Shown piece by piece: positions 1 through 64,000 of a stretch of DNA of 64,000 nt. Under the pieces are notes generated by a model. It had not been told where the DNA came from. It saw only the letters and a list, made by a program, of their open reading frames with translations, and did not search any database. The stretch is from assembly GCA_026129405.1 (NCBI GenBank), contig JAHCID010000001.1:837237-901236 (forward strand). The letters run 5' to 3'. The DNA comes from a bacterium. Its GTDB lineage: Bacteria; Desulfobacterota; Binatia; DP-6. The translations under genes and the position numbers were made by a program. Within the stretch, counting starts at the first letter, position 1; every line of letters begins with the position of its first letter.

Positions 1-321
1 GTGCTGGCGGCGATCGACGTCGAACGGGCGCTCGCCGCCGGCCCGGATCCGCTCGAGGCCGGCATCGGCATCTGCACGGGGGAGATGATCGCCGGCAACA
101 TCCGCGCCCGGCAGCGCGTCGTCTACACGATCGTCGGCGACGCCGTGAACCAGGCGGCCCGGCTCCAGGTGAAGACGCGCGAGCTCGGCACGGCGATCCT
201 CGTCACGCAGACGACGCGGGACGCGGTCGGCGACCTGCCCGGCGTCACCCTGCGTCCCGTCGGTGCCGTCCCGCTGCGCGGCATCGCCCAGCCGGTGGCC
301 GCCTACGCCGCCACGGCGTGA
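1..321 (+). CDS. Class III adenylate/guanylate cyclase, C-terminal end (cut by window edge)
   Basis: Only the last 106 residues are in the window; the real start lies upstream. The segment reads GIGICTGEMIAGNI, then VVYTIVGDAVNQAARLQ. This is the class III cyclase catalytic core, in which the Asn and Arg of VNQAAR correspond to the transition-state-stabilising pair. The family converts ATP or GTP to a cyclic nucleotide. Membrane or sensory domains, if any, would be in the missing N-terminal part. The ABC-F gene follows on the same strand after a short gap. Family assignment is firm; substrate and regulation cannot be seen. Confidence 0.85.
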   Translation: MLAAIDVERALAAGPDPLEAGIGICTGEMIAGNIRARQRVVYTIVGDAVNQAARLQVKTRELGTAILVTQTTRDAVGDLPGVTLRPVGAVPLRGIAQPVAAYAATA

Positions 322-405
322 TCCGCGGTCGCCGGTGCGCCCGGGCCGGCGCCGGCGCCCGCCGGCTTGCCCGGGTCGGGCCCGGCGGGCATCCTCGCGG
401 ATTCG

Positions 406-2100
406 ATGCTGTCTCTCGCCGGCGTGAGCAAGCGGTACGGGCCGCAGGTGGTGCTCGACGAGGTCGTCTGGAGCATCCCGGACGGCGCCCGGGTGGGCCT
501 CGCCGGCCCGAACGGTGCCGGCAAGTCGACGCTGCTCAAGATGATCGCCGGCCGGCTCGAGCCCGACGCCGGCACCATCGCGATGCCGCGCGGCGCCCGT
601 GTCGGCTACCTGCCGCAGCACATCCTCGGCCTCGGCGGCACGAGCGTCCTCGACCATGCGCTCGAGGCGTTCGCCGACCTGCACGAGCTCGAGCGCCGGC
701 GCGAGGATCTGGAGCATCAGCTCGCGACCGTCGATCCGTCGGCCGACGACTACCAGGCGATCATGGACCGCTACATGGCCGTCTGCGAGGAGTGGGATCT
801 GCGCGGCCGCTACGACCTCGAGTCGGAGACCGAGACGGTGCTGCGCGGGCTCGGCTTCCAGGACGGCGACATGGACAAGGACGTCGGCGCGCTGTCGGGC
901 GGCTGGCAGATGCGCGTCGCGCTGGCCCAGGTGCTGCTGCGGCGGCCCGACGTGCTCCTGCTCGACGAGCCGACGAACTACCTCGACCTCGAGGCGCGCA
1001 ACTGGCTCGAGGAGTTCCTCGCGAGCTACCCGGGCACCGTCGTCCTCGTCGCGCACGACCGCTACTTCCTCGACGTCGCCGTCGACCGCATCGCCGAGGT
1101 GCTGCACGGCAAGGTCACCGACTACGCGATGAACTACAGCCGCTACCTCGAGGAGCGCGAGACGCGGCTCGAGCTGGCGCGGGCGGCGTACGAGAACCAG
1201 AAGGAGGAGATCGAGCGCATCGAGTCGTTCATCTCGCGCTTCCGCTACCAGGCGTCGAAGGCGGCGCTGGTGCAGAGCCGCATCAAGCAGCTCGAGAGGA
1301 TCGACCGCCTGCCGCCGCCCGACGGCCACGCCGAGCGCGTCCTGCGCATCAAGCTGCCCGAGGCGCCGCGCGGCGGCCGCATCACGCTGACGTTGCACGG
1401 GGCGAAGAAGCAGTACGGCGAGCGCGAGGTATACGGCGGCATCGACGTCGCGATCGAGCGCGGGCTGAAGGTCGCGCTCGTCGGGCCCAACGGTGCCGGC
1501 AAGACGACGCTGCTGAAGCTCCTCGCCGGCGTCCTCGCCCTCGACGGCGGCACGCGCGAGCTCGGGCACAACGTGCGTCTCGGCTACTTCGCGCAGGACC
1601 ACGCCGAGTCGCTGAACGGCGACCGCACGGTGCTGAACGAGATGCTGAGCGTATCCGACGTCGAGACCGCGCCGCAGGTGCGCGGTCTTCTCGGCGCCTT
1701 CCTCTTCTCCGGCGACGCGGTCGACAAGCGCGTCGGCGTGCTCTCCGGCGGCGAGCGCAGCCGGCTCGCGCTCGCGAAGCTGCTGCTCGAGCCGTCGAAC
1801 TGCCTGCTGCTCGACGAGCCGACGAACCACCTCGATCTCGCCGCGAAGGAGGTGCTGCTCGACGCGCTGCTGTCGTACGGCGGCACCGTGGTGATCGTCG
1901 CGCACGATCGCTACATCCTCGATCGCCTGCCGACGCAGATCATCGAGGTCGGCCACGGCCAGGCCGTGCGCTGGCACGGCAACTACGAGGACTACCTGCG
2001 GCAGAAGGCGGCGGCCGAGGCGGCCGCCGTCGCGCGCGCGGCGGCCCCGGCGGCGAAGGGCGGCAAGCCGGCCGCCGCGGCGGGCAGGAGCAAGCGCTGA
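406..2100 (+). CDS. ABC-F family ATP-binding protein (Uup/EttA-like)
   Basis: Soluble protein with two ABC ATPase domains and no membrane segment, as in ABC-F factors that act on the ribosome. First domain: Walker A GPNGAGKS near residue 34, signature LSGGWQ near 162, Walker B LLLDEPTNYLD near 185. Second domain: GPNGAGKT near 360, LSGGE near 446 and LLLDEPTNHLD near 467. The linker between them (about 235-310) is rich in Glu, Arg and Lys and is probably helical, matching the ABC-F interdomain arm. The tail is Ala/Lys-rich and basic. I chose the ATG at 406 because the ABC fold begins at MLSLAGVSKRYG; a TTG at 367 would add 13 unlikely residues. The exact subfamily is not resolved. Confidence 0.92.
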   Translation: MLSLAGVSKRYGPQVVLDEVVWSIPDGARVGLAGPNGAGKSTLLKMIAGRLEPDAGTIAMPRGARVGYLPQHILGLGGTSVLDHALEAFADLHELERRREDLEHQLATVDPSADDYQAIMDRYMAVCEEWDLRGRYDLESETETVLRGLGFQDGDMDKDVGALSGGWQMRVALAQVLLRRPDVLLLDEPTNYLDLEARNWLEEFLASYPGTVVLVAHDRYFLDVAVDRIAEVLHGKVTDYAMNYSRYLEERETRLELARAAYENQKEEIERIESFISRFRYQASKAALVQSRIKQLERIDRLPPPDGHAERVLRIKLPEAPRGGRITLTLHGAKKQYGEREVYGGIDVAIERGLKVALVGPNGAGKTTLLKLLAGVLALDGGTRELGHNVRLGYFAQDHAESLNGDRTVLNEMLSVSDVETAPQVRGLLGAFLFSGDAVDKRVGVLSGGERSRLALAKLLLEPSNCLLLDEPTNHLDLAAKEVLLDALLSYGGTVVIVAHDRYILDRLPTQIIEVGHGQAVRWHGNYEDYLRQKAAAEAAAVARAAAPAAKGGKPAAAAGRSKR

Positions 2101-2107
2101 CGCGCGC

Positions 2108-3094
2108 TCAGCTGCCGCCGAGCCGCAGCGCGGCGCAGCGCGCCGAGCCGCGCAGCGCCGCGTGGTCGTCGAGGATGACGCGCACCGGGATGGCCTCCAT
2201 CACCGTCGCGCGCATGCGGCCCTTGGCGAGGAAGGCCTCGGCGAAGCGCCCGTCGCGCAGCTTGTCGAGGATGCGCGGCGCGATGCCCCCGCCGACGTAG
2301 AGCCCGGCCGTCGCCATGAGCTTCAGCGCCAGGTTGCCGGCCTCGGCGCCGTAGAGGGCCACGAGCCAGTCCAGCGTCTCGACGCAGATCGGGTCGGTGC
2401 CGGCGAGCCCGGCGTTCGAGATCGCCGCGCCGGGATCGCCCCCGCTGCGGCGGACGGCCGCGATGAACTCGGGGTCGGGCTGGCCGGCGCGCTGGCGCAG
2501 GAAGTCGTGCAGGTTGACGATGCCCATGCCCGACACGACCCGCTCCCAGCTCACGTGCCCGGCGTATTTCGCGCGCAGCCAGACGAGCAGCTCGTCCTCG
2601 AGCGGCGACCCGGGTGCGAAGCTCGCATGGCCTCCCTCGCAGGCGAACGGCTGATGGGTGACGCCGTCCCAGTACAAGCCGGCTTCGCCGAGCCCGGTGC
2701 CGGCGGCGATGATGGCGCGATTGCCCGACGCCTCGGGCCGTCCCGCATGGAGCTCGACGAGGGAGGTGGGCGGCATCACGGCCACGCCGTGCGCGTTGGC
2801 CTCGAGGTCGTTGATCACCCAGGCGCGTGTGCCGAGCTGCGTCGCCAGCGCGGCGGCGTCGACCGTCCACGGCAGGTTCGTCACCCGGCCCACGCCGTCG
2901 CGCACCGGGCCCGCGACCCCGAAGCAGGCGGCGCCGGGGGGATGCGCGAGGCCGGCGCAGTAGGCGGCGACGATCTCACCGAGGCCGGCGTGGGCCCGGC
3001 TGGAGAAGGTCTGGAGATTCTCCGGCTCGCCCGCGGGATCGCCGAACAGCGCGAGCCGGGTGTTGGTGCCTCCGATGTCGCCGGCGAGGATCAC
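2108..3094 (-). CDS. glk: Glucokinase
   Basis: 328 residues, the usual length for bacterial ROK-independent glucokinase (ATP + glucose to glucose-6-phosphate, cytoplasm). The N-terminus ILAGDIGGTNTRLALF is the phosphate-binding loop. The sugar-binding region has the WVINDLEANAHG, GTGLGEAGLYW and EGGHASFAP motifs typical of Glk. It lies 23 bp downstream of the small basic-tailed gene at 3118-3489 on the same strand and is probably co-transcribed with it. It is convergent with the ABC-F gene, with only 7 bp between stops. Together with the glycosidases at 55-61 kb it suggests phosphorylation of glucose released from storage or compatible-solute sugars. Confidence 0.92.
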   Translation of the reverse strand: MILAGDIGGTNTRLALFGDPAGEPENLQTFSSRAHAGLGEIVAAYCAGLAHPPGAACFGVAGPVRDGVGRVTNLPWTVDAAALATQLGTRAWVINDLEANAHGVAVMPPTSLVELHAGRPEASGNRAIIAAGTGLGEAGLYWDGVTHQPFACEGGHASFAPGSPLEDELLVWLRAKYAGHVSWERVVSGMGIVNLHDFLRQRAGQPDPEFIAAVRRSGGDPGAAISNAGLAGTDPICVETLDWLVALYGAEAGNLALKLMATAGLYVGGGIAPRILDKLRDGRFAEAFLAKGRMRATVMEAIPVRVILDDHAALRGSARCAALRLGGS

Positions 3095-3117
3095 GGCCGC
3101 GCCTGCGCCCCGGTCGG

Positions 3118-3489
3118 CTAGCGGCGCCCGCGGCCCGGGCCGCCGTGTCCGCCGCGGCCCTGGCCGCCCTGGCCGCCCGGAGGCGGAATGGGCTTCACCG
3201 AGAGGCGGTGGTCGGGCATCGGACGGAACAGCAACGAGTCCGACGCCCGCTTGATCTTCAGGCGCAGCTCGTTGCGGGCAACGGTGTCACCCGTCGAGGC
3301 GAGGACGGCAGGGATGGCCAGCTCGATGTGACCGTGCTTGGCCCCATGAGTCAGCGACACCTGGAGACGCTCCTGCCCCGGGACGTCCCGCACCTCGACC
3401 CCGAGGCGGCGGTCGATGGAGCGCGCGAGCTCGTGAATGATACGCCGTGCTTCCTGGCGCGCCTCCGTGATGATCCGTTCCTCCGCCAT
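3118..3489 (-). CDS. Unknown small protein with Gly/Arg-rich tail
   Basis: 123 residues, family not recognised. The first 40 residues look helical and charged (RIITEARQEARRIIHELARSI). A mixed beta-like stretch follows (LQVSLTHGAKHGHIELAIP). The last 25 residues are a disordered PPPGGQGGQGRGGHGG-type tail, reminiscent of RNA-binding or self-associating tails. There is no signal peptide or membrane segment. It is followed on the same strand by glucokinase, which suggests one transcript. Codon use matches the neighbours. Function unknown. Confidence 0.65.
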   Translation of the reverse strand: MAEERIITEARQEARRIIHELARSIDRRLGVEVRDVPGQERLQVSLTHGAKHGHIELAIPAVLASTGDTVARNELRLKIKRASDSLLFRPMPDHRLSVKPIPPPGGQGGQGRGGHGGPGRGRR

Positions 3490-3555
3490 GGGAATACGAG
3501 GTTAATAGGGGACGAGCCGTCGGTGTCAACTCGACGCCGCTCCCTGGCGCCTGCG

Positions 3556-4791
3556 TCATTCGAGAACGCCGGCCTCGCGCAGGCTCGTGATCTCGTGGTC
3601 GGGCAGCCCGAGCAGATCGCGCAGGACGGCGTCGGTGTGCTCGCCCAGGCGGGGGGCCGGCGTGCGCAGTGCGGGTGCCATCGCCGAGAAGCGGATGGCG
3701 TGCGTCTCGGCGGGATGGTCGCCGAGCACCGGGTGGCGGACGGTGCCGAAGTGCCCGCGATGCGCGATCTGCGGGTCGTCGTGCACGTCGCGGAGGTCGA
3801 GGACGGGGGCGGCGTCGACGCCGGCGGCCTGGAGCCGCTCCGCGAGCGGGCGCGCGGCTTGCGGGCGCGTCCACTCCGCCAGCGCCGCCTCGAGCCCGTC
3901 GACGGCCGCGAGGCGCCCTGCCGCCGTCGCCAGCTCGGGAGGCGTTGCCCAGCCGGGCGAGCCGAGCGCGTCGACGAGCCGGGCCCAGGCCAGGTCGTCG
4001 TGCACCGCGATCGCGATCCAGCGCTCGCGGCCGTCCTCGTCGGCGCAGCGGAAGACGCCGTGCGGGGCGGCGTGGCGCGAGCGGTTCCCCATGCGTCCGA
4101 GCACTTCGCCGTTGGCGGTGAAGGTGGCGATGGCTTCGGAGAGGCAGGTGATGCCGCCCTCGACCTGCGAGAGGTCGATGTGCTGGCCGCGGCCGGTGCG
4201 GCCGCGGTGGAGGAGGGCGCCCGCGAGCAGCAGCGCGGCGAAACGCGGCGAGAGCGAGTCGGTGATCGTGCCGTAGGGGCCGAGCGGCTCGCGGTCGGGC
4301 CAGCCGGTGAGGTGGTTGAACCCCGACAGCGCCGAGCCCTGGCCGCCGAAGCCGGGGTAGAAGCGCTGCGGCCCGGTCTGCCCGTTGAGGCAGGTGCTGA
4401 TCATGACCAGGTCGGACCGCTCGCGCACGAGCGAGGCGTAGTCGAGGCCCCACTTCGCCATGGCGCCGGGCGCGAAGTTCTCGGCGATCGCGTCGACGAC
4501 GAGCGCGAGACGCCGCGCGATCGCCACCGCCTCGGGCTTGCCGAGGTTCAGCGCCACCGAGCGCTTGTTGGCGTTCAGGACGGCGAAGTGCTCGCCGCCG
4601 TCGAGGCCGCCCTTGGTGTCGGGCGTGAGCTTCAGGATGCGCAGGAAGTCGGGGCGCTGGCGCGACTCGACGCGGATCACCGTCGCGCCGTGGTCGGCGA
4701 AGTAGCGCGTTGCGACCGGGCCGGCGGCGCCGCCGCCGAACTCGAGGATCGTGAAGCCGTCGAGGAGGCCGCCGTGCGGTGTCGTCGTCAC
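3556..4791 (-). CDS. Family III CoA-transferase (CaiB/BaiF), second of a pair
   Basis: 411 residues. The N-terminus LLDGFTILEFGGGAAGPVATRYFADHGATVIRVE is the family III fold; NLGKPEAVAIARRL, ENFAPGAMAKWGLDY and GRGQHIDLSQVEGG follow in order. The enzymes move CoA between carboxylic acids through an enzyme-bound anhydride on a conserved Asp, for which the DLSQVEG region is the candidate. I use the GTG at 4791, which overlaps the TGA of the upstream CoA-transferase gene by four bases (GTGA), a sign of translational coupling. The frame stays open upstream to 5307, but that extension is antisense-like Arg-rich sequence. It may form a heterodimer with its neighbour, as in the BbsEF enzymes of toluene catabolism; the acid substrate is unknown. 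Confidence 0.88.
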   Translation of the reverse strand: MTTTPHGGLLDGFTILEFGGGAAGPVATRYFADHGATVIRVESRQRPDFLRILKLTPDTKGGLDGGEHFAVLNANKRSVALNLGKPEAVAIARRLALVVDAIAENFAPGAMAKWGLDYASLVRERSDLVMISTCLNGQTGPQRFYPGFGGQGSALSGFNHLTGWPDREPLGPYGTITDSLSPRFAALLLAGALLHRGRTGRGQHIDLSQVEGGITCLSEAIATFTANGEVLGRMGNRSRHAAPHGVFRCADEDGRERWIAIAVHDDLAWARLVDALGSPGWATPPELATAAGRLAAVDGLEAALAEWTRPQAARPLAERLQAAGVDAAPVLDLRDVHDDPQIAHRGHFGTVRHPVLGDHPAETHAIRFSAMAPALRTPAPRLGEHTDAVLRDLLGLPDHEITSLREAGVLE

Positions 4792-6035
4792 AGGACGCCC
4801 TCCGCGCGCAGGCGCGCCAGCACCGCCGCATCGACGCCGATCTCGCCGAGCACCGCCGCCGTGTGCTCGCCGAGGCGCGGCGCCGGCCCGCGCACCGCGA
4901 CGGTCGTGGCGTCGGCATCGTCCGAGGTGATCTGCGCGAAGGCGCCGGGCAGACGCAGCACGCCGCGGCCCGGATGCTCGAGGTCGACGAAGAAGCGTCG
5001 CGCCGCGAGCTGCTCCGACGCGACGATCTCGCGCGAGGTGTTCGCGGGCGCGAGCATGAGGTTGCGCTCGCACGCGGCCTGGAACAGCTCGGTCATGGTC
5101 TTCGTGCGGAAGAAGGCGCCGAATTCGGCGGACAGCGCGTCGACCTCGTCCTGCGACAGGAGGTTGTGGTTGTATGCCTTCCAGTCCGTCGCGCGCAGCT
5201 TCTCGGAAGCCATGCCGTGCTCGCTCATGTACTTCGTCATGGCGACGAGGCCCGGCACGCGCGCCGGCCCGCCGCGCAGCGCGAACGACACGTAGCCGTC
5301 GGCGCACGGCCAGATCTCGCGCTGCACGCTCTTCGTCTGGCGAAAGAACGCGCCCGCGCGGGCGCCGCGATTACCCGTCATCATCGACATCGACGCCGTG
5401 GCCATGTTCGGCATGACCATCGCCTCCTGCATCGCGACGTCGACGTGCTGCCCCTCGCCGGTGCGCTCGCGCGCGAGCAGCGCGAACGCGACGCCGACGG
5501 CGGCTTCGATGCTGCCGTGGAAGTGCGACACGGGCAGCGAGCAGCGCAGCGGCGCGCGGTCGGGATCACCGGTGCAGTGGAGGTTGCCGCTCATCGCGAT
5601 GACGGTGAGGTCGGAGCCGCGCCAGCCGGCGTAGGGTCCGGTCTGGCCCCACGGCGTCAGCGAGGCGAGGACGAGGCGCGGGTTGCGTGCGTGGAGGACA
5701 TCCCACCCGAGGCCGCGCGCGGCGAGGCGGCCCGGGGCCTCGGTCTCGAGCACGACGTCGGCCCGTTCGGCGAGGCGCAGGAAGAGGTCGCCGCCCGCCG
5801 CCGCGTCGAGATCGAGCGTCAGGCCGCGCTTCGAGCCGTTCATCGCGAGCCACACGAGCGAGCGCTCGACGTCGGCGACCTCGCCCCAGTACGGCCCGCG
5901 GTGTCGCGCGGGATCGCCGGCGGGCGGCTCGACCTTCACGACGTCTGCGCCCATCTCGCCGAGCAGCATCCCGGTGAGGAAGCCGGGCTCGCCGGTGAGG
6001 TCGAGGACGCGAAGGCCGTGCAGGGAGCCGCGCAT
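4788..6035 (-). CDS. Family III CoA-transferase (CaiB/BaiF), first of a pair
   Basis: 415 residues with family III hallmarks: LHGLRVLDLTGEPGFLTGMLLGEMGADVVKVEPP at the N-terminus, NGSKRGLTLDL near 68, LASLTPWGQTGPYAGW near 125, and GEGQHVDVAMQEA near 193, which contains the candidate catalytic Asp. It ends with a GEHTAAVLGEIG motif shared with its neighbour. It precedes and overlaps the second CoA-transferase by four bases. The two are clearly diverged rather than a recent duplication, which favours a two-subunit enzyme over redundancy. No substrate-defining enzyme gene lies directly beside them. Confidence 0.88.
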   Translation of the reverse strand: MRGSLHGLRVLDLTGEPGFLTGMLLGEMGADVVKVEPPAGDPARHRGPYWGEVADVERSLVWLAMNGSKRGLTLDLDAAAGGDLFLRLAERADVVLETEAPGRLAARGLGWDVLHARNPRLVLASLTPWGQTGPYAGWRGSDLTVIAMSGNLHCTGDPDRAPLRCSLPVSHFHGSIEAAVGVAFALLARERTGEGQHVDVAMQEAMVMPNMATASMSMMTGNRGARAGAFFRQTKSVQREIWPCADGYVSFALRGGPARVPGLVAMTKYMSEHGMASEKLRATDWKAYNHNLLSQDEVDALSAEFGAFFRTKTMTELFQAACERNLMLAPANTSREIVASEQLAARRFFVDLEHPGRGVLRLPGAFAQITSDDADATTVAVRGPAPRLGEHTAAVLGEIGVDAAVLARLRAEGVL

Positions 6036-6122
6036 GACGCGGCCGAGGGGTTAGCCCGCGGCTCGCGAAGGCGTCAAGCGCGCGCCGCCGCCGGGCGGTG
6101 CGCGATGCGCCGCCCGAACGCG

Positions 6123-6617
6123 TCAGGGGGCGGCGGTCGCCGGCGGGGCGCCGGCATCGGCGGGCGTTCCGAGTGCGGCGTTCTCGCTGAGCGCGACGGT
6201 GAGCGGCGCGATCGTCACGGCGCCGCCTTCGCGGGCCTGGTCGAGGACGCGGACCGCGAAGCCGTACTCCGCGTCGTCGGCGGCGTCGAAGAAGAGGATG
6301 TGGTCATCGCGGGCGGCGAACATGCGCTTCAGGCGCTCGGGCAGCTCCTCGTAGCCCACGTCGACGCCGTTCACCTGGATCTTGCTCTCGGGAAGGATCT
6401 TGAGGACGAGCGGCGGGTCGGGATCGTCGGGCAGGTCCTGCTTCTCGATCTCTTCCTTCTCCTGCTTCGGGAGATGGATCCAGAAGTTCTTCGTGAGCAG
6501 CGGCGTGATCACCATGAAGATGATGAGCAGCACGAGGACGACGTCGACCAGCGGCGTCACGTTCATGGCGGGCGTCGGCGTCTTGCTCGGCCCGCCGCTC
6601 CCGATGGTCATCGCCAT
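6123..6617 (-). CDS. exbD: ExbD/TolR-family proton channel subunit (second copy)
   Basis: 164 residues. A short cytoplasmic N-terminus ends in NVTPLVDVVLVLLIIFMVITPLL, the single transmembrane helix with the conserved Asp that carries protons in ExbD/TolR. The periplasmic part (about 45-145) has the usual small alpha/beta domain, with an unusual charged insert KQEKEEIEKQDLPDDPDPP just after the membrane. The tail is Ala/Pro-rich. It starts 3 bp after the stop of the first exbD and closes the receptor-tonB-exbB-exbD-exbD cluster. Confidence 0.88.
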   Translation of the reverse strand: MAMTIGSGGPSKTPTPAMNVTPLVDVVLVLLIIFMVITPLLTKNFWIHLPKQEKEEIEKQDLPDDPDPPLVLKILPESKIQVNGVDVGYEELPERLKRMFAARDDHILFFDAADDAEYGFAVRVLDQAREGGAVTIAPLTVALSENAALGTPADAGAPPATAAP

Positions 6618-6620
6618 GGC

Positions 6621-7142
6621 TCAGCCCTCCGTGCCGGCCGGCGGCGCCGCCGCCGAGCCTTCCGCCGCGGGCGGCGCGGTCGGCTGGTCGCCGTAGCCCG
6701 CGTTCGGGCGCGTGCCGGCCTTGTGCTTCTCGCCGACCATGAAGTTCACGCCCGGGAAGCCCATCTGCTGCGCGCGAGCCATGAAGAGGCGGACGTCGCC
6801 GTACTTGAGGGTGGCGTCACCGCGCAGCACGAGCCGGCGCGACGGATCGTTGGCGCGCTCGGAGCCGAGGACGGCCATCAGCCCGTCGAGGTCGTACTCT
6901 TCGCCGTTGAAGTGGAACTCGCCCCACTTCGGGACGCTGACCTTGAACGGATCGAGGTTCCCTTCGACGTCCGGATCCGGATTGAAGATGCCCGGCAGCT
7001 CGACCTTCACGTCCTTGTCCATCTGCGGCATCACGACCATGAAGATGATGAGGAGGACGAGGACGACGTCGACGAGCGGCGTGACGTTCATGTCCGGCGC
7101 CACCTCGGCGCCGTGACGCTTCTTCCTACGCCACCAGCTCAC
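6621..7142 (-). CDS. exbD: ExbD/TolR-family proton channel subunit (first copy)
   Basis: 173 residues. After a basic N-terminus (WWRRKKRHG), DMNVTPLVDVVLVLLIIFMVVMP gives the transmembrane helix with the protonatable Asp. The periplasmic region includes a KYGDVRLFMARAQQMGFPGV motif typical of ExbD. Translation probably begins at the GTG at 7142, inside the end of exbB (17 bp overlap), implying translational coupling and defined stoichiometry. Two exbD genes after one exbB are also known in xanthomonads and myxobacteria. The second copy may be specialised. Confidence 0.88.
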   Translation of the reverse strand: MSWWRRKKRHGAEVAPDMNVTPLVDVVLVLLIIFMVVMPQMDKDVKVELPGIFNPDPDVEGNLDPFKVSVPKWGEFHFNGEEYDLDGLMAVLGSERANDPSRRLVLRGDATLKYGDVRLFMARAQQMGFPGVNFMVGEKHKAGTRPNAGYGDQPTAPPAAEGSAAAPPAGTEG

Positions 7143-7836
7143 GCTGCGTCCCTTGGCGGTGCGCCTCGGCCTCGGCCCAGCCCTCGATCGAGTCGAGGAG
7201 CTCGCCCGCTGCGGAGTTGAGGATCATTTCGTCGCGCGAGATCTGCGTCGAGAGGTAGTTGAACGCGAGCACCGCCGGAATGGCGACGGCGAGGCCGAGC
7301 GCGGTCTCGATCAGCGCCTCGGAGATGCCGGCCGACACCGACGACAGGCCGCCGGAGCCGCTCGACGCGATGCCCTGGAAGGCCGAGATGATGCCCAGCA
7401 CGGTGCCGAGCAGACCGACGAACGGCGCAACGGAGCCGACGGAGGCGAGGACCGAGAGGCCGCGCCGCAGATCGGCGCCGGTGTCCTCGAGGTAGCGCTC
7501 CATGTGACGGCGGGTACGCTCGGCCGGCGACAGCGCCGACACGTCCAGCGTTTCGCGCGCGTGCTTGTAGGTCGCGAGCCCGGTGCGGACGAGGCGGGGC
7601 AGGTGGCCGTGCTCGTACTCCGACGCTTCGGCGATCACCTGATCGACCATTTCCGCGCGGAGGTGGCTCCCGCTCTCGGCCGCGAACTTCTTCGAGGCGG
7701 CACGCGAGCGGCGCAGCGTGATGATCCGCTCGATGAAGACGGTGAGCGACGCCATGCCCATGACGAGGAGGACGGCGGCGACGATGAGCGCCGGCCATCC
7801 CATGTGCGCCCACATCTCCGAGAAATCGAAACCCAT
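7126..7836 (-). CDS. exbB: ExbB/TolQ/MotA-family proton channel protein
   Basis: 236 residues. The first membrane helix is near 12-35 (WPALIVAAVLLVMGMASLTVFIE). Two more lie near 130-205, with the family signature SVASVAPFVGLLGTVLGIISAF-like stretch and AIPAVLAFNYLSTQ. ExbB forms the pentameric stator around the ExbD dimer in the inner membrane and uses the proton gradient to energise TonB. It is flanked by tonB upstream and two exbD genes downstream, so it serves TonB rather than Tol-Pal or flagella. Confidence 0.93.
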   Translation of the reverse strand: MGFDFSEMWAHMGWPALIVAAVLLVMGMASLTVFIERIITLRRSRAASKKFAAESGSHLRAEMVDQVIAEASEYEHGHLPRLVRTGLATYKHARETLDVSALSPAERTRRHMERYLEDTGADLRRGLSVLASVGSVAPFVGLLGTVLGIISAFQGIASSGSGGLSSVSAGISEALIETALGLAVAIPAVLAFNYLSTQISRDEMILNSAAGELLDSIEGWAEAEAHRQGTQRELVA

Positions 7837-7876
7837 GATCCGATCCTTTCTTGGCGGTCTGCGGTGCCTGGCGCGG

Positions 7877-8641
7877 TCAGGCGGTCAATTTGAAGGGAAT
7901 CTGGATGATCCGGTACACGGTGATCGGCTGTCCCTTGTGCAGTGCGGGCTTGTACTTCCAGGTCTTCACCGCGGCGATGGCGGAGCTCACGAAGGGCTCG
8001 TCGCCGCGTAGGACCTCGACCTTCGAAACCGAGCCGTCGGCGAGGATCGTCACCTTGAGGATGACCGTCCCCTGCTTGCCCGTGGAGCGCGCTTCCTGCG
8101 GATACGCCGGCTTCACGTTACCGCCGTCGGGCATCGGCGGCACGGCGTCCTCGGGCAGGGCGATGGCGCCGCCCACGGTGCCGCCTGCGATGCCGCCCTG
8201 CTGGCCGCCCTCGAGCCCCGCGGGATCCCCCTTGGTCGCGTCCCCGTAGACGGCGATGCCCTTGTCCTGGCTGGGATCCGCCTCCTTGGGGGGCGTCTTC
8301 GGCATCTCCTTCGGCGCCGTCAGCTCCTTGCGCGGCGGCGGCTTGTCGAGGCGACGGATCTTCTGGTCGGGGCGGACGATCGGAGCGGCGGCCGCCGGCG
8401 GTGGAGCCGCGACCGGTGCGGGAGGAGCGGCCGGCGGCGGCGGCTCCTTCACCACCTTCTCGACGAACTTGAGCTCGACGGGCTTCTGCTGCTCGATGAT
8501 CGTCTTCGTCGAGAGGACCGCGATGAGGACGCCGACGGCGACGTAGACGACCGAGGAAGCCGCGAACGAGCGCAGCCAGTTCCGCTGCTCCTGCTCTGAT
8601 CCGCCGTACCCGCTGAACGCGGAGAAAGTGTCATCCTGCAT
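7877..8641 (-). CDS. tonB: TonB energy transducer
   Basis: 254 residues with the standard TonB layout. A cytoplasmic N-terminus of about 22 residues is followed by one membrane helix (SFAASSVVYVAVGVLIAVLS). A long Pro/Ala/Lys-rich periplasmic spacer (VKEPPPPAAPPAPVAAPPP onward) leads to a C-terminal domain of about 80 residues with PAYPQEARSTGKQGTVILKV and AAVKTWKYKPALHKGQPI. The Gly-rich segment before the domain (LEGGQQGGIAGGTVGGAI) is a common variant linker. It sits between its receptor gene and exbB, so the cluster is a self-contained import unit. Confidence 0.93.
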   Translation of the reverse strand: MQDDTFSAFSGYGGSEQEQRNWLRSFAASSVVYVAVGVLIAVLSTKTIIEQQKPVELKFVEKVVKEPPPPAAPPAPVAAPPPAAAAPIVRPDQKIRRLDKPPPRKELTAPKEMPKTPPKEADPSQDKGIAVYGDATKGDPAGLEGGQQGGIAGGTVGGAIALPEDAVPPMPDGGNVKPAYPQEARSTGKQGTVILKVTILADGSVSKVEVLRGDEPFVSSAIAAVKTWKYKPALHKGQPITVYRIIQIPFKLTA

Positions 8642-8719
8642 TGGAGCCAGAACCTCGACGTACTGTGCCAGAACGAGCCGACGACTCGATTACGGGAGTG
8701 TAAAAACCGCGTGACCGGG

Positions 8720-11518
8720 TCAGTAGGAGTAGCTGACGCCGAGGGAGAACTTCGTCCCGTTCAGCCACCGCGACTGCAACGCCGAGCCCTGCACGATCTC
8801 GTAGCGATCGTTGAGGATGTTCTCGATGCCGAACTTGGCGTTGATCGGCGCGCCCACGATGTCGTTCAGCGGGAAGACGAACACCGCGTCGAGCTGGTCG
8901 CGCCGCAGCTCGACGAGGTCCGGCAGGCCGAAGGCGCCGACGTTCAGGATGCGGTTGCCGGCGGTGTTGTAGAAGAGCCGGGCCGTCATCCAGCTCGGGC
9001 TGTAGTCGAGGGCGGCGTTCACGACGAACGGCGACTGGCCCTGGAGCGCGCGGTTGGCGGCGGTCTGCACCTCGAACTCGCCGGTGGCCTGCGTCACGGT
9101 CGAGTTGATGTAGGCCACGTTCACCGTGAGGCTGAGCGGCTGGAGCCACGAGGTAAGGAAACCGAAGTCCTTGCGGGACTCGAACTCGAAGCCCCATAGG
9201 TTGGCGGAGTCGACGTTGGCGAACGAGTCGACGACGCCGGATCCGACGGTGATCGCCGTGGCCTCGATCGGCTGCTCGAGCTGCTTGTAGAAGAAGCCGG
9301 CGGAGAGCAGCTCCGTGGGGGTGAAGAACCACTCCCAACGCAGCTCGTAGTTCGTGATGTTGGTCTGGACGAGGCCCGGGTTACCCTGGAACTGCCGCAG
9401 GCCGCGCGGCTCGGGGAAGAGGACGGGGCTCAGCTCCCGGAACTCGGGCCGCGCGACGGTCTGGCTGTACCCGGCGCGCACGTTCATGTCGAAGCGCGGG
9501 CTGTAGACGAGGTTGATGCCCGGCAGCGGGTCGAGGTTCTTCTTCGTGATGACGGTGGGCTGGCCGTTGATGTCGGACGCCGTGTTCAGGCGGATCAGCG
9601 AATACTCCACGCGCACGCCCGCGATCAGTCGTAGCTGGTCACGCACGATGGGCAGGTCGAACATGCCGTAGCCGCCGATGATCTCCTGGGTCGCGCCGAA
9701 GCTGTCGCGGGCCTCGGTCAGCTCGCTGAACACGAGTCCGCGCCCGATCTCGTCCGGATCGAAGAGCTGCTCCGGCGGCAACGTCAGATTCTCGGGCGCG
9801 CCGGCGCGGAACAGGAAGCGGCGCAGCGCGTAGGTGCGATCGCGATACGTGTAGGCGGGGCCGAACTTGAACGACGCCGGCAGGCCGCTCCACACGTCGG
9901 TGCGGGGCAGACCGGTCGTGAACGGGATGCGGAAGTCGACCTGGGTGTCGGTCATGTACTCGGCCAGCTCCGAGAACAGCCGCAGGCCGCTGGTCGGATC
10001 GTTTAGGTAGGTCGGCGGCAGGCCGAGCTGCTGCGCGTAGCTGTAGGAGCGGCTGTCGGGGATGTACTGCGTGGTGCGGGCGAGTGCGGTCCGCCAGTTC
10101 ATCTCCAGCCACGGCGCCAGCCTGTGCTCGCCGCCGAGCTGCCCGTAGTCGAGCTCTTCCTCGGTGTAGCGCAGGCGGGTGTTGAGCACCGTGACGGTCG
10201 GCCCGAACTGCGTCGACTCGCCGCTGCCCTCGAGCACGTTGTCGTACGAGTTGCGGTTGATCAGCGTGCGGAGGGTGAACTTGTTGTTGTCGTTGAGCTT
10301 GTACGCCGACGTCATGATGCCGCCGAGCGTCGTCTCGAAGGTGCTCGAGTCGTAGACGAAATCGTCTTCGAGACGGATCTCGGGCGTCGCATCCGGCGCG
10401 GCGGCGTTGACGAAGAGCCGGTCGATGACGCGGCGTCGCGTCTTGTACTCGGTGCCGTAGGTGCCGGCGAGCTCGAAGCCGAACGGTCCCCAGCTGTTGC
10501 CGACCGAGAAGTTCATGCCCGCGTTCGGGGGCGCGGTCATCGAGTCCACGTCCCAGATGTTGCGGAACGAGCCGCCGTAGAGCTTCTGCTCGCCGAGGCC
10601 CAGGCCGGCCGGAAGCAGCTGATCGCCGATCGTGTTCGGGATGTCGCGGAAGCTGCGTCCGAAGCCGAGGTAGTCGAGCTTGCCGCCCTCGTAGGTGCGG
10701 AAGCGCTTGAAGGTCGTCGACGTGTTCACGCCGGTGCCGAATCCGAGGTTGAACTCGAGCTCCTCCGGGAACTCACGAAGGTCGATCTCCACCAGACCGC
10801 CGGAGAAATCGCCCGGGAGGTCGGGCGTATAGGACTTGACGATCGACAGCGCGTCGAGGAACTCGGCGGGGAAGAGGTCGAGCGGCACGACACGCTTCTG
10901 CGGATCGGTGCTGGGCAGGCGGCTGCCGTTCAGCTGCGCCGTGCTGTAGCGCTCGCCGAGCCCACGCACGACGATGAACTTGTTGTCCTTCACGGTGACG
11001 GCCGGCGCACGCTGCACGACTTCGGAGGCGTCGGAGTCCGGCGACTTCTTGATCATCTCCGCGCTGATGTTGTCCTGCACCGTGGCGGCCTTCTGGCGCT
11101 TGATGAGCTGCGTGGCCTCCGCCGCCTTCGCGGCCTGCGCCACCACCTCGACCACTTCGGTGCCGGCGGCCGCCGCCGGCGCGAGGGCGGCGTCTGCACG
11201 CGTGGTGGCGCCGGGCTTCACGTGGATGTTCTCCAGGCGGACGCCCTGATACAGCGGCGCGTAGACGCGTAGCTGGTACGTTCCCGCAGGGAGTTTCACC
11301 GAGAACTTCCCATCGAGGTCGGTCACGAGCTTCGCCTTGGTGCCCAAGACCTCGACGCCCGCCTCGATCAGCGGCTCACCCGACGATCTGTCGATGATCG
11401 TGCCGGAGACCGTGCCCGTGCCGGCCGCCGGTGCTTCAGTCGGCGCGTCCTGCGCCAGCGCAGGGCGCACGAGTGCCAGTGCGAGGCACAGCGCCGCCCG
11501 CGCGATCAATCCCACCAT
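8720..11518 (-). CDS. TonB-dependent outer-membrane receptor with N-terminal carboxypeptidase-regulatory-like domain
   Basis: 932 residues. Signal peptide about 1-22 (ending RPALAQ). Residues 35-110 form a CarboxypepD_reg-like beta domain (VSGTIIDRSSGEPLIEAGVEVLG). A candidate TonB box EVVEVVAQ is near 120, and the plug domain runs about 135-260 (NISAEMIKKSPDSDASEVVQRAPAV, VRGLGERYSTAQLNG). The rest is the 22-strand barrel, ending in Tyr after LGVSYSY, the usual C-terminal aromatic signal. A GAGAGG-type SD precedes the ATG. The substrate is not deducible. It leads the tonB-exbB-exbD-exbD cluster and is divergent from the secreted array, which may supply or display what it imports. Confidence 0.93.
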   Translation of the reverse strand: MVGLIARAALCLALALVRPALAQDAPTEAPAAGTGTVSGTIIDRSSGEPLIEAGVEVLGTKAKLVTDLDGKFSVKLPAGTYQLRVYAPLYQGVRLENIHVKPGATTRADAALAPAAAAGTEVVEVVAQAAKAAEATQLIKRQKAATVQDNISAEMIKKSPDSDASEVVQRAPAVTVKDNKFIVVRGLGERYSTAQLNGSRLPSTDPQKRVVPLDLFPAEFLDALSIVKSYTPDLPGDFSGGLVEIDLREFPEELEFNLGFGTGVNTSTTFKRFRTYEGGKLDYLGFGRSFRDIPNTIGDQLLPAGLGLGEQKLYGGSFRNIWDVDSMTAPPNAGMNFSVGNSWGPFGFELAGTYGTEYKTRRRVIDRLFVNAAAPDATPEIRLEDDFVYDSSTFETTLGGIMTSAYKLNDNNKFTLRTLINRNSYDNVLEGSGESTQFGPTVTVLNTRLRYTEEELDYGQLGGEHRLAPWLEMNWRTALARTTQYIPDSRSYSYAQQLGLPPTYLNDPTSGLRLFSELAEYMTDTQVDFRIPFTTGLPRTDVWSGLPASFKFGPAYTYRDRTYALRRFLFRAGAPENLTLPPEQLFDPDEIGRGLVFSELTEARDSFGATQEIIGGYGMFDLPIVRDQLRLIAGVRVEYSLIRLNTASDINGQPTVITKKNLDPLPGINLVYSPRFDMNVRAGYSQTVARPEFRELSPVLFPEPRGLRQFQGNPGLVQTNITNYELRWEWFFTPTELLSAGFFYKQLEQPIEATAITVGSGVVDSFANVDSANLWGFEFESRKDFGFLTSWLQPLSLTVNVAYINSTVTQATGEFEVQTAANRALQGQSPFVVNAALDYSPSWMTARLFYNTAGNRILNVGAFGLPDLVELRRDQLDAVFVFPLNDIVGAPINAKFGIENILNDRYEIVQGSALQSRWLNGTKFSLGVSYSY

Positions 11519-11824
11519 GTCGACTCCTCTCGGATGAGCGCGGCTCTACTAGTCGGCTTGTGTTTCGCCTGCGTTACGCGCCGACGAACCTTGCGCGATG
11601 CGGATTGGGCCGGGCCGTGTCGCGGCGATTACAAGGCCTCGTAACACGCAAGCAACGATCGCCGGATATGCGAGCTCCCGTCGTCGACGTCGTGCCCGAC
11701 GCAAATTCGCTCGCGGGACACGTGGGGGCAACATCGGGATGTTAGCTAGCCTTCCGTCACTCAACCCAACAGGTCGAACCCGCTGGGTCGACCACCCCAC
11801 CACGCTGAACGGAGGAGGAAGCGC
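11519..11824. promoter_or_regulatory. Divergent intergenic region between receptor and secreted array
   Basis: 306 bp without a gene. On the minus strand, TTGCTT (11655-11650) and TGTAAT (11633-11628), separated by 16 bp, form a plausible sigma-70 promoter about 110 bp upstream of the receptor start. A 6-bp inverted repeat AACATC-GG-GATGTT lies at 11730-11743 and could be an operator. On the plus strand GGAGGAGGAA at 11811-11820 is a strong ribosome-binding site for the 11825 gene. Promoter strength and operator identity are inferred from sequence alone. Confidence 0.4.
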
Positions 11825-13243
11825 ATGAACATCCATTGGAGGCTTCGGCCCGCCCTGGGGCGGACCGCAGCCGTGCTCGCGATGGGCACGCTCGCCCTGA
11901 GCCTCGCGGCTCCGGCGTCCGCGGACGTCAAGGCGTCGCGGAAGTGCCGGGGCACGATCGCGAAGAGCGGCGCGCTGCTCGCGAAGACGGTGCTGAAGAA
12001 CGTCGACAAGTGTCACGCCGGCCAGACCAAGGCGGGCCTCGCGCATGGCCCCTGCAACGACGTCGCTACGAGCGCCTTCGATCCCAAGGGCAAGTACCCG
12101 GCGTCGAAGACCAAGATCGCCGGGAGCATCACCAAGGCGTGCCTCGCGGGTGATCCGGTCCTGGGCAACTACCCCGGCGACGATGCCTCGAACGCCCTGT
12201 TCGCCGCGGGCGAGACCGTGCTGATCGGCAACGCGGTTCTGACGCTCGGCAACGGCACGCTGGCGCCCGCGCTCCAGAAGTGTCAGGCGACCGTCGCCAA
12301 GAGCCGCGCGGGCATCATCAACGAGATCATCAAGGGCTCCACGAAGTGCCAGGGCGGCATCGACAAGGTCGGGACGACCTTCGGTGCGATCGACGCCGGC
12401 TGCGTGAACCCGGGTGCGAAGAGCGTGGCCAAGGCGCAGCTCTCGATCGCGAAGGCGTGTCAGGGCGTCGATCCGGCCACGCTCGGCACGTGCACGCCCT
12501 TCCCGGCGTGCGCGATCAACTCGGCGATCCAGGCCGGTCAGACGATCGCGCGCGACATCTACAGCACGCCGGCGAGCCCCGTCTGCGGCGATGGCTCGAT
12601 CACCTACCCGGAGCAGTGTGACGACAGCAACACGATCTCGGGCGACGGCTGCAACAGCGCCTGTGAGCTCGAGGGCAACACCTGCTCGCCGTTCCTCGCG
12701 ACCCGCACCGTGACGATCTCCGTCACCGCCGACCAGCCCTTCGCGGCGGCCGACATCAACCTCGACTATCCGCAGTTCCAGAGCGGCCTGTTCGGCACCG
12801 GGCAGTCGTCGCTCATCCAGAACGCGATCGTCGTCAACCAGGGGACGCCCGGGAACTACCTGTTCCTCGCCAACGACCGTGAGACCGACCTGAAGATGGG
12901 CCTCGCGTCGAGCGAGGACGAGTTCAACACCGGCCTCCTCCTGACGATCACCTTCGATGGTTGCCTCGCGCTGGAAGAGAACATCTGCAACCGGAACCAG
13001 AACGTCATCGGCTGCTGCAACGGCGACGGCGACGATCCGGGTGGCGAGGACTGTGCCTACACGCCGCCGGTCTGCACGTCGTTCCCGATGGGCTCCATCG
13101 GCGCCGGCACGCCCGAGGACTGCTGCCCCGCCGACAACGCCTGCGTGACGCAGGTGGGTGCGACGCTGTGCTCGATCGGCAACGCGGTGACCGCGGTGGG
13201 CAACCCCGTCAACGTCACCTGCTCGGTCAACGTGGTCCAGTAA
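11825..13243 (+). CDS. Exported modular protein: Lys/Cys modules, DUF4215 repeat, cohesin-like beta domain
   Basis: 472 residues. Signal peptide about 1-35 ending APASA. Residues 36-250 hold Lys/Ala-rich helical modules with paired Cys (KCRGTIAKSGALLAKTVLKNVDKCH; a second copy at KCQATVAKSRAGIINEIIKGSTKCQ). Residues about 252-286 are one DUF4215/Myxococcus disulfide repeat (CGDGSITYPEQCDDSN..DGCNSACE). Residues 287-472 are a beta-rich domain starting TVTISVTADQPFAAADINLDYP, related to the terminal domains of the 15588, 17030 and 17581 genes. A Cys-rich insertion here (CCNGDGDDPGGEDC) sets it apart. First gene of the array, with a strong SD. Likely surface or extracellular; function unknown. 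Confidence 0.8.
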   Translation: MNIHWRLRPALGRTAAVLAMGTLALSLAAPASADVKASRKCRGTIAKSGALLAKTVLKNVDKCHAGQTKAGLAHGPCNDVATSAFDPKGKYPASKTKIAGSITKACLAGDPVLGNYPGDDASNALFAAGETVLIGNAVLTLGNGTLAPALQKCQATVAKSRAGIINEIIKGSTKCQGGIDKVGTTFGAIDAGCVNPGAKSVAKAQLSIAKACQGVDPATLGTCTPFPACAINSAIQAGQTIARDIYSTPASPVCGDGSITYPEQCDDSNTISGDGCNSACELEGNTCSPFLATRTVTISVTADQPFAAADINLDYPQFQSGLFGTGQSSLIQNAIVVNQGTPGNYLFLANDRETDLKMGLASSEDEFNTGLLLTITFDGCLALEENICNRNQNVIGCCNGDGDDPGGEDCAYTPPVCTSFPMGSIGAGTPEDCCPADNACVTQVGATLCSIGNAVTAVGNPVNVTCSVNVVQ

Positions 13244-13268
13244 GCGTTCCCCAAGGAGAACTGAAGAC

Positions 13269-14909
13269 ATGAACACTCTCGTCAAGGGAATCCTCACGGG
13301 GACGGCGGCCCTCATGTTGGCCGCATGGACCCCCATCGCGCAGGCCGCGACCTGCGGTGACCTCAACAACAACGGCGGCATCGACGCCGGCGACTGCACG
13401 CTGCTCCTCGACGTCGCCGTCGGCCCGCCCGACCCGGTGGGCCTCTGCGGCGGCCTCGGGGTGCTCCAGTGCGGCGACCTCGCCGGCGGTGACGGCGTGA
13501 TCAATACGGCCGACGTCTCGGCCTGTCTGCTCACGGTGTCGGGCGGCGAGACGGTGTTCCCGCTCTGCGGCGGCGCTCCGCAGCAGATGACCTGCCCGGG
13601 CGGTCTCCGGGACATCACGTCGAACATCAACACGTCGCAGGTGTGGCTGAGCGGCTGCACCTACCGCATCGACCGCGTGATCTTCGTGCAGCCCGGCGTC
13701 ACGCTCAGCATCCAGAGCGGCGTCAAGGTCATCGCGAAGAAGGCGCCCACGGCGCCGGCGTCCGTCTCGGCGCTGGTCTTCCTGCGCGACTCGAAGATCA
13801 ACGCGACCGGCACGCAGGCCGCGCCCATCACCTTCACCAGCGACCAGAACGAGGCGATCGTCGGGACCGTCGGTAACCCGAAGGGCGTCGGTGACTGGGG
13901 CGGTATCGTTCTGAACGGCCGCGCCCGCGTGAACGTGCCCGGCGGCGAAGGTCTCTCCGAGGGTCTCGACGCGGTGCCCTTCGGCGGCCTCGAGGACAAC
14001 GACTCGAGCGGCGTCGTCCAGTTCGTCCGCGTCGAGTTCGCCGGCAAGGTCGTCGGCATCGACAACGAGCTCAACCTCTTCACCATGAACGCGCTCGGCC
14101 AGGGCACCGTCATCGACCACGTGCATGCGCACGCGGGCCTCGATGACGCCCACGAGTGGTTCGGCGGCAACGTGAAGAGCCGCTATCTGCTGGCGTCGGC
14201 GCAGGGCGACGACGGCCTCGACTGGCAGCTCGGCTTCACCGGCGCCGTGCAGTTCGCGGCCGTGTGGCAGGACGCGAACCGCGTCGAGAGCGGTGGCTCG
14301 AACGGCATCGAGGCCGACAACAACGAGAACAACTTCAACGCGACGCCGGTGTCGAACCCGGCGTTCTGCAACGTCACGCTCTGCGGCACGGCGGATCAGA
14401 CGCTGCCGCCGGGCGGGCCGGTGAACCAGTTCGGTATGCTGCTTCGCCGCGGCACCTCCGGCCGGATCGCGAACACGATCGTCGAGGGCTTCCGCGCGGC
14501 CGGCGGTCGTATCCAGCACAACGAGACCTCGCTGCGCTTCGCGACCGGCAACACCGGCTCGTGCTCGCTGATTTCGAACACCGGTCTCTGGAGCACGATG
14601 TTCTTCAACAACGTGGTCACCCTCGACTCGGCGAACATCACCGGGTCGACCTGCACCGCGGCCGACCTCCTCGGCCTGTGGACGAGCGGCCGCAACGTGA
14701 CGACGGGCATCGATCCGCAGGTCGACTGCGCGACGCCGACCGGCATGATCACCGTGCCGCCGGCGGCCAGCCCGGCGTCGGCGGGCGGCATCAACTGCGC
14801 CACCCAGTTCGGTGACGCGTTCTTCCAGAACACGGCTTACCGCGGCGCGTTCCAGCCCGGTGGCACCAGCTGGGCGCTCGCGCCCTGGGCGGTGTTCCCG
14901 GTCAACTGA
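13269..14909 (+). CDS. Exported protein with dockerin-like calcium loops and predicted beta-helix
   Basis: 546 residues. Signal peptide about 1-27 (ending PIAQAA). Residues 30-50 (GDLNNNGGIDAGDCTLLLDV) match the first dockerin type I loop: D, N, N, G, I and D at positions 1, 3, 5, 6, 8 and 12. Residues 69-90 (GDLAGGDGVINTADVSACLLTV) look like the second loop with one extra residue. Cysteines flank both, suggesting an added disulfide. The rest (about 105-546) has the Gly/Asn/Val periodicity of a right-handed parallel beta-helix (GVTLSIQSGVKVIAKK, ITFTSDQNEAIVGT, DWGGIVLNGRARVN). It follows the 11825 gene by 25 bp, probably in the same transcript, and may dock onto cohesin-like domains next door. 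Confidence 0.8.
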   Translation: MNTLVKGILTGTAALMLAAWTPIAQAATCGDLNNNGGIDAGDCTLLLDVAVGPPDPVGLCGGLGVLQCGDLAGGDGVINTADVSACLLTVSGGETVFPLCGGAPQQMTCPGGLRDITSNINTSQVWLSGCTYRIDRVIFVQPGVTLSIQSGVKVIAKKAPTAPASVSALVFLRDSKINATGTQAAPITFTSDQNEAIVGTVGNPKGVGDWGGIVLNGRARVNVPGGEGLSEGLDAVPFGGLEDNDSSGVVQFVRVEFAGKVVGIDNELNLFTMNALGQGTVIDHVHAHAGLDDAHEWFGGNVKSRYLLASAQGDDGLDWQLGFTGAVQFAAVWQDANRVESGGSNGIEADNNENNFNATPVSNPAFCNVTLCGTADQTLPPGGPVNQFGMLLRRGTSGRIANTIVEGFRAAGGRIQHNETSLRFATGNTGSCSLISNTGLWSTMFFNNVVTLDSANITGSTCTAADLLGLWTSGRNVTTGIDPQVDCATPTGMITVPPAASPASAGGINCATQFGDAFFQNTAYRGAFQPGGTSWALAPWAVFPVN

Positions 14910-14936
14910 GCGCGTCGAGCGCCTTGCCGTAACGCA

Positions 14937-14965
14937 GGCCGGGGAGGGCGCAGCCCTCCCCGGCC
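14937..14965 (+). terminator. Strong hairpin after the 13269 gene
   Basis: A perfect 13-bp GC stem (GGCCGGGGAGGGC / GCCCTCCCCGGCC) with a 3-nt loop, 27 bp after the stop codon. There is no long T tract after it, only GTCGCGTTCTT, so it could attenuate or end transcription, or protect the mRNA 3' end. It separates the first two array genes from the 15034 gene. Confidence 0.6.
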
Positions 14966-15033
14966 GTCGCGTTCTTCGCGCCAACGCTAGTACGAAAGTC
15001 GCATTGCAAACATTGACGATTCATGGAGACGCT

Positions 15034-15564
15034 ATGAGGACCTTCGTGGTGGCCGCCCTGTTGAGTGGTGTCTGTCTCTCGTCCGCGCTGGCACCGGCTG
15101 CGGTGCCCCCGCCCGATCGAGTACGGCTCGATCGGGCGGCGGCACCGTCGATGGACGATCTGATCGTGCGCCTGCTGAAGGCGTTCGAGGCGAACGACGC
15201 CGACGGCGTGCGCAAGCTGCGCGTCACGCGGCGGGAGTACCTGAAGATCATCATGCCCGGCTTCGTCGAGCCGGGCGCGCCGCCGCGCATCGTCGACAAG
15301 CAGGAGTCCGAGTTCTGGTGGAACCTTCTCGACGGCAAGTCGCTCTACACGGAGCTCGCGCTCCTGAACGACTACGGTGGCCGTCGCTTCACCGTCAAGG
15401 AGGTCACCTTCCTCAAGGGCGTGAAGTCGTACGCCTGGTACACGAGCCACGGCCGCATCCTGCTGACCCTGGCCGACGAGGGCGGCGAGGAGCGTCGGCT
15501 CCAGATGGGATCGGTGATCGAGGCGAACGGCGCCTTCAAGTTCGTGTCCTACACCCGTGACTGA
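15034..15564 (+). CDS. Small exported protein of unknown function
   Basis: 176 residues. Signal peptide about 1-23 (MRTFVVAALLSGVCLSSALAPAA). The mature part starts with a helical SMDDLIVRLLKAFEANDADGV and continues as alpha/beta, with aromatic-rich KQESEFWWNLLDGKSLY and VKSYAWYTSHGRILLTLADEG. The shape and length recall NTF2/SnoaL-like folds, but I cannot assign it. I chose the ATG at 15034; the frame stays open upstream but without a signal peptide. Unlike its neighbours it has no disulfide repeats. Its place inside the array suggests a periplasmic or surface role. Confidence 0.7.
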   Translation: MRTFVVAALLSGVCLSSALAPAAVPPPDRVRLDRAAAPSMDDLIVRLLKAFEANDADGVRKLRVTRREYLKIIMPGFVEPGAPPRIVDKQESEFWWNLLDGKSLYTELALLNDYGGRRFTVKEVTFLKGVKSYAWYTSHGRILLTLADEGGEERRLQMGSVIEANGAFKFVSYTRD

Positions 15565-15587
15565 GACCCAGAAGAACAGGGGGATTC

Positions 15588-17027
15588 ATGCGTAACGTCA
15601 TCGCGATCGTCGCGCTCGTGGCGAGCGTCGGGCTCGTGGTTCCGACGTCCAGCGACGCCAAGGTGTCGAAGGAGTGCAAGGCGTCGAAGAAGTGTCGGAC
15701 GGCGATCGTGTCGCGCTCCGGCAAGGCCATCAAGGCCGGGCTGAAGCAGGTCGACAAGTGTCACAAGAGCCGTGACGCGGGTAAGACCACCGCCGACTGC
15801 AACGCGGTCGACGGCGCGTCGCTCATGTCGAAGGGCGCGGGCCTGATCGAAAAGCGTTGCGCCGCAACGGAGCCCGTGCGCGGCTTGTTCCGCAACAACG
15901 ACCCGGTCGGGTCGCTGTCGACGTCCATCGGCACGGCGCTGAGCGAGGGCGCGGGCACCGCGTTGGGGAGCCCGACGCTCGGCGGCGAGAAGGCGCTGGT
16001 GAAGTGCCACAAGGCCATCGCGAAGGCGCACACCGCGCTCGTCAAGGCGATGCTCCGCCAGGCGACGGTGTGCCAGAAGGTCGGCGACGTCGGCCAGTGT
16101 GCCTTCGGGCCGACGGCGTGTCTCAGCGCCATCCAGCCCGCGTCGGCCGGTGCCGATGCGCGGCGGGCGGCGCTCACGCGGGCGTGCAGCGGCGTCGATC
16201 TCGAGCGGATCGGCACCTGCTCGCCGTTCCCGGACTGCGTGATCGATTCCGCGCGCCAGACGGCCGCCCTGCTCGCGGAGTCGCTCTACAGCACGCCGAT
16301 CGTGTGCGGCGACGGCGTGGTGCAGGGCTCGGAGCAGTGCGACGACGGCAACGACATCGACGACGACGGCTGCACCAACGCGTGCACCGTCTCCGCGTGC
16401 GGCGACGGCGTGGTGCAGGCGCCCGAGGAGTGCGACGACGCCGACCTGTCGAACACGAACGCCTGCGTCGAGGGCTGCAAGCTGGCGACGTGCGGCGACG
16501 GCTTCGTGCACGAGGGCGTCGAGGAGTGCGACGACGGCAACGACGATCCGTCGGACGGCTGCGACGCGTGCAAGGTAGCGGCGGTCTCCTGCGACCCGGC
16601 GGTCGGGTACCGCATCACGGTATCGGTCGCCTACGATCCCGCGGAGCGCGACCTGAACGCCATCACGTTCGATCTCGGCTATCCGGTCGGTGTCAGCATT
16701 CCCGGCAAGGCGCAGGAGCCGTCCGTGCAGGCGCGCATCACCATCCTGAGCGGGAACGAGGGCGATCTCATCGCGATCGGCAACGACAAGGACGTGAACT
16801 CCGACGGAACGGACGACCTGCTCACCGTCGGCCTGCTGTCGTTCGCCGACACGCCGGAGATCAAGGGCGACGGCATCCCCCCGGGGGACCAGGTCGAGGT
16901 GCGGTTCGACTGCGCCGAGGGCGCCAACTTCGCCGGATCCGATTTCACCTGCGCGGTGACGAGCGCCAACGACATCAACGGCAGCGAGGTGCCTGCGGCG
17001 TGCTCCGTGCGGGTCAGCGCGAACTGA
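15588..17027 (+). CDS. Exported modular protein: Lys/Cys modules, three DUF4215 repeats, cohesin-like domain
   Basis: 479 residues. Signal peptide about 1-23 (ending SSDA). Residues 24-230 hold Lys/Cys helical modules like those in the 11825 gene (KECKASKKCRTAIVSRSGKAIKAG..KCH; LVKCHKAIAKAHTALVKAML). Residues about 240-331 are three DUF4215-type repeats (CGDGVVQGSEQCDDGN, CGDGVVQAPEECDDAD, CGDGFVHEGVEECDDGN). Residues 332-479 are the beta domain (YRITVSVAYDPAERDLNAI, IAIGNDKDVNSDGTDD, VEVRFDC, ending CSVRV). SD GGGG/CAGGGGGA precedes the ATG. The next gene starts 2 bp after its stop. The calcium-like DxNxDG run in NDKDVNSDGTDD suggests metal binding. Confidence 0.8.
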   Translation: MRNVIAIVALVASVGLVVPTSSDAKVSKECKASKKCRTAIVSRSGKAIKAGLKQVDKCHKSRDAGKTTADCNAVDGASLMSKGAGLIEKRCAATEPVRGLFRNNDPVGSLSTSIGTALSEGAGTALGSPTLGGEKALVKCHKAIAKAHTALVKAMLRQATVCQKVGDVGQCAFGPTACLSAIQPASAGADARRAALTRACSGVDLERIGTCSPFPDCVIDSARQTAALLAESLYSTPIVCGDGVVQGSEQCDDGNDIDDDGCTNACTVSACGDGVVQAPEECDDADLSNTNACVEGCKLATCGDGFVHEGVEECDDGNDDPSDGCDACKVAAVSCDPAVGYRITVSVAYDPAERDLNAITFDLGYPVGVSIPGKAQEPSVQARITILSGNEGDLIAIGNDKDVNSDGTDDLLTVGLLSFADTPEIKGDGIPPGDQVEVRFDCAEGANFAGSDFTCAVTSANDINGSEVPAACSVRVSAN

Positions 17028-17029
17028 GC

Positions 17030-17542
17030 ATGATGATCCGCGCCGTGGCACTCGTGCTGCTGGCGTCCGGGGCGGCCCTGGCCGCCCCGGACGCCAGCTC
17101 GGTCTGCGTCGGAAAGGACGGCGTGCGCGCCGTCGTCTCGATCGACTACGACGTCCGCGAGACGGACTACGACCTCAACGCGGCGAAGCTGGTCGTCGTG
17201 TATCCGGCGAGCGTCAGCCTGCCGGGGACCGGCTCCGCCGATACGGTTCGGCAGCGCGTGAGCGCGCTCCAGGGCAAGCAGCCGGGCGACGTGCGCGTAG
17301 TCGCCCACGACGCGGACGCGGCCGGGGCGCGCGATCTCTACCTGGTGGTCGCATCGTTCGCGGACACGCCCTCCGAGTTCAACGACGGCGTGCGTCCGGG
17401 CGACACCGCCGCCGTGCAGTTCGACTGCACCGACGGCGCGCGCATCGCGGCCGACGACTTCACGTGCCGCGTGGAGTCGTCGAACGACATCCACAGCAAT
17501 CCGCTGGCGATCACCTGCACGGTGCGCGTCGCGAAGCAGTGA
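17030..17542 (+). CDS. Single-domain exported cohesin-like beta protein
   Basis: 170 residues. Signal peptide 1-19 (RAVALVLLASGAALAA), then one beta domain only: VVSIDYDVRETDYDLNAAKLVVVYPASVSLPG, VRVVAHDADAAGARDLYLVVASFADTPSE, AAVQFDCTDG, CRVESSNDIHSNP, ending CTVRV. It aligns along its length with the C-terminal domain of the 15588 product, including the conserved FADTP, FDC and final C-T-V. It begins 2 bp after that gene's stop, so translation is probably coupled. A free-standing module suggests this domain works alone, for example as a capping or competing partner of the larger proteins. Confidence 0.78.
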   Translation: MMIRAVALVLLASGAALAAPDASSVCVGKDGVRAVVSIDYDVRETDYDLNAAKLVVVYPASVSLPGTGSADTVRQRVSALQGKQPGDVRVVAHDADAAGARDLYLVVASFADTPSEFNDGVRPGDTAAVQFDCTDGARIAADDFTCRVESSNDIHSNPLAITCTVRVAKQ

Positions 17543-17580
17543 CCAGATCCAGGTTCGAGCGAAGGTAGGAGGGACAGGAC

Positions 17581-20049
<2,469 letters not shown>

Positions 20050-20133
20050 CGGATGGCGGCAAGGTTCGCCGAGCCGACACCGCCAGGTAACGCCGGACTG
20101 CTATCGGGTCGCTTCCCAGGGAGGGGAAGACCC

Positions 20134-21588
<1,455 letters not shown>

Positions 21589-21596
21589 TCGCCGTG

Positions 21597-21631
21597 CGGG
21601 CGGCACGGCGATCGGCTCGCCGTGCCGCCCG
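21597..21631 (+). terminator. Hairpin closing the secreted array
   Basis: A perfect 15-bp stem (CGGGCGGCACGGCGA / TCGCCGTGCCGCCCG) with a 5-nt loop, 9 bp after the stop of the 20134 gene. It has no T tract. It marks the likely end of the array transcript before the LLM oxidoreductase gene. Confidence 0.65.
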
Positions 21632-21675
21632 TGACGGCTGTTTCCTGGGGCGTCGATCCAGGGTACGCGCTTCCC

Positions 21676-22605
21676 ATGCGTATCGGCATCGGGATCGGCT
21701 CCCTCTCCGGTGGCCCCGCGACCCTCGACGACGTCATCGCCCAGGCCCAGGCGGCCGAGCGCGACGGGTTCGCGAGCTGCTGGCTCGCCAACATCTTCGA
21801 CCTCGACGCCATCCTCGGCGCCGCCCTCTGCGCGCGGGCGACGGAGCGTATCGAGGTCGGCACCGCGGTGGTGCCCACCTATCCGCGGCATCCGGTGGCG
21901 ATGGCGCAGCAGGCGATCTCGGCCGCCGCGGCGGCACGCGGGCGCTTCACGCTCGGGATCGGGCTCTCGCACCAGATGGTGATCGACACGATGCTCGGCA
22001 TGTCGTGGGACAAGCCCTACACGCACTGTCGCGAGTACCTGGCCGTGCTGCGGCCGCTGCTGCACGAGGGCCGCGTCGACTTCGACGGCACGCAGTACCG
22101 GGTCCACGCTCCGCTCGCGCTGCCCGGTGCCACGCCACCGCCGATCCTGCTCGCCGCGTTGGCCCCGAAGATGCTGGCCCTCGCCGGTCGGCAGGCCGAG
22201 GGGACGGTCACCTGGATGACCGGTCCGCAGACCATCCGCGAGCACACCGCTCCGCGCATCCGCGAGGCCGCCGCCGCCGCGGGCCGGCCGGCGCCTCGGA
22301 TCGTCGTCGGCCTGCCGGTCGCGGTGACGCGCGAGGTGGCGGCGGCGCGCGAGTCGGCGTCCCGCATCTTCCAGATCTACGGGCATCTGCCGTCGTATCG
22401 CGCCATGCTCGACCGCGAGGGGGCCGGCGGTCCGGCCGACGTCGCCCTCGTCGGCGACGAGGCGGCCGTCGGCGAGCAGCTGGAGCGTCTCGTCGCCGCC
22501 GGGGCCACGGACTTCCTCGCGGCCCCGTTCCCGGTCGACGGCGACGCCGGAGCCTCGGCGCGCACGCGCGACTTCCTGGCGGAGCGGGTACGCGCCGGCC
22601 GATGA
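21676..22605 (+). CDS. LLM-class F420-dependent oxidoreductase
   Basis: 309 residues, luciferase-like TIM barrel. MRIGIGIGSL at the N-terminus, AERDGFASCWLANIFDLDAI near 28, TAVVPTYPRHPVAMAQQAIS near 65, GRFTLGIGLSHQMVIDTMLG near 90 and EYLAVLRPLL near 117. This pattern matches the TIGR03564-type subgroup of predicted F420-dependent enzymes; cofactor use is inferred from family, not seen. I place the start at ATG 21676, where the fold begins; an in-frame start at 21622 would add 18 residues across the hairpin region. Substrate unknown. Confidence 0.88.
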   Translation: MRIGIGIGSLSGGPATLDDVIAQAQAAERDGFASCWLANIFDLDAILGAALCARATERIEVGTAVVPTYPRHPVAMAQQAISAAAAARGRFTLGIGLSHQMVIDTMLGMSWDKPYTHCREYLAVLRPLLHEGRVDFDGTQYRVHAPLALPGATPPPILLAALAPKMLALAGRQAEGTVTWMTGPQTIREHTAPRIREAAAAAGRPAPRIVVGLPVAVTREVAAARESASRIFQIYGHLPSYRAMLDREGAGGPADVALVGDEAAVGEQLERLVAAGATDFLAAPFPVDGDAGASARTRDFLAERVRAGR

Positions 22606-22789
22606 GAAGGCCGGCGGCCGGAAAGCGCCGGCTCGAGGAGGGGCGCCCGCCGCAGTGCGTCGGGCGGTGTTCGCCGTTGGATGCCCGCGGGCTGCCGGAT
22701 GCACCGCATTGAGGTCGCCTCGGCGCTTTCGTGTTGAGGCGTCTCACCGCTTTCGGGTAGCCGATATCTCAGAGGGGGGAAGATCGTTC

Positions 22790-25240
22790 ATGCGTCGAGC
22801 CCGTGTCCTGTCCCTGTCGTTCCTGGCGTCCCTGATCGTCGCCGCTCCCGTGCTCGCGGCGGGGCCCGAGTACCCGCTGGCCGGCGCGAAGATCGAGGTT
22901 GCCGGCAGCAGCAACCCGAAGAAGCGCAAGGTCAGCTTCAAGGGCGCCTGGAGCGGTTCGCTCGACGGCATCCCCGATCCGAACTTCGCCGGCAGCACCC
23001 TGCGCATCACCGGCGGCCCGGGTGAGGGCAACTCGGGGCTCATCCGGCTCGGCAGCAACTGGCGCCAGCTGCCCAAGGGCAAGGGCTGGCGATACACCGA
23101 CAAGAAGGGCGTCGCGGGCGGCATCCGTCAGATCGTCCTCAAACAGCGCAAGAGCGGCGGGGCGATCACGATCGTCGGCGGCAAGGAGCGCATGGCCTAC
23201 GAGGTCAGCGGGCCGCAGAGCGTCGTCACCGTCACGCTGCGCATCGGCGAGGCTCGCTTCTGCGCCGTTTTCGGCACCGTCTCCACCAAGAAGGCCAAGG
23301 TCCTGGGCAAGGGCAGCCCGGCGCCCGCCGCGTGTCCCTGCGAGACCTACGACACGACGTTCGAGGCGATCCAGGCGGTCGTCTTCGAGCGCAACGGGTG
23401 CACGCAGGCCGCCTGCCACGGCGCCGCCGCACAGGGTGGGCTGAAGCTCACCGACGACGTCTCCTACGACAATCTCGTGAACGTGGTGTCGCCCCTGAGC
23501 GGCGAGAAGCGCGTCCAGCCCGGTTCGCCCAAGAACAGCTTCCTGTACCGCAAGCTGGCGACGGCGACGCTCGGTCCCGAGGCCGCGAAGCTGGCCACCG
23601 TCGGCATCGACGGCGACGAGGGCTCGCCGATGCCGTCCGGCCTGCCGCCGATCTCGAAGGAGGAGCTCGAGGCGCTGCGGCTGTGGATCCAGTACGGCGC
23701 CCAGCGCGACGTCAGCACGCCGAACACCGAGGATCTCCTCGACTCGTGCCTGCCGCCGCCGTCGCCGCCGCAGATCGAGCCGCCCGCCGCGCCGGATCCG
23801 GCGGTGGGCGTGCAGCTGCTCGCGCCGCCGTGGACGGTCGCTGCCAAGAACACCGTCGAGGGCTACAACGGCGAGAACGAGGTCTGCTACCCGACCTACT
23901 ACAACCTGCGGCCGCTGCTCGAGGCGGGGGTCTTCCCCGCGGACGTCGTCGGGCCGTGCTCGCCCTTCTTCGGCGGTCCGAGCAAGCAGTGCATCCACTA
24001 CAAGCGTCAGGAGCTGACGCAGGACCCGAACTCGCACCACAGCATCATCCACATCTACACCGGCGCCTACGACCTCTACTCGGGCGGCGGCCTCTACACG
24101 CCGGAGCAGCTCGCCGAGAACGCGGGCCTCTGGGAGTTCCAGTGTCACGGCGGCTCGCAGCACGGCGTCGCCTGCAACCCGACGCAGCCCGACGTCTCGG
24201 CGCCGACGGGCGGCAGCTGCGCGGACGGCGGCGAGTGCCACGGCAAGGTGAAGACGTCGCTCGCGTGCTCGTTCGACCCCAGCTCGCCCGACGGCGACTT
24301 CAGCTACGGGCCGCCCGATTTCAACGGCGGCGGTGGCGTCGGTGACGGTCCGACCGCGCCGCAGTTCAGCGGCTCGCAGCAGCCGTACCTCGAGCGCCAG
24401 TATCCGGAGGGCGTCTTCTCGCAGCTGCCGATCGAGGGCGTGATCGTGTGGAACTCGCACGCCTTCAACGTCACCGACAAGCCGGTGACGAACCAGCAGT
24501 GGCTGAACCTCTTCTTCGCGCGTCAGACCGAGCGCAAGTACCCGCTGCTCGGTATCTTCGACGCCACCGACATCTTCGTGCAGAACGTGCCGCCGTATCA
24601 GAAGCGCACGTACTGCCGCACGGTGACCTTCGACAAGGGCGCGCGCATCACCGACCTCAGCTCGCACACGCACAAGCGCGGCGAGCTCTTCCAGGTCTGG
24701 GGACCGGGCATCCCGGTGTCGTGCAGCAGCCGTCAGGGCGAGGTCTGCAACCCCGAGCCCACGCCGCCGATCATGATCACCACGTCGTACAACGATCCGG
24801 CGCAGCTGCGCTTCGATCCGCCCCTCGCGCTCGACGGCAACGATCCCGCCAGCCGGCGCTTCAAGTTCTGCGCGGTGTTCGACAACGGCGCCGACGATCC
24901 GGCCGAGGTGAAGCACAACTCGCTCTCGCCGCCGAACAGCAACTTCCTCGGCGGCAAGTGCTACTACCCGCAGTCGGGGGGCAAGTATCGCGACGAGGGC
25001 ATCATGTGCCTCGGCGGTCCGAAGAAGGGGCAGGCCTGCGGGTGCGGCACGCCGACCTGCTCGCAGCCGGTGACCGCGTTCAACTCGAAGTGCGACAGCT
25101 CGCCGGGCGCGGGCGACGGCGTCTGCGACGCCTGCCAGCTGCGCGGCGGCGTCACCACCGAGGACGAGATGTTCATCCTCCTCGGCAGCTACTACTGCGC
25201 CGAAGGCTTCGCCGGCTGCGACGGGACCTACACCAAGTGA
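22790..25240 (+). CDS. Exported cytochrome c-like / type II copper monooxygenase-like fusion protein
   Basis: 816 residues. Signal peptide 1-24 (ending VLAA). Residues 25-175 are a beta domain (KRKVSFKGAWSGSL). Residues about 185-320 resemble planctomycete-type cytochrome c domains: heme-like C204-X4-C209-H210, GGLKLTDDVSYDNLVNV, RVQPGSPKNSFLYRKL, PMPSGLPPIS and LRLWIQYGA. Residues about 370-816 keep the ligand order of PHM/DBM copper monooxygenases: H416-H417, H557, H626-T-H628 and M794 (TEDEMFILLGSYYC). The start is ATG 22790 after GAGGGGGGAAGA. The frame is open upstream to 22655, but that part has no signal peptide. Proposed role: periplasmic hydroxylation, with the heme domain as electron donor. 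The motifs are seen; the activity is inference. Confidence 0.72.
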   Translation: MRRARVLSLSFLASLIVAAPVLAAGPEYPLAGAKIEVAGSSNPKKRKVSFKGAWSGSLDGIPDPNFAGSTLRITGGPGEGNSGLIRLGSNWRQLPKGKGWRYTDKKGVAGGIRQIVLKQRKSGGAITIVGGKERMAYEVSGPQSVVTVTLRIGEARFCAVFGTVSTKKAKVLGKGSPAPAACPCETYDTTFEAIQAVVFERNGCTQAACHGAAAQGGLKLTDDVSYDNLVNVVSPLSGEKRVQPGSPKNSFLYRKLATATLGPEAAKLATVGIDGDEGSPMPSGLPPISKEELEALRLWIQYGAQRDVSTPNTEDLLDSCLPPPSPPQIEPPAAPDPAVGVQLLAPPWTVAAKNTVEGYNGENEVCYPTYYNLRPLLEAGVFPADVVGPCSPFFGGPSKQCIHYKRQELTQDPNSHHSIIHIYTGAYDLYSGGGLYTPEQLAENAGLWEFQCHGGSQHGVACNPTQPDVSAPTGGSCADGGECHGKVKTSLACSFDPSSPDGDFSYGPPDFNGGGGVGDGPTAPQFSGSQQPYLERQYPEGVFSQLPIEGVIVWNSHAFNVTDKPVTNQQWLNLFFARQTERKYPLLGIFDATDIFVQNVPPYQKRTYCRTVTFDKGARITDLSSHTHKRGELFQVWGPGIPVSCSSRQGEVCNPEPTPPIMITTSYNDPAQLRFDPPLALDGNDPASRRFKFCAVFDNGADDPAEVKHNSLSPPNSNFLGGKCYYPQSGGKYRDEGIMCLGGPKKGQACGCGTPTCSQPVTAFNSKCDSSPGAGDGVCDACQLRGGVTTEDEMFILLGSYYCAEGFAGCDGTYTK

Positions 25241-25249
25241 AGTAGTCCC

Positions 25250-25285
25250 GGGACGGCGCGGGGCGTGACCGCCTCGCGCCGTCCC
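25250..25285 (+). terminator. Hairpin after the cytochrome/copper fusion gene
   Basis: GGGACGGCGCGGGG pairs with CCTCGCGCCGTCCC (13 of 14) around an 8-nt loop, starting 10 bp after the stop codon. No T tract follows. It separates this gene from the TetR promoter. Confidence 0.55.
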
Positions 25286-25298
25286 GTCCGGATTCCGA

Positions 25299-25342
25299 TT
25301 GACAGGCGCGCCGTTGGAATTGTACTGAACGGTCAGTTCAAT
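25299..25342 (+). promoter_or_regulatory. TetR-gene promoter with overlapping palindromic operator
   Basis: A perfect -35 TTGACA (25299-25304) is followed 16 bp later by TGTACT (25321-25326). Overlapping it, ATTGTACTGA (25319-25328) and TCAGTTCAAT (25333-25342) form an inverted repeat, matching at 9 of 10 positions, around ACGG. The core ACTGA-ACGG-TCAGT is of the kind bound by many TetR regulators. It covers the -10 and reaches the ATG at 25341, so bound repressor would block RNA polymerase. The short leader implies a nearly leaderless mRNA. Confidence 0.7.
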
Positions 25343-26024
25343 GAATGCCCGCCGCGCCGTCCCGAATGAGCCCACCGCCGCCCGCCGCGGCGGGCGTGCG
25401 CGCCAGGAGCGCGGCGTTCGTACCGAAGAGGCGATCCTGACCGCGACCATGGAGCTGCTCGCGACCCGCGGCATCCACGGCACCTCGCTCGACGTCCTCG
25501 CCGAGCGGGTCGGCGTCGCGAAGAGCAGCATCCTCTGGCACTTCGGCTCGAAGGAGGAGCTGCTCCTGCGGGTCGCCGAGCGCGTCTTCGAGCAGGTCGC
25601 GCAGGGGCCGATCCAGGACATCCTCGACCTGCCCTCGTTCGAGGCGCGCGCCGAGGCGAGCTGGCGCTTCTTCTCCGAAACCATGCGTCACCACCCGGCG
25701 CTGCGCCGGGTCACGCTCTACCTGATCTTCGAGAGCGTCGAGGGACGCCCGGAGCTGCGCGAGCGCCTCCAGCAGCTGTACCGCAACATCCGCGATCTGT
25801 GGGCTGCCGGCCTGCGCACCGAGATCCCCGACGCGGCCCGGCGTTCGCGGCTCGCCGCCATCTCGGTGGCCGCGCTCGACGGCATCTTCCTCCAGTGGCT
25901 GCTCGACCCCGACGCCTTCGACCTCGACGCCCTGCACGTCGAGCTGCGCGACCTGGTGACCCGTGCCCGGCGCGACCAGCAGCGTGAGACGCGACGGAAA
26001 GGACCTTCCGACGATGGCCGATGA
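25341..26024 (+). CDS. TetR-family transcriptional regulator
   Basis: 227 residues. A basic, probably disordered N-terminus (about 1-32) precedes the helix-turn-helix: EEAILTATMELLATRGIHGTSLDVLAERVGVAKSSILWHFGSKEELL (about 30-77). The C-terminal ligand domain has LYLIFESVEGRPELRERLQQLYRNIRDLW and a helix GIFLQWLLDPDAFDLD. It probably represses itself and the two genes downstream through the palindrome over its own start. It overlaps the ferritin-like gene by 11 bp. The inducing ligand is unknown; the downstream LLM enzyme suggests an organic substrate. Confidence 0.92.
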   Translation: MNARRAVPNEPTAARRGGRARQERGVRTEEAILTATMELLATRGIHGTSLDVLAERVGVAKSSILWHFGSKEELLLRVAERVFEQVAQGPIQDILDLPSFEARAEASWRFFSETMRHHPALRRVTLYLIFESVEGRPELRERLQQLYRNIRDLWAAGLRTEIPDAARRSRLAAISVAALDGIFLQWLLDPDAFDLDALHVELRDLVTRARRDQQRETRRKGPSDDGR

Positions 26025-26682
26025 GTCCAGCAGCGCCCCCGAGAACGCGGTCGACTACGGCATTGCCGCCTTCCGCGAGGTGACGCGTCATCCGAAGGCG
26101 CACGCCCACATCCTGCAGCAGTACCGCGTCGGCGAGTACGCGGGTGTGGTCGCGCTGAAGCGCCTGCTCGCCGAGATGCAGCCCGAGGGCAAGCTCCACA
26201 AGGCGATGGAGATCCACTTCCGCGACGAGGAGCGGCACTCGCAGGTCTTCACCGACTGGATCTACCGGCTCGGCGTCACCCCGGAGCCGCTGCCCGCCGA
26301 GGTCGAGGGCTATTTCGCCAACAGCCCCGAGGAGTTCGAGCAGCAGCGCCGGCTCGTCGAGCAGCTGCCGCCCGACCTCCGCCGCATCATCGTCTTCGCG
26401 GGCATCAACGCGATCGAGAAGATCGCCTTCAACCAGTTCGAAACCCACCTCCGCGCCCTCGACCGCCCGGACGACGTCCGGCTCCTCGAGAGCGTCATGG
26501 CGGAGGAGAAGTTCCACCTGAGCTACGTCGAGCACGAGCTCGAGCGCGTCCAGACCGGCGAGAACGGCGCCTTCGTCAAGATGGCCCTCGACACCGCCAA
26601 GGAGCGCTTCGCCGTCTTCAGCGAGATGCGTCGCGAGCAGAGCCGCGTCGCGATCGAGAAGCTGCTCGGCGCCGGCGGCTGA
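26014..26682 (+). CDS. Ferritin-like (di-iron fold) protein
   Basis: 222 residues, all helical. Candidate metal ligands form two helix pairs: EMQPEG..HKAMEIHFRDEERHSQVF (about 50-75) and ESVMAEEKFHLSYVEHELERV (about 160-185), each with the ExxH pattern of ferritin-like di-iron proteins. No signal peptide. It starts at ATG 26014 after AAAGGA, inside the end of the TetR gene, and the LLM oxidoreductase follows after 14 bp, so the three form one operon. It could be an oxygen-activating partner, an iron store or a dehydratase/hydroxylase-like enzyme. The ligand pattern is seen; the role is not known. Confidence 0.72.
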   Translation: MADESSSAPENAVDYGIAAFREVTRHPKAHAHILQQYRVGEYAGVVALKRLLAEMQPEGKLHKAMEIHFRDEERHSQVFTDWIYRLGVTPEPLPAEVEGYFANSPEEFEQQRRLVEQLPPDLRRIIVFAGINAIEKIAFNQFETHLRALDRPDDVRLLESVMAEEKFHLSYVEHELERVQTGENGAFVKMALDTAKERFAVFSEMRREQSRVAIEKLLGAGG

Positions 26683-26696
26683 AGGGAGACCTGACG

Positions 26697-27986
26697 ATGC
26701 AGTTCGGCATCTTCTACGAGCACCAGATCCCGCGTCCCTGGAACGACGGCGACGAGCACCGCCTCTTCAAGGAAGCGCTCGACCAGGTCGAGCTCGCCGA
26801 CCGGCTCGGCATCGATTACGCCTGGGAGGTCGAGCACCACTTCCTCGAGGAGTACTCGCACTCGTCGGCACCCGAGGTCTTCCTCGCCGCGTGCAGCCAG
26901 CGCACGAAGCGCATCCGTCTCGGCCATGGCATCACGCTGATGCCGCCGGGCTACAACCACCCGGCGCGCGTCGCCGAGCGCATCGCGACGCTCGACCTCG
27001 TGAGCGACGGCCGCGTCGAGTGGGGCACGGGCGAATCGAGCTCGCGCATCGAGCTCGAGGGCTACGGCGTTGGCTACATGCAGAAGCGCGAGGCCTGGGA
27101 GGAGGCGGTGCGCGAATCCTGCCGGATGCTCGCGATGAATCCGTACCCCGGCTACGACGGCAAGCACTTCTCGATGCCGGCGCGCAACGTCGTGCCGAAG
27201 CCGCTCCAGCGCCCGCACCCGCCGCTGTGGGTCGCGTGCTCGAACCGCGACACCATCCGCCTCGCGGCGAAGCTGGGCATCGGCGCGCTGACCTTCGCCT
27301 TCATCGACCCGTCGGACGCGAAGTACTGGGTCGAGGAGTACTACGAGACCTTCAAGAAGGAGTGCACGCCGATCGGTCGCAGCGTGAACCCGAACATCGC
27401 CATGGTAACGGGATTCATGTGCCACGAGGACAGTGCGACCGCGGTGGCGCAGGGCCTCGAGGGCTTCAAGTTCTTCGGCTTCGCCCTCGCGCACTACTAC
27501 ATCACCGGCACGCACACGCCCGGCCACACGAACGTCTGGGAGGCCTTCAAGGCGGCGCCGCCGTTCCCGGCGATGCCGACCGGCGGCATCGGCAACCCGG
27601 ACGAGGTGCGTCGGAACCTCGAGACGTTCGAGGAGGTCGGCGTCGACCAGACGATCTTCATCCAGCAGGGCGGCAACAACCGCCACGCGGACATCTGCTC
27701 GTCCCTCGAGCTCTTCGCGCAGAAGGTGCAGCCCGACTTCAAGGCGCGCCACGACGCCCGCGCGAAGAAGAAGGCCGAGGAGCTGGCGCCCTACATCGAG
27801 AAGGCGATGGCGAAAATCCCGCCCCTCGACGCGACGCCGCAGGTCGATCCGGTCGAGTCCTACCCGGTGCTGATGTCGCGCCTCGGCGTCGACATCTCGC
27901 AGCTGCCCCAGGGCCGCGTCATGGGCCCCGCGGCGCAGCAGATCCAGAAGGCGATGGCCCAGAGCGGCACGCCGACACCCCAGTAA
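26697..27986 (+). CDS. LLM-class flavin-dependent monooxygenase
   Basis: 429 residues, bacterial luciferase-like fold. QFGIFYEHQIPRPW at the N-terminus, EVEHHFLEEYSHSSAPEVFLAACSQRTKRIRLGHGITLMPPGYNHPARVAERIATLDLVSDGRVEWGTG near 45-110 and PHPPLWVACSNRDTIRLAAKLGIG near 175 are family hallmarks. The C-terminal 80 residues, with repeated charged helices and KAMAQSG, extend past the core fold. SD GAAGGGAGA lies just before the ATG. Third gene of the TetR operon, so it is likely induced by the regulator's ligand. Typical reaction: oxygenation of an organic substrate with reduced flavin. Confidence 0.88.
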   Translation: MQFGIFYEHQIPRPWNDGDEHRLFKEALDQVELADRLGIDYAWEVEHHFLEEYSHSSAPEVFLAACSQRTKRIRLGHGITLMPPGYNHPARVAERIATLDLVSDGRVEWGTGESSSRIELEGYGVGYMQKREAWEEAVRESCRMLAMNPYPGYDGKHFSMPARNVVPKPLQRPHPPLWVACSNRDTIRLAAKLGIGALTFAFIDPSDAKYWVEEYYETFKKECTPIGRSVNPNIAMVTGFMCHEDSATAVAQGLEGFKFFGFALAHYYITGTHTPGHTNVWEAFKAAPPFPAMPTGGIGNPDEVRRNLETFEEVGVDQTIFIQQGGNNRHADICSSLELFAQKVQPDFKARHDARAKKKAEELAPYIEKAMAKIPPLDATPQVDPVESYPVLMSRLGVDISQLPQGRVMGPAAQQIQKAMAQSGTPTPQ

Positions 27987-28001
27987 AACCCCCTCATGAC
28001 G

Positions 28002-28038
28002 GCCGCCGGTCCGCGCTCCCCCCGCGCGGGCCGGCGGC
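28002..28038 (+). terminator. Hairpin after the TetR operon
   Basis: GCCGCCGGTCCGCG pairs with CGCGGGCCGGCGGC (14 bp, one G-T pair) around a 9-nt loop, 15 bp after the LLM stop codon. It has no T tract. It probably ends the regulator/ferritin-like/LLM transcript. Confidence 0.5.
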
Positions 28039-28092
28039 TCCATCCCGGTGCGTCTTCCCGTTCGCGCGGCGCGCGACTAGCATCCGGCCTCG

Positions 28093-28956
28093 ATGACGTT
28101 CGACGACTGGCTCGCCCGCGGCGAGCGCCTCGCGGTCGACCTCGACGACTCGCCCCGCGCGCTCTTCGTGCGCACCGCCGGGCGCGGCGCCTGGTGCACG
28201 CTGCTGCACGGCTTCCCGACCTCGTCGCACGACTGGCACGCGCTCTGGGACGACCTCGTGCGCCGCCGCCGCGTCCTGGCGTTCGACTTCCTCGGCTTCG
28301 GCGACTCGGACAAGCCGGCCGACCACGACTACACGATCCACGAGCAGGCCGACGCCACCGAAGCCCTGTGGTGCCGCTTCGGCGTCGCCGAGACGGCGCT
28401 CGTCGCCCACGACTACGGCGTTTCGGTGGCGCAGGAGCTGCTCGCGCGTCAGGCGGAGGGCAGGGGGGCGGCGCGGATCACGAACGTCGTCTTCCTGAAC
28501 GGCGGCCTCTATCCCGCGCTCCACCGCCCGCAGCCCGGCCAGCTCCTCCTCCTCGATCCGGAGCACGGCCCGCAGCTGTCGGCCGTCGTGTCCGAGGAGC
28601 CGTGGGCGCAGGCGATGCGCGCCACCTACGCGCGCCAGCCCGACGCCGCGGCGCTGCACGCGCAATGGGTGGCCGTCGCGCGGCGCGACGGCCACCGCCT
28701 CGGCCACCGGCTGATCCAGTACATCCGCGACCGCCGCACGCACGAGGTGCGCTGGGTCGGCGCCCTCGAGACGACGCCGATCCCGCGCGGCTTCGTGTGG
28801 GGTATGCGCGATCCGGTCTCGGGCGCGCACATGATCGCGCGCGTCGCCGAGCGCCTGCCGGACGCCCCGCGCGTCGAGCTGGCCGAGGTCGGGCACTGGC
28901 CGCCGCTCGAGGACCCCGCGGCCGTGACCGCGGCGCTGCGCCGCTTCGTGCCGTAG
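28093..28956 (+). CDS. Alpha/beta hydrolase, Asp-nucleophile type (haloalkane dehalogenase / epoxide hydrolase-like)
   Basis: 287 residues. The oxyanion loop HGFPTSSHDW is near 36-45. The nucleophile elbow AHDYGVS (near 104-108) has Asp where esterases have Ser, as in haloalkane dehalogenases and epoxide hydrolases. The acid is probably the Asp in GMRDPVSG near 240, and the base the His in VGHWPPLEDP near 264. The GDSDKPADHDYT stretch also fits that group. Substrate class cannot be settled without the halide- or epoxide-binding residues. The CYTH gene follows after 2 bp. Confidence 0.85.
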   Translation: MTFDDWLARGERLAVDLDDSPRALFVRTAGRGAWCTLLHGFPTSSHDWHALWDDLVRRRRVLAFDFLGFGDSDKPADHDYTIHEQADATEALWCRFGVAETALVAHDYGVSVAQELLARQAEGRGAARITNVVFLNGGLYPALHRPQPGQLLLLDPEHGPQLSAVVSEEPWAQAMRATYARQPDAAALHAQWVAVARRDGHRLGHRLIQYIRDRRTHEVRWVGALETTPIPRGFVWGMRDPVSGAHMIARVAERLPDAPRVELAEVGHWPPLEDPAAVTAALRRFVP

Positions 28957-28958
28957 CC

Positions 28959-29471
28959 GTGCCGCGCAACGTCGAGGCGAAGGCGCGCGTCGCCGATCTG
29001 GAAGCCGCGCGCGCCATCGCGCTGCGGCTCGGCGCCCGCGACACCGGCGTCGACGCGCAGGTCGACCGCTACTACGCGCTCGACGGCGGCCGTCGCGTGA
29101 AGCTGCGCACGAGTCGCGACGGCGCGTACCTGATCCACTACGACCGCGCCGAGACCGCCGGCGTGCGGTCGAGCGACTACACGCGGACGCCCGTGCGCGA
29201 CGACGAGGCCGGCCGCTGTCTCGTGCCGAAGACCGATCCTCTCGTCACGGTCCGCAAGCGGCGTCGCATCCTCTTGCTGGACAACGTCCGCATCCATCTC
29301 GACGACGTCGAGGGCCTGGGCACGTTCCTCGAGCTGGAGGCCGTGGTCGACGCCGACCACGACGACGTGCGCTGTCGCGCCCAAGTCGCCGAGCTGCTGG
29401 CCGCGTTCGGCCTCGGCGACGCCGACCTGATCCGCGCCTCGTACGGCGAGCTCGTGGGCAATCCGTCGTAG
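28959..29471 (+). CDS. CYTH-domain protein (class IV cyclase / triphosphatase-like)
   Basis: 170 residues from a GTG at 28959, two bases after the hydrolase stop. The N-terminus RNVEAKARVADLEAARAIALRL matches the CYTH entry strand (usually ExExK, here with the first Glu at EAK). VDRYYALDGGRRVKLRTSRDGAYLIHYDRAE, KRRRILLLDNVRIHLDDVEGLGTFLELEAVV and a C-terminal SYGELV complete the tunnel-fold pattern. Family members hydrolyse triphosphorylated substrates or form cAMP at a metal site inside a beta-tunnel. Which reaction occurs here is unknown. It is convergent with the next gene. Confidence 0.85.
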   Translation: MPRNVEAKARVADLEAARAIALRLGARDTGVDAQVDRYYALDGGRRVKLRTSRDGAYLIHYDRAETAGVRSSDYTRTPVRDDEAGRCLVPKTDPLVTVRKRRRILLLDNVRIHLDDVEGLGTFLELEAVVDADHDDVRCRAQVAELLAAFGLGDADLIRASYGELVGNPS

Positions 29472-29494
29472 AGGCGCGGACCGGTCGAGCGGGG

Positions 29495-31273
29495 TCAGGA
29501 GGCGCGCAGCGCCTTCACGACGTTCTTGCGCGCGGTGATCATCGCCGCGAGCGTGTCGCGGCAGGCGGTCGTGATCTTCTTCTTCTTGGCGGCCTTCTTC
29601 ACGGCGCGGGCCGCGGCGGCGAGCTGCTTCTCCGCCTTCTTGATCCCCGCGAGGCGCTTCTTGGCCTTGGTCTGCGCTTCGGCCGCGGCGAGGAGATTCT
29701 TCGCCTTCCCGACCTTCGCGTCGATCGCGCCGTCGAGGCCGGCGTCGACCGGGTCGGCGCCGCAGAGGCCGTCGGCGAGGAGGTCGTCGAGGGCGCAGAG
29801 GGCGCCCGCGAACCCGCTGATCGGCGTGTGGCTGCAGAAGCCGCCGCCGCAGGTGTCGGTGGTGCAGGCCCGGCCGTCGTCACAGTCGAGGTCGGTCTTG
29901 CAGCCGACCGCGACGATCTGCTCGACGGTGAACGACTCCGGCGCCGTGCCCTGGCCGTCGTCGGCCCCGCCGGTGTCGGGGTCGACCGACGTCACGGTGA
30001 CCGAGATGCCGAAATCGCCGGGCCCGGGCGGGTTCACGAGGATGCCCGCGAGGAGCTTCACCGTGACGCGCGAGGGCGGCGTCAGCGACTGGCCGGCGTC
30101 CTCGTCGCCGCCGTTCGGCGCGACCACGCTGAAGACGTTGCCGGCGCGGGTGATTATGGCGTCGGCCGCGGTCGGCGAGCCGCTGAGGTCGATGTCGGCA
30201 TACGCGGTGTCGGCGCCGGTCGAGCGGATCCAGGTGGTGAAGTCGGGCCGGCCGTCGAAGTCGAAGTCCATCGCGTACGTGCCGACGCGGGTGTTCACCG
30301 GACCGAGCGCCGTGAAGCCGTTGAAGGCGAAGGCGTCGGGGTAGGTGATCGTCGCCGAGTAGCCCTGCGTCTGGTCGACGCCGGTGTCGAAGGTCGCGGT
30401 GTGCATGGCGCTCTGGCCCGGCGTGGTCGTGCTGAGCGCGAACGTCGCGCCCGGCGGCGGCGCGAACGCCGCCGCGGTGACGGGCATGCTGTTCGGCACG
30501 CCGCCGCACACGGCGCTCGTCTGGCCCGTGGTGATCGGGCCCATCGACTGGCAGCCGCAGCCGGTCACGCGCTCGACGTGGACGAAGTATTCGCCGCCGT
30601 TGCCGCTGAAGTCGCCTTCGTCGTTGTACGCGACCCAGAGCTGGCCGTGCTCGCTCGGGCCGTTGTGCCCGACCTTGTGGATGACGCCGTAGCCGACGGC
30701 GAACCACGGGCCGTCGCCGATCTTCGCGATCGGCTCGCCGATGTGCGCGTCGTTCACGGCGCAACCGCCGCTGCACGCCTTCTTCGCCGGGGTGCAGGGG
30801 ACGCCCGAGACGCTGCGCGTGCCGTCGGGCAGGACGTCGGGCGTACCGCTGCATCCGGCCTCGCCCTCGTTGCCGTACTGCGTGTAGCCGCCCGCCGTGA
30901 TGATGATCACCTCGTCGAGCGCCAGGTTCGTGAACGCCGTCGCCACCCCGGGCGGGACGGTGAACGGGCTCGCCTGTGCGGACATCTGGAAGTCCGCGCC
31001 GTCGGTACCGACGGCGCCGCAGAATTCGCCCGCCGCGCACCCGCCTTCGTGACAGGAGAGACGGTCCTGCTGATCGCACGGCGGCGCCTCGACGCAGATA
31101 CAGTTTTCGCTCGGATCGCTTTCGTAGGTCGGGCCGCATCGGTCGATGCCGCTGCACGTCGGCATGCGGCTGGAGCAGGCCTGGCCACCGTCGGTGGCGT
31201 CACTGCATTGCTGCGATTTGGGACCGCAATCGAGGAGGGCGAGGCCGAGGGCGAGCAACAGGAGTAGGCGCAT
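29495..31273 (-). CDS. Exported Cys-rich envelope protein, possible lipoprotein
   Basis: 592 residues. The N-terminus MRLLLLLALGLALLDCGPKS is a signal sequence with a Cys at a lipobox-like place, but LLDC has Asp at -1, so lipidation is uncertain. Residues 20-95 are Cys-rich (CSDATDGGQACSS, CSGIDRCGPTYESDPSENCICVE, CHEGGCAAGEFCG). The middle is beta-rich and repetitive. Near 475 is a disulfide motif LDCDDGRACTTDTCGGGFC, related to Myxococcus-type repeats. The last 95 residues are a Lys/Ala helical tail (AKNLLAAAEAQTKAKKRLAG) resembling the helical modules of the 11.8-21.6 kb proteins. It is divergent from lgt. Unknown function. Confidence 0.78.
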   Translation of the reverse strand: MRLLLLLALGLALLDCGPKSQQCSDATDGGQACSSRMPTCSGIDRCGPTYESDPSENCICVEAPPCDQQDRLSCHEGGCAAGEFCGAVGTDGADFQMSAQASPFTVPPGVATAFTNLALDEVIIITAGGYTQYGNEGEAGCSGTPDVLPDGTRSVSGVPCTPAKKACSGGCAVNDAHIGEPIAKIGDGPWFAVGYGVIHKVGHNGPSEHGQLWVAYNDEGDFSGNGGEYFVHVERVTGCGCQSMGPITTGQTSAVCGGVPNSMPVTAAAFAPPPGATFALSTTTPGQSAMHTATFDTGVDQTQGYSATITYPDAFAFNGFTALGPVNTRVGTYAMDFDFDGRPDFTTWIRSTGADTAYADIDLSGSPTAADAIITRAGNVFSVVAPNGGDEDAGQSLTPPSRVTVKLLAGILVNPPGPGDFGISVTVTSVDPDTGGADDGQGTAPESFTVEQIVAVGCKTDLDCDDGRACTTDTCGGGFCSHTPISGFAGALCALDDLLADGLCGADPVDAGLDGAIDAKVGKAKNLLAAAEAQTKAKKRLAGIKKAEKQLAAAARAVKKAAKKKKITTACRDTLAAMITARKNVVKALRAS

Positions 31274-31363
31274 GGACGTCGATCGTGTGGGCGCCGCGCG
31301 CGACTCTCAAGCAGATGGCTTGCTCGCAACCACACCCGAGCTTGGGTAGTCGTGGGGGGCCGC

Positions 31364-32152
31364 ATGCATCCGCATCTCGACCTCGGGCCGCTCTCGGTGT
31401 CCGCCTACGGCCTCTGCCTCGGCATCGGGTTCGTGACCGGAGCGCTCGCGGTGCGTCCGTTCGCGGCCCGGCGGGGCATCCCGCCGCGCCGCTTCGAGGA
31501 CGTGGCGCTGGTCACGGCGGCGGTCGCGGTGATCGGCTCGCGGCTCCTCTACGTCGCGCAGCACCCCACCGCGTTCGCCGGCGATTGGACCGCGATCCTG
31601 CGTCCGTGGAGCAGCGGTGGTCTCGTCATGTACGGCGGCGCGATCCCAGCGGTGCTCGCGGCGTTTCTCGCCTTCCGCCGCTGGGGCATCGACCCGTGGC
31701 GCGGGCTCGACGCCGGCGCGCCGGGGATCGCGCTCGGCATGGCCTGCACGCGGCTCGGCTGCTTCCTCGCCGGCTGCTGTCTCGGCACGCCGAGCGACGT
31801 GCCCTGGGCGGTGACGATGCCGGGCGACGGCGTCGCGCGGCATCCGGCGCAGCTCTACGCGGCGGTCGCCGGCCTCGCCATCTTCGCCGCCCTGCACGCG
31901 CTCGACCGCACGCCGCGGCGACCGGGTGCGCTCTTCCGCGCCTTCCTGCTGCTGTGGCTGCCGGTCGGCTTCGCGCTCGACGGCGTGCGCGCCTACGACG
32001 CCGCGGCCTATCCGATCGCCGTGGTGCCGCTGACGCTGAGCCAGTGGATCGCCCTCGCGCTCTTCGCGTGGGCGGCGCTGGTCACACGAGCGGACGCAGC
32101 TCGCCGCGCAGCATCCCCAGCTGGAGCTCGTCCACGTACTGCCCTTCGATGA
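31364..32152 (+). CDS. lgt: Prolipoprotein diacylglyceryl transferase
   Basis: 262 residues, multi-pass membrane protein. It begins MHPHLDLGPLSVSAYGLCLGIGF. Family motifs: SSGGLVMYGGAIPAVLAA near 85, RLGCFLAGCCLGTPSDVPWAVTMP near 125-148 and RHPAQLYAAVAGL near 160. The enzyme moves diacylglycerol from phosphatidylglycerol to the lipobox Cys of prolipoproteins in the inner membrane. I chose the ATG at 31364, where similarity starts; a GTG at 31352 is possible. Its 3' end overlaps the convergent acetyltransferase gene by 71 bp, and the last 25 residues are Arg/Ala-rich. It belongs to a divergent Lgt branch. Confidence 0.87.
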   Translation: MHPHLDLGPLSVSAYGLCLGIGFVTGALAVRPFAARRGIPPRRFEDVALVTAAVAVIGSRLLYVAQHPTAFAGDWTAILRPWSSGGLVMYGGAIPAVLAAFLAFRRWGIDPWRGLDAGAPGIALGMACTRLGCFLAGCCLGTPSDVPWAVTMPGDGVARHPAQLYAAVAGLAIFAALHALDRTPRRPGALFRAFLLLWLPVGFALDGVRAYDAAAYPIAVVPLTLSQWIALALFAWAALVTRADAARRAASPAGARPRTALR

Positions 32153-32624
32153 ACGCGTGCTCGCGCAGGCGCCCTTCGACCTCGAAGCCGAGGCGCCGGT
32201 AGAGGCGCAGCGCGCGATCGTTGGTGGCGTAGCACGACAGCCACAGGCGGCGCAGGTTCAGCGTCTCGAAGGCGTGCTGACAGAGCAGGACGATGGCCTC
32301 GGTGGCGAAGCCGCGGCCCCAGTGGTCCTTGCGGCCGATCACCATGCCGAGGCGGGCGTGACGGCTGGTGGCGTCGATCTCGTGGAGCCCGCAGGTACCG
32401 ACGTGGATGCCGTCGCCCCGGGTCATGATCGCGAACACCTGGTCCCGGGCCGGGTCGAGGCTGGCGATGAAGGCGCGCGACGAGGCCTCGGTGTGCGGCG
32501 TCGTCCGGGTCGCGAGCCCCCGCCGGACCTCGGTGTTGTTCAGCCAGGAGTGGCATTCCGCCGCGTCGGCCGGCTCGATGGGCCGCAGGTAGATCGTCTC
32601 GCCGATCGCGTACGGGTTCCGCAC
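32082..32624 (-). CDS. GNAT-family N-acetyltransferase (RimJ/RimL-like)
   Basis: 180 residues. It starts with a GTG (RNPYAIGETIYLRPIEPADAAE). GTCGLHEIDATSRHARLGMVIGRKDHWGRGFATEAI holds the acetyl-CoA pyrophosphate loop (GRGFATEA near 105). NLRRLWLSCYATNDRALRLYRRLGFEVEGRLREHAFIEGQYVDEL is the usual RimJ/L end. Targets are protein N-termini or small amines; the actual substrate is unknown. Its 3' end runs 71 bp into lgt on the other strand. Confidence 0.88.
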   Translation of the reverse strand: MRNPYAIGETIYLRPIEPADAAECHSWLNNTEVRRGLATRTTPHTEASSRAFIASLDPARDQVFAIMTRGDGIHVGTCGLHEIDATSRHARLGMVIGRKDHWGRGFATEAIVLLCQHAFETLNLRRLWLSCYATNDRALRLYRRLGFEVEGRLREHAFIEGQYVDELQLGMLRGELRPLV

Positions 32625-32670
32625 CGGCCATCATTGTGACGGGCCGACCCCCGAATGAGGAGCACCCGCC

Positions 32671-33561
32671 GTGTCGGTCGCGTTGACAGGCATCGGGCCG
32701 GCAGGGTTTTCTCCCCGCCCGCGCATGGTCGCCCGCCGCCCCCAATCGCCGCGCGACGTTGCGCTCGCGGCGACCCTCCATGACCCGACCGGGGCCCTGT
32801 CGCCGCTCGTCCACCGGACGCTCCCCTGGCTCCAGACCCGCTACGCGCAGGTCGCGGTGACGACGAGCCCCCCGACCAGCCCGCGGCTGGTCGCCGAGCT
32901 GGAGCACGCCGGGGTCTGGGCCGGAGCCCCGCCGGCGAACCTGCGCGGGCCGCTCTATCGGCTGGCGCTGCGGCGGGCGCTCGTCGCCGGCACCGGGCGC
33001 GTGCACTACCTCGACTTCGACCGCGCCATCCATTGGGTGCTGCGTGGACGGCGCGAGCTCGACGCCGTCCTCCGCGCCGCGCTGCGTCGCCGTCTCCTCC
33101 TGCTCGGTCGCACGCCGAAGGCGCACCAGACGCACCATCGCCCGCTCGTCGCTACCGAGGGCATCGTCAACCGGCTGTTCGCCGACCAGCTCGGGCTCCA
33201 GGGCCGCGTCGACTGGCTGGTGCCGTCGTTCGTGCTCGACCGCGAGGCGACGGCGCTCCTCTTGCGCCGCTCGCGTGCCCGCGACGCCGGCCTCTACGGC
33301 GAGTGGCCGGCGCTTCTCGCCGGCCTCGGCGCGCCGCTCGCCTATCTCGAGTGTCGCTGGCTCGACTGGGAGACGCCCGACCGCTTCCCGCGCGCCGTGC
33401 GCCGCCTCGGCCTCGCGGCCTGGCGGCAGCGCCAGGAGACGCCGGAGGAGTGGGGGCTGCGCACCTCGATGGCGGCGGAGTTCGTGCGCGGCTTCTCGCG
33501 TACGCTGGCGCGCTTCCCGGCGGGCGACGTCCGCCTCGCGCGCCTGGCGCAACGGGTTTGA
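32671..33561 (+). CDS. Unknown soluble protein, possibly nucleotide-sugar-transferase fold
   Basis: 296 residues, family not recognised. VALAATLHDPTGALSPLVHRTLPWLQTRYAQVAVTTSPPTS near 30-70 and GTGRVHYLDFDRAIHWVL near 105-120 look like the beta-alpha-beta start and the Asp-containing turn of a GT-A-type fold; this is a weak resemblance. The rest is helical and Arg-rich, with HQTHHRPLVATEGIVNRLFADQLG. There is no signal peptide. The start is a GTG with GAGGAG 9 bp before it; ATG 32725 would remove 18 residues. The FAA hydrolase gene follows after 31 bp. Confidence 0.65.
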   Translation: MSVALTGIGPAGFSPRPRMVARRPQSPRDVALAATLHDPTGALSPLVHRTLPWLQTRYAQVAVTTSPPTSPRLVAELEHAGVWAGAPPANLRGPLYRLALRRALVAGTGRVHYLDFDRAIHWVLRGRRELDAVLRAALRRRLLLLGRTPKAHQTHHRPLVATEGIVNRLFADQLGLQGRVDWLVPSFVLDREATALLLRRSRARDAGLYGEWPALLAGLGAPLAYLECRWLDWETPDRFPRAVRRLGLAAWRQRQETPEEWGLRTSMAAEFVRGFSRTLARFPAGDVRLARLAQRV

Positions 33562-33592
33562 CCCGGCGCGGACGCCGGGCATACGAGGCGGC

Positions 33593-34441
33593 GTGCGCCT
33601 CGCGACCTTCACGCATCGCGGCCGGACCCGTCCCGGCGTCGTGGTCGACGACGACACGATCGCCGATCTCGCCGGCGCGTCCGGCGTTGCCCCGGACGTC
33701 GCCGCACTGCTCGTAGACCTCGCGCCGGTGCGCGCCGCGCTGGCGACGGCGCCGCGGCTGCCGCTCGCCGACGTGCATCTCGAGGCGCCGATCCCGCGCC
33801 CGGGCAAGTTCCTCGGCGTCGGCCTCAACTACGCCTCGCACGCGGCGGAGACGAAGCGCGAGCCGCCCGCGTTCCCGGTCTTCTTCAACAAGCAGGTCAC
33901 CTGCGTGAACCCGCCCTTCGATCCGATCCAGCTGCCGCGCGTGTCGACGCAGCTCGACTACGAGGGCGAGCTGGCGTTCGTGATCGGCCGGCGCTGCCGG
34001 CACGTGCCGAGGGGCCGCGCGCGCGAGGTGATCGGCGGCTTCACGATCGTCGACGACGTCAGCGTGCGCGACTGGCAGCGCAGGGCGCCGACGCTGACGC
34101 TCGGCAAGTCGTTCGACACCCACGGGCCGATGGGGCCGTGGATCGTCACCACCGACGCCATCGACGACCCGCACGCGCTCGCGCTCGAGACCCGCGTCAA
34201 CGGCGTCGTGCGGCAGGCGGGCACCACGGCCGATCTGATCTTCGACTGCTTCACGCTGGTCGAGATCCTCTCCACCGTGTGCACGCTCGAGCCCGGTGAC
34301 GTGGTCACGACCGGCACGCCGGCCGGCGTCGGGGTGGCGGACGGGGCCTTCCTCCGGGTGGGTGATCTGGTACGCATCACGATCGCCGGCATCGGCGCGA
34401 TCGAGCATCGCGTCATCGCCGAGCCCGAGGAGGTGCCATGA
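33593..34441 (+). CDS. Fumarylacetoacetate hydrolase-family protein
   Basis: 282 residues from a GTG at 33593. Motifs: PIPRPGKFLGVGLNYASHAAET near 65-85, the metal-binding segment LDYEGELAFVIGRRC near 121-135, VTIVDDVSVRDWQ-type region near 155, GKSFDTHGPMGPWIVT near 172 and TTGTPAGVGV near 242. The superfamily cleaves C-C bonds in acylpyruvates or isomerises or decarboxylates catechol meta-cleavage products with Mg. The long upstream open frame (to 33044) runs antiparallel in character and is not real. The stop overlaps the start of the CoA-binding gene (ATGA), so they are coupled. Confidence 0.9.
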   Translation: MRLATFTHRGRTRPGVVVDDDTIADLAGASGVAPDVAALLVDLAPVRAALATAPRLPLADVHLEAPIPRPGKFLGVGLNYASHAAETKREPPAFPVFFNKQVTCVNPPFDPIQLPRVSTQLDYEGELAFVIGRRCRHVPRGRAREVIGGFTIVDDVSVRDWQRRAPTLTLGKSFDTHGPMGPWIVTTDAIDDPHALALETRVNGVVRQAGTTADLIFDCFTLVEILSTVCTLEPGDVVTTGTPAGVGVADGAFLRVGDLVRITIAGIGAIEHRVIAEPEEVP

Positions 34442-34848
34442 GCGTCGAGGTCGCATCGCGCATCCTGCGTGACTTTCACCGCATCGCCGTCGTCGGCATC
34501 TCCCCCCGCCCGGAGCGGGACTCGCACCGGGTCGCATCGTATCTCGTGGCGGTCGGCTACGACGTCGTCGGGGTGAACCCGAACGTCGAGCAGGTGCTCG
34601 GGCTCCGCTGCTGGCCGAGCCTGCGCGAGGCGCCAGGACCGATCGAGGTCGTCGACGTCTTCCGTCGCTCCGAGCTGGTGCCCCCGGTGGTCGACGACGC
34701 CATCGCCGTCGGCGCGCGGGCGATCTGGATGCAGGACGGCGTCGTGCACGAGGCGGCGGCGGCGCGGGCGCGCGCGGCCGGCCTGCTCGTCGTGATGGAC
34801 CGCTGCATGATGCGCGATCACGCGAACGGGCTCGGGCGTACCCGCTGA
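34438..34848 (+). CDS. CoA-binding domain protein (YccU/succinyl-CoA-synthetase-alpha N-domain-like)
   Basis: 136 residues. The Rossmann-type start ILRDFHRIAVVGISPRPERDSHRVASYLVAVGYDVVGVNP and then LREAPGPIEVVDVFRRSELVPPVVDDAIAVGARAIWMQDGVVHEAAAARARAAGLLVVMDRCMM match the single-domain CoA-binding family, including the near-final MDRCM. It overlaps the FAA hydrolase gene by four bases. Such proteins bind CoA or small nucleotides; no catalytic activity is established. It may help a CoA-linked step of the same pathway. Confidence 0.9.
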   Translation: MSVEVASRILRDFHRIAVVGISPRPERDSHRVASYLVAVGYDVVGVNPNVEQVLGLRCWPSLREAPGPIEVVDVFRRSELVPPVVDDAIAVGARAIWMQDGVVHEAAAARARAAGLLVVMDRCMMRDHANGLGRTR

Positions 34849-34930
34849 GCATCGTCCGGGGGGACGCCGGAACCCCGTCGCGCTCCGGGCGTCGCAGGCG
34901 AGGAAGTGGACGCCTCGACGAGATTTCGCT

Positions 34931-37093
34931 TCAGGATCCGAGCGGGATCGCCGATACTGTGGACGAGCCATTGGCCAGCGTCCGGTCGCGCGGCGGTCTC
35001 GTGCCGCCGTACGGACGGACGGTGCGTGACGGGACCACCCGAGCGTGCGCCGGACGCGGTCGCGGGGGGCGACCTCCGCGGCCGCGTCGCGTGTCCTGGT
35101 AGTCAGTTGGCCGCGGCGTCCTTCTTGTTCGCGGCGCGGGGCGTGCCGTCCTTGCGCATGTCGAGCATGCGCCGGCACGTCGGGTCGAGCTCGGCGGCAT
35201 GCTCGCGCAGGCAGGTCGCGATGCGGCCGCCGCCGGGCGCGAGGCCGGCACAGAGGCGCTGCGTATCCTTCTCGCAGGCGGCGCGCACGGCCGCGAGGGA
35301 GCCCTTGATGACGCGGGCGCAGCCGGGCGACAGCTTGTCGAGCTTCGGGCGCAGGCAGGCGAGGACCCGGCCGCCGCCCGGCTCGATGTCGGGACAGAGC
35401 TTGCGCGCGTCGTCGCGACAGGGCTCGACGACGGCACCGGCCGGACGCGTCGAGGCGACGAGCGCGCAGAGGACGGCGACGGTGAGGAGGGCACGGAGCA
35501 TGCCCCGGTCCTACACTGCGGTCCGCGGGCGGGACAGCCCGCAGGCGCCGGGCTCACTCGCCGGTGGAGTGGTCGGCGTCGGCGGCGCGCTCGGGCGCGC
35601 CGCCCGCGCTGGGCTCCCGCCGGCCGGGGTCGCGGCAGCGCCCGCCCCGCGCCGGTGGCCGCGCCGGCGCCGGTGCTTCTTCGCCGCCCCGCCTTCGGCC
35701 GCGGCGGTGGCAGTCGCCGTCTCGCCGGAGCGAGGCGGCGGGCTCGGTCGCCGGGAGCGGCGTCGCCGGGCGCTCGCCGGCGTGGTGTCGCCCGCGCGCC
35801 GCGCCGCCGCTGCGGCCGCGTCCGCCGGATCGGACCGCCGCGGCCGCCGGGGCGACCGCGATCGTACGGGGCGCCCGATCCGCGCTCGCGGCGCTCGCGG
35901 CGCGGCGGCAGGACCACCGCCGTGGCGAGCAGCTCCTCGTCGGGGAAGTCGTGCGGCAGCTTGAAGCCGATGTAGCCCTCGATGGCTTCGAGGCCCTGCA
36001 CGTAGTCCTCGCAGGCGAGGCTGATCGCGTGACCCGACGCGCCCGCCCGCGCCGTGCGTCCCGCACGGTGGACGTAATCTTCGGCGTCGAGCGGGATGTC
36101 GAAGTTGAAGACGTGCGTGACGCCGTCGATGTGCAGCCCGCGCGACGCGACGTCGGTGGCGATGAGGATCGGCAGGCGACCTTCCTTGAAGTCGGCGAGG
36201 ATCTTGAGGCGGCGGCGCTGCTCGACGTCGCCGGTGATGGCCGCCGCCGCGATGCCGTTCGCTTCGAGGACGCGCTCGAGCCGCTCGGCGGTGCGTCGCA
36301 TGTTGACGAACACCAGCGCGCGGGCGCTCTCGCCGAGACGACGCAGGAGCCCGACCAGCGTCGGCAGCTTCTCGTCGAGCCCGACGTGGTAGAGAAGGTG
36401 CTCGATCTTCTCGGCCGTCACCTGCTCGGGCTGGATCGCGACCTTCTCGGCCTCGTTCATGAAGACCCAGGCGAGCTCCATGACGTCGTAGCTGAGCGTC
36501 GCCGAGAAGAGCATCGACTGGCGCTGGTCGAAGGGCGGAAGCCGGCGCAGCAGGTAGCGCAGGTCCTTGATGAAGCCCATGTCGAACATGCGGTCGGCCT
36601 CGTCGATGACCAGCATCTCGACGTGGCGCAGATCGAGCGCGCGCTGCTTGTGGTAGTCGATGAGGCGGCCGGGCGTGCCGATCAGGAGATCGACGCCGGC
36701 CTGCACGTTGTCGCGCTGCTTCTTGTAGTCGACGCCGCCGAACACCGCCTGGATGGCGAAATCCGTGCCGGAGCCGAGCAGCTTGGCGTCTTCGGAGATC
36801 TGCACGACCAGCTCGCGCGTCGGCGCGATGACGAGCGCCCGCGGGCCGGTCCCGCCGCGGCGCTTCCCCTGGACGAGCCGCGTGAAGACGGTGATCAGGA
36901 AGGCGGCCGTCTTGCCGGTGCCGGTCTGCGCCTGACCGGCGACGTCGCGGCCGGCCAGGGAGATCGGCAGCACCTTCTCCTGGATGGGGGTACAGTGCGT
37001 GAATCCGGCGGCAACGATGCCGGCCATCACCGGCTCCGGCAGGTCGAAGCTCGCGAAAGTCCGCGGCTCCGCCGCTGGGGTCTCGTTACTCAC
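34931..37093 (-). CDS. DEAD-box RNA helicase with apparently frameshifted C-terminal tail
   Basis: Residues 1 to about 395 are a complete DEAD-box core: Q motif FASFDLPEPV..TPIQEKVLP, motif I AQTGTGKT, PTRELV, GTPGRL, DEAD (VIDEADRMFDMGF), SAT (LFSATL), ALVFVNMRRTAERL, ATDVASRGLH and HRAGRTARAG. After about residue 415 the frame becomes Arg/Pro/Ser-rich and runs to 34931, straight through the Cys-rich gene at 35103-35501. The +1 frame instead ends naturally at 35554 (GAPERAADADHSTGE). I think an indel in the GC-rich tail (about 35600-35880) broke the frame, so the functional end is probably 35554. The core assignment is certain; the coordinates given follow the sequence as it reads. Confidence 0.85.
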   Translation of the reverse strand: MSNETPAAEPRTFASFDLPEPVMAGIVAAGFTHCTPIQEKVLPISLAGRDVAGQAQTGTGKTAAFLITVFTRLVQGKRRGGTGPRALVIAPTRELVVQISEDAKLLGSGTDFAIQAVFGGVDYKKQRDNVQAGVDLLIGTPGRLIDYHKQRALDLRHVEMLVIDEADRMFDMGFIKDLRYLLRRLPPFDQRQSMLFSATLSYDVMELAWVFMNEAEKVAIQPEQVTAEKIEHLLYHVGLDEKLPTLVGLLRRLGESARALVFVNMRRTAERLERVLEANGIAAAAITGDVEQRRRLKILADFKEGRLPILIATDVASRGLHIDGVTHVFNFDIPLDAEDYVHRAGRTARAGASGHAISLACEDYVQGLEAIEGYIGFKLPHDFPDEELLATAVVLPPRRERRERGSGAPYDRGRPGGRGGPIRRTRPQRRRGARATPRRRAPGDAAPGDRARRLAPARRRLPPPRPKAGRRRSTGAGAATGAGRALPRPRPAGAQRGRRARARRRRRPLHRRVSPAPAGCPARGPQCRTGACSVPSSPSPSSARSSPRRVRPVPSSSPVATTRASSVPTSSRAAAGSSPACARSSTSCRPAAPASSRAPSRPCAPPARRIRSASVPASRPAAAASRPACASMPPSSTRRAGACSTCARTARPAPRTRRTPRPTDYQDTRRGRGGRPPRPRPAHARVVPSRTVRPYGGTRPPRDRTLANGSSTVSAIPLGS
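35103..35501 (-). CDS. Small exported Cys-rich repeat protein (GLG1-type repeats)
   Basis: 132 residues. Signal peptide about 1-23 (ending RPAGA). Two repeats follow: CRDDARKLCPDIEPGGGRVLACLRPKLDKLSPGC and CEKDTQRLCAGLAPGGGRIATCLREHAAELDPTC. This is the Golgi-apparatus-protein-1 type Cys-rich repeat also found in proteobacterial periplasmic proteins. The tail is Lys/Asp-rich. It lies within the out-of-frame extension of the helicase on the same strand. The clear signal peptide and repeats show that this frame is the real one here. Function unknown, perhaps metal binding or a structural role. Confidence 0.8.
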   Translation of the reverse strand: MLRALLTVAVLCALVASTRPAGAVVEPCRDDARKLCPDIEPGGGRVLACLRPKLDKLSPGCARVIKGSLAAVRAACEKDTQRLCAGLAPGGGRIATCLREHAAELDPTCRRMLDMRKDGTPRAANKKDAAAN

Positions 37094-37204
37094 CCCTGTC
37101 CCATGCTGGCGCGCCCCCGGGGAGTCAAGCGACGGCGCCGGAGCGTCTTACGGCGCCGGAGTGTCTTGACGGCCGCGCGAGGGCCGTGGGACAAGCTCCG
37201 CCCG

Positions 37205-37465
37205 ATGAACCCGGGGGACGCCCCGCAGCTGCGCATCATGCTCGGATTCGTGGTGCGTCAGTGTGCCCGTCGCCTGGGGCGTCTGCCGGCCCCCGAGGAG
37301 CTCGCGGACTGGGCCAACAACCAGGTGGGCGAGCACGGCCGCTACCGTATCTTCGGCCGCGCCATCACCGCCGACGAGGCCCGCGTCATGCTGCGCAACC
37401 CCGACCGCCTCGTCTCGGTGCGGTCCGGCCCGCGCTGGACCTTCGCCGCCCCGGCCGGGCGGTGA
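37205..37465 (+). CDS. Unknown small protein
   Basis: 86 residues, not recognised: MNPGDAPQLRIMLGFVVRQCARRLGRLPAPEELADWANNQ, then GEHGRYRIFGRAITADEARVMLRNPDRLVSVRSGPRW. It has alternating short helices with conserved-looking Trp and Arg, no signal peptide and no membrane segment. The next gene starts inside its stop codon (GTGA overlap), so the two are translated together. It is divergent from the helicase gene across about 110 bp. Confidence 0.6.
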   Translation: MNPGDAPQLRIMLGFVVRQCARRLGRLPAPEELADWANNQVGEHGRYRIFGRAITADEARVMLRNPDRLVSVRSGPRWTFAAPAGR

Positions 37466-37944
37466 GCGACGAGCCGCGCCTGCCGGTCCTCACGGGCCGG
37501 GCGTGGCGCTTCGCGGATCGGCTGCGCGCGCACGACGTCCTACCCGCGCACGCGGCGGACCGCGCGCCTGCCGAAGCGACCGCGCTGCTGTTCGCCGGTC
37601 TCGATCCGTCGCTCGCTGCGCTGCTCGCGCCGGGCGACGTCCTCGTCGCGGGCCAGCTGCTCGGCCTCGGTCCGGGCGGCGAGCTCGCGGCGCGGGCGCT
37701 GCGCGCGGCCGGCGTGGTCGCGGCGGTGGCCGCGAGCTTCGCCGACGGGTTCGACGACGCGCTCCTCGCGGCGGGCGTACCGCCGCTCGAGGTCGACGCG
37801 CCCGCGACGTTCGTGACCGGCCACCGTCTGCGCCTCGACCTCGAGGCGGGGACGATCGCCGACCTGTCGAGCGGCGATCGCCAGCCGGTGCGCAACCTCA
37901 GCGACGCGCGCCGGGCCCGGCTCCGAACTCTACTGGGCGGGTGA
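37462..37944 (+). CDS. LeuD/aconitase-swivel-domain-like protein lacking the GSSRE motif
   Basis: 160 residues. GRAWRFADRLRAHDVLPAHA near 12-31 and LFAGLDPSLAALLAPGDVLVAGQLLGLGPGGELAARALRAAGVVAAVAASFADGFDDALLAAGVPPLEVD follow the layout of the small subunit of 3-isopropylmalate dehydratase (GDIIVAGxNFGxGSSREHA, then the VIAxSFAxIF region). Where LeuD has GSSREHA, this protein has GPGGELAA, so substrate binding must differ. It is near LeuD length (about 160-200). No large subunit is nearby. The GTG start overlaps the previous stop by three bases. It overlaps the convergent exported-protein gene by 47 bp. Confidence 0.7.
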   Translation: MSDEPRLPVLTGRAWRFADRLRAHDVLPAHAADRAPAEATALLFAGLDPSLAALLAPGDVLVAGQLLGLGPGGELAARALRAAGVVAAVAASFADGFDDALLAAGVPPLEVDAPATFVTGHRLRLDLEAGTIADLSSGDRQPVRNLSDARRARLRTLLGG

Positions 37945-39292
37945 CGTGGACGCGCAGGGGCGCGTCGAGATCGGCGAGGAGCCGCCGTTCGTCGCCGGGC
38001 TTCCAGCCGGGGATGCCATAGACGCGCAGCGCGAACTCGTAGCGGCCGGCCTGGAGGCGCTGGGCCTCGCGGCCCTCGATGCCGACGAACGGCACCGAGC
38101 CGCGCACGCGCTCGGGCGGTGCGGCCGTCGCCGCGTCGTCGCGGTAGACGAGGTCGAGCGGGATCGCCGCGCGCAGGTTGTCCGACAGCCATAGCGAGAC
38201 CACCACCGCGGCGCCCGGGTGCGTGAGCGCGAACCACGAGCCCGCGCCGCGAAACGCGCGCTCGGCGGCATCCATCGTGCCGTCGATCGCGAAGCCCGGG
38301 GCGGGTACGCCTGCGGCGAGATAACGCCAGCCTTCGAGGTCGTGCAGGTCGGCGCCGGCGAAGGCGCGGATGTCGTTGAAGAACACCGACGGCGAGAACG
38401 GCAGCTTCAGCTTGCCCGGCCCGTACGCGTGCAGGGCGTAGAAGTAGGTGTGTGCGTAGCCGGCGGCGAGGTGGAGGCCGAGCCCGATCTGCATCGCGTG
38501 GCGCGAGCGCCGCACGACGCGCACCGGTCCCGCCGTCCACGCCGCGAGCGCGTGCTCGCCGTCGCGCTCCGAGAGCGTGAAGCGGGCGAGGTTGCCGCGC
38601 AGGCGCGCCTCGGCGCGGAGGCGCAGGCCGTCGAGGATGTTCGGGCCGAGCGGACCGCCGAGCCCGAGTGCCAGGTACTCCGGCAGCGCCTGGATCATGC
38701 CGATGCGCCAGCCGGCGGTGCGCACCATGTCGTGTTGCGGGTCGTAGTCGACGTAGCGGCGGGTGGTGCGCGGCGGATCGTCGGCCACCATGAGGTAGGC
38801 CCACGCGGTCGTGCCGGTGCGCGGATCGTCGATACGGATCTCGCGCCCCGCGGTGGCGGCCGGCGTGCCGCCGGGAGCGCGCCCGCCGGCGTCGCAGGCC
38901 ATGAAGACGAGCACGTCGTCGGCGTCGACGCTGCCGGGCGTGTCGTCGGTGCTCGGCTCGGGCCCGCTCGACATGGCCATCCAGCTGCCGCGGCGCTCGT
39001 CGACCTGGAACGGGATCGGGACGGCGACGCCGTCCCGCCAGGCCACGAGGCCGAGGTGCGCGAGCGGCGTACCTTTCAGGCGGCGCAGCTGCATCGCGCG
39101 CAGCTCGACGGCGGCGTGCAGGCGGTCGATGGGGCCGCACGGCCCGAGCGGCACGGGCGGCTCACTTGCGTCCGCGCCGCGCGCGGCCAGCAGCACGACG
39201 GCCGCGACGAGCGCGCAGACCCGCGCGCGGCCGCCGGCGCTCAGCCGGCGAGCACCGCGGTGAGCGTCGGCGCAGCCAGCGTGCGGCGCCAT
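37898..39292 (-). CDS. Exported protein of unknown function
   Basis: 464 residues as read from ATG 39292. The hydrophobic export segment [20 protein letters not shown] (about 23-42) is preceded by a long basic stretch. A later start would be more natural, but I see no ATG or GTG close to it. The mature region begins [40 protein letters not shown] and is beta-rich, with [34 protein letters not shown] and [16 protein letters not shown]. There are no membrane helices beyond the signal. It overlaps the M16 peptidase stop by 52 bp with the start used here. It may be a periplasmic or outer-membrane-associated protein. Confidence 0.7.
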
Positions 39293-40452
39293 GCCTCCTC
39301 CACCTCGTGATGCCGGATGTGCGCCAGCAGCCGTGCGGTATGGGCGAGCGTCGGCAGGCCGCAGACGGCGCGGGTGGCGTGAGAGACGGCGCGGTCGAGA
39401 CGCGAGTCGGCGAGGCGCGCGAAGCGGAAGCGCACCTTCTTGCGCGCGCGGGCCAGCTCGTCGTCGGAGAAGCCCTCCGCCGCCTCGCGGCAGGTGCGCT
39501 CGACGGTTTCGCGCAGCCGGTCCTCGTGTGCGCGCGCGGCGCTCGCCGAGACGACCGCGACCGCCCAGTCGGGCCCGTGCTCGACGCTGGCGCCGACGTC
39601 GTAGCCGAGGCCGTGCCGCTCGCGCACCTCCTGGAACAGCCGTGCGTCGGGATCGGCGCCGACGATCTCGAGCGCGAGCGACAGCGCGAGGACGTCACGC
39701 GCCTCGGCCGGCGCGGCCGACATGCGCACGAGATACGTCTGCGACAGGTCGCGGCGCCGCAGGCGCAGCAGCCCCGTGGTCTTCGGGCGCGGGCGCGACG
39801 GCCACGGGCGCGCCTCGCCGCCGCGCGCCGGGAACGCCGTCGCGATCGCCTTCTGCAGCTGCCGCCGGTCGATGCCGCCGACGACCGACACGACCATGTT
39901 GGCCGGCGTGAAGTGGCGCGCGACGAAGCCGCGGACCGCGCCCGGCGTCATGCGCCGGATGCTGCCGATCGTACCGCAGATCGGATGCCCGAGCGCGCCG
40001 GGATAGAACCGCGCCCAGGCGCTCTCGTGGAGCGCGTTGGCCGGGTCCTCCTGGCGGCCGCGGATCTCGTCGATGACCACCCGGCGCTCCTTGCGGAAGC
40101 GCTCGGGCGGAACCGTCGAGTGGAACAGCTGCTCGGCCAGCAGCGTCAGCGCGTGCGACACGTCGTCGTTGAAGACCTCGCAGTGCAGCGACATGTCCTC
40201 GTAGCCGGTGTCCGCGTCGTGCTCGCCGCCGAGGTCGCCGGCATGGCGGTTGATGGCGGCCTGGTCGCGCCGGTGCGTGCCCTGGAAGAGCATGTGCTCG
40301 GCCATGTGGGCGATGCCCGGATGCGCGCCGTCGAAGCGCGAGCCGGCGCGCACGGCGACGGCGATGGCCGTGAGGGGGCCGGGAATGGGTTCGTGCAGGA
40401 TGCGGAGCCGGCCGTGGCGCAGCAGCGCCGGCTCGCGGAAGCGATCGATCAC
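39241..40452 (-). CDS. M16-family zinc metallopeptidase
   Basis: 403 residues, a single M16A/B-type subunit of usual length. The inverted zinc motif H49-M-A-E52-H53 sits in [14 protein letters not shown]. The third ligand is a Glu near residue 128-135 in [21 protein letters not shown]. The remaining half is the non-catalytic lobe with [15 protein letters not shown] and [16 protein letters not shown]. There is no signal peptide. The exported protein downstream on the same strand overlaps it and may be a partner. Substrates are unknown; relatives include processing peptidases and peptide-maturation enzymes. Confidence 0.9.
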
Positions 40453-40581
40453 GGCGAGGTTCTAGCCGTCGCCCTCCGGTGGCGCGAGCGCGTGACGCGT
40501 TCCCGTCCCCGGCGTCGCACCGTTGCGGCGGCCGTTGCAGAAGCTGCGGCCGTGGGCTTCATGGAGGAGGTCGTGCCGCTC

Positions 40582-41700
40582 ATGCGCTCCGCATCCGCGC
40601 TGCTGTTGCCCCTCGTCGTGGCGTTCGTGGCTCCGGTGACCGCCGGCGCCGCCTCCGACGCGCCACGCCCTCCCGCCGCGACCGTCGATCACCGCGAGGC
40701 GACGTTCGCGGGCGGCTGCTTCTGGTGCATGGAGCCGCCGTTCGAGAAGCTGCCCGGCGTGCTGGAGGTCGTCTCGGGCTACACCGGCGGATCGCAGCAG
40801 GACCCGACCTACGAGGAGGTCTCCGCGGGCGGCACCGGCCACGTCGAAGCCGTGCTCGTGCGCTACGATCCGGCGCGCGTCTCGTACGAGACGCTGCTCG
40901 AGGTGTTCTGGCGGCAGATCGATCCGACCGACGCCGGCGGACAGTTCGTCGACCGCGGCGCCCAGTACCGCTCCGCGATCTTCGTGCACGACGGGGAGCA
41001 GCGGCGGCTCGCCGAGGCGTCGAAGCAGCGCCTCGCCGCCAGCGGCCGGTTCGCGAAGCCGATCGTCACCGACGTCGTCGCGTTCGAGCGCTTCTGGCCG
41101 GCAGAGGAGTATCACCAGGACTACTACAGGAAGAACCCGATCCGGTATCGCTACTATCGCTACGGCTCCGGGCGCGACCGCTTCCTCGACGAAGCGTGGG
41201 GCGCGGAGCGGGAGGTTACGGTGCGCGACGAGGCAGAGAAGGACCCGAAGACGCCGGCCGCCGGCCGGACGGAGCTGAGCGACGGCGAGCTACGCAAGAA
41301 GCTGACGCCCATGCAGTACGAGGTGACGCAGAACGAGGGCACCGAGCCGCCGTTCCGCAACGAGTTCTGGGACGAGAAGCGCGACGGGCTCTACGTCGAC
41401 GTCGTCAGCGGCGAGCCGCTGTTCAGCTCGCGCGACAAGTTCGACAGCGGTACGGGCTGGCCGAGCTTCACCAAGCCGGTCGACGCCAGCCGCATCGTCG
41501 AGCACGAGGACCGCAGGCTGCTCATGAGCCGCACCGAGGTGCGCTCGAAGGACGGCGACAGCCATCTCGGGCACGTGTTCGCGGACGGGCCTGGTCCGGA
41601 TGGGCTCCGCTACTGCATCAACAGCGCGTCGCTCCGCTTCATCCCGGTCGCCGATCTGGAGAAGGAGGGGTACGGGGAGTACGTGTCGCTCTTCCGGTGA
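40582..41700 (+). CDS. msrAB: Exported bifunctional peptide methionine sulfoxide reductase MsrA/MsrB
   Basis: 372 residues. Signal peptide 1-23 ([19 protein letters not shown]). The MsrA domain (about 35-190) has catalytic [15 protein letters not shown] and GHVEAV. The MsrB domain (about 215-355) has [54 protein letters not shown] and the catalytic Cys in [12 protein letters not shown]. The two CxxC zinc pairs of many MsrB proteins are absent. I chose ATG 40582 because GGAGGAGGT precedes it by about 10 bp; ATG 40561 is in frame. It reduces both methionine sulfoxide epimers in periplasmic proteins. Reducing partner not seen. Confidence 0.92.
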
Positions 41701-41736
41701 GGCCCGGAGGGGCGTCGCCCCCTGCGGCGTGGCGTT

Positions 41737-43242
41737 CTAGCGCCAGCTGAACATCAGGCCGATCAGACGTTCGATCTGCTTGGCCTTCTTGGGGGAGTAG
41801 GGGAACCAGGTGGGTTCGTGCCTGCGCTTGCGGGCTTCGACGAGCATCGCCTGGGGGACGCAGAACTGGTGGAGGCCGGGGGCGCCGCCGTGGCGGGTGC
41901 CGATGCCGCTCTGCTTGACGCCGCCGAAGGGGAGGGCGGGGACGCCGGCGGAGAGGACGCACTCGTTGACGCAGACGTTGCCGCTCTCGAGACGGGCGGC
42001 GAGGGCCATGCCGCGCTCGACGTCGCCCGTGAAGATGCTGGCGTTGAGGCCGTAGCAGCTGTCGTTGGCGAGGCGGATCGCCTCCTCGGCGTCGGCGACG
42101 GGCAGCACGGGGATCACCGGGCCGAAGGTCTCCTCCTGCATGATCGCCATCGACTGGTCGACGTCGGCGAGGACGGTCGGCTCGAAGAAGACGCCCGCCG
42201 TCGTCTCGAGGCGCTTGCCGCCGGTCAGCACCCGGGCGCCGCGCGCGCGGGCATCGTCGAGCTGGCGCTCGACGATGTCGACCTGGCGCGGGTGGGTGAA
42301 CGGGCCGTAGTCGATGTCGGCGTCAGCGCCGTTCGGGCCGACGCGCAGCGCGCGCATGCGCGCGACGAGCTTTTCGGTGAACGCCGCCGCCACCGGGGCC
42401 TCGACGTACACGCGCTCGACCGACATGCACACCTGGCCGGTCATCATGCAGCCCCCCCACGCCGCGGCGGATGCGGCGCGGTCGAGGTCGGCGTCGCGCA
42501 GGACGATCATCGGGTCCTTGCCGCCGAGCTCGAGCAGGACCGGCGTCAACCGCCGGCTCGCGCGCTCCATCACGCGGCGACCCGTCTCGGGCGAGCCGGT
42601 GACGCAGACGAGGTCGACGCGGTCGACGAGCGCCACCCCCGTCTCGCCGGCACCGATCAGCACCTGGAGGACGCCCGGCGGCAGCGCGCGGTTCATCGCC
42701 TCCACCGCCCGCCGCACCGCCAGCGGCGCCAGCTCGGACGGCTTGATGACGACGGTGTTGCCGGCGAGCAGCGCGGGGATCGCGTCGCCGAGGGCGAGGT
42801 TCAGCGGCGCGTTCCACGGGCTGATGATCCCGACCACGCCGCGCGGCTTCCAGGTGACGTAGCCGCGCTTGCCGAACAGCGGCCGCGTGCTCACCTTCTG
42901 CCGCCGCAGCCAGCGCGGGGCGCGGCGCGCGAGCCAGCCGAGGTCCATGCAGATGCCCATCAGCTCGCCCACGACGTCCCAGCGCGCCTTGCCCGTTTCG
43001 CGCTCGAGCCGCTCGAGGATCGCGCGACGGTCACGCGCCAGCTCGCGTCGCGCCCGCCGCAGGATGCGGGCGCGCGCGCGCGGGTCGCACGCGGCCCATC
43101 CCGGCTGCGCCGCCCGCGCCCGCGCGACGGCCGTGTCGACCGCGCCGACGTCGTCGATCGCCAGCTCCTCGATGGCGTCGCCGCGGGCCGGGTCGAGGAC
43201 GACGAGTCGGGTGGGGTCGGGTGCGGCGGTCGAGAGCGCCAT
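41737..43242 (-). CDS. NAD(P)-dependent aldehyde dehydrogenase
   Basis: 501 residues. GVVGIISPWNAPLNLALGDAIPALLAGNTVVIKPSELAP (about 135-175), VCVTGSPETGRRV, ELGGKDPMIVLRDADLDRAA (general-base Glu) and CMMTGQVCMSVERVYV (nucleophile Cys in GQVC) are all present, followed by EETFGPVIPVLP and PFGGVKQSGIGTRHG. The C-terminal tail RRHEPTWFPYSPKKAKQIERLIGLMF is longer and more hydrophobic than in soluble members, as in fatty-aldehyde types that touch membranes. The start ATG 43242 is preceded by CGGAGG. The open frame continues upstream to 43761 but is not coding. The DUF420 gene ends 12 bp before it. Confidence 0.92.
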   Translation of the reverse strand: MALSTAAPDPTRLVVLDPARGDAIEELAIDDVGAVDTAVARARAAQPGWAACDPRARARILRRARRELARDRRAILERLERETGKARWDVVGELMGICMDLGWLARRAPRWLRRQKVSTRPLFGKRGYVTWKPRGVVGIISPWNAPLNLALGDAIPALLAGNTVVIKPSELAPLAVRRAVEAMNRALPPGVLQVLIGAGETGVALVDRVDLVCVTGSPETGRRVMERASRRLTPVLLELGGKDPMIVLRDADLDRAASAAAWGGCMMTGQVCMSVERVYVEAPVAAAFTEKLVARMRALRVGPNGADADIDYGPFTHPRQVDIVERQLDDARARGARVLTGGKRLETTAGVFFEPTVLADVDQSMAIMQEETFGPVIPVLPVADAEEAIRLANDSCYGLNASIFTGDVERGMALAARLESGNVCVNECVLSAGVPALPFGGVKQSGIGTRHGGAPGLHQFCVPQAMLVEARKRRHEPTWFPYSPKKAKQIERLIGLMFSWR

Positions 43243-43253
43243 GGCGGCCTCCG

Positions 43254-43703
43254 TCAGAAGGTCATGTGGTAGAGCATCCAGTAGATCGCCCAGCCGCTGC
43301 CGGCGACGAAGAGCCAGATCGGCAGCGTCACGCGCGCCAGGCGACGGTGCGCGGCGAAGTCGCGCCGCGAGCGCGCGAGCCAGATGAGGCGCAGCGCGAG
43401 CGGGCCGACGGCGATCGCGAGGATCACGTGCGGGATCAGGATGGCGAGGTAGATCGCACGCCACGCGCCCGTGCCGTCGAACGGCTTCGAGCCGTGGAGC
43501 GCCCAACGCGAGACGTACGCGACGAGGAACAGCGCGGCGCAGGCGGTGGCGAGCAGCATCACCGCCTGATGTGCGTTCACGGCGCGTGGCCCGCGGATGA
43601 GCGCCCATCCGACCAGGAGCAGGACGCCGCTCGAGACGATGAACGTCGTCGAGAGCGTCGTGAGCGTTTCGAGCGACATGCCCGGGACGGGTGCGTAGCC
43701 CAC
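43254..43703 (-). CDS. DUF420 four-helix membrane protein (CtaM/YozB-like)
   Basis: 149 residues with four membrane segments: TFIVSSGVLLLVGWALI, AVMLLATACAALFLVAYV, AIYLAILIPHVILAIAVGPLAL and LARVTLPIWLFVAGSGWAIYWMLY. Conserved His sit in NAHQAV, IPHVIL and AAHRRL, and YHMTF ends the protein. This matches DUF420, a family linked to maturation or function of heme-copper oxidases. The start is drawn at 43703; a later ATG at 43679 (MSLETL) is also possible. It precedes the aldehyde dehydrogenase gene on the same strand, probably in one operon. No oxidase genes are in the window. Confidence 0.88.
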   Translation of the reverse strand: MGYAPVPGMSLETLTTLSTTFIVSSGVLLLVGWALIRGPRAVNAHQAVMLLATACAALFLVAYVSRWALHGSKPFDGTGAWRAIYLAILIPHVILAIAVGPLALRLIWLARSRRDFAAHRRLARVTLPIWLFVAGSGWAIYWMLYHMTF

Positions 43704-43784
43704 GGGCGCGCGGGCGACAAGGAGCGGGCCGAAGGGAGCGGGCCGAAAAGAGCAGGGCCAAAGCGCAGGCCCCGAAACGCGGGC

Positions 43785-43860
43785 AAAAAAGAACCCCGAC
43801 GGCCCATCGCGGCGCGGGATGCGCCGCGCCCGCCGGTGAGTGCGGGCGCCGTCGGGGTTC
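43785..43860 (-). terminator. Strong intrinsic terminator with branched stem
   Basis: A 13-bp perfect stem (GAACCCCGACGGC / GCCGTCGGGGTTC, 43791-43803 with 43848-43860) encloses two smaller perfect stems (43809-43827, GCGGCGC arms; 43826-43849, GCGCCCGC arms, sharing their junction, so only partly compatible). Read on the minus strand it is followed at once by TTTTTT (43790-43785). It is the only classic U-tract terminator I found in the window. It ends the short transcript that carries the 14-codon ORF. Confidence 0.85.
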
Positions 43861-43868
43861 GGTGGTGA

Positions 43869-43893
43869 CTGGGTCCCCGTAGGAATGACCCAG
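43869..43893 (-). other. 3'-untranslated hairpin of the small transcript
   Basis: CTGGGTC pairs perfectly with GACCCAG around an 11-nt loop, between the small ORF and the terminator. With the stem further downstream it makes the 3' part of this transcript highly structured, unusual for a plain leader peptide. Confidence 0.6.
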
Positions 43894-43914
43894 CGACGCT
43901 GAAGCGGATCGACC

Positions 43915-43959
43915 CTAGGAGGTCACCACCTCACAGATCACCGTAGGGTATTTCGTCAC
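43915..43959 (-). CDS. 14-codon small ORF (MTKYPTVICEVVTS) with extreme ribosome-binding site
   Basis: GTG start at 43959, TAG at 43915-43917. The peptide is M(V)TKYPTVICEVVTS, with one Cys and no recognisable family. Directly upstream on the minus strand, AAGGAGGTGATCCAG (43973-43959) complements the last 15 bases of typical 16S rRNA, with 7 nt between GGAGG and GTG. The last codons contain ACCTCCT (43923-43917), able to pair 7 bp with AGGAGGT of the SD, so translation could be gated by RNA folding. A promoter-like site lies upstream and a U-tract terminator downstream. It might be a leader peptide, a modified-peptide precursor or a ribosome-titrating RNA. Coding status is a hypothesis. Confidence 0.5.
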   Translation of the reverse strand: MTKYPTVICEVVTS

Positions 43960-43973
43960 TGGATCACCTCCTT
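43959..43973 (-). promoter_or_regulatory. 15-nt Shine-Dalgarno match
   Basis: AAGGAGGTGATCCAG on the minus strand. Ordinary sites in this window match 5-7 bases of the anti-SD; this one is complementary to the entire canonical 3' tail of 16S rRNA. It decides the GTG start of the 14-codon ORF and may also act in its own right as a 30S-binding element. Confidence 0.65.
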
Positions 43974-44103
43974 CCTTCGGCGCACGCGGAATGGCGGGTC
44001 CCAACCCACCGCCGGGAGGCGACCGCCGGTGCCGTCCCCCGACCCCGATCGCCGGCTCGCGCCGGAGAGGCCTGTGTGTGCCTCGATCGGGAGCCATGAC
44101 TTT

Positions 44104-44132
44104 TCCATACGCTCGCTTCGCGCACCTGTCTA
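44104..44132 (-). promoter_or_regulatory. Promoter-like site for the small transcript
   Basis: On the minus strand, TAGACA (44132-44127, 5 of 6 to the -35 consensus), 17-bp spacer and TATGGA (44109-44104, TAT of the -10 kept). Initiation near 44097 would give a leader of about 135 nt and a total transcript of about 310 nt ending at the terminator. It lies just downstream of the glycosyltransferase gene end. Confidence 0.45.
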
Positions 44133-44163
44133 CTCGCAGGTGCACGTGCACGTGCGCGGCGCG

Positions 44164-45750
44164 CTAGTCGGACGACGGCGCGTTGGTCGGCGGCGCGGTG
44201 GTGGTGGGGCTCGACGCATCATTCTCGGGCGGCGTCGGCCGGATGACGACCGCGCCGTACTTCGACACGGCGACGGGCGACGAGAGGCGCAGCGTGTGGA
44301 TCCAGCCGTCGAGATCGACGGTGTCGCCGCGCTTGCGCGGGCCGAAGGTGACGTCCGCCGCGATGATCTCGTGGTCGTCGAGCTTCACCTCGGGCCATCC
44401 GTCGACCAGGACGCGGACGTCGTAGCGTCCCGGCGGCAGCCAGAGGCGCCGCGTGATCTCCATGCCGGGTGCGAGATTGATCCTGAGCGGGTTCGTAGCG
44501 GTGTAGAAGTTGTAGGGTGCCTTCACGCTCGGGTTCACGAGCAGCATGTTGGCGAGGTTCACCTGGCCGATGTCGTTGAGACGATCGGGCAGGATGGGCA
44601 GCAGGCCGACGGCGGTGGCGGGCACGAGGAGCGCCGTGCGACCGAGCGCACCGAGGCCGGCGAGCGCCGTCCCCATCGCCGCGCAGGCGAGCGGGAACGC
44701 CGCGTACAGCCGGAAGATCCCGTCGCTCGGTGGGGTGAGCGCGAGCAGCAGCAGGACCGGGAGATACAGCACGACGAGCTCGCGCCCGCGCCGGCGCAGG
44801 ACGGTCGCGAGCGTCGACACCGCGAACAGCGCGAGCATGCCGGGGGTGAGCACGCCGTGGACGCTCGCCAACGCCCGCGCCGGCGGAAAGCCGTGTTTGG
44901 CGAAGCCGAGGAAGTAGTAGCCCTGCGTGTCGGCGAGGAAGCCGAGATTGTGGCGCAGGGTCGCGGCGACGTCCCAGCGGAGCACGCGGAACGCGTCGCT
45001 GGTGGCGGCCGCCGTCCATGCCGTGGGCGTCGTCACCGCGAGGAACGTCGCGGCGGCGCCCACCAGCCAGGCGCCGGCGTCGCGCACCCGACGGGGCCGC
45101 TCCAGGAGGAGCACCGCGCCGATCGCCGGCAGCAGCGCGACGTTCCAGGTCTCGGTGTTGACGAGGAGCCCCGTCGCCACGCCCGCGCCGACGGCTGGCC
45201 CGACCCGATCCCGCCGGCGTAGCAGCAGCGCCATCGCCAGGACGACGAGCGGGGCGGCCATCGGCTCGAGCAGCGCGAGGCCGGCGTACGTCGCCGCCGG
45301 CGGGAAGATCGCGTACAGCGCGGCCGCGACGAGGCCGGCGGCGGGCGGCGCGCCGAGCCCGCCCGTCAGCAGCGGCAGCAGCAGGATCGTGGAGGCGTCG
45401 GCGACGGCGTTGACCACGCGCCCGCGGTGGAGCGCCACGTCCGGGGTCGCCGGCGGCGCCAGTGCGAACACGGTGCCGGTGACCAGCGGGAAGAGGAACG
45501 GATGCCCCGCCCGCGCCGTGCGCTCGTTCGCCCATGGCCACAGGACGCTGCGCTTCCAGTCGATGTAGCGATGCTCGACGGCGTGCGAGCGTACGAAGTC
45601 CCAGCGCCAGTCGCCCGGGACGGCGACCACGGACCAGCCGGCATCGCCGACGTAGTGGTACTCGTCGCCGTGGGCGAGAGTGGTGTTGGCACTCCAGAGG
45701 CGAAGGCCGAGGCCGATCGCCACGCAGAGACCCAGGAGGAGAGCCCGCAC
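44164..45750 (-). CDS. Polytopic membrane protein, glycosyltransferase-39/PMT-like
   Basis: 528 residues with about 9-11 hydrophobic helices. The N-terminus ALLLGLCVAIGLGLRLWSANTTLAHGDEYHYVGDA places acidic residues just after the first helix, as in GT-C dolichyl/polyprenyl-phosphate-dependent enzymes (the GDEYHY loop). RAGHPFLFPLVTGTVFAL and GLVAAALYAIFPPAATYAGLALLEPMAAPLVVLAMALLL follow the PMT pattern. The C-terminal 120 residues are a soluble beta domain (LPPGRYDVRVLVDGWPEVKLDDHEI), with a disordered Thr/Pro/Ser end. It probably transfers a sugar from a lipid carrier on the periplasmic side; donor and target unknown. Confidence 0.78.
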   Translation of the reverse strand: MRALLLGLCVAIGLGLRLWSANTTLAHGDEYHYVGDAGWSVVAVPGDWRWDFVRSHAVEHRYIDWKRSVLWPWANERTARAGHPFLFPLVTGTVFALAPPATPDVALHRGRVVNAVADASTILLLPLLTGGLGAPPAAGLVAAALYAIFPPAATYAGLALLEPMAAPLVVLAMALLLRRRDRVGPAVGAGVATGLLVNTETWNVALLPAIGAVLLLERPRRVRDAGAWLVGAAATFLAVTTPTAWTAAATSDAFRVLRWDVAATLRHNLGFLADTQGYYFLGFAKHGFPPARALASVHGVLTPGMLALFAVSTLATVLRRRGRELVVLYLPVLLLLALTPPSDGIFRLYAAFPLACAAMGTALAGLGALGRTALLVPATAVGLLPILPDRLNDIGQVNLANMLLVNPSVKAPYNFYTATNPLRINLAPGMEITRRLWLPPGRYDVRVLVDGWPEVKLDDHEIIAADVTFGPRKRGDTVDLDGWIHTLRLSSPVAVSKYGAVVIRPTPPENDASSPTTTAPPTNAPSSD

Positions 45751-45864
45751 GGCGCGGAGTACTAGCCGAGGCGGGTCCCGCCTGAAAGCGTCTTCAGGCC
45801 CCTGCCGCGCGGTCGCGACCGAGGGCCGCGCCGTCGAGCTGGTGCCCTGCGGCCCCGCGTACGC

Positions 45865-47283
45865 CTACCGCCAGCCGCCGCCGAGGGCCTTGTAGACGGC
45901 GACGTTCGCCACCCGCCGGCGACGGAACGCCTCGGCCAGATCGACGTCGGCCTGGAGCGCGTTCTCCTGCGCCAGCAGCACCTCCAGATAGGTCGCCTTG
46001 CCGGCGCGGTAGAGGGCGTCGGCGGTGTCGATCGACTGCTCGAGCGCGGCCTTCTGCCGCCGCCGCGAGGCGAGCAGCTCGTCCGACTGGCGGACGTTCG
46101 AGAGCGCGTTCACGACCTCGGTGAAGGCGACGAGGAGCGTGCGCTGATACTCGTACAGCGCCTCGATCTGGTTCGCGCGGGCGCCGATGAACTGCGCCTC
46201 GAGCGCGAGCCGGTTGACGAGCGGCGCCACCAGGCCTCCGGCCGCCGACCAGGCCAGGGACTCGGGCGTGCGGAAGAGGAAGGCGGTGTTGAAGGCGTCC
46301 CACCCGGCGCCGGCCGTGATCGTGAGCGTGGGAAAGAACGCCGCGCGCGCCGCCTGCACGTCGAGCTCCGACGCGCGCACCGCGAGCTCGGCGGCGCGGA
46401 CGTCGGGGCGGTTGCGCAGGAGGTCCGACGGCACGCCGGTCGACAGCGGCGCGGGCGGATCGGCGAAGAGGAGCTCGCGCTTGCGCGGCACCGGCTGCGG
46501 ATAGCGCCCGAGCAGCACGTTGATCCGGTTCTCGGTCTCGACCACCTGCTGGACGACGTCGCGCTCGCGCGCCTGCGTGTCGGCCACCTGGGCTTCGAAC
46601 TGCTGCACGGCCAGCTCGTTCGCGCGCCCCGCCTCCTTCTGGAGCCGCACGATCTCCAGCGCCTCCGCCTGCTGCGACGCCGAGGTGTGCAGCACGGCGA
46701 CGATCTGATCGAGCGCGAGCAGGTCGAAGTAGGCCGAGGCGACGTCGGCGACGAGCGCCGAGAGGACGAGGTTCGTGCCGTCGACGCTCGCGAGGTGGCG
46801 GGCGAGCGCCGCTTCGCGCTGGCTGCGCAGCCGTCCCCACAGATCGACCTCCCAGGACGCCTCGAGACCGAGCGTGAAGTCCGGCAGGCGCACCGGGATC
46901 AGGCGGCCGGGGGCGATCTCGGTGCCGCGGTTGCCGGCCCCGTCCATCGTGTAGAGGCCGAACTTCTGGATGCCGGCGCCGACGTTGAGGCCCACCTGCG
47001 GCAGCAGCGCGCCGGTGGCGGCGCGCACGGCCGCGCGCGCCGTCTCGATACGCTGGAGCGCGATGTGCAGATCCTGGTTGCTCGCGAGGGCCTCCGCGAC
47101 GAGCGCGGCGAGATCGTCGTCGCCGAGCCAGTCGCGCCAGGTGGTGCGCGCCGCGCTGACGCCGCCCGTGTCGCCGTCGAACGCCGCGGGCAGCGGCGGC
47201 GCCGGAACCGCGACGTCCGGCGCGCGCAGCGCGCAGCCGGCGCACGCGAGCGCCAGCACGAGGATCGGGACCAGCCGGCTCAT
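45865..47283 (-). CDS. Outer-membrane efflux lipoprotein (NodT/OprM-type)
   Basis: 472 residues. Signal peptide with lipobox LACAGC (Cys near 16). Two TolC repeats follow, each with the long helical hairpin and short barrel strands: LVAEALASNQDLHIALQRIETARAAVRAATGALLPQV near 60-95, ASWEVDLWGRLRSQREAALA near 145, then LLRNRPDVRAAELAVRASELDVQAARAAFFPTLTITAGAGW near 290-330 and ANQIEALYEYQRTLLVAFTEVVNAL. The start ATG 47283 overlaps the RND stop by four bases, so translation is coupled. It forms the exit duct of the tripartite pump; third gene of the efflux operon. Confidence 0.93.
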   Translation of the reverse strand: MSRLVPILVLALACAGCALRAPDVAVPAPPLPAAFDGDTGGVSAARTTWRDWLGDDDLAALVAEALASNQDLHIALQRIETARAAVRAATGALLPQVGLNVGAGIQKFGLYTMDGAGNRGTEIAPGRLIPVRLPDFTLGLEASWEVDLWGRLRSQREAALARHLASVDGTNLVLSALVADVASAYFDLLALDQIVAVLHTSASQQAEALEIVRLQKEAGRANELAVQQFEAQVADTQARERDVVQQVVETENRINVLLGRYPQPVPRKRELLFADPPAPLSTGVPSDLLRNRPDVRAAELAVRASELDVQAARAAFFPTLTITAGAGWDAFNTAFLFRTPESLAWSAAGGLVAPLVNRLALEAQFIGARANQIEALYEYQRTLLVAFTEVVNALSNVRQSDELLASRRRQKAALEQSIDTADALYRAGKATYLEVLLAQENALQADVDLAEAFRRRRVANVAVYKALGGGWR

Positions 47284-50200
47284 GTGCGCAGCGGCTCGAC
47301 GGGACGTGCGAGGCCCTCGTGGCTCTCGCGGCCCTCGTGCGCCGGTGCGGCGGCCGGGGCCGACAGCCAGGCGGCGAAGCGTTGCACGAGCACGTAGAGC
47401 CCGGGGACGAGCACCACGCCGAACACCGTGCCGAGCAGCATGCCGGCCGCCGCCGCCGTGCCGACGGTGCGGTTGCCGACCGCGCCGGCGCCCGTCGCCA
47501 TCGCGAGCGGCAGCAGGCCGGCGAAGAAGGCGAGCGAGGTCATGAGGATGGGGCGCAGGCGCAGGCGGGTGGCGTCGAGCACCGCGGCGAGGGCCTCGGC
47601 GCCGTCGCGCCGGCGGTGCTCGGCGAACTCGACGATCAGGATGGCGTTCTTGCCGAGCAGCCCGATCAGCACGACGAGCGCCATGTGCGCGTAGATGTCG
47701 TTGTCGAGGCCGGCGAGCTGCAGGCCGAGGAAGGCGCCGAAGACGCCCGGCGGCAGCGAGAGCACGACGACCAACGGCAGGAGGAAGCTCTCGTACTGCG
47801 CCGCGAGCACCAGATAGACGAAGACGAGGCATATCCAGAAGATCACGAGGCCCTGCTCGCCGGCGTTGATCTCGTCGCGCGAGATGCCGGCCCAGTCGAT
47901 CGCGTAGCCGCGCGGGAGCGTCGCGCGCGCGGTCTCCTGCACCGCCTCGAGCACGCGGCGGCTGCTCACGCCCGGACGGCCCTCGCCGTTCACCTCTGCG
48001 GACGGATACATGTTGTAGCGCGTGAGCTGATCGACGCCGTAAGTCTTCTGGAGCGTCGCGAAGGCCGCCAGCGGCACCATGTCGCCGTGGGCGCCGCGCA
48101 CCTGGAGCCTCAAGAGATCCTCCGGGACGGCGCGTTGCTCGGGCTCGGCCTGGACCATGACCTTGTACATCTGGCCGAAGCGGATGAAGTTCGTGGCGTA
48201 CTCGCTGCCGAGCAGCGTCTGGAGCGTGCCGAGGGCGTTCTGCATCGTGACGCCCTTCTGCGCCGCCTTGTCCATGTCGATCTGCACCGCGTACTGCGGA
48301 TAGCTGGCGTCGAAGATGGTGAACGCGCTCGCGATCTGCGGATTCGCCTCGAGGTCGCGGACGAAGCCCTTCACCACCTCGTCCATACGCGGCAGGTCGC
48401 CGGTACCCGTCTTGTCGAGCACCCGGGCCTCGAAGCCGCCGGCGTTGCCGTAGCCGGGGATCGGCGGCGGTTGGAAGTACTCGATCTCGGCGCCGGTGAT
48501 GTCGCGCGTGCGCGCCTCGACGTCGGCCATGACCTCGACGACGCTGCGCGCGCGCTCGTGCCAGGGACGGAGGTTCACGAGCACGGTGCCGTAGCTCGCG
48601 CCGGTCCCGTCGGACAGGACGTTGGTGCCTGCCAGCGTGGCGATGCTCTCCACGCCCTCGACGCCGCGCCCCGCCTGCTCGATGGCGTCCATCACCTGCT
48701 TGGTGCGCTCGAGCGTCGCGCCCGGGGGCGTGGTCACGTTGCCGTAGAAGTAGCTCTGGTCCTCGGTCGGGATGAAGCCGCGCGGCACCATGATCGACAC
48801 CACGCCGGCGCCCACGAGGAAGGCGCCGAGCATCGCCGTCGTGGCGAGGCGATGGCGCGCGACGCGGCCGACGAGGTCGCAGCTGCGGTCCTCGATCCGG
48901 GCGTAGGTCCGGTCGAACCACGCGAACCCCCGGCGCAGCCGTCCGCCGCCGTGCGCGGCGGTGCGGTCGCGGTGTCGCATGATCACGCTACAGAGAGCGG
49001 GCGCGAGCGTCAGGGCGACCATCCCCGACAGCGTGATGGCGACGGCGATGGTCAGGGCGAACTGCCGGTAGAAGATGCCCGCCGGCCCGCTGATGAACGC
49101 CATCGGCAGGAACACCGAGGCCATCACCAGGGTGATGGCGACGATGGCGCCGCCGACCTCGCCCATGGCGCGCTCGGTGGCCGCGCGCGGGCCGAGCCCC
49201 TCGCGCTCCATCGTCGCGTGGACGGCTTCGACCACCACGATGGCGTTGTCGACGACGATGCCGATGGCGAGGACGAGCGCGAAGAGGGTGACGAGGTTCA
49301 GCGAGAAGCCGAGGAGCTGGAGGAACAGGAAGGTGCCGATCAGCGCCACCGGCACGGCGAGGGCCGGGATCAAGGTGGTGCGCCAGTCCTGGAGGAACAC
49401 GAAGACCACGATGGCGACGAGGACGAAGGCTTCGGCGAACGTCCGCGCCACCTCCGCCAGCGCCGCGTCCAGGAACCGGCTGACGTCGACGCTGAAGTGG
49501 TAGTCCATGCCGGGCAGGAACACCTCGGCCTTCAGCTCGGCGAGCCGTTGCTTGACGGCGGCGACGACGTCGGTGGCGTTGGAGCCGGGCAGCTGCTTCA
49601 GCAGGATGGCCGCGGCCGGCCGGCCGTCGAACTTGGCCTCGACGTCGAAGTAGGTCGTGCCGAACTCCACCTCGGCGACGTCCTTGATGCGGAGGATCTG
49701 GCCGTCGGCGGTCGCGCGCAGCGGGATGTCCCCGTACTGCGCCTCGCTGCCGAACTTGCCCGCGTAGGTGATCGTGTACTGGAGCGGCGTGTGGCCGCGG
49801 TCGCTGTTCTCGCCGATCTTCCCGGGCGCGGCTTCGACGTTGTAGGCTTCGAGCGCCGTGAGCACGTCCTCCGCGGCGACCTGATACGCCTGCATGCGGT
49901 CCGGCTTCAGCCAGATGCGCATCGCGTATTCCTTGGCCCCGAGGATGTCGGCGTAGCCGACGCCCGGGATGCGCTTCAGCTCCGCGAGCACGTTGAGGTC
50001 GGCGAAGTTGTAGAGGAACTTCTGGTCGTGCTCCGGATTCGAGCTCGTGATGCTGAAGTAGAGCAGCATCGCGTTCTCTTCCTTGGCGATCTTGACGCCG
50101 TTGCGGATGACCTCGGCGGGCAGCTCGCCCATCACCGCGTTGACCCGGTTCTGCACGTTGATCGCCGCGACGTCGGGATCGGTGCCGGTCTGGAAGAGCA

Positions 50201-50474
50201 CCTGCACGATGCCGACGCCGTCGTTGCCCATGTCGCTGCTCATGTACTTCATGCCCGGCACGCCGTTGATCGCGCGCTCGAGCTTGAAGACGGCGGCCTT
50301 GGCGACGGTTTCCGCGCTCGCCCCGGTGTACTCCACCGTGACGTTGACCTCGGGCGGCGCGACGTTGGGGAAGAGCGCGACCGGCAGGCGCACCATGGCG
50401 ATGGCCCCCAGCAGCACGACCACGATCGAGATGACGATGGCGAGGACGGGCCGGCGCGTGAACGTGTCCCGCAT
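47280..50474 (-). CDS. RND (HAE1-type) multidrug efflux transporter
   Basis: 1064 residues, normal for AcrB-like pumps. It has 12 membrane helices in two halves with large periplasmic loops. RRPVLAIVISIVVVLLGAIAMVRLPVALFPNVAPPEVNVTVEYTGASAETV opens the protein. TM4 reads LFALVLAIGIVVDNAIVVVEAVHA, where AcrB has a DD pair; here the second Asp is Asn. The second half contains FVYLVLAAQYESFLLPLVV and LIGLLGKNAILIVEFAE. It uses proton flux to expel amphiphilic compounds with the adaptor (upstream) and outer-membrane factor (downstream) encoded in the same operon. Confidence 0.95.
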   Translation of the reverse strand: MRDTFTRRPVLAIVISIVVVLLGAIAMVRLPVALFPNVAPPEVNVTVEYTGASAETVAKAAVFKLERAINGVPGMKYMSSDMGNDGVGIVQVLFQTGTDPDVAAINVQNRVNAVMGELPAEVIRNGVKIAKEENAMLLYFSITSSNPEHDQKFLYNFADLNVLAELKRIPGVGYADILGAKEYAMRIWLKPDRMQAYQVAAEDVLTALEAYNVEAAPGKIGENSDRGHTPLQYTITYAGKFGSEAQYGDIPLRATADGQILRIKDVAEVEFGTTYFDVEAKFDGRPAAAILLKQLPGSNATDVVAAVKQRLAELKAEVFLPGMDYHFSVDVSRFLDAALAEVARTFAEAFVLVAIVVFVFLQDWRTTLIPALAVPVALIGTFLFLQLLGFSLNLVTLFALVLAIGIVVDNAIVVVEAVHATMEREGLGPRAATERAMGEVGGAIVAITLVMASVFLPMAFISGPAGIFYRQFALTIAVAITLSGMVALTLAPALCSVIMRHRDRTAAHGGGRLRRGFAWFDRTYARIEDRSCDLVGRVARHRLATTAMLGAFLVGAGVVSIMVPRGFIPTEDQSYFYGNVTTPPGATLERTKQVMDAIEQAGRGVEGVESIATLAGTNVLSDGTGASYGTVLVNLRPWHERARSVVEVMADVEARTRDITGAEIEYFQPPPIPGYGNAGGFEARVLDKTGTGDLPRMDEVVKGFVRDLEANPQIASAFTIFDASYPQYAVQIDMDKAAQKGVTMQNALGTLQTLLGSEYATNFIRFGQMYKVMVQAEPEQRAVPEDLLRLQVRGAHGDMVPLAAFATLQKTYGVDQLTRYNMYPSAEVNGEGRPGVSSRRVLEAVQETARATLPRGYAIDWAGISRDEINAGEQGLVIFWICLVFVYLVLAAQYESFLLPLVVVLSLPPGVFGAFLGLQLAGLDNDIYAHMALVVLIGLLGKNAILIVEFAEHRRRDGAEALAAVLDATRLRLRPILMTSLAFFAGLLPLAMATGAGAVGNRTVGTAAAAGMLLGTVFGVVLVPGLYVLVQRFAAWLSAPAAAPAHEGRESHEGLARPVEPLRT

Positions 50475-50486
50475 GGGCGATGCGCC

Positions 50487-51599
50487 TCAGAGCACCGGCG
50501 CCGTGTCGGGCGCGTCGGGGCGGACGGCGACCTTGGTGCCGTCCTTCAGCTTCTGGATGCCTTCGACGACGAAGCGCTCGCTCGCGTCGATGCCCGACTC
50601 GATGACGAACGTGCCGTCGAGCCGCACCTTGGGCACGATCTTGCGGGCCCGGACCGTGCCGTCCGCGTCGACGACGTAGACGTAGAGGTGGTCCTGCACC
50701 TCGAAGGTGGACTTCTGCGGGATGGTGATCGCGTCGTTCACGAAGGAGGTGACGACGACCTTGCCGCTGCTGCCGTGCTTCAGCAGGTTGCGCTCGTTGG
50801 GGAAGCGCGCCCGGAAGGCGATGGTGCCGGTGCTGCGGTCGACCTCGGTCTCGACGGTGTCGACGACGCCGGCGGCCGGGAGGCGCGTGCCGTCGGCGAG
50901 CACGAACGCGACCTCCTTCGAGCGGCCCTCGCCGTTGGTGGCGACGTAGCGCAGGTACTCGCTCTCGGGGACGCGGAAGTAGACGAACACCTCGGAGGCG
51001 TCGGTGACCGTCGTCAGGAGGTCGCCGTCGTCGACCAGGCTGCCGGCCTTCCTGGCGAGGCGGTTGACCACCCCGGCGAAGGGGGCGCGTACCTCGGCGT
51101 AGCCGAGGTTGATCGCCGCCTGGCCCTCGGAAGCCCTCGCCTCCTCGAGCTTGGCCGCCAGGGCCTGGATCCTGGCGTCGAGGAGGGCGACCTCGGCGGG
51201 CGCGACGATGCGCTTCTCGAGCAGCATGCGGGCGCTGGCGCGCTCCGTCTCCGCCGCCTTCAGCTCGGCCGCCGCGCTCGCGACCGCGGCCCGCGTGCGG
51301 CGCAGCTCCTGCTGCAGCTCCCGGTCGCTGATCGAGAACAGCAGCTGACCCGCGGCGACCGGCTGCCCCTCGTCGATCGCCACCGACTCGATGCGGCCCT
51401 TGACGCGGGCGAGCACGTCGGCGCGCTGGATCGCCTGCACCTCGCCCACGTACTCGCGCTGCCAGGTCGCGGTGGCGCGGCCGGGAGCCGCCACCGGGAA
51501 GCTCTGGGGCGTCTCCGGCGGGGGCTGGGTCGAGCACGCCGCGAGGGCGAGGCTCGAGAGCAAGGGTGCCGTCCACTGCCTGAACCACTGCTTGGACAT
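50487..51599 (-). CDS. RND efflux periplasmic adaptor (membrane fusion protein), lipoprotein
   Basis: 370 residues. Signal peptide with lipobox LALAAC (Cys near 22). Barrel-sandwich halves ADVLARVKGRIESVAIDEGQPVAAGQLLFSISD (about 58-90) and AINLGYAEVRAPFAGVVNRLARKAGSLVDDGDLLTTV (about 160-195) flank a helical hairpin (about 92-155). The beta-barrel (VFVYFRVPESEYL onward) and membrane-proximal domain (VQDHLYVYVVDADGTVRARKI) follow. It links the RND pump to the outer-membrane factor. First gene of the operon, divergent from the two-component system across 96 bp. Confidence 0.93.
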   Translation of the reverse strand: MSKQWFRQWTAPLLSSLALAACSTQPPPETPQSFPVAAPGRATATWQREYVGEVQAIQRADVLARVKGRIESVAIDEGQPVAAGQLLFSISDRELQQELRRTRAAVASAAAELKAAETERASARMLLEKRIVAPAEVALLDARIQALAAKLEEARASEGQAAINLGYAEVRAPFAGVVNRLARKAGSLVDDGDLLTTVTDASEVFVYFRVPESEYLRYVATNGEGRSKEVAFVLADGTRLPAAGVVDTVETEVDRSTGTIAFRARFPNERNLLKHGSSGKVVVTSFVNDAITIPQKSTFEVQDHLYVYVVDADGTVRARKIVPKVRLDGTFVIESGIDASERFVVEGIQKLKDGTKVAVRPDAPDTAPVL

Positions 51600-51695
51600 G
51601 GTGATGGGACCGAGGCGTTACACGAGGCACCGTGCGGAGTCCATACCGAAAAGGTTAATCTTGACGCACATGTGCATTTTTGCCACATAAGCGGG
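51600..51695. promoter_or_regulatory. Divergent control region between efflux operon and two-component system
   Basis: 96 AT-richer bases. A perfect 10-bp palindrome GCACATGTGC lies at 51666-51675 and overlaps a plus-strand TTGACG -35-like element (51661-51666). The -10 assignment is unclear. The location suggests that the response regulator, or another factor, controls both transcripts here. I looked for sigma-54 -24/-12 elements and found none with correct spacing. Confidence 0.4.
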
Positions 51696-53189
51696 GTGCG
51701 TCTCGCCACCCGACTCGCCTTCGGCGTCATTCTGGCCTGCGCGGCGGTCATCGCGGCCAGCGGCGTCGAGCAGATGCGCAAGGAGAGCGAGGAGCTGCGC
51801 ACGACGGCCGAGCAGGAGCTCCGGGTGCTGGCCGCGGCCCTCCAGGTCGCCATCGAGCAGGCGCTGCGCGACGCCCAGGCGGGCGACGTCCAGGCGGTCC
51901 TCGACGGCATCGACCTGCGCGACGACACGATCGACATCTTCGTGCTCGACGCGGCGGGGGGCGTCACCCAGCACTCCTCGGGGAGCGACGCCAGCCGCGG
52001 CGTCGTCGAGCCGCTGATCCGCGCGGTGCAGGTCGACGCCCAGCCGATCGTCCGCTTCGTCGGCGATACGGAGTTCCTCGCGGCCGCGCTGCCGCTACGG
52101 ACGGAGGCCGGCCGCAATCTCGGGACGCTCGCCGTGGCGCGGCCGCTCGACGCCTTGCGGGCCGATCTCACGGCCACGCGGCGGGCCATCCTGGTCTCGT
52201 TCGCCTCGCAGGTGGCGGCGCTCGCGCTCGTGGTGTGGTGGCTCGTGCGCGCCTGGGTGCGGCGTCCGCTCGCCGCGGTGGCGGGCGGGATGCGGGCCGT
52301 ACGGCAGGGGGAGCTGAGCGCGCGCGTCCCGGTCCCGCGGCACGACGAGATCGGCGCCCTGGCGAAGGAGTTCAACGCCATGGCCGCCGAGCTCGAGGCG
52401 ACGCGCGCGAAGCTGGCCGCGGAGACGGAATCGCGGCGCGCGCTCGAGCAGGGACTCCAGCGGGCCGACAAGCTCGTCACCGTGGGGCAGCTGTCGGCCG
52501 GGCTCGCCCACGAGATCGGCTCGCCGCTCCAGGTGGTCGCCGGCCGCGCGCGCAGCCTGCTCGAGCGTGCCGATTCGTCGCCGGAGGTGAAGCGTCAGGC
52601 GGGCATCATCGTGGCGCAGGCGGAGCGGGTCACGCGCATCGTGGAGCAGCTGCTCGGCGTCACCCGGCGCAGCGCGCCGCGCATGGCCGACGCCGACCTC
52701 CCCGCCGCGACCCACGCGGTCCTCGACCTGCTCGAGACCGAAGCCCGGCGCCGCCGGGTGACGCTGGCGTTCGAGTACGATCGCGACCTCCCCGCCGTGC
52801 GCGCCGATCCGGATCGCGTGCAGCAGGTGGTGCTGAACCTCGTCGGCAATGCGCTCAAGGCGGCCAGACCCGGCGGCAGCGTTCGGCTCACGCTCACGGC
52901 GGCGCGCTTTCGTCACGCCAGGGGCACGACGGAGCGGCACAGCGTCCGCCTCGTGGTCGACGACGACGGCGCCGGCATGGACGCGGTGGCGGCGGCGCGG
53001 GCGTTCGAGCCGTTCTTCAGCAGCTGGCCCGACGCGCAGGGCACCGGCCTCGGGCTGGCGGTGGTGAAGGCGATCGTCGAGGATCACGGCGGCACGATCG
53101 CGCTGCGCTCCACCCCCGGTGCGGGAACCCGCGTGGAGGTGCATTTGCCGCTCGGCGAGACCGGAGGCGTGAAGGAGGTCGTGGGATGA
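51696..53189 (+). CDS. Sensor histidine kinase
   Basis: 497 residues from a GTG. TM1 about 5-23, periplasmic sensor about 24-165 (predicted helical start, then LRDDTIDIFVLDAAGGVTQHSSG), TM2 about 168-190, and HAMP about 190-245 (RPLAAVAGGMRAVRQGELSARVPVPRHDEIGALAKEFNAM). The HisKA H-box is SAGLAHEIGSPLQVVAGRA with H272 as phosphorylation site. The ATPase has the N-box VVLNLVGNALKAA, G1 DDDGAGMD and G2 GTGLGLAVV. It overlaps the response-regulator gene by four bases. The nearby RND operon is its likely target, sensing an envelope signal or pump substrate. The much longer upstream open frame is not coding. Confidence 0.93.
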   Translation: MRLATRLAFGVILACAAVIAASGVEQMRKESEELRTTAEQELRVLAAALQVAIEQALRDAQAGDVQAVLDGIDLRDDTIDIFVLDAAGGVTQHSSGSDASRGVVEPLIRAVQVDAQPIVRFVGDTEFLAAALPLRTEAGRNLGTLAVARPLDALRADLTATRRAILVSFASQVAALALVVWWLVRAWVRRPLAAVAGGMRAVRQGELSARVPVPRHDEIGALAKEFNAMAAELEATRAKLAAETESRRALEQGLQRADKLVTVGQLSAGLAHEIGSPLQVVAGRARSLLERADSSPEVKRQAGIIVAQAERVTRIVEQLLGVTRRSAPRMADADLPAATHAVLDLLETEARRRRVTLAFEYDRDLPAVRADPDRVQQVVLNLVGNALKAARPGGSVRLTLTAARFRHARGTTERHSVRLVVDDDGAGMDAVAAARAFEPFFSSWPDAQGTGLGLAVVKAIVEDHGGTIALRSTPGAGTRVEVHLPLGETGGVKEVVG

Positions 53190-54520
53190 ACGAGACCTGG
53201 GCCGGCCGCCGCATCCTCGTGCTCGACGACGACGCCGGCGTCGTCGATTTCCTCTGCGAGAGCCTCGACGAGCACGGCTACGAGACCGTCGGCATGACGT
53301 CGCCGACGGAGGCGCTCGAGCGCATCACCCGCGAGCACTTCGACCTCCTCGTGAGCGACGTCGAGATGCCGGAGCTCCGCGGCCTCGATCTCCTCCAGGC
53401 CGTGTTGGCGCGGCGGCCCTCGCAGCTCGTCCTCCTGATCACCGCGTTCGGCACCATCGAGATGGCGGTGTCGGCGGTGAAGGCCGGCGCGTGCGACTTC
53501 GTCGCCAAGCCGTTCAAGCTCGAGGTGCTGCTGCTCGCCATCGAGCGGGCGTTCACGGACCAGCAGCTGCGACGGGAGATCGTCCGCCTGCGTACGACGC
53601 GGCCCTCGCAGGGGCCGGGCCAGCTGGTGGCCGAGGGGCCGGCCATGCGCAAGGTCGTCGAGACGGCGCGCCGGGCCGCGCAGTCGCGCGCGACCGTCCT
53701 GCTCTGCGGCGAGCCCGGGGCGGGCAAGAGCGTGCTCGCGCGCTTCGTCCACGCGGCCGGCGGCGATGCCGCGCGGCCGTTCGTCGAGATCGACTGCGCC
53801 ACCCTGCCGCCGGACCTCGCCGGCGAGCGGCTCTTCGGCGCCGAGGGCGAGCCGGACGCCGCGGGTGCCGGGCGCGGCGGGGCCTTCGCCGCCGCCGGCG
53901 GCGGCACGCTGCTGCTCGACGGGATCAGCGAGCTGCCCTTCGGCGTGCAGGCGCGGCTGCGGGACGCGCTCGAGTCGGGAGCGGGCCAGGCCGACGCGGC
54001 GCCGCGCCTGATCGTCGCCACCAGCCGGCCGCTCGAAGCGCTGCTGCGCGAGGGCCGGGTGCGACCGGACCTCTACTACCACCTGAACGTCATCCGCATC
54101 GACCTGCCGCCGCTGCGCGAGCGTCGCGAGGACGTCGTCGCCCTCGTCGATCACTTCCTCGGGCGCGCCGCCTCGCGGCGCGAGGACCGGGGGCGCGAGA
54201 TCGTCGGCGTCTCGGCGGCCGCCATGCGCCGGCTCGTCCATCACGACTGGCCCGGCAACGTGCGCGAGCTGGCGAACGTCCTCGAGCGCGCCGTCGCGCT
54301 CGCCCAGCACGACAGCATCCTGCCCGAGGACATCGAGCTCGGCGCGCCGTCGGCGATCGTCGCGGGTGCCGAGGGCGGGCCGGACGGGATCGTGCCGCTC
54401 GACCAGATCGAGCGCGCCTACGTGCGCCAGGTGCTCGACGCCACCGGCGGCAACAAGGCCGCCGCGGCACGCGCGCTCGGCATCAACCGCCGCACCCTCT
54501 ACCGGAAGATCTACGGATGA
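53186..54520 (+). CDS. NtrC-like response regulator with degenerate AAA+ domain
   Basis: 444 residues. Receiver 8-125 with acidic pocket D14-D15-D16, phospho-acceptor D58 (VSDVEMPE) and Lys in VAKPFK. The AAA+ region (about 145-375) keeps Walker A GEPGAGKSVLARFVH and the LRERREDV arginine region. However, the GAFTGA loop that contacts sigma-54 is missing: after ERLFGAEG comes a shortened EPDAAGAGRG. Walker B reads LLLDGISELP, with Gly for the usual Glu. The Fis-type HTH NKAAAARALGINRRTLYRKIYG ends the protein. It probably regulates by DNA binding without activating sigma-54 polymerase. It overlaps the kinase gene upstream and the lipoprotein gene downstream, four bases each. Confidence 0.92.
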   Translation: MNETWAGRRILVLDDDAGVVDFLCESLDEHGYETVGMTSPTEALERITREHFDLLVSDVEMPELRGLDLLQAVLARRPSQLVLLITAFGTIEMAVSAVKAGACDFVAKPFKLEVLLLAIERAFTDQQLRREIVRLRTTRPSQGPGQLVAEGPAMRKVVETARRAAQSRATVLLCGEPGAGKSVLARFVHAAGGDAARPFVEIDCATLPPDLAGERLFGAEGEPDAAGAGRGGAFAAAGGGTLLLDGISELPFGVQARLRDALESGAGQADAAPRLIVATSRPLEALLREGRVRPDLYYHLNVIRIDLPPLRERREDVVALVDHFLGRAASRREDRGREIVGVSAAAMRRLVHHDWPGNVRELANVLERAVALAQHDSILPEDIELGAPSAIVAGAEGGPDGIVPLDQIERAYVRQVLDATGGNKAAAARALGINRRTLYRKIYG

Positions 54521-54858
54521 CCGCTCGATCCGCTGCCCTGCGCCGGCGTCGCACGACGCCTGCCCGTGCGGCCGTCGCCGCGGGGCTGCTCGGCGTCGCG
54601 CTCGTCGCCTGCGGACCGCGCGAGGGGCTCCACGCCGATCATGTCACCGCCCCCGCCGGCAACGCGGCGCCGCCGCCTGCCACGACGAGCCCTGCGCGCG
54701 CGCTGGCCGAGTTCGACGGGCTGCCGGGCAACGCCGGCGCGCCGGCCGTGGGTGACGACGCGCCCGCGACCGAGGCCCAGGCGGCCGGCATGGCCCTGAC
54801 GCTGCTCGGCGCCGGGGTCTCGCTGGGCGCGATGGTCGCGCCGTTCCTGCTTTTCTGA
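54517..54858 (+). CDS. Small Ala/Pro-rich lipoprotein
   Basis: 113 residues. A basic start (MTARSAALRRRRTT) is followed by ARAAVAAGLLGVALVAC, a signal sequence with lipobox LVAC (Cys near 32). The mature part is low-complexity (APAGNAAPPPATTSPARALAEF) and ends in a hydrophobic segment MALTLLGAGVSLGAMVAPFLLF, which could insert in a membrane. Its ATG overlaps the response-regulator stop (ATGA), so it is the third gene of the regulatory operon. It might be an accessory envelope sensor for the kinase or a pump component; no family recognised. Confidence 0.75.
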   Translation: MTARSAALRRRRTTPARAAVAAGLLGVALVACGPREGLHADHVTAPAGNAAPPPATTSPARALAEFDGLPGNAGAPAVGDDAPATEAQAAGMALTLLGAGVSLGAMVAPFLLF

Positions 54859-54936
54859 CCCGCGCCGCCGGGGTCTCGCCCGAGACGGCCGGTGTCGGCT
54901 CGCAGCTCCCGCGGCGCGCGACGGGTGCGGCGTCGC

Positions 54937-57603
54937 TCACCGCTGGGCCTCCCGCTCGCGGGCGAGGTCCTCGAGGCACGGCGCCACCAGCGACGTCCAC
55001 CCGGTCTGGTGGTTGGCGCCGCAGCCGCGGCCGTCGTCGCCGTCGAAGTACTCGTAGAAGAGGACGAGGTCGCGCCAGTTCGGGTCGTCGGCCCAGCGCC
55101 GGTCGTTGCCGTGGCACGGCCGGCGGCCGCTGGCGTCGGGAAGGAAGAGCGCCGCGAGGCGGCGCTGGAGCTCGCGCGCCACGACGTCGAGACCGACGTA
55201 GCGTCCCGAGCGCGCCGGCAGCTCGACCGTGAAGCCGCTGCCGTAGAAGTGGTGGTAGCGCTCCAGCGCCTCGATGATGAGGAAGTTCAGCGGGAACCAC
55301 ACCGGCCCGCGCCAGTTCGAGTTGCCGCCGAACATCCAGGTGTCGGACTCGCCCGACACGTAGCGCACCGACTGCGTGCTGCCGTCGGTGCCGAACGTGA
55401 ACGGGTGCTCCCGGTGGTGACGCGAGAGCGAACGCACGCCGTAGGGCGACAGGAACTCGGTCTCGTCGAGCAGGTAGCGCAGGATGCGCTCGAGTCGGGC
55501 GCGCGACGGGATCGCGAGCAGGCGGTCGCCGGTGGTCGCGCAGACGTCGAGGCAGGTGATCTGCGACGCCAGCTCGGGCCGGTTCTCGAGGAACCAGTGC
55601 ATGCGCTTCCTGAACCCGGGCAGCTTCTCGATCGTGGAGGTCTTGAGCGAGCTCACTGCGATCAGCGGCACGAAGCCCACGAGCGAGCGCACGCGCAACG
55701 GGATCGCGCGGCCGTTGCAGTGCAGCTGGTCGTAGTAGAAGCCGTCCTCCTCGTCCCACAGCCCCGTGCCGCCGACGTTGTTGATGGCGTCGGAGATGGC
55801 GATGAAGTGCTCGAAGAACTTCGACGCCATGTCCTCGTAGGCGGGATCGCCGTCGGCCAGCTCGAGCGCCATCGACAGCAGCATCATGCAGGTGAACGCC
55901 ATCCACGCTGTGCCGTCGGCCTGCTGCAGGTAGCCGCCGTCCGGCAGCGGTCGCGAGCGGTCGAACACGCCGATGTTGTCGAGCCCGAGGAAGCCGCCGC
56001 CGAAGAGGTTGTTGCCCTCGACGTCCTTGCGGTTCACCCACCAGGTGAAGTTGAGGACGAGCTTCTGGAAGACGCGCGCGAGGAAGCGCCGGTCGCGCGC
56101 CCCGCGCGGCCCGGTCATCTTGTAGACGCGCCACGCGGCCCAGGCGTGCACCGGCGGGTTCACGTCGCCGAAGGCGAACTCGTAGGCCGGGATCTGCCCG
56201 TTCGGGTGCATGTACCATTCGCGCAGGAACAGGATCAGCTGCTCCTTCGCGAAGTGGGGGTCGAGCTTCGCGAACGGGATCATGTGGAAGGCGAGGTCCC
56301 ACGCCGCGTACCAGGGGTACTCCCACGCGTCGGGCATGGAGACGACGTCGCGGTTGTAGAGGTGGCGCCACTCGTGGTTGCGGCCGGTGAGGCGCGCGGC
56401 CGGCGGCGACGGCTGCGCGGGGTCGCCCTCGAGCCAGGCGGTGACGTCGTAGTGGAAGAACTGCTTCGTCCACAGGAGGCCGGCGTAGGCCTGGCGTGCG
56501 ACCTGGCGCTCGGCGTCGGTCATCGTCGTCGGCAGCAGCTCGTCGTAGAAGGCGTCGGTTTCGGCGAGGCGGGCGGCGAAGACCTGCCGATACTCGGCGC
56601 CGAACGGCCGTGCCGGCGCCTCGCCCTCGGCGACGAGACGGAACGCCAGCACGGTCTCGCCGCCGGCCGGCACGGTGAGCACGTAGTGCGCCGCGGTCTT
56701 CGTGCCCACGCCGCCCGGGTTCACGGCGCCGCGCTCGCCGTCGATGAGCCAGCGGTGGAACGCGTCCTTCACCCACGGCGACGCGCTGGGCGCGTCGAAG
56801 AGGCGCTCCTGGTTGGTCTCGTTGTCGGTGAAGAGGAGGTCGCGTGGCGGCGTCTCGCAGTGGAAGCGGAAGCGGCCGAGGCTCGCATGCTCGAGGTCGA
56901 GCGTGGCCTCGTCGACGCGCGCGATGTGCGGTTTCGGCCAGTAGCCTTCGCCCGTGCGCCCCCAGCTCCAGGTGTTGCGGAACCAGACGTGCGGCAGGAG
57001 ATGGAGCGTCGCTTCCTCGGGGCCGCGGTTGGCGACGGTCACGCGCAGGAGGACGTCGTCGGGCGCGGCCTTCGCGTACTCGGCGGTGACGTCCCAGAAG
57101 CAGCCGCCGTCGAGGACGCCCGTGTCGAGGAGCTCGAACTCGGGGTCCTGGCGGGTGCGTCGCCGGTTCTCCTGGACGAGGTGCTCGTAGGGATACGCGG
57201 CCTGCGGGTAGCGGTAGACGGCCTTCAGGTAGGCATGGCTCGGGAGCGCGTCGAGATGGAACCAGCACTCCTTCACGTCCTCGCCGTGGTTGCCCTCGGG
57301 GCCGGTGAGGCCGAAGAGCCGCTCCTTCAGGATCGGGTCCCGGCCGTTCCACAGCGCCAGCGCGACGCACAGGCGGCCCTGGCGATCGGTGATGCCGAGC
57401 AGGCCGTCCTCGCCCCAGCGATAGGCGCGGCTGCGGGCGTGGTCGTGCGGCAGGTAGTCCCAGCACTCGCCGGTCGCCGAGTAATCCTCGCGCACGGTGC
57501 CCCACTGTCGCTCGGCCAGGTACGGCCCCCAGCGCTTCCAGTCCTTCTCGCGGCGGGCGTCCTCGTCGAGGCGCCGGCGCTCGGCCGTCGTGCGATCCGC
57601 CAT
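54937..57603 (-). CDS. GH63-family glucosidase (mannosyl-oligosaccharide glucosidase-like)
   Basis: 888 residues, close to bacterial GH63-like glucosidases annotated MGH1-type. The N-terminal beta domain includes QWGTVREDYSATGECWDYLPHDHARSRAYRWGEDGL. The (alpha/alpha)6 catalytic region runs about 400-880: WEYPWYAAWDLAFHMIPFAKLDP, with the Trp-Asp site of the family, HPNGQIPAYEFAFGDVNPPVHAWAA, NRKDVEGNNLFGGGFLGLDNIGVFD and WFGGNSNWRGPVWFPLNFL-like MFGGNSNWRGPVW. No signal peptide, so cytoplasmic. It probably cleaves glucosyl or mannosyl compatible solutes such as glucosylglycerate. First of three glycosidase genes on this strand. Confidence 0.85.
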   Translation of the reverse strand: MADRTTAERRRLDEDARREKDWKRWGPYLAERQWGTVREDYSATGECWDYLPHDHARSRAYRWGEDGLLGITDRQGRLCVALALWNGRDPILKERLFGLTGPEGNHGEDVKECWFHLDALPSHAYLKAVYRYPQAAYPYEHLVQENRRRTRQDPEFELLDTGVLDGGCFWDVTAEYAKAAPDDVLLRVTVANRGPEEATLHLLPHVWFRNTWSWGRTGEGYWPKPHIARVDEATLDLEHASLGRFRFHCETPPRDLLFTDNETNQERLFDAPSASPWVKDAFHRWLIDGERGAVNPGGVGTKTAAHYVLTVPAGGETVLAFRLVAEGEAPARPFGAEYRQVFAARLAETDAFYDELLPTTMTDAERQVARQAYAGLLWTKQFFHYDVTAWLEGDPAQPSPPAARLTGRNHEWRHLYNRDVVSMPDAWEYPWYAAWDLAFHMIPFAKLDPHFAKEQLILFLREWYMHPNGQIPAYEFAFGDVNPPVHAWAAWRVYKMTGPRGARDRRFLARVFQKLVLNFTWWVNRKDVEGNNLFGGGFLGLDNIGVFDRSRPLPDGGYLQQADGTAWMAFTCMMLLSMALELADGDPAYEDMASKFFEHFIAISDAINNVGGTGLWDEEDGFYYDQLHCNGRAIPLRVRSLVGFVPLIAVSSLKTSTIEKLPGFRKRMHWFLENRPELASQITCLDVCATTGDRLLAIPSRARLERILRYLLDETEFLSPYGVRSLSRHHREHPFTFGTDGSTQSVRYVSGESDTWMFGGNSNWRGPVWFPLNFLIIEALERYHHFYGSGFTVELPARSGRYVGLDVVARELQRRLAALFLPDASGRRPCHGNDRRWADDPNWRDLVLFYEYFDGDDGRGCGANHQTGWTSLVAPCLEDLAREREAQR

Positions 57604-57701
57604 TGTCCCCCCCCTCGCTGCTCCCGGTCCGCCCGCTCCGATGTCGGTCCTCCGTCCGGGTTACGGTCGAACCGCCGGCAGTCTCAAGCGCGACGGTCGT
57701 G

Positions 57702-59522
57702 TCAGCCCGGGTGTCCTGCGGCCGAGAGCCGGCGGTCGAGGTCGAACGCGGCGCTGATCAGGGCCAGGTGGGTGAACGCCTGGGGAAAGTTGCCCAGGTG
57801 CCGCGCGCGCGGGCCGAGCTCCTCGCCGTAGAGGCCGAGGTGGTTGGCGTAGCCCAGCATCTTCTCGAAGAAGAAGCGGGCCTTCGGCAGGTCGCCCAGC
57901 CGCGAGAGGCACTCGACGTACCAGAACGAGCACATCGAGAACGTCCCCTCGCCGGGCGGCAGCCCGTCGCTGAACTCGGCGTCGAGCCGATAGCGGTACA
58001 CGAGCGAGTCGGCGACCAGGCTCTGCTCGATCGCACGCAGCGTCGACACCCAGCGCGGGTCGGTCGGGGAGAGGAAGCGCACGAGCGGCATCAGCAGCGA
58101 CGCCGCGTCGACGGTGCGGGCGCCGGGATACTGCACGAACGTCTTGCGGTCGGCGTCCCAGAACGAGGCGAAGACGCTCTCGTAGATCGTGTCGCGGACC
58201 TCGTGCCAGCGGGCGATCGGGCCCGGCAGCGAGCGCCGGCGGGCGAGCCGGATCGCGCGGTCGACCGCCACCCAGCACAGCACGCGCGAGTAGAGGAACT
58301 CGCGCCGTCCGCCGCGCACCTCCCAGATGCTCTCGTCGGGCTGCTGCCAGTTGGCGCACACCCAGTCGACCAGCCGGCGCAGGTTGCGCCAGAGGTCGAA
58401 CGACACCGGTGCGCCGTACTTGTCGTAGAGGTACACGGCGTCCATCAGCTCGCCGTAGATGTCGAGCTGCAGGTGGTCGGCGGCGGCGTTGCCGATGCGT
58501 ATGGGCCGCGAGTCCATGTAGCCGCGGAGGTGCGGCAGGTCCTCTTCGTCCGGCACGCGCCGGCCGTCGATCGCGTACATGATCTGGAGCGAGCCGTCGG
58601 CCGCGAGCTCGTCGCAGCGGGCTTCGATCCAGCGCATGAAGGCGGCGGCCTCCTCGGTGAAGCCGAGACGCATGAGGCCGTAGAGCGTGAAGGACGCGTC
58701 GCGGATCCAGGTGTAGCGATAGTCCCAGTTGCGCGTGCCGCCGATCTGCTCGGGCAGGCCGAAGGTCGGCGCGGCGACGATGGACCCGTAGGGTCGCGAC
58801 GTCAGCAGCTTCAGCGTCAGCGCCGAGCGCTGCACCATCTCGCGCCAGCGGCCGCCGTAGGTCGCGCGGCCGATCCAGCGGCGCCAGAAATTCACGGTGC
58901 TCTTGAACGCGTCGGTGGCGTAGTCCGAGCCGCCGCACGGCGTGTCGTCGCCGTCGATCAGCTCCTCGAGCACGAACGCCGCGGCGTCGCCCTCGCGCAG
59001 GGTGAACTCGGCGACGGCGTCGCCGTCGTGCAGCTCGACGGGTACGTCGGCGTGCAGGCGCAGCGCCAGGCCGCCCTGCGGGCCGCCGCTGCGGAAGACG
59101 ACGGTCTTGCCGCGCTTCTCGGCCGTATGTGTGGCGCGCGCGTAGTCGAAGCGCGGCGCGCAGCGCATCCGGAAGCGCACGTCGCCCTGCACCGCCTTCG
59201 CGCGCCGCACGATGTTGTGGGCCATGCCGGCGTCTTCGACCGGCATGAAGTCGGAGATCTCGGCGGAGCCGTCCTCGCCGAGGAAACGTGTCAAGAGGAC
59301 GTTCGTGTCGGGCAGGTAGAGCTGCTTGTGCGTCGGGTCGTCGAGCACCGGCGCGAGCTGGAAGCTCCCGCCGCGCTCGGCGTCGAGCAGGCCCGCGAAC
59401 ACCGACGGCGAGTCGAACGCCGGCGCGCAGAGGAAGTCGATGGAGCCGTCCATCGAGACCAGGGCGACGGTGTGCAGGTCGCCGATGACTCCGTGATCCT
59501 CGATCGGTCGGGGACGCGGCAT
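57702..59522 (-). CDS. GH15-family glucoamylase/trehalase-like enzyme
   Basis: 606 residues, the normal length for cytoplasmic GH15. RPIEDHGVIGDLHTVALVSMDGSIDFLCAPAFDSPSVFAGLLD opens the N-terminal beta domain. The catalytic (alpha/alpha)6 barrel includes GLPEQIGGTRNWDYRYTWIRDASFTLYGLMRLGFTEEAAAFMRWIEAR near 260-310 and GEGTFSMCSFWYVECLSRLGDLPKARFFFEKML near 540, which carries the second acidic residue. No signal peptide. GH15 members of this type act on alpha-glucans or trehalose. It sits between the GH63-like and debranching genes with about 80-100 bp gaps. Confidence 0.92.
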   Translation of the reverse strand: MPRPRPIEDHGVIGDLHTVALVSMDGSIDFLCAPAFDSPSVFAGLLDAERGGSFQLAPVLDDPTHKQLYLPDTNVLLTRFLGEDGSAEISDFMPVEDAGMAHNIVRRAKAVQGDVRFRMRCAPRFDYARATHTAEKRGKTVVFRSGGPQGGLALRLHADVPVELHDGDAVAEFTLREGDAAAFVLEELIDGDDTPCGGSDYATDAFKSTVNFWRRWIGRATYGGRWREMVQRSALTLKLLTSRPYGSIVAAPTFGLPEQIGGTRNWDYRYTWIRDASFTLYGLMRLGFTEEAAAFMRWIEARCDELAADGSLQIMYAIDGRRVPDEEDLPHLRGYMDSRPIRIGNAAADHLQLDIYGELMDAVYLYDKYGAPVSFDLWRNLRRLVDWVCANWQQPDESIWEVRGGRREFLYSRVLCWVAVDRAIRLARRRSLPGPIARWHEVRDTIYESVFASFWDADRKTFVQYPGARTVDAASLLMPLVRFLSPTDPRWVSTLRAIEQSLVADSLVYRYRLDAEFSDGLPPGEGTFSMCSFWYVECLSRLGDLPKARFFFEKMLGYANHLGLYGEELGPRARHLGNFPQAFTHLALISAAFDLDRRLSAAGHPG

Positions 59523-59602
59523 CGGGTGTCGACGCTAGCACGGCTCGCCGGGGAGGGGGACCGGGGCGTGACGGCGCATCCGCCGGGGACGCTGCCCCGC
59601 CG

Positions 59603-61531
59603 TCAGCAGGCGACGCCGGCGCGCGCCGTGTCGTCGGCCAGCACGAGCTCGGCGAGGCGCAGCGTCTCGCCGACCGACCACGCCTGGAACGGGCAGCCGC
59701 GCGGCGTGTGCGGCGCGTCGCCGTCGACGATCTCCGAGACGTGATCCAGCCCCGCCTGATCGAGGTGCGCGAGCACGGGCGCGAGGAAGCGGTGCCGCGC
59801 CTCGGCCCGCGCCTCGGGCGTGTCACCGCGGACGCGCACCCAGGCCTCGACGAACGCGCCGAGGAGCCACGGCCAGGCGGTGCCCTGGTGATAGCCGGCG
59901 TCGCGCGCCTCCGGGCCGCCGCCGTAGTGCCCGACGTAGCCCGGCTCGCCCGGCGCGAGTGTGCGCAGGCCGAGCGGGGTCCACAGCGACGCCTCGACGA
60001 CCTCCACCACGCGCCGCGCGCGCTCGCCCTCGAGCAGCGAGAAGGGCAGGCCGCCGACGGCGAATATCTGGTTCGGCCGCAGCCTGCCGTCGGCGGTGGC
60101 GGGCCGATGGTCGACGTCGACGACGTCGTAGAGGCAGCCGCGCGCCTCGTTCCAGAACCGCGCCTCGAAGCTGGCGCGCCCGCGCACGGCGAGCGCCGCC
60201 CAGCGGTCGTCGAAGCCGGCGCCGACGCGCAGCGCGTTCAGCCACAGCGCCTGGATCTCGACCGGCTTGCCGATGCGCGGCGTGACGACGTGCCCGCCGA
60301 CGCGCGCGTCCATCCAGGTGAGCTGGAGCCCGGGCGCGCCGGCGGCGAGGAGGCCGTCCTGGTCGGCGCGGATGCCGTGGCGCGTGCCGGTGGCGTAGCC
60401 GACCAGGATCGACGCCACGGCACCGCGGAGCAGGCGCGCGTCACGCGCATCGATCGTCGGCGCCCGGCGCAGATACTCGTGCACCGCGACGACGAACCAC
60501 AGCGCCGCGTCGACGGTGTTCCACTGCGGGGCGTCGCCGTGATCGGGGAAGCAGTTCGGCAGCATCCCGTCCGACACCTGATGCGCCCACTCGCAAAGGA
60601 TCGCGCGCGCGTCGTCGAAGCGTCCCGTCGCCAGGCACAGCCCGCGCAGGGCGATGAACGTGTCGCGGCCCCAGTCGGTGAACCACGGGTAGCCGGCGAC
60701 GATCGTCTTCCCGTTGCCGCGCGCGACGAGGTAGGCGTCGGCGGCGCGATGGAGCCGCGGGCCGAGGGAGACGCGGCGGACGCGCTCCGCGTGGCGGACG
60801 GCGACGGAATCCTGCGCCGGCGTCGTTGCGGTCGTGAGGACCAGCGTCGCCTCGCCGGGCGAGAGCGCGAAGTGGAAGACGCCCGGCGTCGCCAGGTCCT
60901 CGGTGCAGTCGAGCCCGCGCGCGCGCTCCTCGGTGTAGAGGAAGCGGCGGTACCAGTCCGGCGCGTGCTCGTAGATGCCGCTCGCGCGCACGGCGACGGC
61001 GGGCACGCCGTCGTAGGGACGCCAGACGAGGGCGCCGTCCTCCGTCGTCGGGTCGAAGCGGAAGGCCGGGTTCTCGTGATGGAGCGCGTGGTGGTCGCGT
61101 CCCGAGTGCAGCAGGCGGACGCGCAGGCGCACGTCGTCGGCGGGGGCGACGAGCGACCAGGCGAGCACCGCGGCGGCCGTGCCCTTCGGCACGACCAGCT
61201 CCTGGCGCACGCGGGTGCCGTCGGGCAGCGTCCAGGTCCACGTCGGCCAGGGCTCGGTGGTGAACGCCGTGAGCCGCGTCGCGCCGTCGCCGGCGACGAC
61301 GTCGCCCGCGTAGCGCTGGCTCGTCAGCGCGAAGGAGCCGTGGGGCGTGTCGACCCAGGCCTCGTGCCCGTTCACGAGCACCATGCGGCCCGTCGGCGGG
61401 GCCGTCGCCGCGAGCAGCAGCGCGTGGTAGCGCCGTGTGCGGATCTGGTCGACGGTGCCGGACGCGAAGCCGCCGAGGCCGTCGGCCTCGAGCCACTCGG
61501 CGCTGCGATCGGGAAGCGGGCACGTGGTCAC
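59603..61531 (-). CDS. Glycogen debranching enzyme (amylo-alpha-1,6-glucosidase, archaeal/bacterial type)
   Basis: 642 residues. The N-terminal domain starts EWLEADGLGGFASGTVDQIRTRRYHALLLAA, the hallmark of this type. The C-terminal (alpha/alpha)6 domain has GYPWFTDWGRDTFIALRGLCLATGRFDDARAILCEWA near 275 and NQIFAVGGLPFSLLEGERARRVVEVVEASLWTPLGLRTLAPGEPGYVGHY with HQGTAWPWLLGAFVEAWVRV near 560. No signal peptide. It removes alpha-1,6-linked branches during glycogen breakdown. With the GH15 enzyme and glucokinase (2.1 kb) it would convert storage glucan to glucose-6-phosphate. Confidence 0.92.
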   Translation of the reverse strand: MTTCPLPDRSAEWLEADGLGGFASGTVDQIRTRRYHALLLAATAPPTGRMVLVNGHEAWVDTPHGSFALTSQRYAGDVVAGDGATRLTAFTTEPWPTWTWTLPDGTRVRQELVVPKGTAAAVLAWSLVAPADDVRLRVRLLHSGRDHHALHHENPAFRFDPTTEDGALVWRPYDGVPAVAVRASGIYEHAPDWYRRFLYTEERARGLDCTEDLATPGVFHFALSPGEATLVLTTATTPAQDSVAVRHAERVRRVSLGPRLHRAADAYLVARGNGKTIVAGYPWFTDWGRDTFIALRGLCLATGRFDDARAILCEWAHQVSDGMLPNCFPDHGDAPQWNTVDAALWFVVAVHEYLRRAPTIDARDARLLRGAVASILVGYATGTRHGIRADQDGLLAAGAPGLQLTWMDARVGGHVVTPRIGKPVEIQALWLNALRVGAGFDDRWAALAVRGRASFEARFWNEARGCLYDVVDVDHRPATADGRLRPNQIFAVGGLPFSLLEGERARRVVEVVEASLWTPLGLRTLAPGEPGYVGHYGGGPEARDAGYHQGTAWPWLLGAFVEAWVRVRGDTPEARAEARHRFLAPVLAHLDQAGLDHVSEIVDGDAPHTPRGCPFQAWSVGETLRLAELVLADDTARAGVAC

Positions 61532-61568
61532 GCGTTCTGCATGACCGGGACGCCGGGCCTGTTACAAG

Positions 61569-61603
61569 ACGGGCGGCTCCCGCCGGCGCGGAGAGCCGCC
61601 CGT
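61569..61603 (-). terminator. Hairpin downstream of the glutathione S-transferase gene
   Basis: A perfect 11-bp stem (ACGGGCGGCTC / GAGCCGCCCGT) around a 13-nt loop, starting 6 bp past the gst stop on the minus strand and followed there by CTTGTAA. It probably ends the gst transcript before the debranching gene. Confidence 0.55.
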
Positions 61604-61609
61604 GTCGCG

Positions 61610-62221
61610 TCAGTCGGCGCCGGCGCGCTGGTAGGCGGGGCGCTGCGCGATGCGCTCGAGGTAGGCCTTCGCGTGCGGCGTGTCGTCGCCGAGGAGCCCC
61701 ATCATCGCGCACCAGACGAGCGTCGAGCCGACCATGACGTCGGCGGTGCCGATGCGGTCGCCGACGAGCCACTCGCGGCCGGCGAGCGCGGCGTCGACCA
61801 CGCCGACCGCGCCCACGAGCGTCTCCCGCGCCGGCCCGACCAGCTGCGGCAGCCGCTCGGCCTCGGGCTTCATGATCGTGTGCAGGAAGATGGTCACCGC
61901 CGGCGGCTCGAGCCCGGACATGGCGTAGTGGATCCACTGGTAGTAGCGGCCGCGCTCCGGCGTGCCGGCCGGCGGAGCGAAGCCCTTCTCGGGGTACTTG
62001 TCGGTCAGGTACTGGCAGATCGCCGCCGACTCGAAGAGCGCGAGGTCGCCGTCGACCAGCGTCGGCACCTGGCCGTTCGGGTTGAGCTTCAGGTACGCGG
62101 GCTTCTTGTGGTCGCCCGCCGAGAGCGAGAGACGCTCGACCTCGTAGGGGACACCCAGCTCCTCGAGCAGCCAGCGCGGCCGGACCGATCGGCTCTGGGA
62201 CGCGTGGTACAGCTTCAGCAT
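61610..62221 (-). CDS. Glutathione S-transferase family protein
   Basis: 203 residues. Thioredoxin-like N-domain: MLKLYHASQSRSVRPRWLLEELGVPYEVERLSL, with the early Ser as candidate thiolate-stabilising residue, NPNGQVPTLVDGDLALFESAAICQYL (cis-Pro loop and glutathione-binding ES pair) near 48-72. All-helical C-domain: REWLVGDRIGTADVMVGSTLVW near 150. The start ATG 62221 has GGAGGAGGG upstream; the frame extends far beyond but only as an antisense artefact of prfC. Substrate unknown. It is divergent from prfC across 150 bp. Confidence 0.92.
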   Translation of the reverse strand: MLKLYHASQSRSVRPRWLLEELGVPYEVERLSLSAGDHKKPAYLKLNPNGQVPTLVDGDLALFESAAICQYLTDKYPEKGFAPPAGTPERGRYYQWIHYAMSGLEPPAVTIFLHTIMKPEAERLPQLVGPARETLVGAVGVVDAALAGREWLVGDRIGTADVMVGSTLVWCAMMGLLGDDTPHAKAYLERIAQRPAYQRAGAD

Positions 62222-62371
62222 CGTGGCCCTCCTCCGTGATGCGGTGTGGGCGGAGTGTGGGCCGGCGGATGCGGCGCCGCAAACCGCGCGGTTGCCCGGT
62301 AGGAGGCCCGCAGGTATCCCTTGCCGGTTCCACCCGATGTCTCCCCCGTCTTCCCCGAGGTCCCCGGTCCG

Positions 62372-63991
62372 ATGACGCCCGAGCAGGCCCAGGTCGCCCG
62401 CGAGGCGGCGCGGCGGCGCACGTTCGCGATCATCTCGCACCCGGACGCGGGCAAGACGACGCTGACCGAGAAGCTGCTGCTCTACGGCGGCGTCATCCGC
62501 GAGGCGGGCTCGGTGCGCGGCCGCGGCGCCGCGAAGCACGCCACCAGCGACTGGATGGCGATAGAGAAGGAGCGCGGCATCTCGGTGTCGACGAGCGTGC
62601 TCCAGTTCCCCTTCCAGGGGCTGTGCGTGAACCTGCTCGACACCCCGGGCCACGACGACTTCAGCGAGGACACCTACCGCACGCTCGTCGCCGCCGACTG
62701 CGCGGTGATGCTGCTCGACGCCGCCAAGGGCGTCGAGCCGCAGACGATCAAGCTCTTCAAGGTGTGCCGCATGCGGCGCATCCCCATCGTGACGTTCGTC
62801 AACAAGATGGACCGCTGGGGACGGGAGCCGCTCGAGCTGCTCGACGAGATCGAGGAGGTGCTCGGCATCCCGGCGACGGCGGCGACGTGGCCGGTCGGCA
62901 TGGGCGAGACGTTCCGCGGCGTCTTCGACCGCTGGAGCGAGTCGCTGCTGCTCTTCGACCGCGGCGCCGGCGGCGCGCGTCGCGTGCCGCAGACGGTCGC
63001 GAGCCTCGCCGCCGACGCCGCGAGCCCGCTGCCGGAGAGCGCACGCAGGACGCTGCGCGCCGAGCTCGACCTCCTCGAGACCGCCGGCTACCCGTTCGAC
63101 CAGGACCTGTTCCTCGCCGGCGAGGTGACGCCCGTCTTCTTCGGCAGCGCCATCACCAACTTCGGCGTCGAGCCGTTCCTCGAGCGCTTCGTCGAGCTGT
63201 GCCCGCCGCCCGGCCCGCGCAAGTCCGACGGCGGTCCGGTGCCGATCGAGGGCCCCGCCTGCTCGGGGTTCGTCTTCAAGATCCAGGCGAACATGAACCC
63301 GAAGCACCGCGACCGCATCGCCTTCGTGCGCGTGTGCGCCGGACGCTTCGAGCGCGGCATGACGATCGTCCACGAGCGCACCGGCAAGCCGCTCAACGTG
63401 AACCGCGTCATGCAGCTCCAGTCGCGCGAGCGGGCGACGGTCGACGAGGCGTTCCCCGGCGACATCGTCGGCGTGTGGGACGGCGGTCAGCTCGCCGTCG
63501 GCGACTCGCTCTACGAGGCCGAGCCGATCCGCTACGAAGCGCTGCCGCGCTTCTCGCCCGAGCACTTCGTGCGCGTGCGCCTGCCGGACGCCCTGCGCCG
63601 CAAGCAGCTGCGCAAGGGGCTCGAGCAGCTCTCCGAGGAGGGCGCCGTGCAGCTCCTGTCCGACCACGCGCTGCGCGATCCCGACCCGATCCTCGGCGCC
63701 GTCGGGCCGCTCCAGTTCGACGTCGTACGCCACCGCCTGCGCGACGAGTACGGCGTCGAGGCGACGTTCTCGCCGCTGCCCTACCGGCACGCGCGCTGGA
63801 TCGCGAATCCGGGCGTCGACCTCGACGACGTCGCGCGGCGCAGCAACGTCGCCGTCTGCCTCGACGCCGACGGCAAGCCGCTCATGCTCTTCAAGAGCGA
63901 CTTCGAGATGTCCTGGGTCGCCAAGCACTGCCCCGAGCTGGAGCTGGTGGCGGCGGTGCGCGCCGGGGCGACCGCGGCGGCGGGCGCGTAG
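62372..63991 (+). CDS. prfC: Peptide chain release factor 3
   Basis: 539 residues, usual RF3 length. GTPase domain: G1 ISHPDAGKTTLTEKLL near 24, G2 around EKERGISVSTSVLQF, G3 DTPGHDDFSEDTYRTL near 90, and G4 FVNKMDRWGREPLELLDEIEEVL near 145. Domains 2 and 3 contain FVFKIQANMNPKHRDRIAFVRVCAGRF and VGPLQFDVVRHRLRDEYGVEATF, specific to RF3 rather than EF-G. It recycles RF1/RF2 from the ribosome after termination. I chose the ATG at 62372, where family similarity starts; a TTG at 62321 would add 17 residues. Complete within the window. Confidence 0.95.
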   Translation: MTPEQAQVAREAARRRTFAIISHPDAGKTTLTEKLLLYGGVIREAGSVRGRGAAKHATSDWMAIEKERGISVSTSVLQFPFQGLCVNLLDTPGHDDFSEDTYRTLVAADCAVMLLDAAKGVEPQTIKLFKVCRMRRIPIVTFVNKMDRWGREPLELLDEIEEVLGIPATAATWPVGMGETFRGVFDRWSESLLLFDRGAGGARRVPQTVASLAADAASPLPESARRTLRAELDLLETAGYPFDQDLFLAGEVTPVFFGSAITNFGVEPFLERFVELCPPPGPRKSDGGPVPIEGPACSGFVFKIQANMNPKHRDRIAFVRVCAGRFERGMTIVHERTGKPLNVNRVMQLQSRERATVDEAFPGDIVGVWDGGQLAVGDSLYEAEPIRYEALPRFSPEHFVRVRLPDALRRKQLRKGLEQLSEEGAVQLLSDHALRDPDPILGAVGPLQFDVVRHRLRDEYGVEATFSPLPYRHARWIANPGVDLDDVARRSNVAVCLDADGKPLMLFKSDFEMSWVAKHCPELELVAAVRAGATAAAGA

Positions 63992-64000
63992 GCCGCGTCA

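Follow-up and report, generated by a model that had tools for sequence, protein, structure and literature searches.

Among the small RNAs catalogued in Actinobacteria, Ms_IGR-5 (Rfam RF02471) is a named family whose entry, as shown, includes neither a wide phylogenetic spread nor an open reading frame (ORF). For its homologues, published work describes a transcript that was validated in S. lividans (PMC8079986) and one found by RNA-seq in M. smegmatis (PMC10454040), classes the S. avermitilis RNA as an sRNA transcription unit (PMC8780764), and reports protection by ribosomes in both M. abscessus and M. smegmatis (PMC4974804). Judging by its number and location, scr4389 of S. coelicolor may be the same RNA. 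The literature searched for the homologue and for its peptide strings yielded no function and no printed peptide, and the main text of PMC5521070 contains no mention of Ms_IGR-5, RF02471 or CC2171.

The present analysis concerns a transcription unit located at about 44098 to 43785 on the minus strand of the 64-kb window (the whole stretch of 64,000 nucleotides that was analysed), in which a promoter, a 15-nt Shine-Dalgarno (SD) match, an ORF and a terminator are combined. RF02471 aligns with the window over the full length of the model (positions 1-184 of 184, E 5e-6 to 9e-6), with a score of 33 bits that lies below the gathering cut-off of 45 and thus outside membership as the family is defined. 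This cut-off is passed, at 57.0-70.3 bits, by four loci from Methylomirabilota that share the ORF frame. As far as can be read from sequence, the unit also resembles RF02471 in being a stand-alone intergenic RNA with its own promoter elements and terminator. By these comparisons the unit is no orphan, but is homologous to Ms_IGR-5, representing a divergent homologue and not a member as defined, and common ancestry of the two is very probable.

All elements listed in the initial annotation were found on the minus strand when the window sequence was checked, and for the host the statements on promoter, terminator and 16S rRNA have the sequence as their sole basis. The promoter-like site consists of a -35 element TAGACA (44127-44132) that is separated by 17 nt from a -10 element TATGGA (44104-44109). 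A strict sigma-70 promoter scan of the element gave no match, the scan missing this promoter because the -10 element in the window is devoid of the final T, but an alignment of 12 relatives across 44132-44104 exhibits a conserved T-N-GACA (kept with one or two departures, one relative reading GGAAAA), a spacing of about 17 nt and TA(NNNT), the -10 element of the relatives reading TANNNT. In the lineage of the window the promoter is followed by a 5' RNA domain of about 110 nt (43985-44097), which contains a conserved ACACACAG near its start and which has 75-79% identity to relatives from about query position 63 onwards. Actinomycetota and Zixibacteria lack this domain, their promoter lying directly next to the SD.

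The extended SD, AAGGAGGTGATCCAG (43959-43973, minus strand), corresponds to the annotated 15-nt match. It is the only exact match in the window (0.07 expected by chance at two or fewer mismatches), and it is complementary to the 16S rRNA 3' tail GCTGGATCACCTCCTTTC, the tail having been read in genomes of the same class (L097 and L100). At the base following the GGTG of the SD, 251 of 252 copies have A or G, either of which pairs with a U in the 16S tail. In the host assembly (G000), the pattern GGATCACCTCCTT is present only at the element and at one unrelated place, and the 3' end of the 16S rRNA is seemingly missing from the assembly. Behind the SD, the annotated GTG-started ORF of 14 codons, VTKYPTVICEVVTS, is present at 43959-43915 of the minus strand (GTG ACG AAA TAC CCT ACG GTG ATC TGT GAG GTG GTG ACC TCC TAG), and its frame, GTG start and TAG stop correspond to a frame, start and stop that are kept in relatives and in other phyla. 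The 3' hairpin that had been noted was likewise located (CTGGGTC/GACCCAG), and is followed on the same strand by an intrinsic terminator, GAACCCCGACGGC ... GCCGTCGGGGTTC, with a nested hairpin (43791-43860), which is present in most relatives too. The corresponding U-tract, TTTTTT (43785-43790), is the sole run of six T or six A in the window, in agreement with its designation as the only U-tract terminator there. By a simple pattern, a U-tract terminator is recognized in 152 of 249 copies. When 43781-44000 is folded, its stability exceeds that of shuffled sequence by 4.7 standard deviations.

A search of 58 genomes of related groups produced strong matches, which are most conserved from the SD to the stop. 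In the class to which the host of the window belongs, a sequence-only model of SD and ORF identified the element in 63 of 148 genomes, this count being reached after removal of weak matches in six genomes, which cover model positions 1-35 only, the SD part, and which, in the loci that were read, fall on the reverse complement of the 16S 3' end. With a broader model (E up to 0.001), matches were obtained in 81 of 95 genomes of Methylomirabilota, 43 of 132 of the phylum Zixibacteria, 3 of 148 of Nitrospirota, 67 of 198 of Actinomycetota and 28 of 199 of Acidobacteriota, the last two counts including weak matches that rest on model score (a few of the weakest in Actinomycetota covering the SD part only), with sequence having been read for the fetched loci. 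The 145 Nitrospirota genomes with no match indicate that the model does not fire freely. Nearly all genomes contain a single match, and in the phyla searched with the broader model there is one each; an exception is a genome (G058) whose locus L102 has matches at 289 and 444, the partial second copy lying 155 nt from the full one beside a run of N and probably being an assembly artefact. From these loci the RNA, as delimited by its sequence elements, is about 200 nt in general and about 310 nt in the lineage of the window, stand-alone and mostly single-copy.

A genome-wide pattern comprising the SD and the core UGYGAGGUGGY leaves start and stop unspecified, and provides results on both that are free of finder bias: among the 120 matches listed, 118 contain an ORF whose stop follows GAG GTG at a distance of exactly three codons. 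Two pattern matches (L111 and L202) were dropped as chance hits. The organisms among the listed matches comprise Actinomycetota (mycobacteria, Streptomyces, Saccharopolyspora and others), Rokubacteria, Zixibacteria, Manganitrophaceae, Solibacteraceae and several 'Deltaproteobacteria' of the group of the window, and the ORF peptides read in other copies include MCNPTVICEVVAS, MIDKCTDCEVAET, LIASWTCEVATR, VRIPLAIWTCEVIVT, LKIDICEVAAT* and MNDSLFGTLEVVGR*. One contig titled Desulfuromonadales (L130, genome G152) bears the element with a peptide like that of the Methylomirabilota locus L323, possibly from a mislabelled or mixed MAG. In one Methylomirabilota genome, the element adjoins a sub-threshold match to the cspA thermoregulator (L353, 1-155; 24.7 bits, cut-off 78).

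The frame of the ORF was evaluated in 252 distinct copies, in which the clade label of many loci is the search group of origin and related copies are non-independent. An in-frame ATG, GTG or TTG is placed behind the SD in 242 of these copies (27 and 34 in the other two frames), and 248 have this frame open, compared with 120 and 36 for the alternatives. The distances from SD to GAG cover all three residue classes modulo 3 (65, 66 and 121), from which it follows that start and length move together so as to keep the frame, the ORF ranging from 11 to 19 codons. At least three of the ten copies that have no standard start possess an in-frame ATT at a suitable distance, and SD-dependent ATT starts are functional in mycobacterial reporters (PMC4633059). 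The stop is UAG in 219 copies (87%), UGA in 17 and UAA in 16; the dominance of UAG is seen in GC-rich genomes and in the AT-richer Zixibacteria alike. The most constrained positions are the codons GAG and GTG (43927-43932, minus strand), found in 251 and 252 of the 252 copies respectively, never substituted by a synonym and always three codons ahead of the stop (GAG GTG NNN NNN NNN stop), an invariance that is partly built in, the finder behind this set expecting the core and the three-codon tail. Read as RNA, the two codons constitute an internal SD-like GAGGUG, positioned 6 nt 5' of the last sense codon. Taken together, a conserved RNA with a selected ORF is almost certain.

The conservation and covariation search proposed for related genomes thus found ORF and SD strongly kept, and it further identified two widespread co-varying pairings between ORF codons and downstream RNA. 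The first, P1, joins the 3' half of the ORF (GGTG-NNNNN) to a strand just before the terminator, and is formed in the window by GGTGGTGAC (43922-43930, within the ORF) and GTCACCACC (43861-43869), both on the minus strand; compensatory changes in these strands are seen among relatives as well as in Actinomycetota. In four of five clades (Binatota, Methylomirabilota, Actinomycetota and Acidobacteriota), the P1 partner of a copy outscores partners from the same clade as well as shuffled sequence, with the qualifications that GGUG/CACC pairing is partly inherent to the invariant core and that covariation was judged by permutation and listing, the kinship of copies being ignored. Compensated variants comprise GCTGC/GCAG, GCTAC/GTAG, GCTCG/CGAG and GCTGT/ACAG. 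An exact 5-mer complement test, which is too strict for bulged helices, gave no support for P1 in Zixibacteria, Acidobacteriota or Nitrospirota, and in Zixibacteria P1 is barely supported and the pseudoknot unsupported. A motif like AAT-CC-(N)CAG recurs just 5' of the P1 3' strand in Zixibacteria, Acidobacteriota, Actinomycetota and Methylomirabilota (e.g. L240, L294, L103 and L344).

In the second pairing, the codons immediately preceding Cys form a pseudoknot with the loop of the terminator-nested hairpin. In the window it is composed of CGGTGA in ORF codons 6-8 (43943-43938) and TCACCG (43839-43834), the latter located in an 8-nt apical loop that was predicted independently by folding. A strong duplex is possible in 57% of Binatota, 62% of Actinomycetota and 78% of Methylomirabilota copies, compared with 13-15% when ORF strands are shuffled. 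The two strands switch together, the pairs observed being CGGUGA/UCACCG, UGGACA/UGUCCA, GGACG/CGUCC and GGGAC/GUCCC, and within Methylomirabilota both GGUGA/UCACC and CUGGACA/UGUCCAG are seen.

Pairings that involve the SD itself are of narrower distribution. The closure of the SD by the ORF (ACCTCCT/AGGAGGT), which the initial annotation regarded as a potential switch of translation, does exist in the window, but with at least six pairs it is found in about half of Binatota and most Methylomirabilota copies and in no copy of Actinomycetota or Zixibacteria, and it was rejected as a general design on account of this lineage restriction. In the window and its nearer relatives, an alternative helix of 9-13 bp is formed by ATCCAGTGACG (43954-43964, minus strand), which includes the end of the SD and the start codon, and CGTCGCTGGGT (43888-43898). 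The CTGGGT of the latter also pairs with GACCCAG (43869-43875) in the 3' hairpin, and the sequestering helix and the hairpin CTGGGTC/GACCCAG are consequently mutually exclusive. A helix P0 between the SD end RUCC and NNGGA before the core is not claimed, given a slight excess over same-clade partners in Actinomycetota and Methylomirabilota and none in Acidobacteriota and Zixibacteria.

The tests support a near-perfect complement of the 16S tail beside an in-frame start, a frame with a fixed end, and the participation of the same codons in P1 and in the pseudoknot. We tentatively prefer the reading that the element is a trans-acting, ribosome-responsive regulatory RNA whose fold incorporates an ORF of 11-19 codons as an obligate part. 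Of the two possibilities raised initially, a gene for a tiny peptide and a regulatory RNA that binds ribosomes, the second, with a translated ORF, is the better reading, the first being possible and not leading, as a constraint on the RNA accounts no less well for the exclusive use of GAG and GTG to encode E-V. Support is good for the joint architecture of RNA and ORF, whereas the regulatory output is inferred. A 30S subunit would bind the exposed SD, and the ribosome crossing the ORF would melt P1 and the pseudoknot. At the stop, the terminating ribosome could be retained through SD pairing with the internal GAGGUG, which lies six nt 5' of the last sense codon in the P site, a normal SD distance when the A site is occupied by the stop codon. 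The RNA would in this manner alternate between an open form occupied by a ribosome and a closed form, free of ribosomes, that contains P1 and the pseudoknot, and its stability or availability might thereby follow ribosome supply. In the lineage of the window, the helix ATCCAGTGACG/CGTCGCTGGGT could hide the SD end and start codon while excluding the CTGGGTC/GACCCAG hairpin, and would act as a second switch. That a translation-dependent conformation is the function has not quite an even chance of being correct, and that ribosome supply is the quantity sensed is rather doubtful. It is probable that translation itself is selected, the peptide being a by-product or secondary.

The element could alternatively be a micropeptide gene, its RNA being an mRNA for a product of 11-19 residues ending in [C/S/R]-E-V-[A/V]-x-[S/R/T], with structure only tuning translation. 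The strict frame, start and stop, the use of synonymous Ala codons (GCC, GCT and GCG), the encoding of Ser by both TCN and AGY, and the ribosome protection reported for a homologue (PMC4974804) are consistent with such a gene, and the preference for residue types that remains (C/S/R-E-V-A/V-x-S/R/T) would fit a peptide function too. However, the N-terminus varies in sequence and length, the residue ahead of E-V, which is Cys in 195 of 252 copies, is otherwise Arg, Ser, Leu, Val or Gly, and the codons 5' of Cys track the RNA partner, the Val-Ile and Trp-Thr groups being associated with the loops UCACC and GUCCA. The absence of synonyms for GAG and GTG, the weak residue preferences notwithstanding, favours a constraint at the RNA level over one on the peptide, and a micropeptide gene is considered unlikely, if far from negligible.

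A passive decoy for 30S subunits, in which the extended SD titrates small subunits or the 16S tail and the ORF is incidental, would be in line with an SD that complements nearly all of the single-stranded 16S tail, yet a decoy needs no frame, no stop and no pseudoknot that covaries with codons, which makes it improbable.

The short ORF, the alternative pairings and the terminator resemble a leader or attenuator, in which the position of the ribosome on the ORF decides between termination and read-through into a downstream gene; here this would be a DUF420 membrane protein gene on the same strand, with a start about 80-110 nt past the U-tract. Clustering of the flanking ORFs revealed no neighbour common to the phyla, flanking genes being shared within some groups (e.g. 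mycobacteria with related Actinomycetota) and differing between groups, so that a cis leader is unlikely and one for DUF420 was rejected. Upon inspection, the downstream gene is convergent in Actinomadura and Streptomyces, where we take it, from reading the sequences, to be nitrobindin-like and PdxH-like, respectively. The classification of a homologue as an sRNA transcription unit (PMC8780764) also argues against an attenuator, which is very improbable. That an SD-like sequence, an ORF and a hairpin came together by chance in GC-rich intergenic DNA, for which the small size of the ORF and nothing else speaks, has a vanishingly small probability, being refuted by conservation across phyla and opposed by the frame statistics. 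The early assessment that the unit is too well built to be random is borne out, since the SD, the frame and stop of the ORF, and the pairings are very strongly conserved both among relatives and in other phyla.

Returning to the preferred reading of a ribosome-responsive RNA, its fullest form envisages an ancient, mostly single-copy trans RNA that is common to Actinomycetota, Methylomirabilota, Binatota-like bacteria, Zixibacteria, Acidobacteriota and some Nitrospirota, whose active form would be set by a ribosome on a pseudoknotted ORF, with a second SD-like site holding the terminating ribosome; such a translation sensor with no cis target is conceivable, and is advanced with some reserve. 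If the reading is true, a very old RNA has its own shape coupled to translation. A small RNA already catalogued in mycobacteria and Streptomyces is now provided with a conserved ORF, an extended SD and, in most groups, co-varying ORF pairings, across at least six phyla, and conservation of the frame and not of the peptide offers a way to recognize a very short ORF hidden in an 'sRNA'.

When compared with known systems, the element shares with Ms_IGR-5 the SD, the UGUGAGGUGG core, the ORF frame (the Rfam consensus reads CEVAAR*) and the kind of 3' terminator, and it differs by the extra 110-nt 5' domain of the window and by P1 and the pseudoknot, which are absent from the structure drawn by Rfam. 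tmRNA also has a short ORF within a pseudoknotted RNA, whereas the element has its own SD and start codon, and ARAGORN detected no tRNA or tmRNA gene, and hence no tRNA-like domain, in the 64-kb window. The Caulobacter sRNA CC2171 (RF01867) starts with the same extended SD and GUG, but its consensus ORF does not possess the E-V-x-x-x-stop tail; with scores of 18.6 bits for the window and 22.8 bits for locus L086, far below the cut-off of 75, CC2171 probably shares only the SD with the element. The CC2171 consensus, in which the extended SD and GUG are followed by an open frame, may itself represent another ORF-bearing RNA. The dual-function sRNAs SR1 and SgrS are structured trans RNAs with a short ORF (PMC11133741), as is the element, from which they are distinguished in that the codons of the latter make long-range pairings themselves and its SD is extended. 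In Staphylococcus aureus, extended SD-aSD helices have been described in which a long SD duplex positions the start codon (PMC13009471); a long SD duplex is common to both cases, being an mRNA feature there, whereas the element is a stand-alone RNA that matches almost the whole 16S tail.
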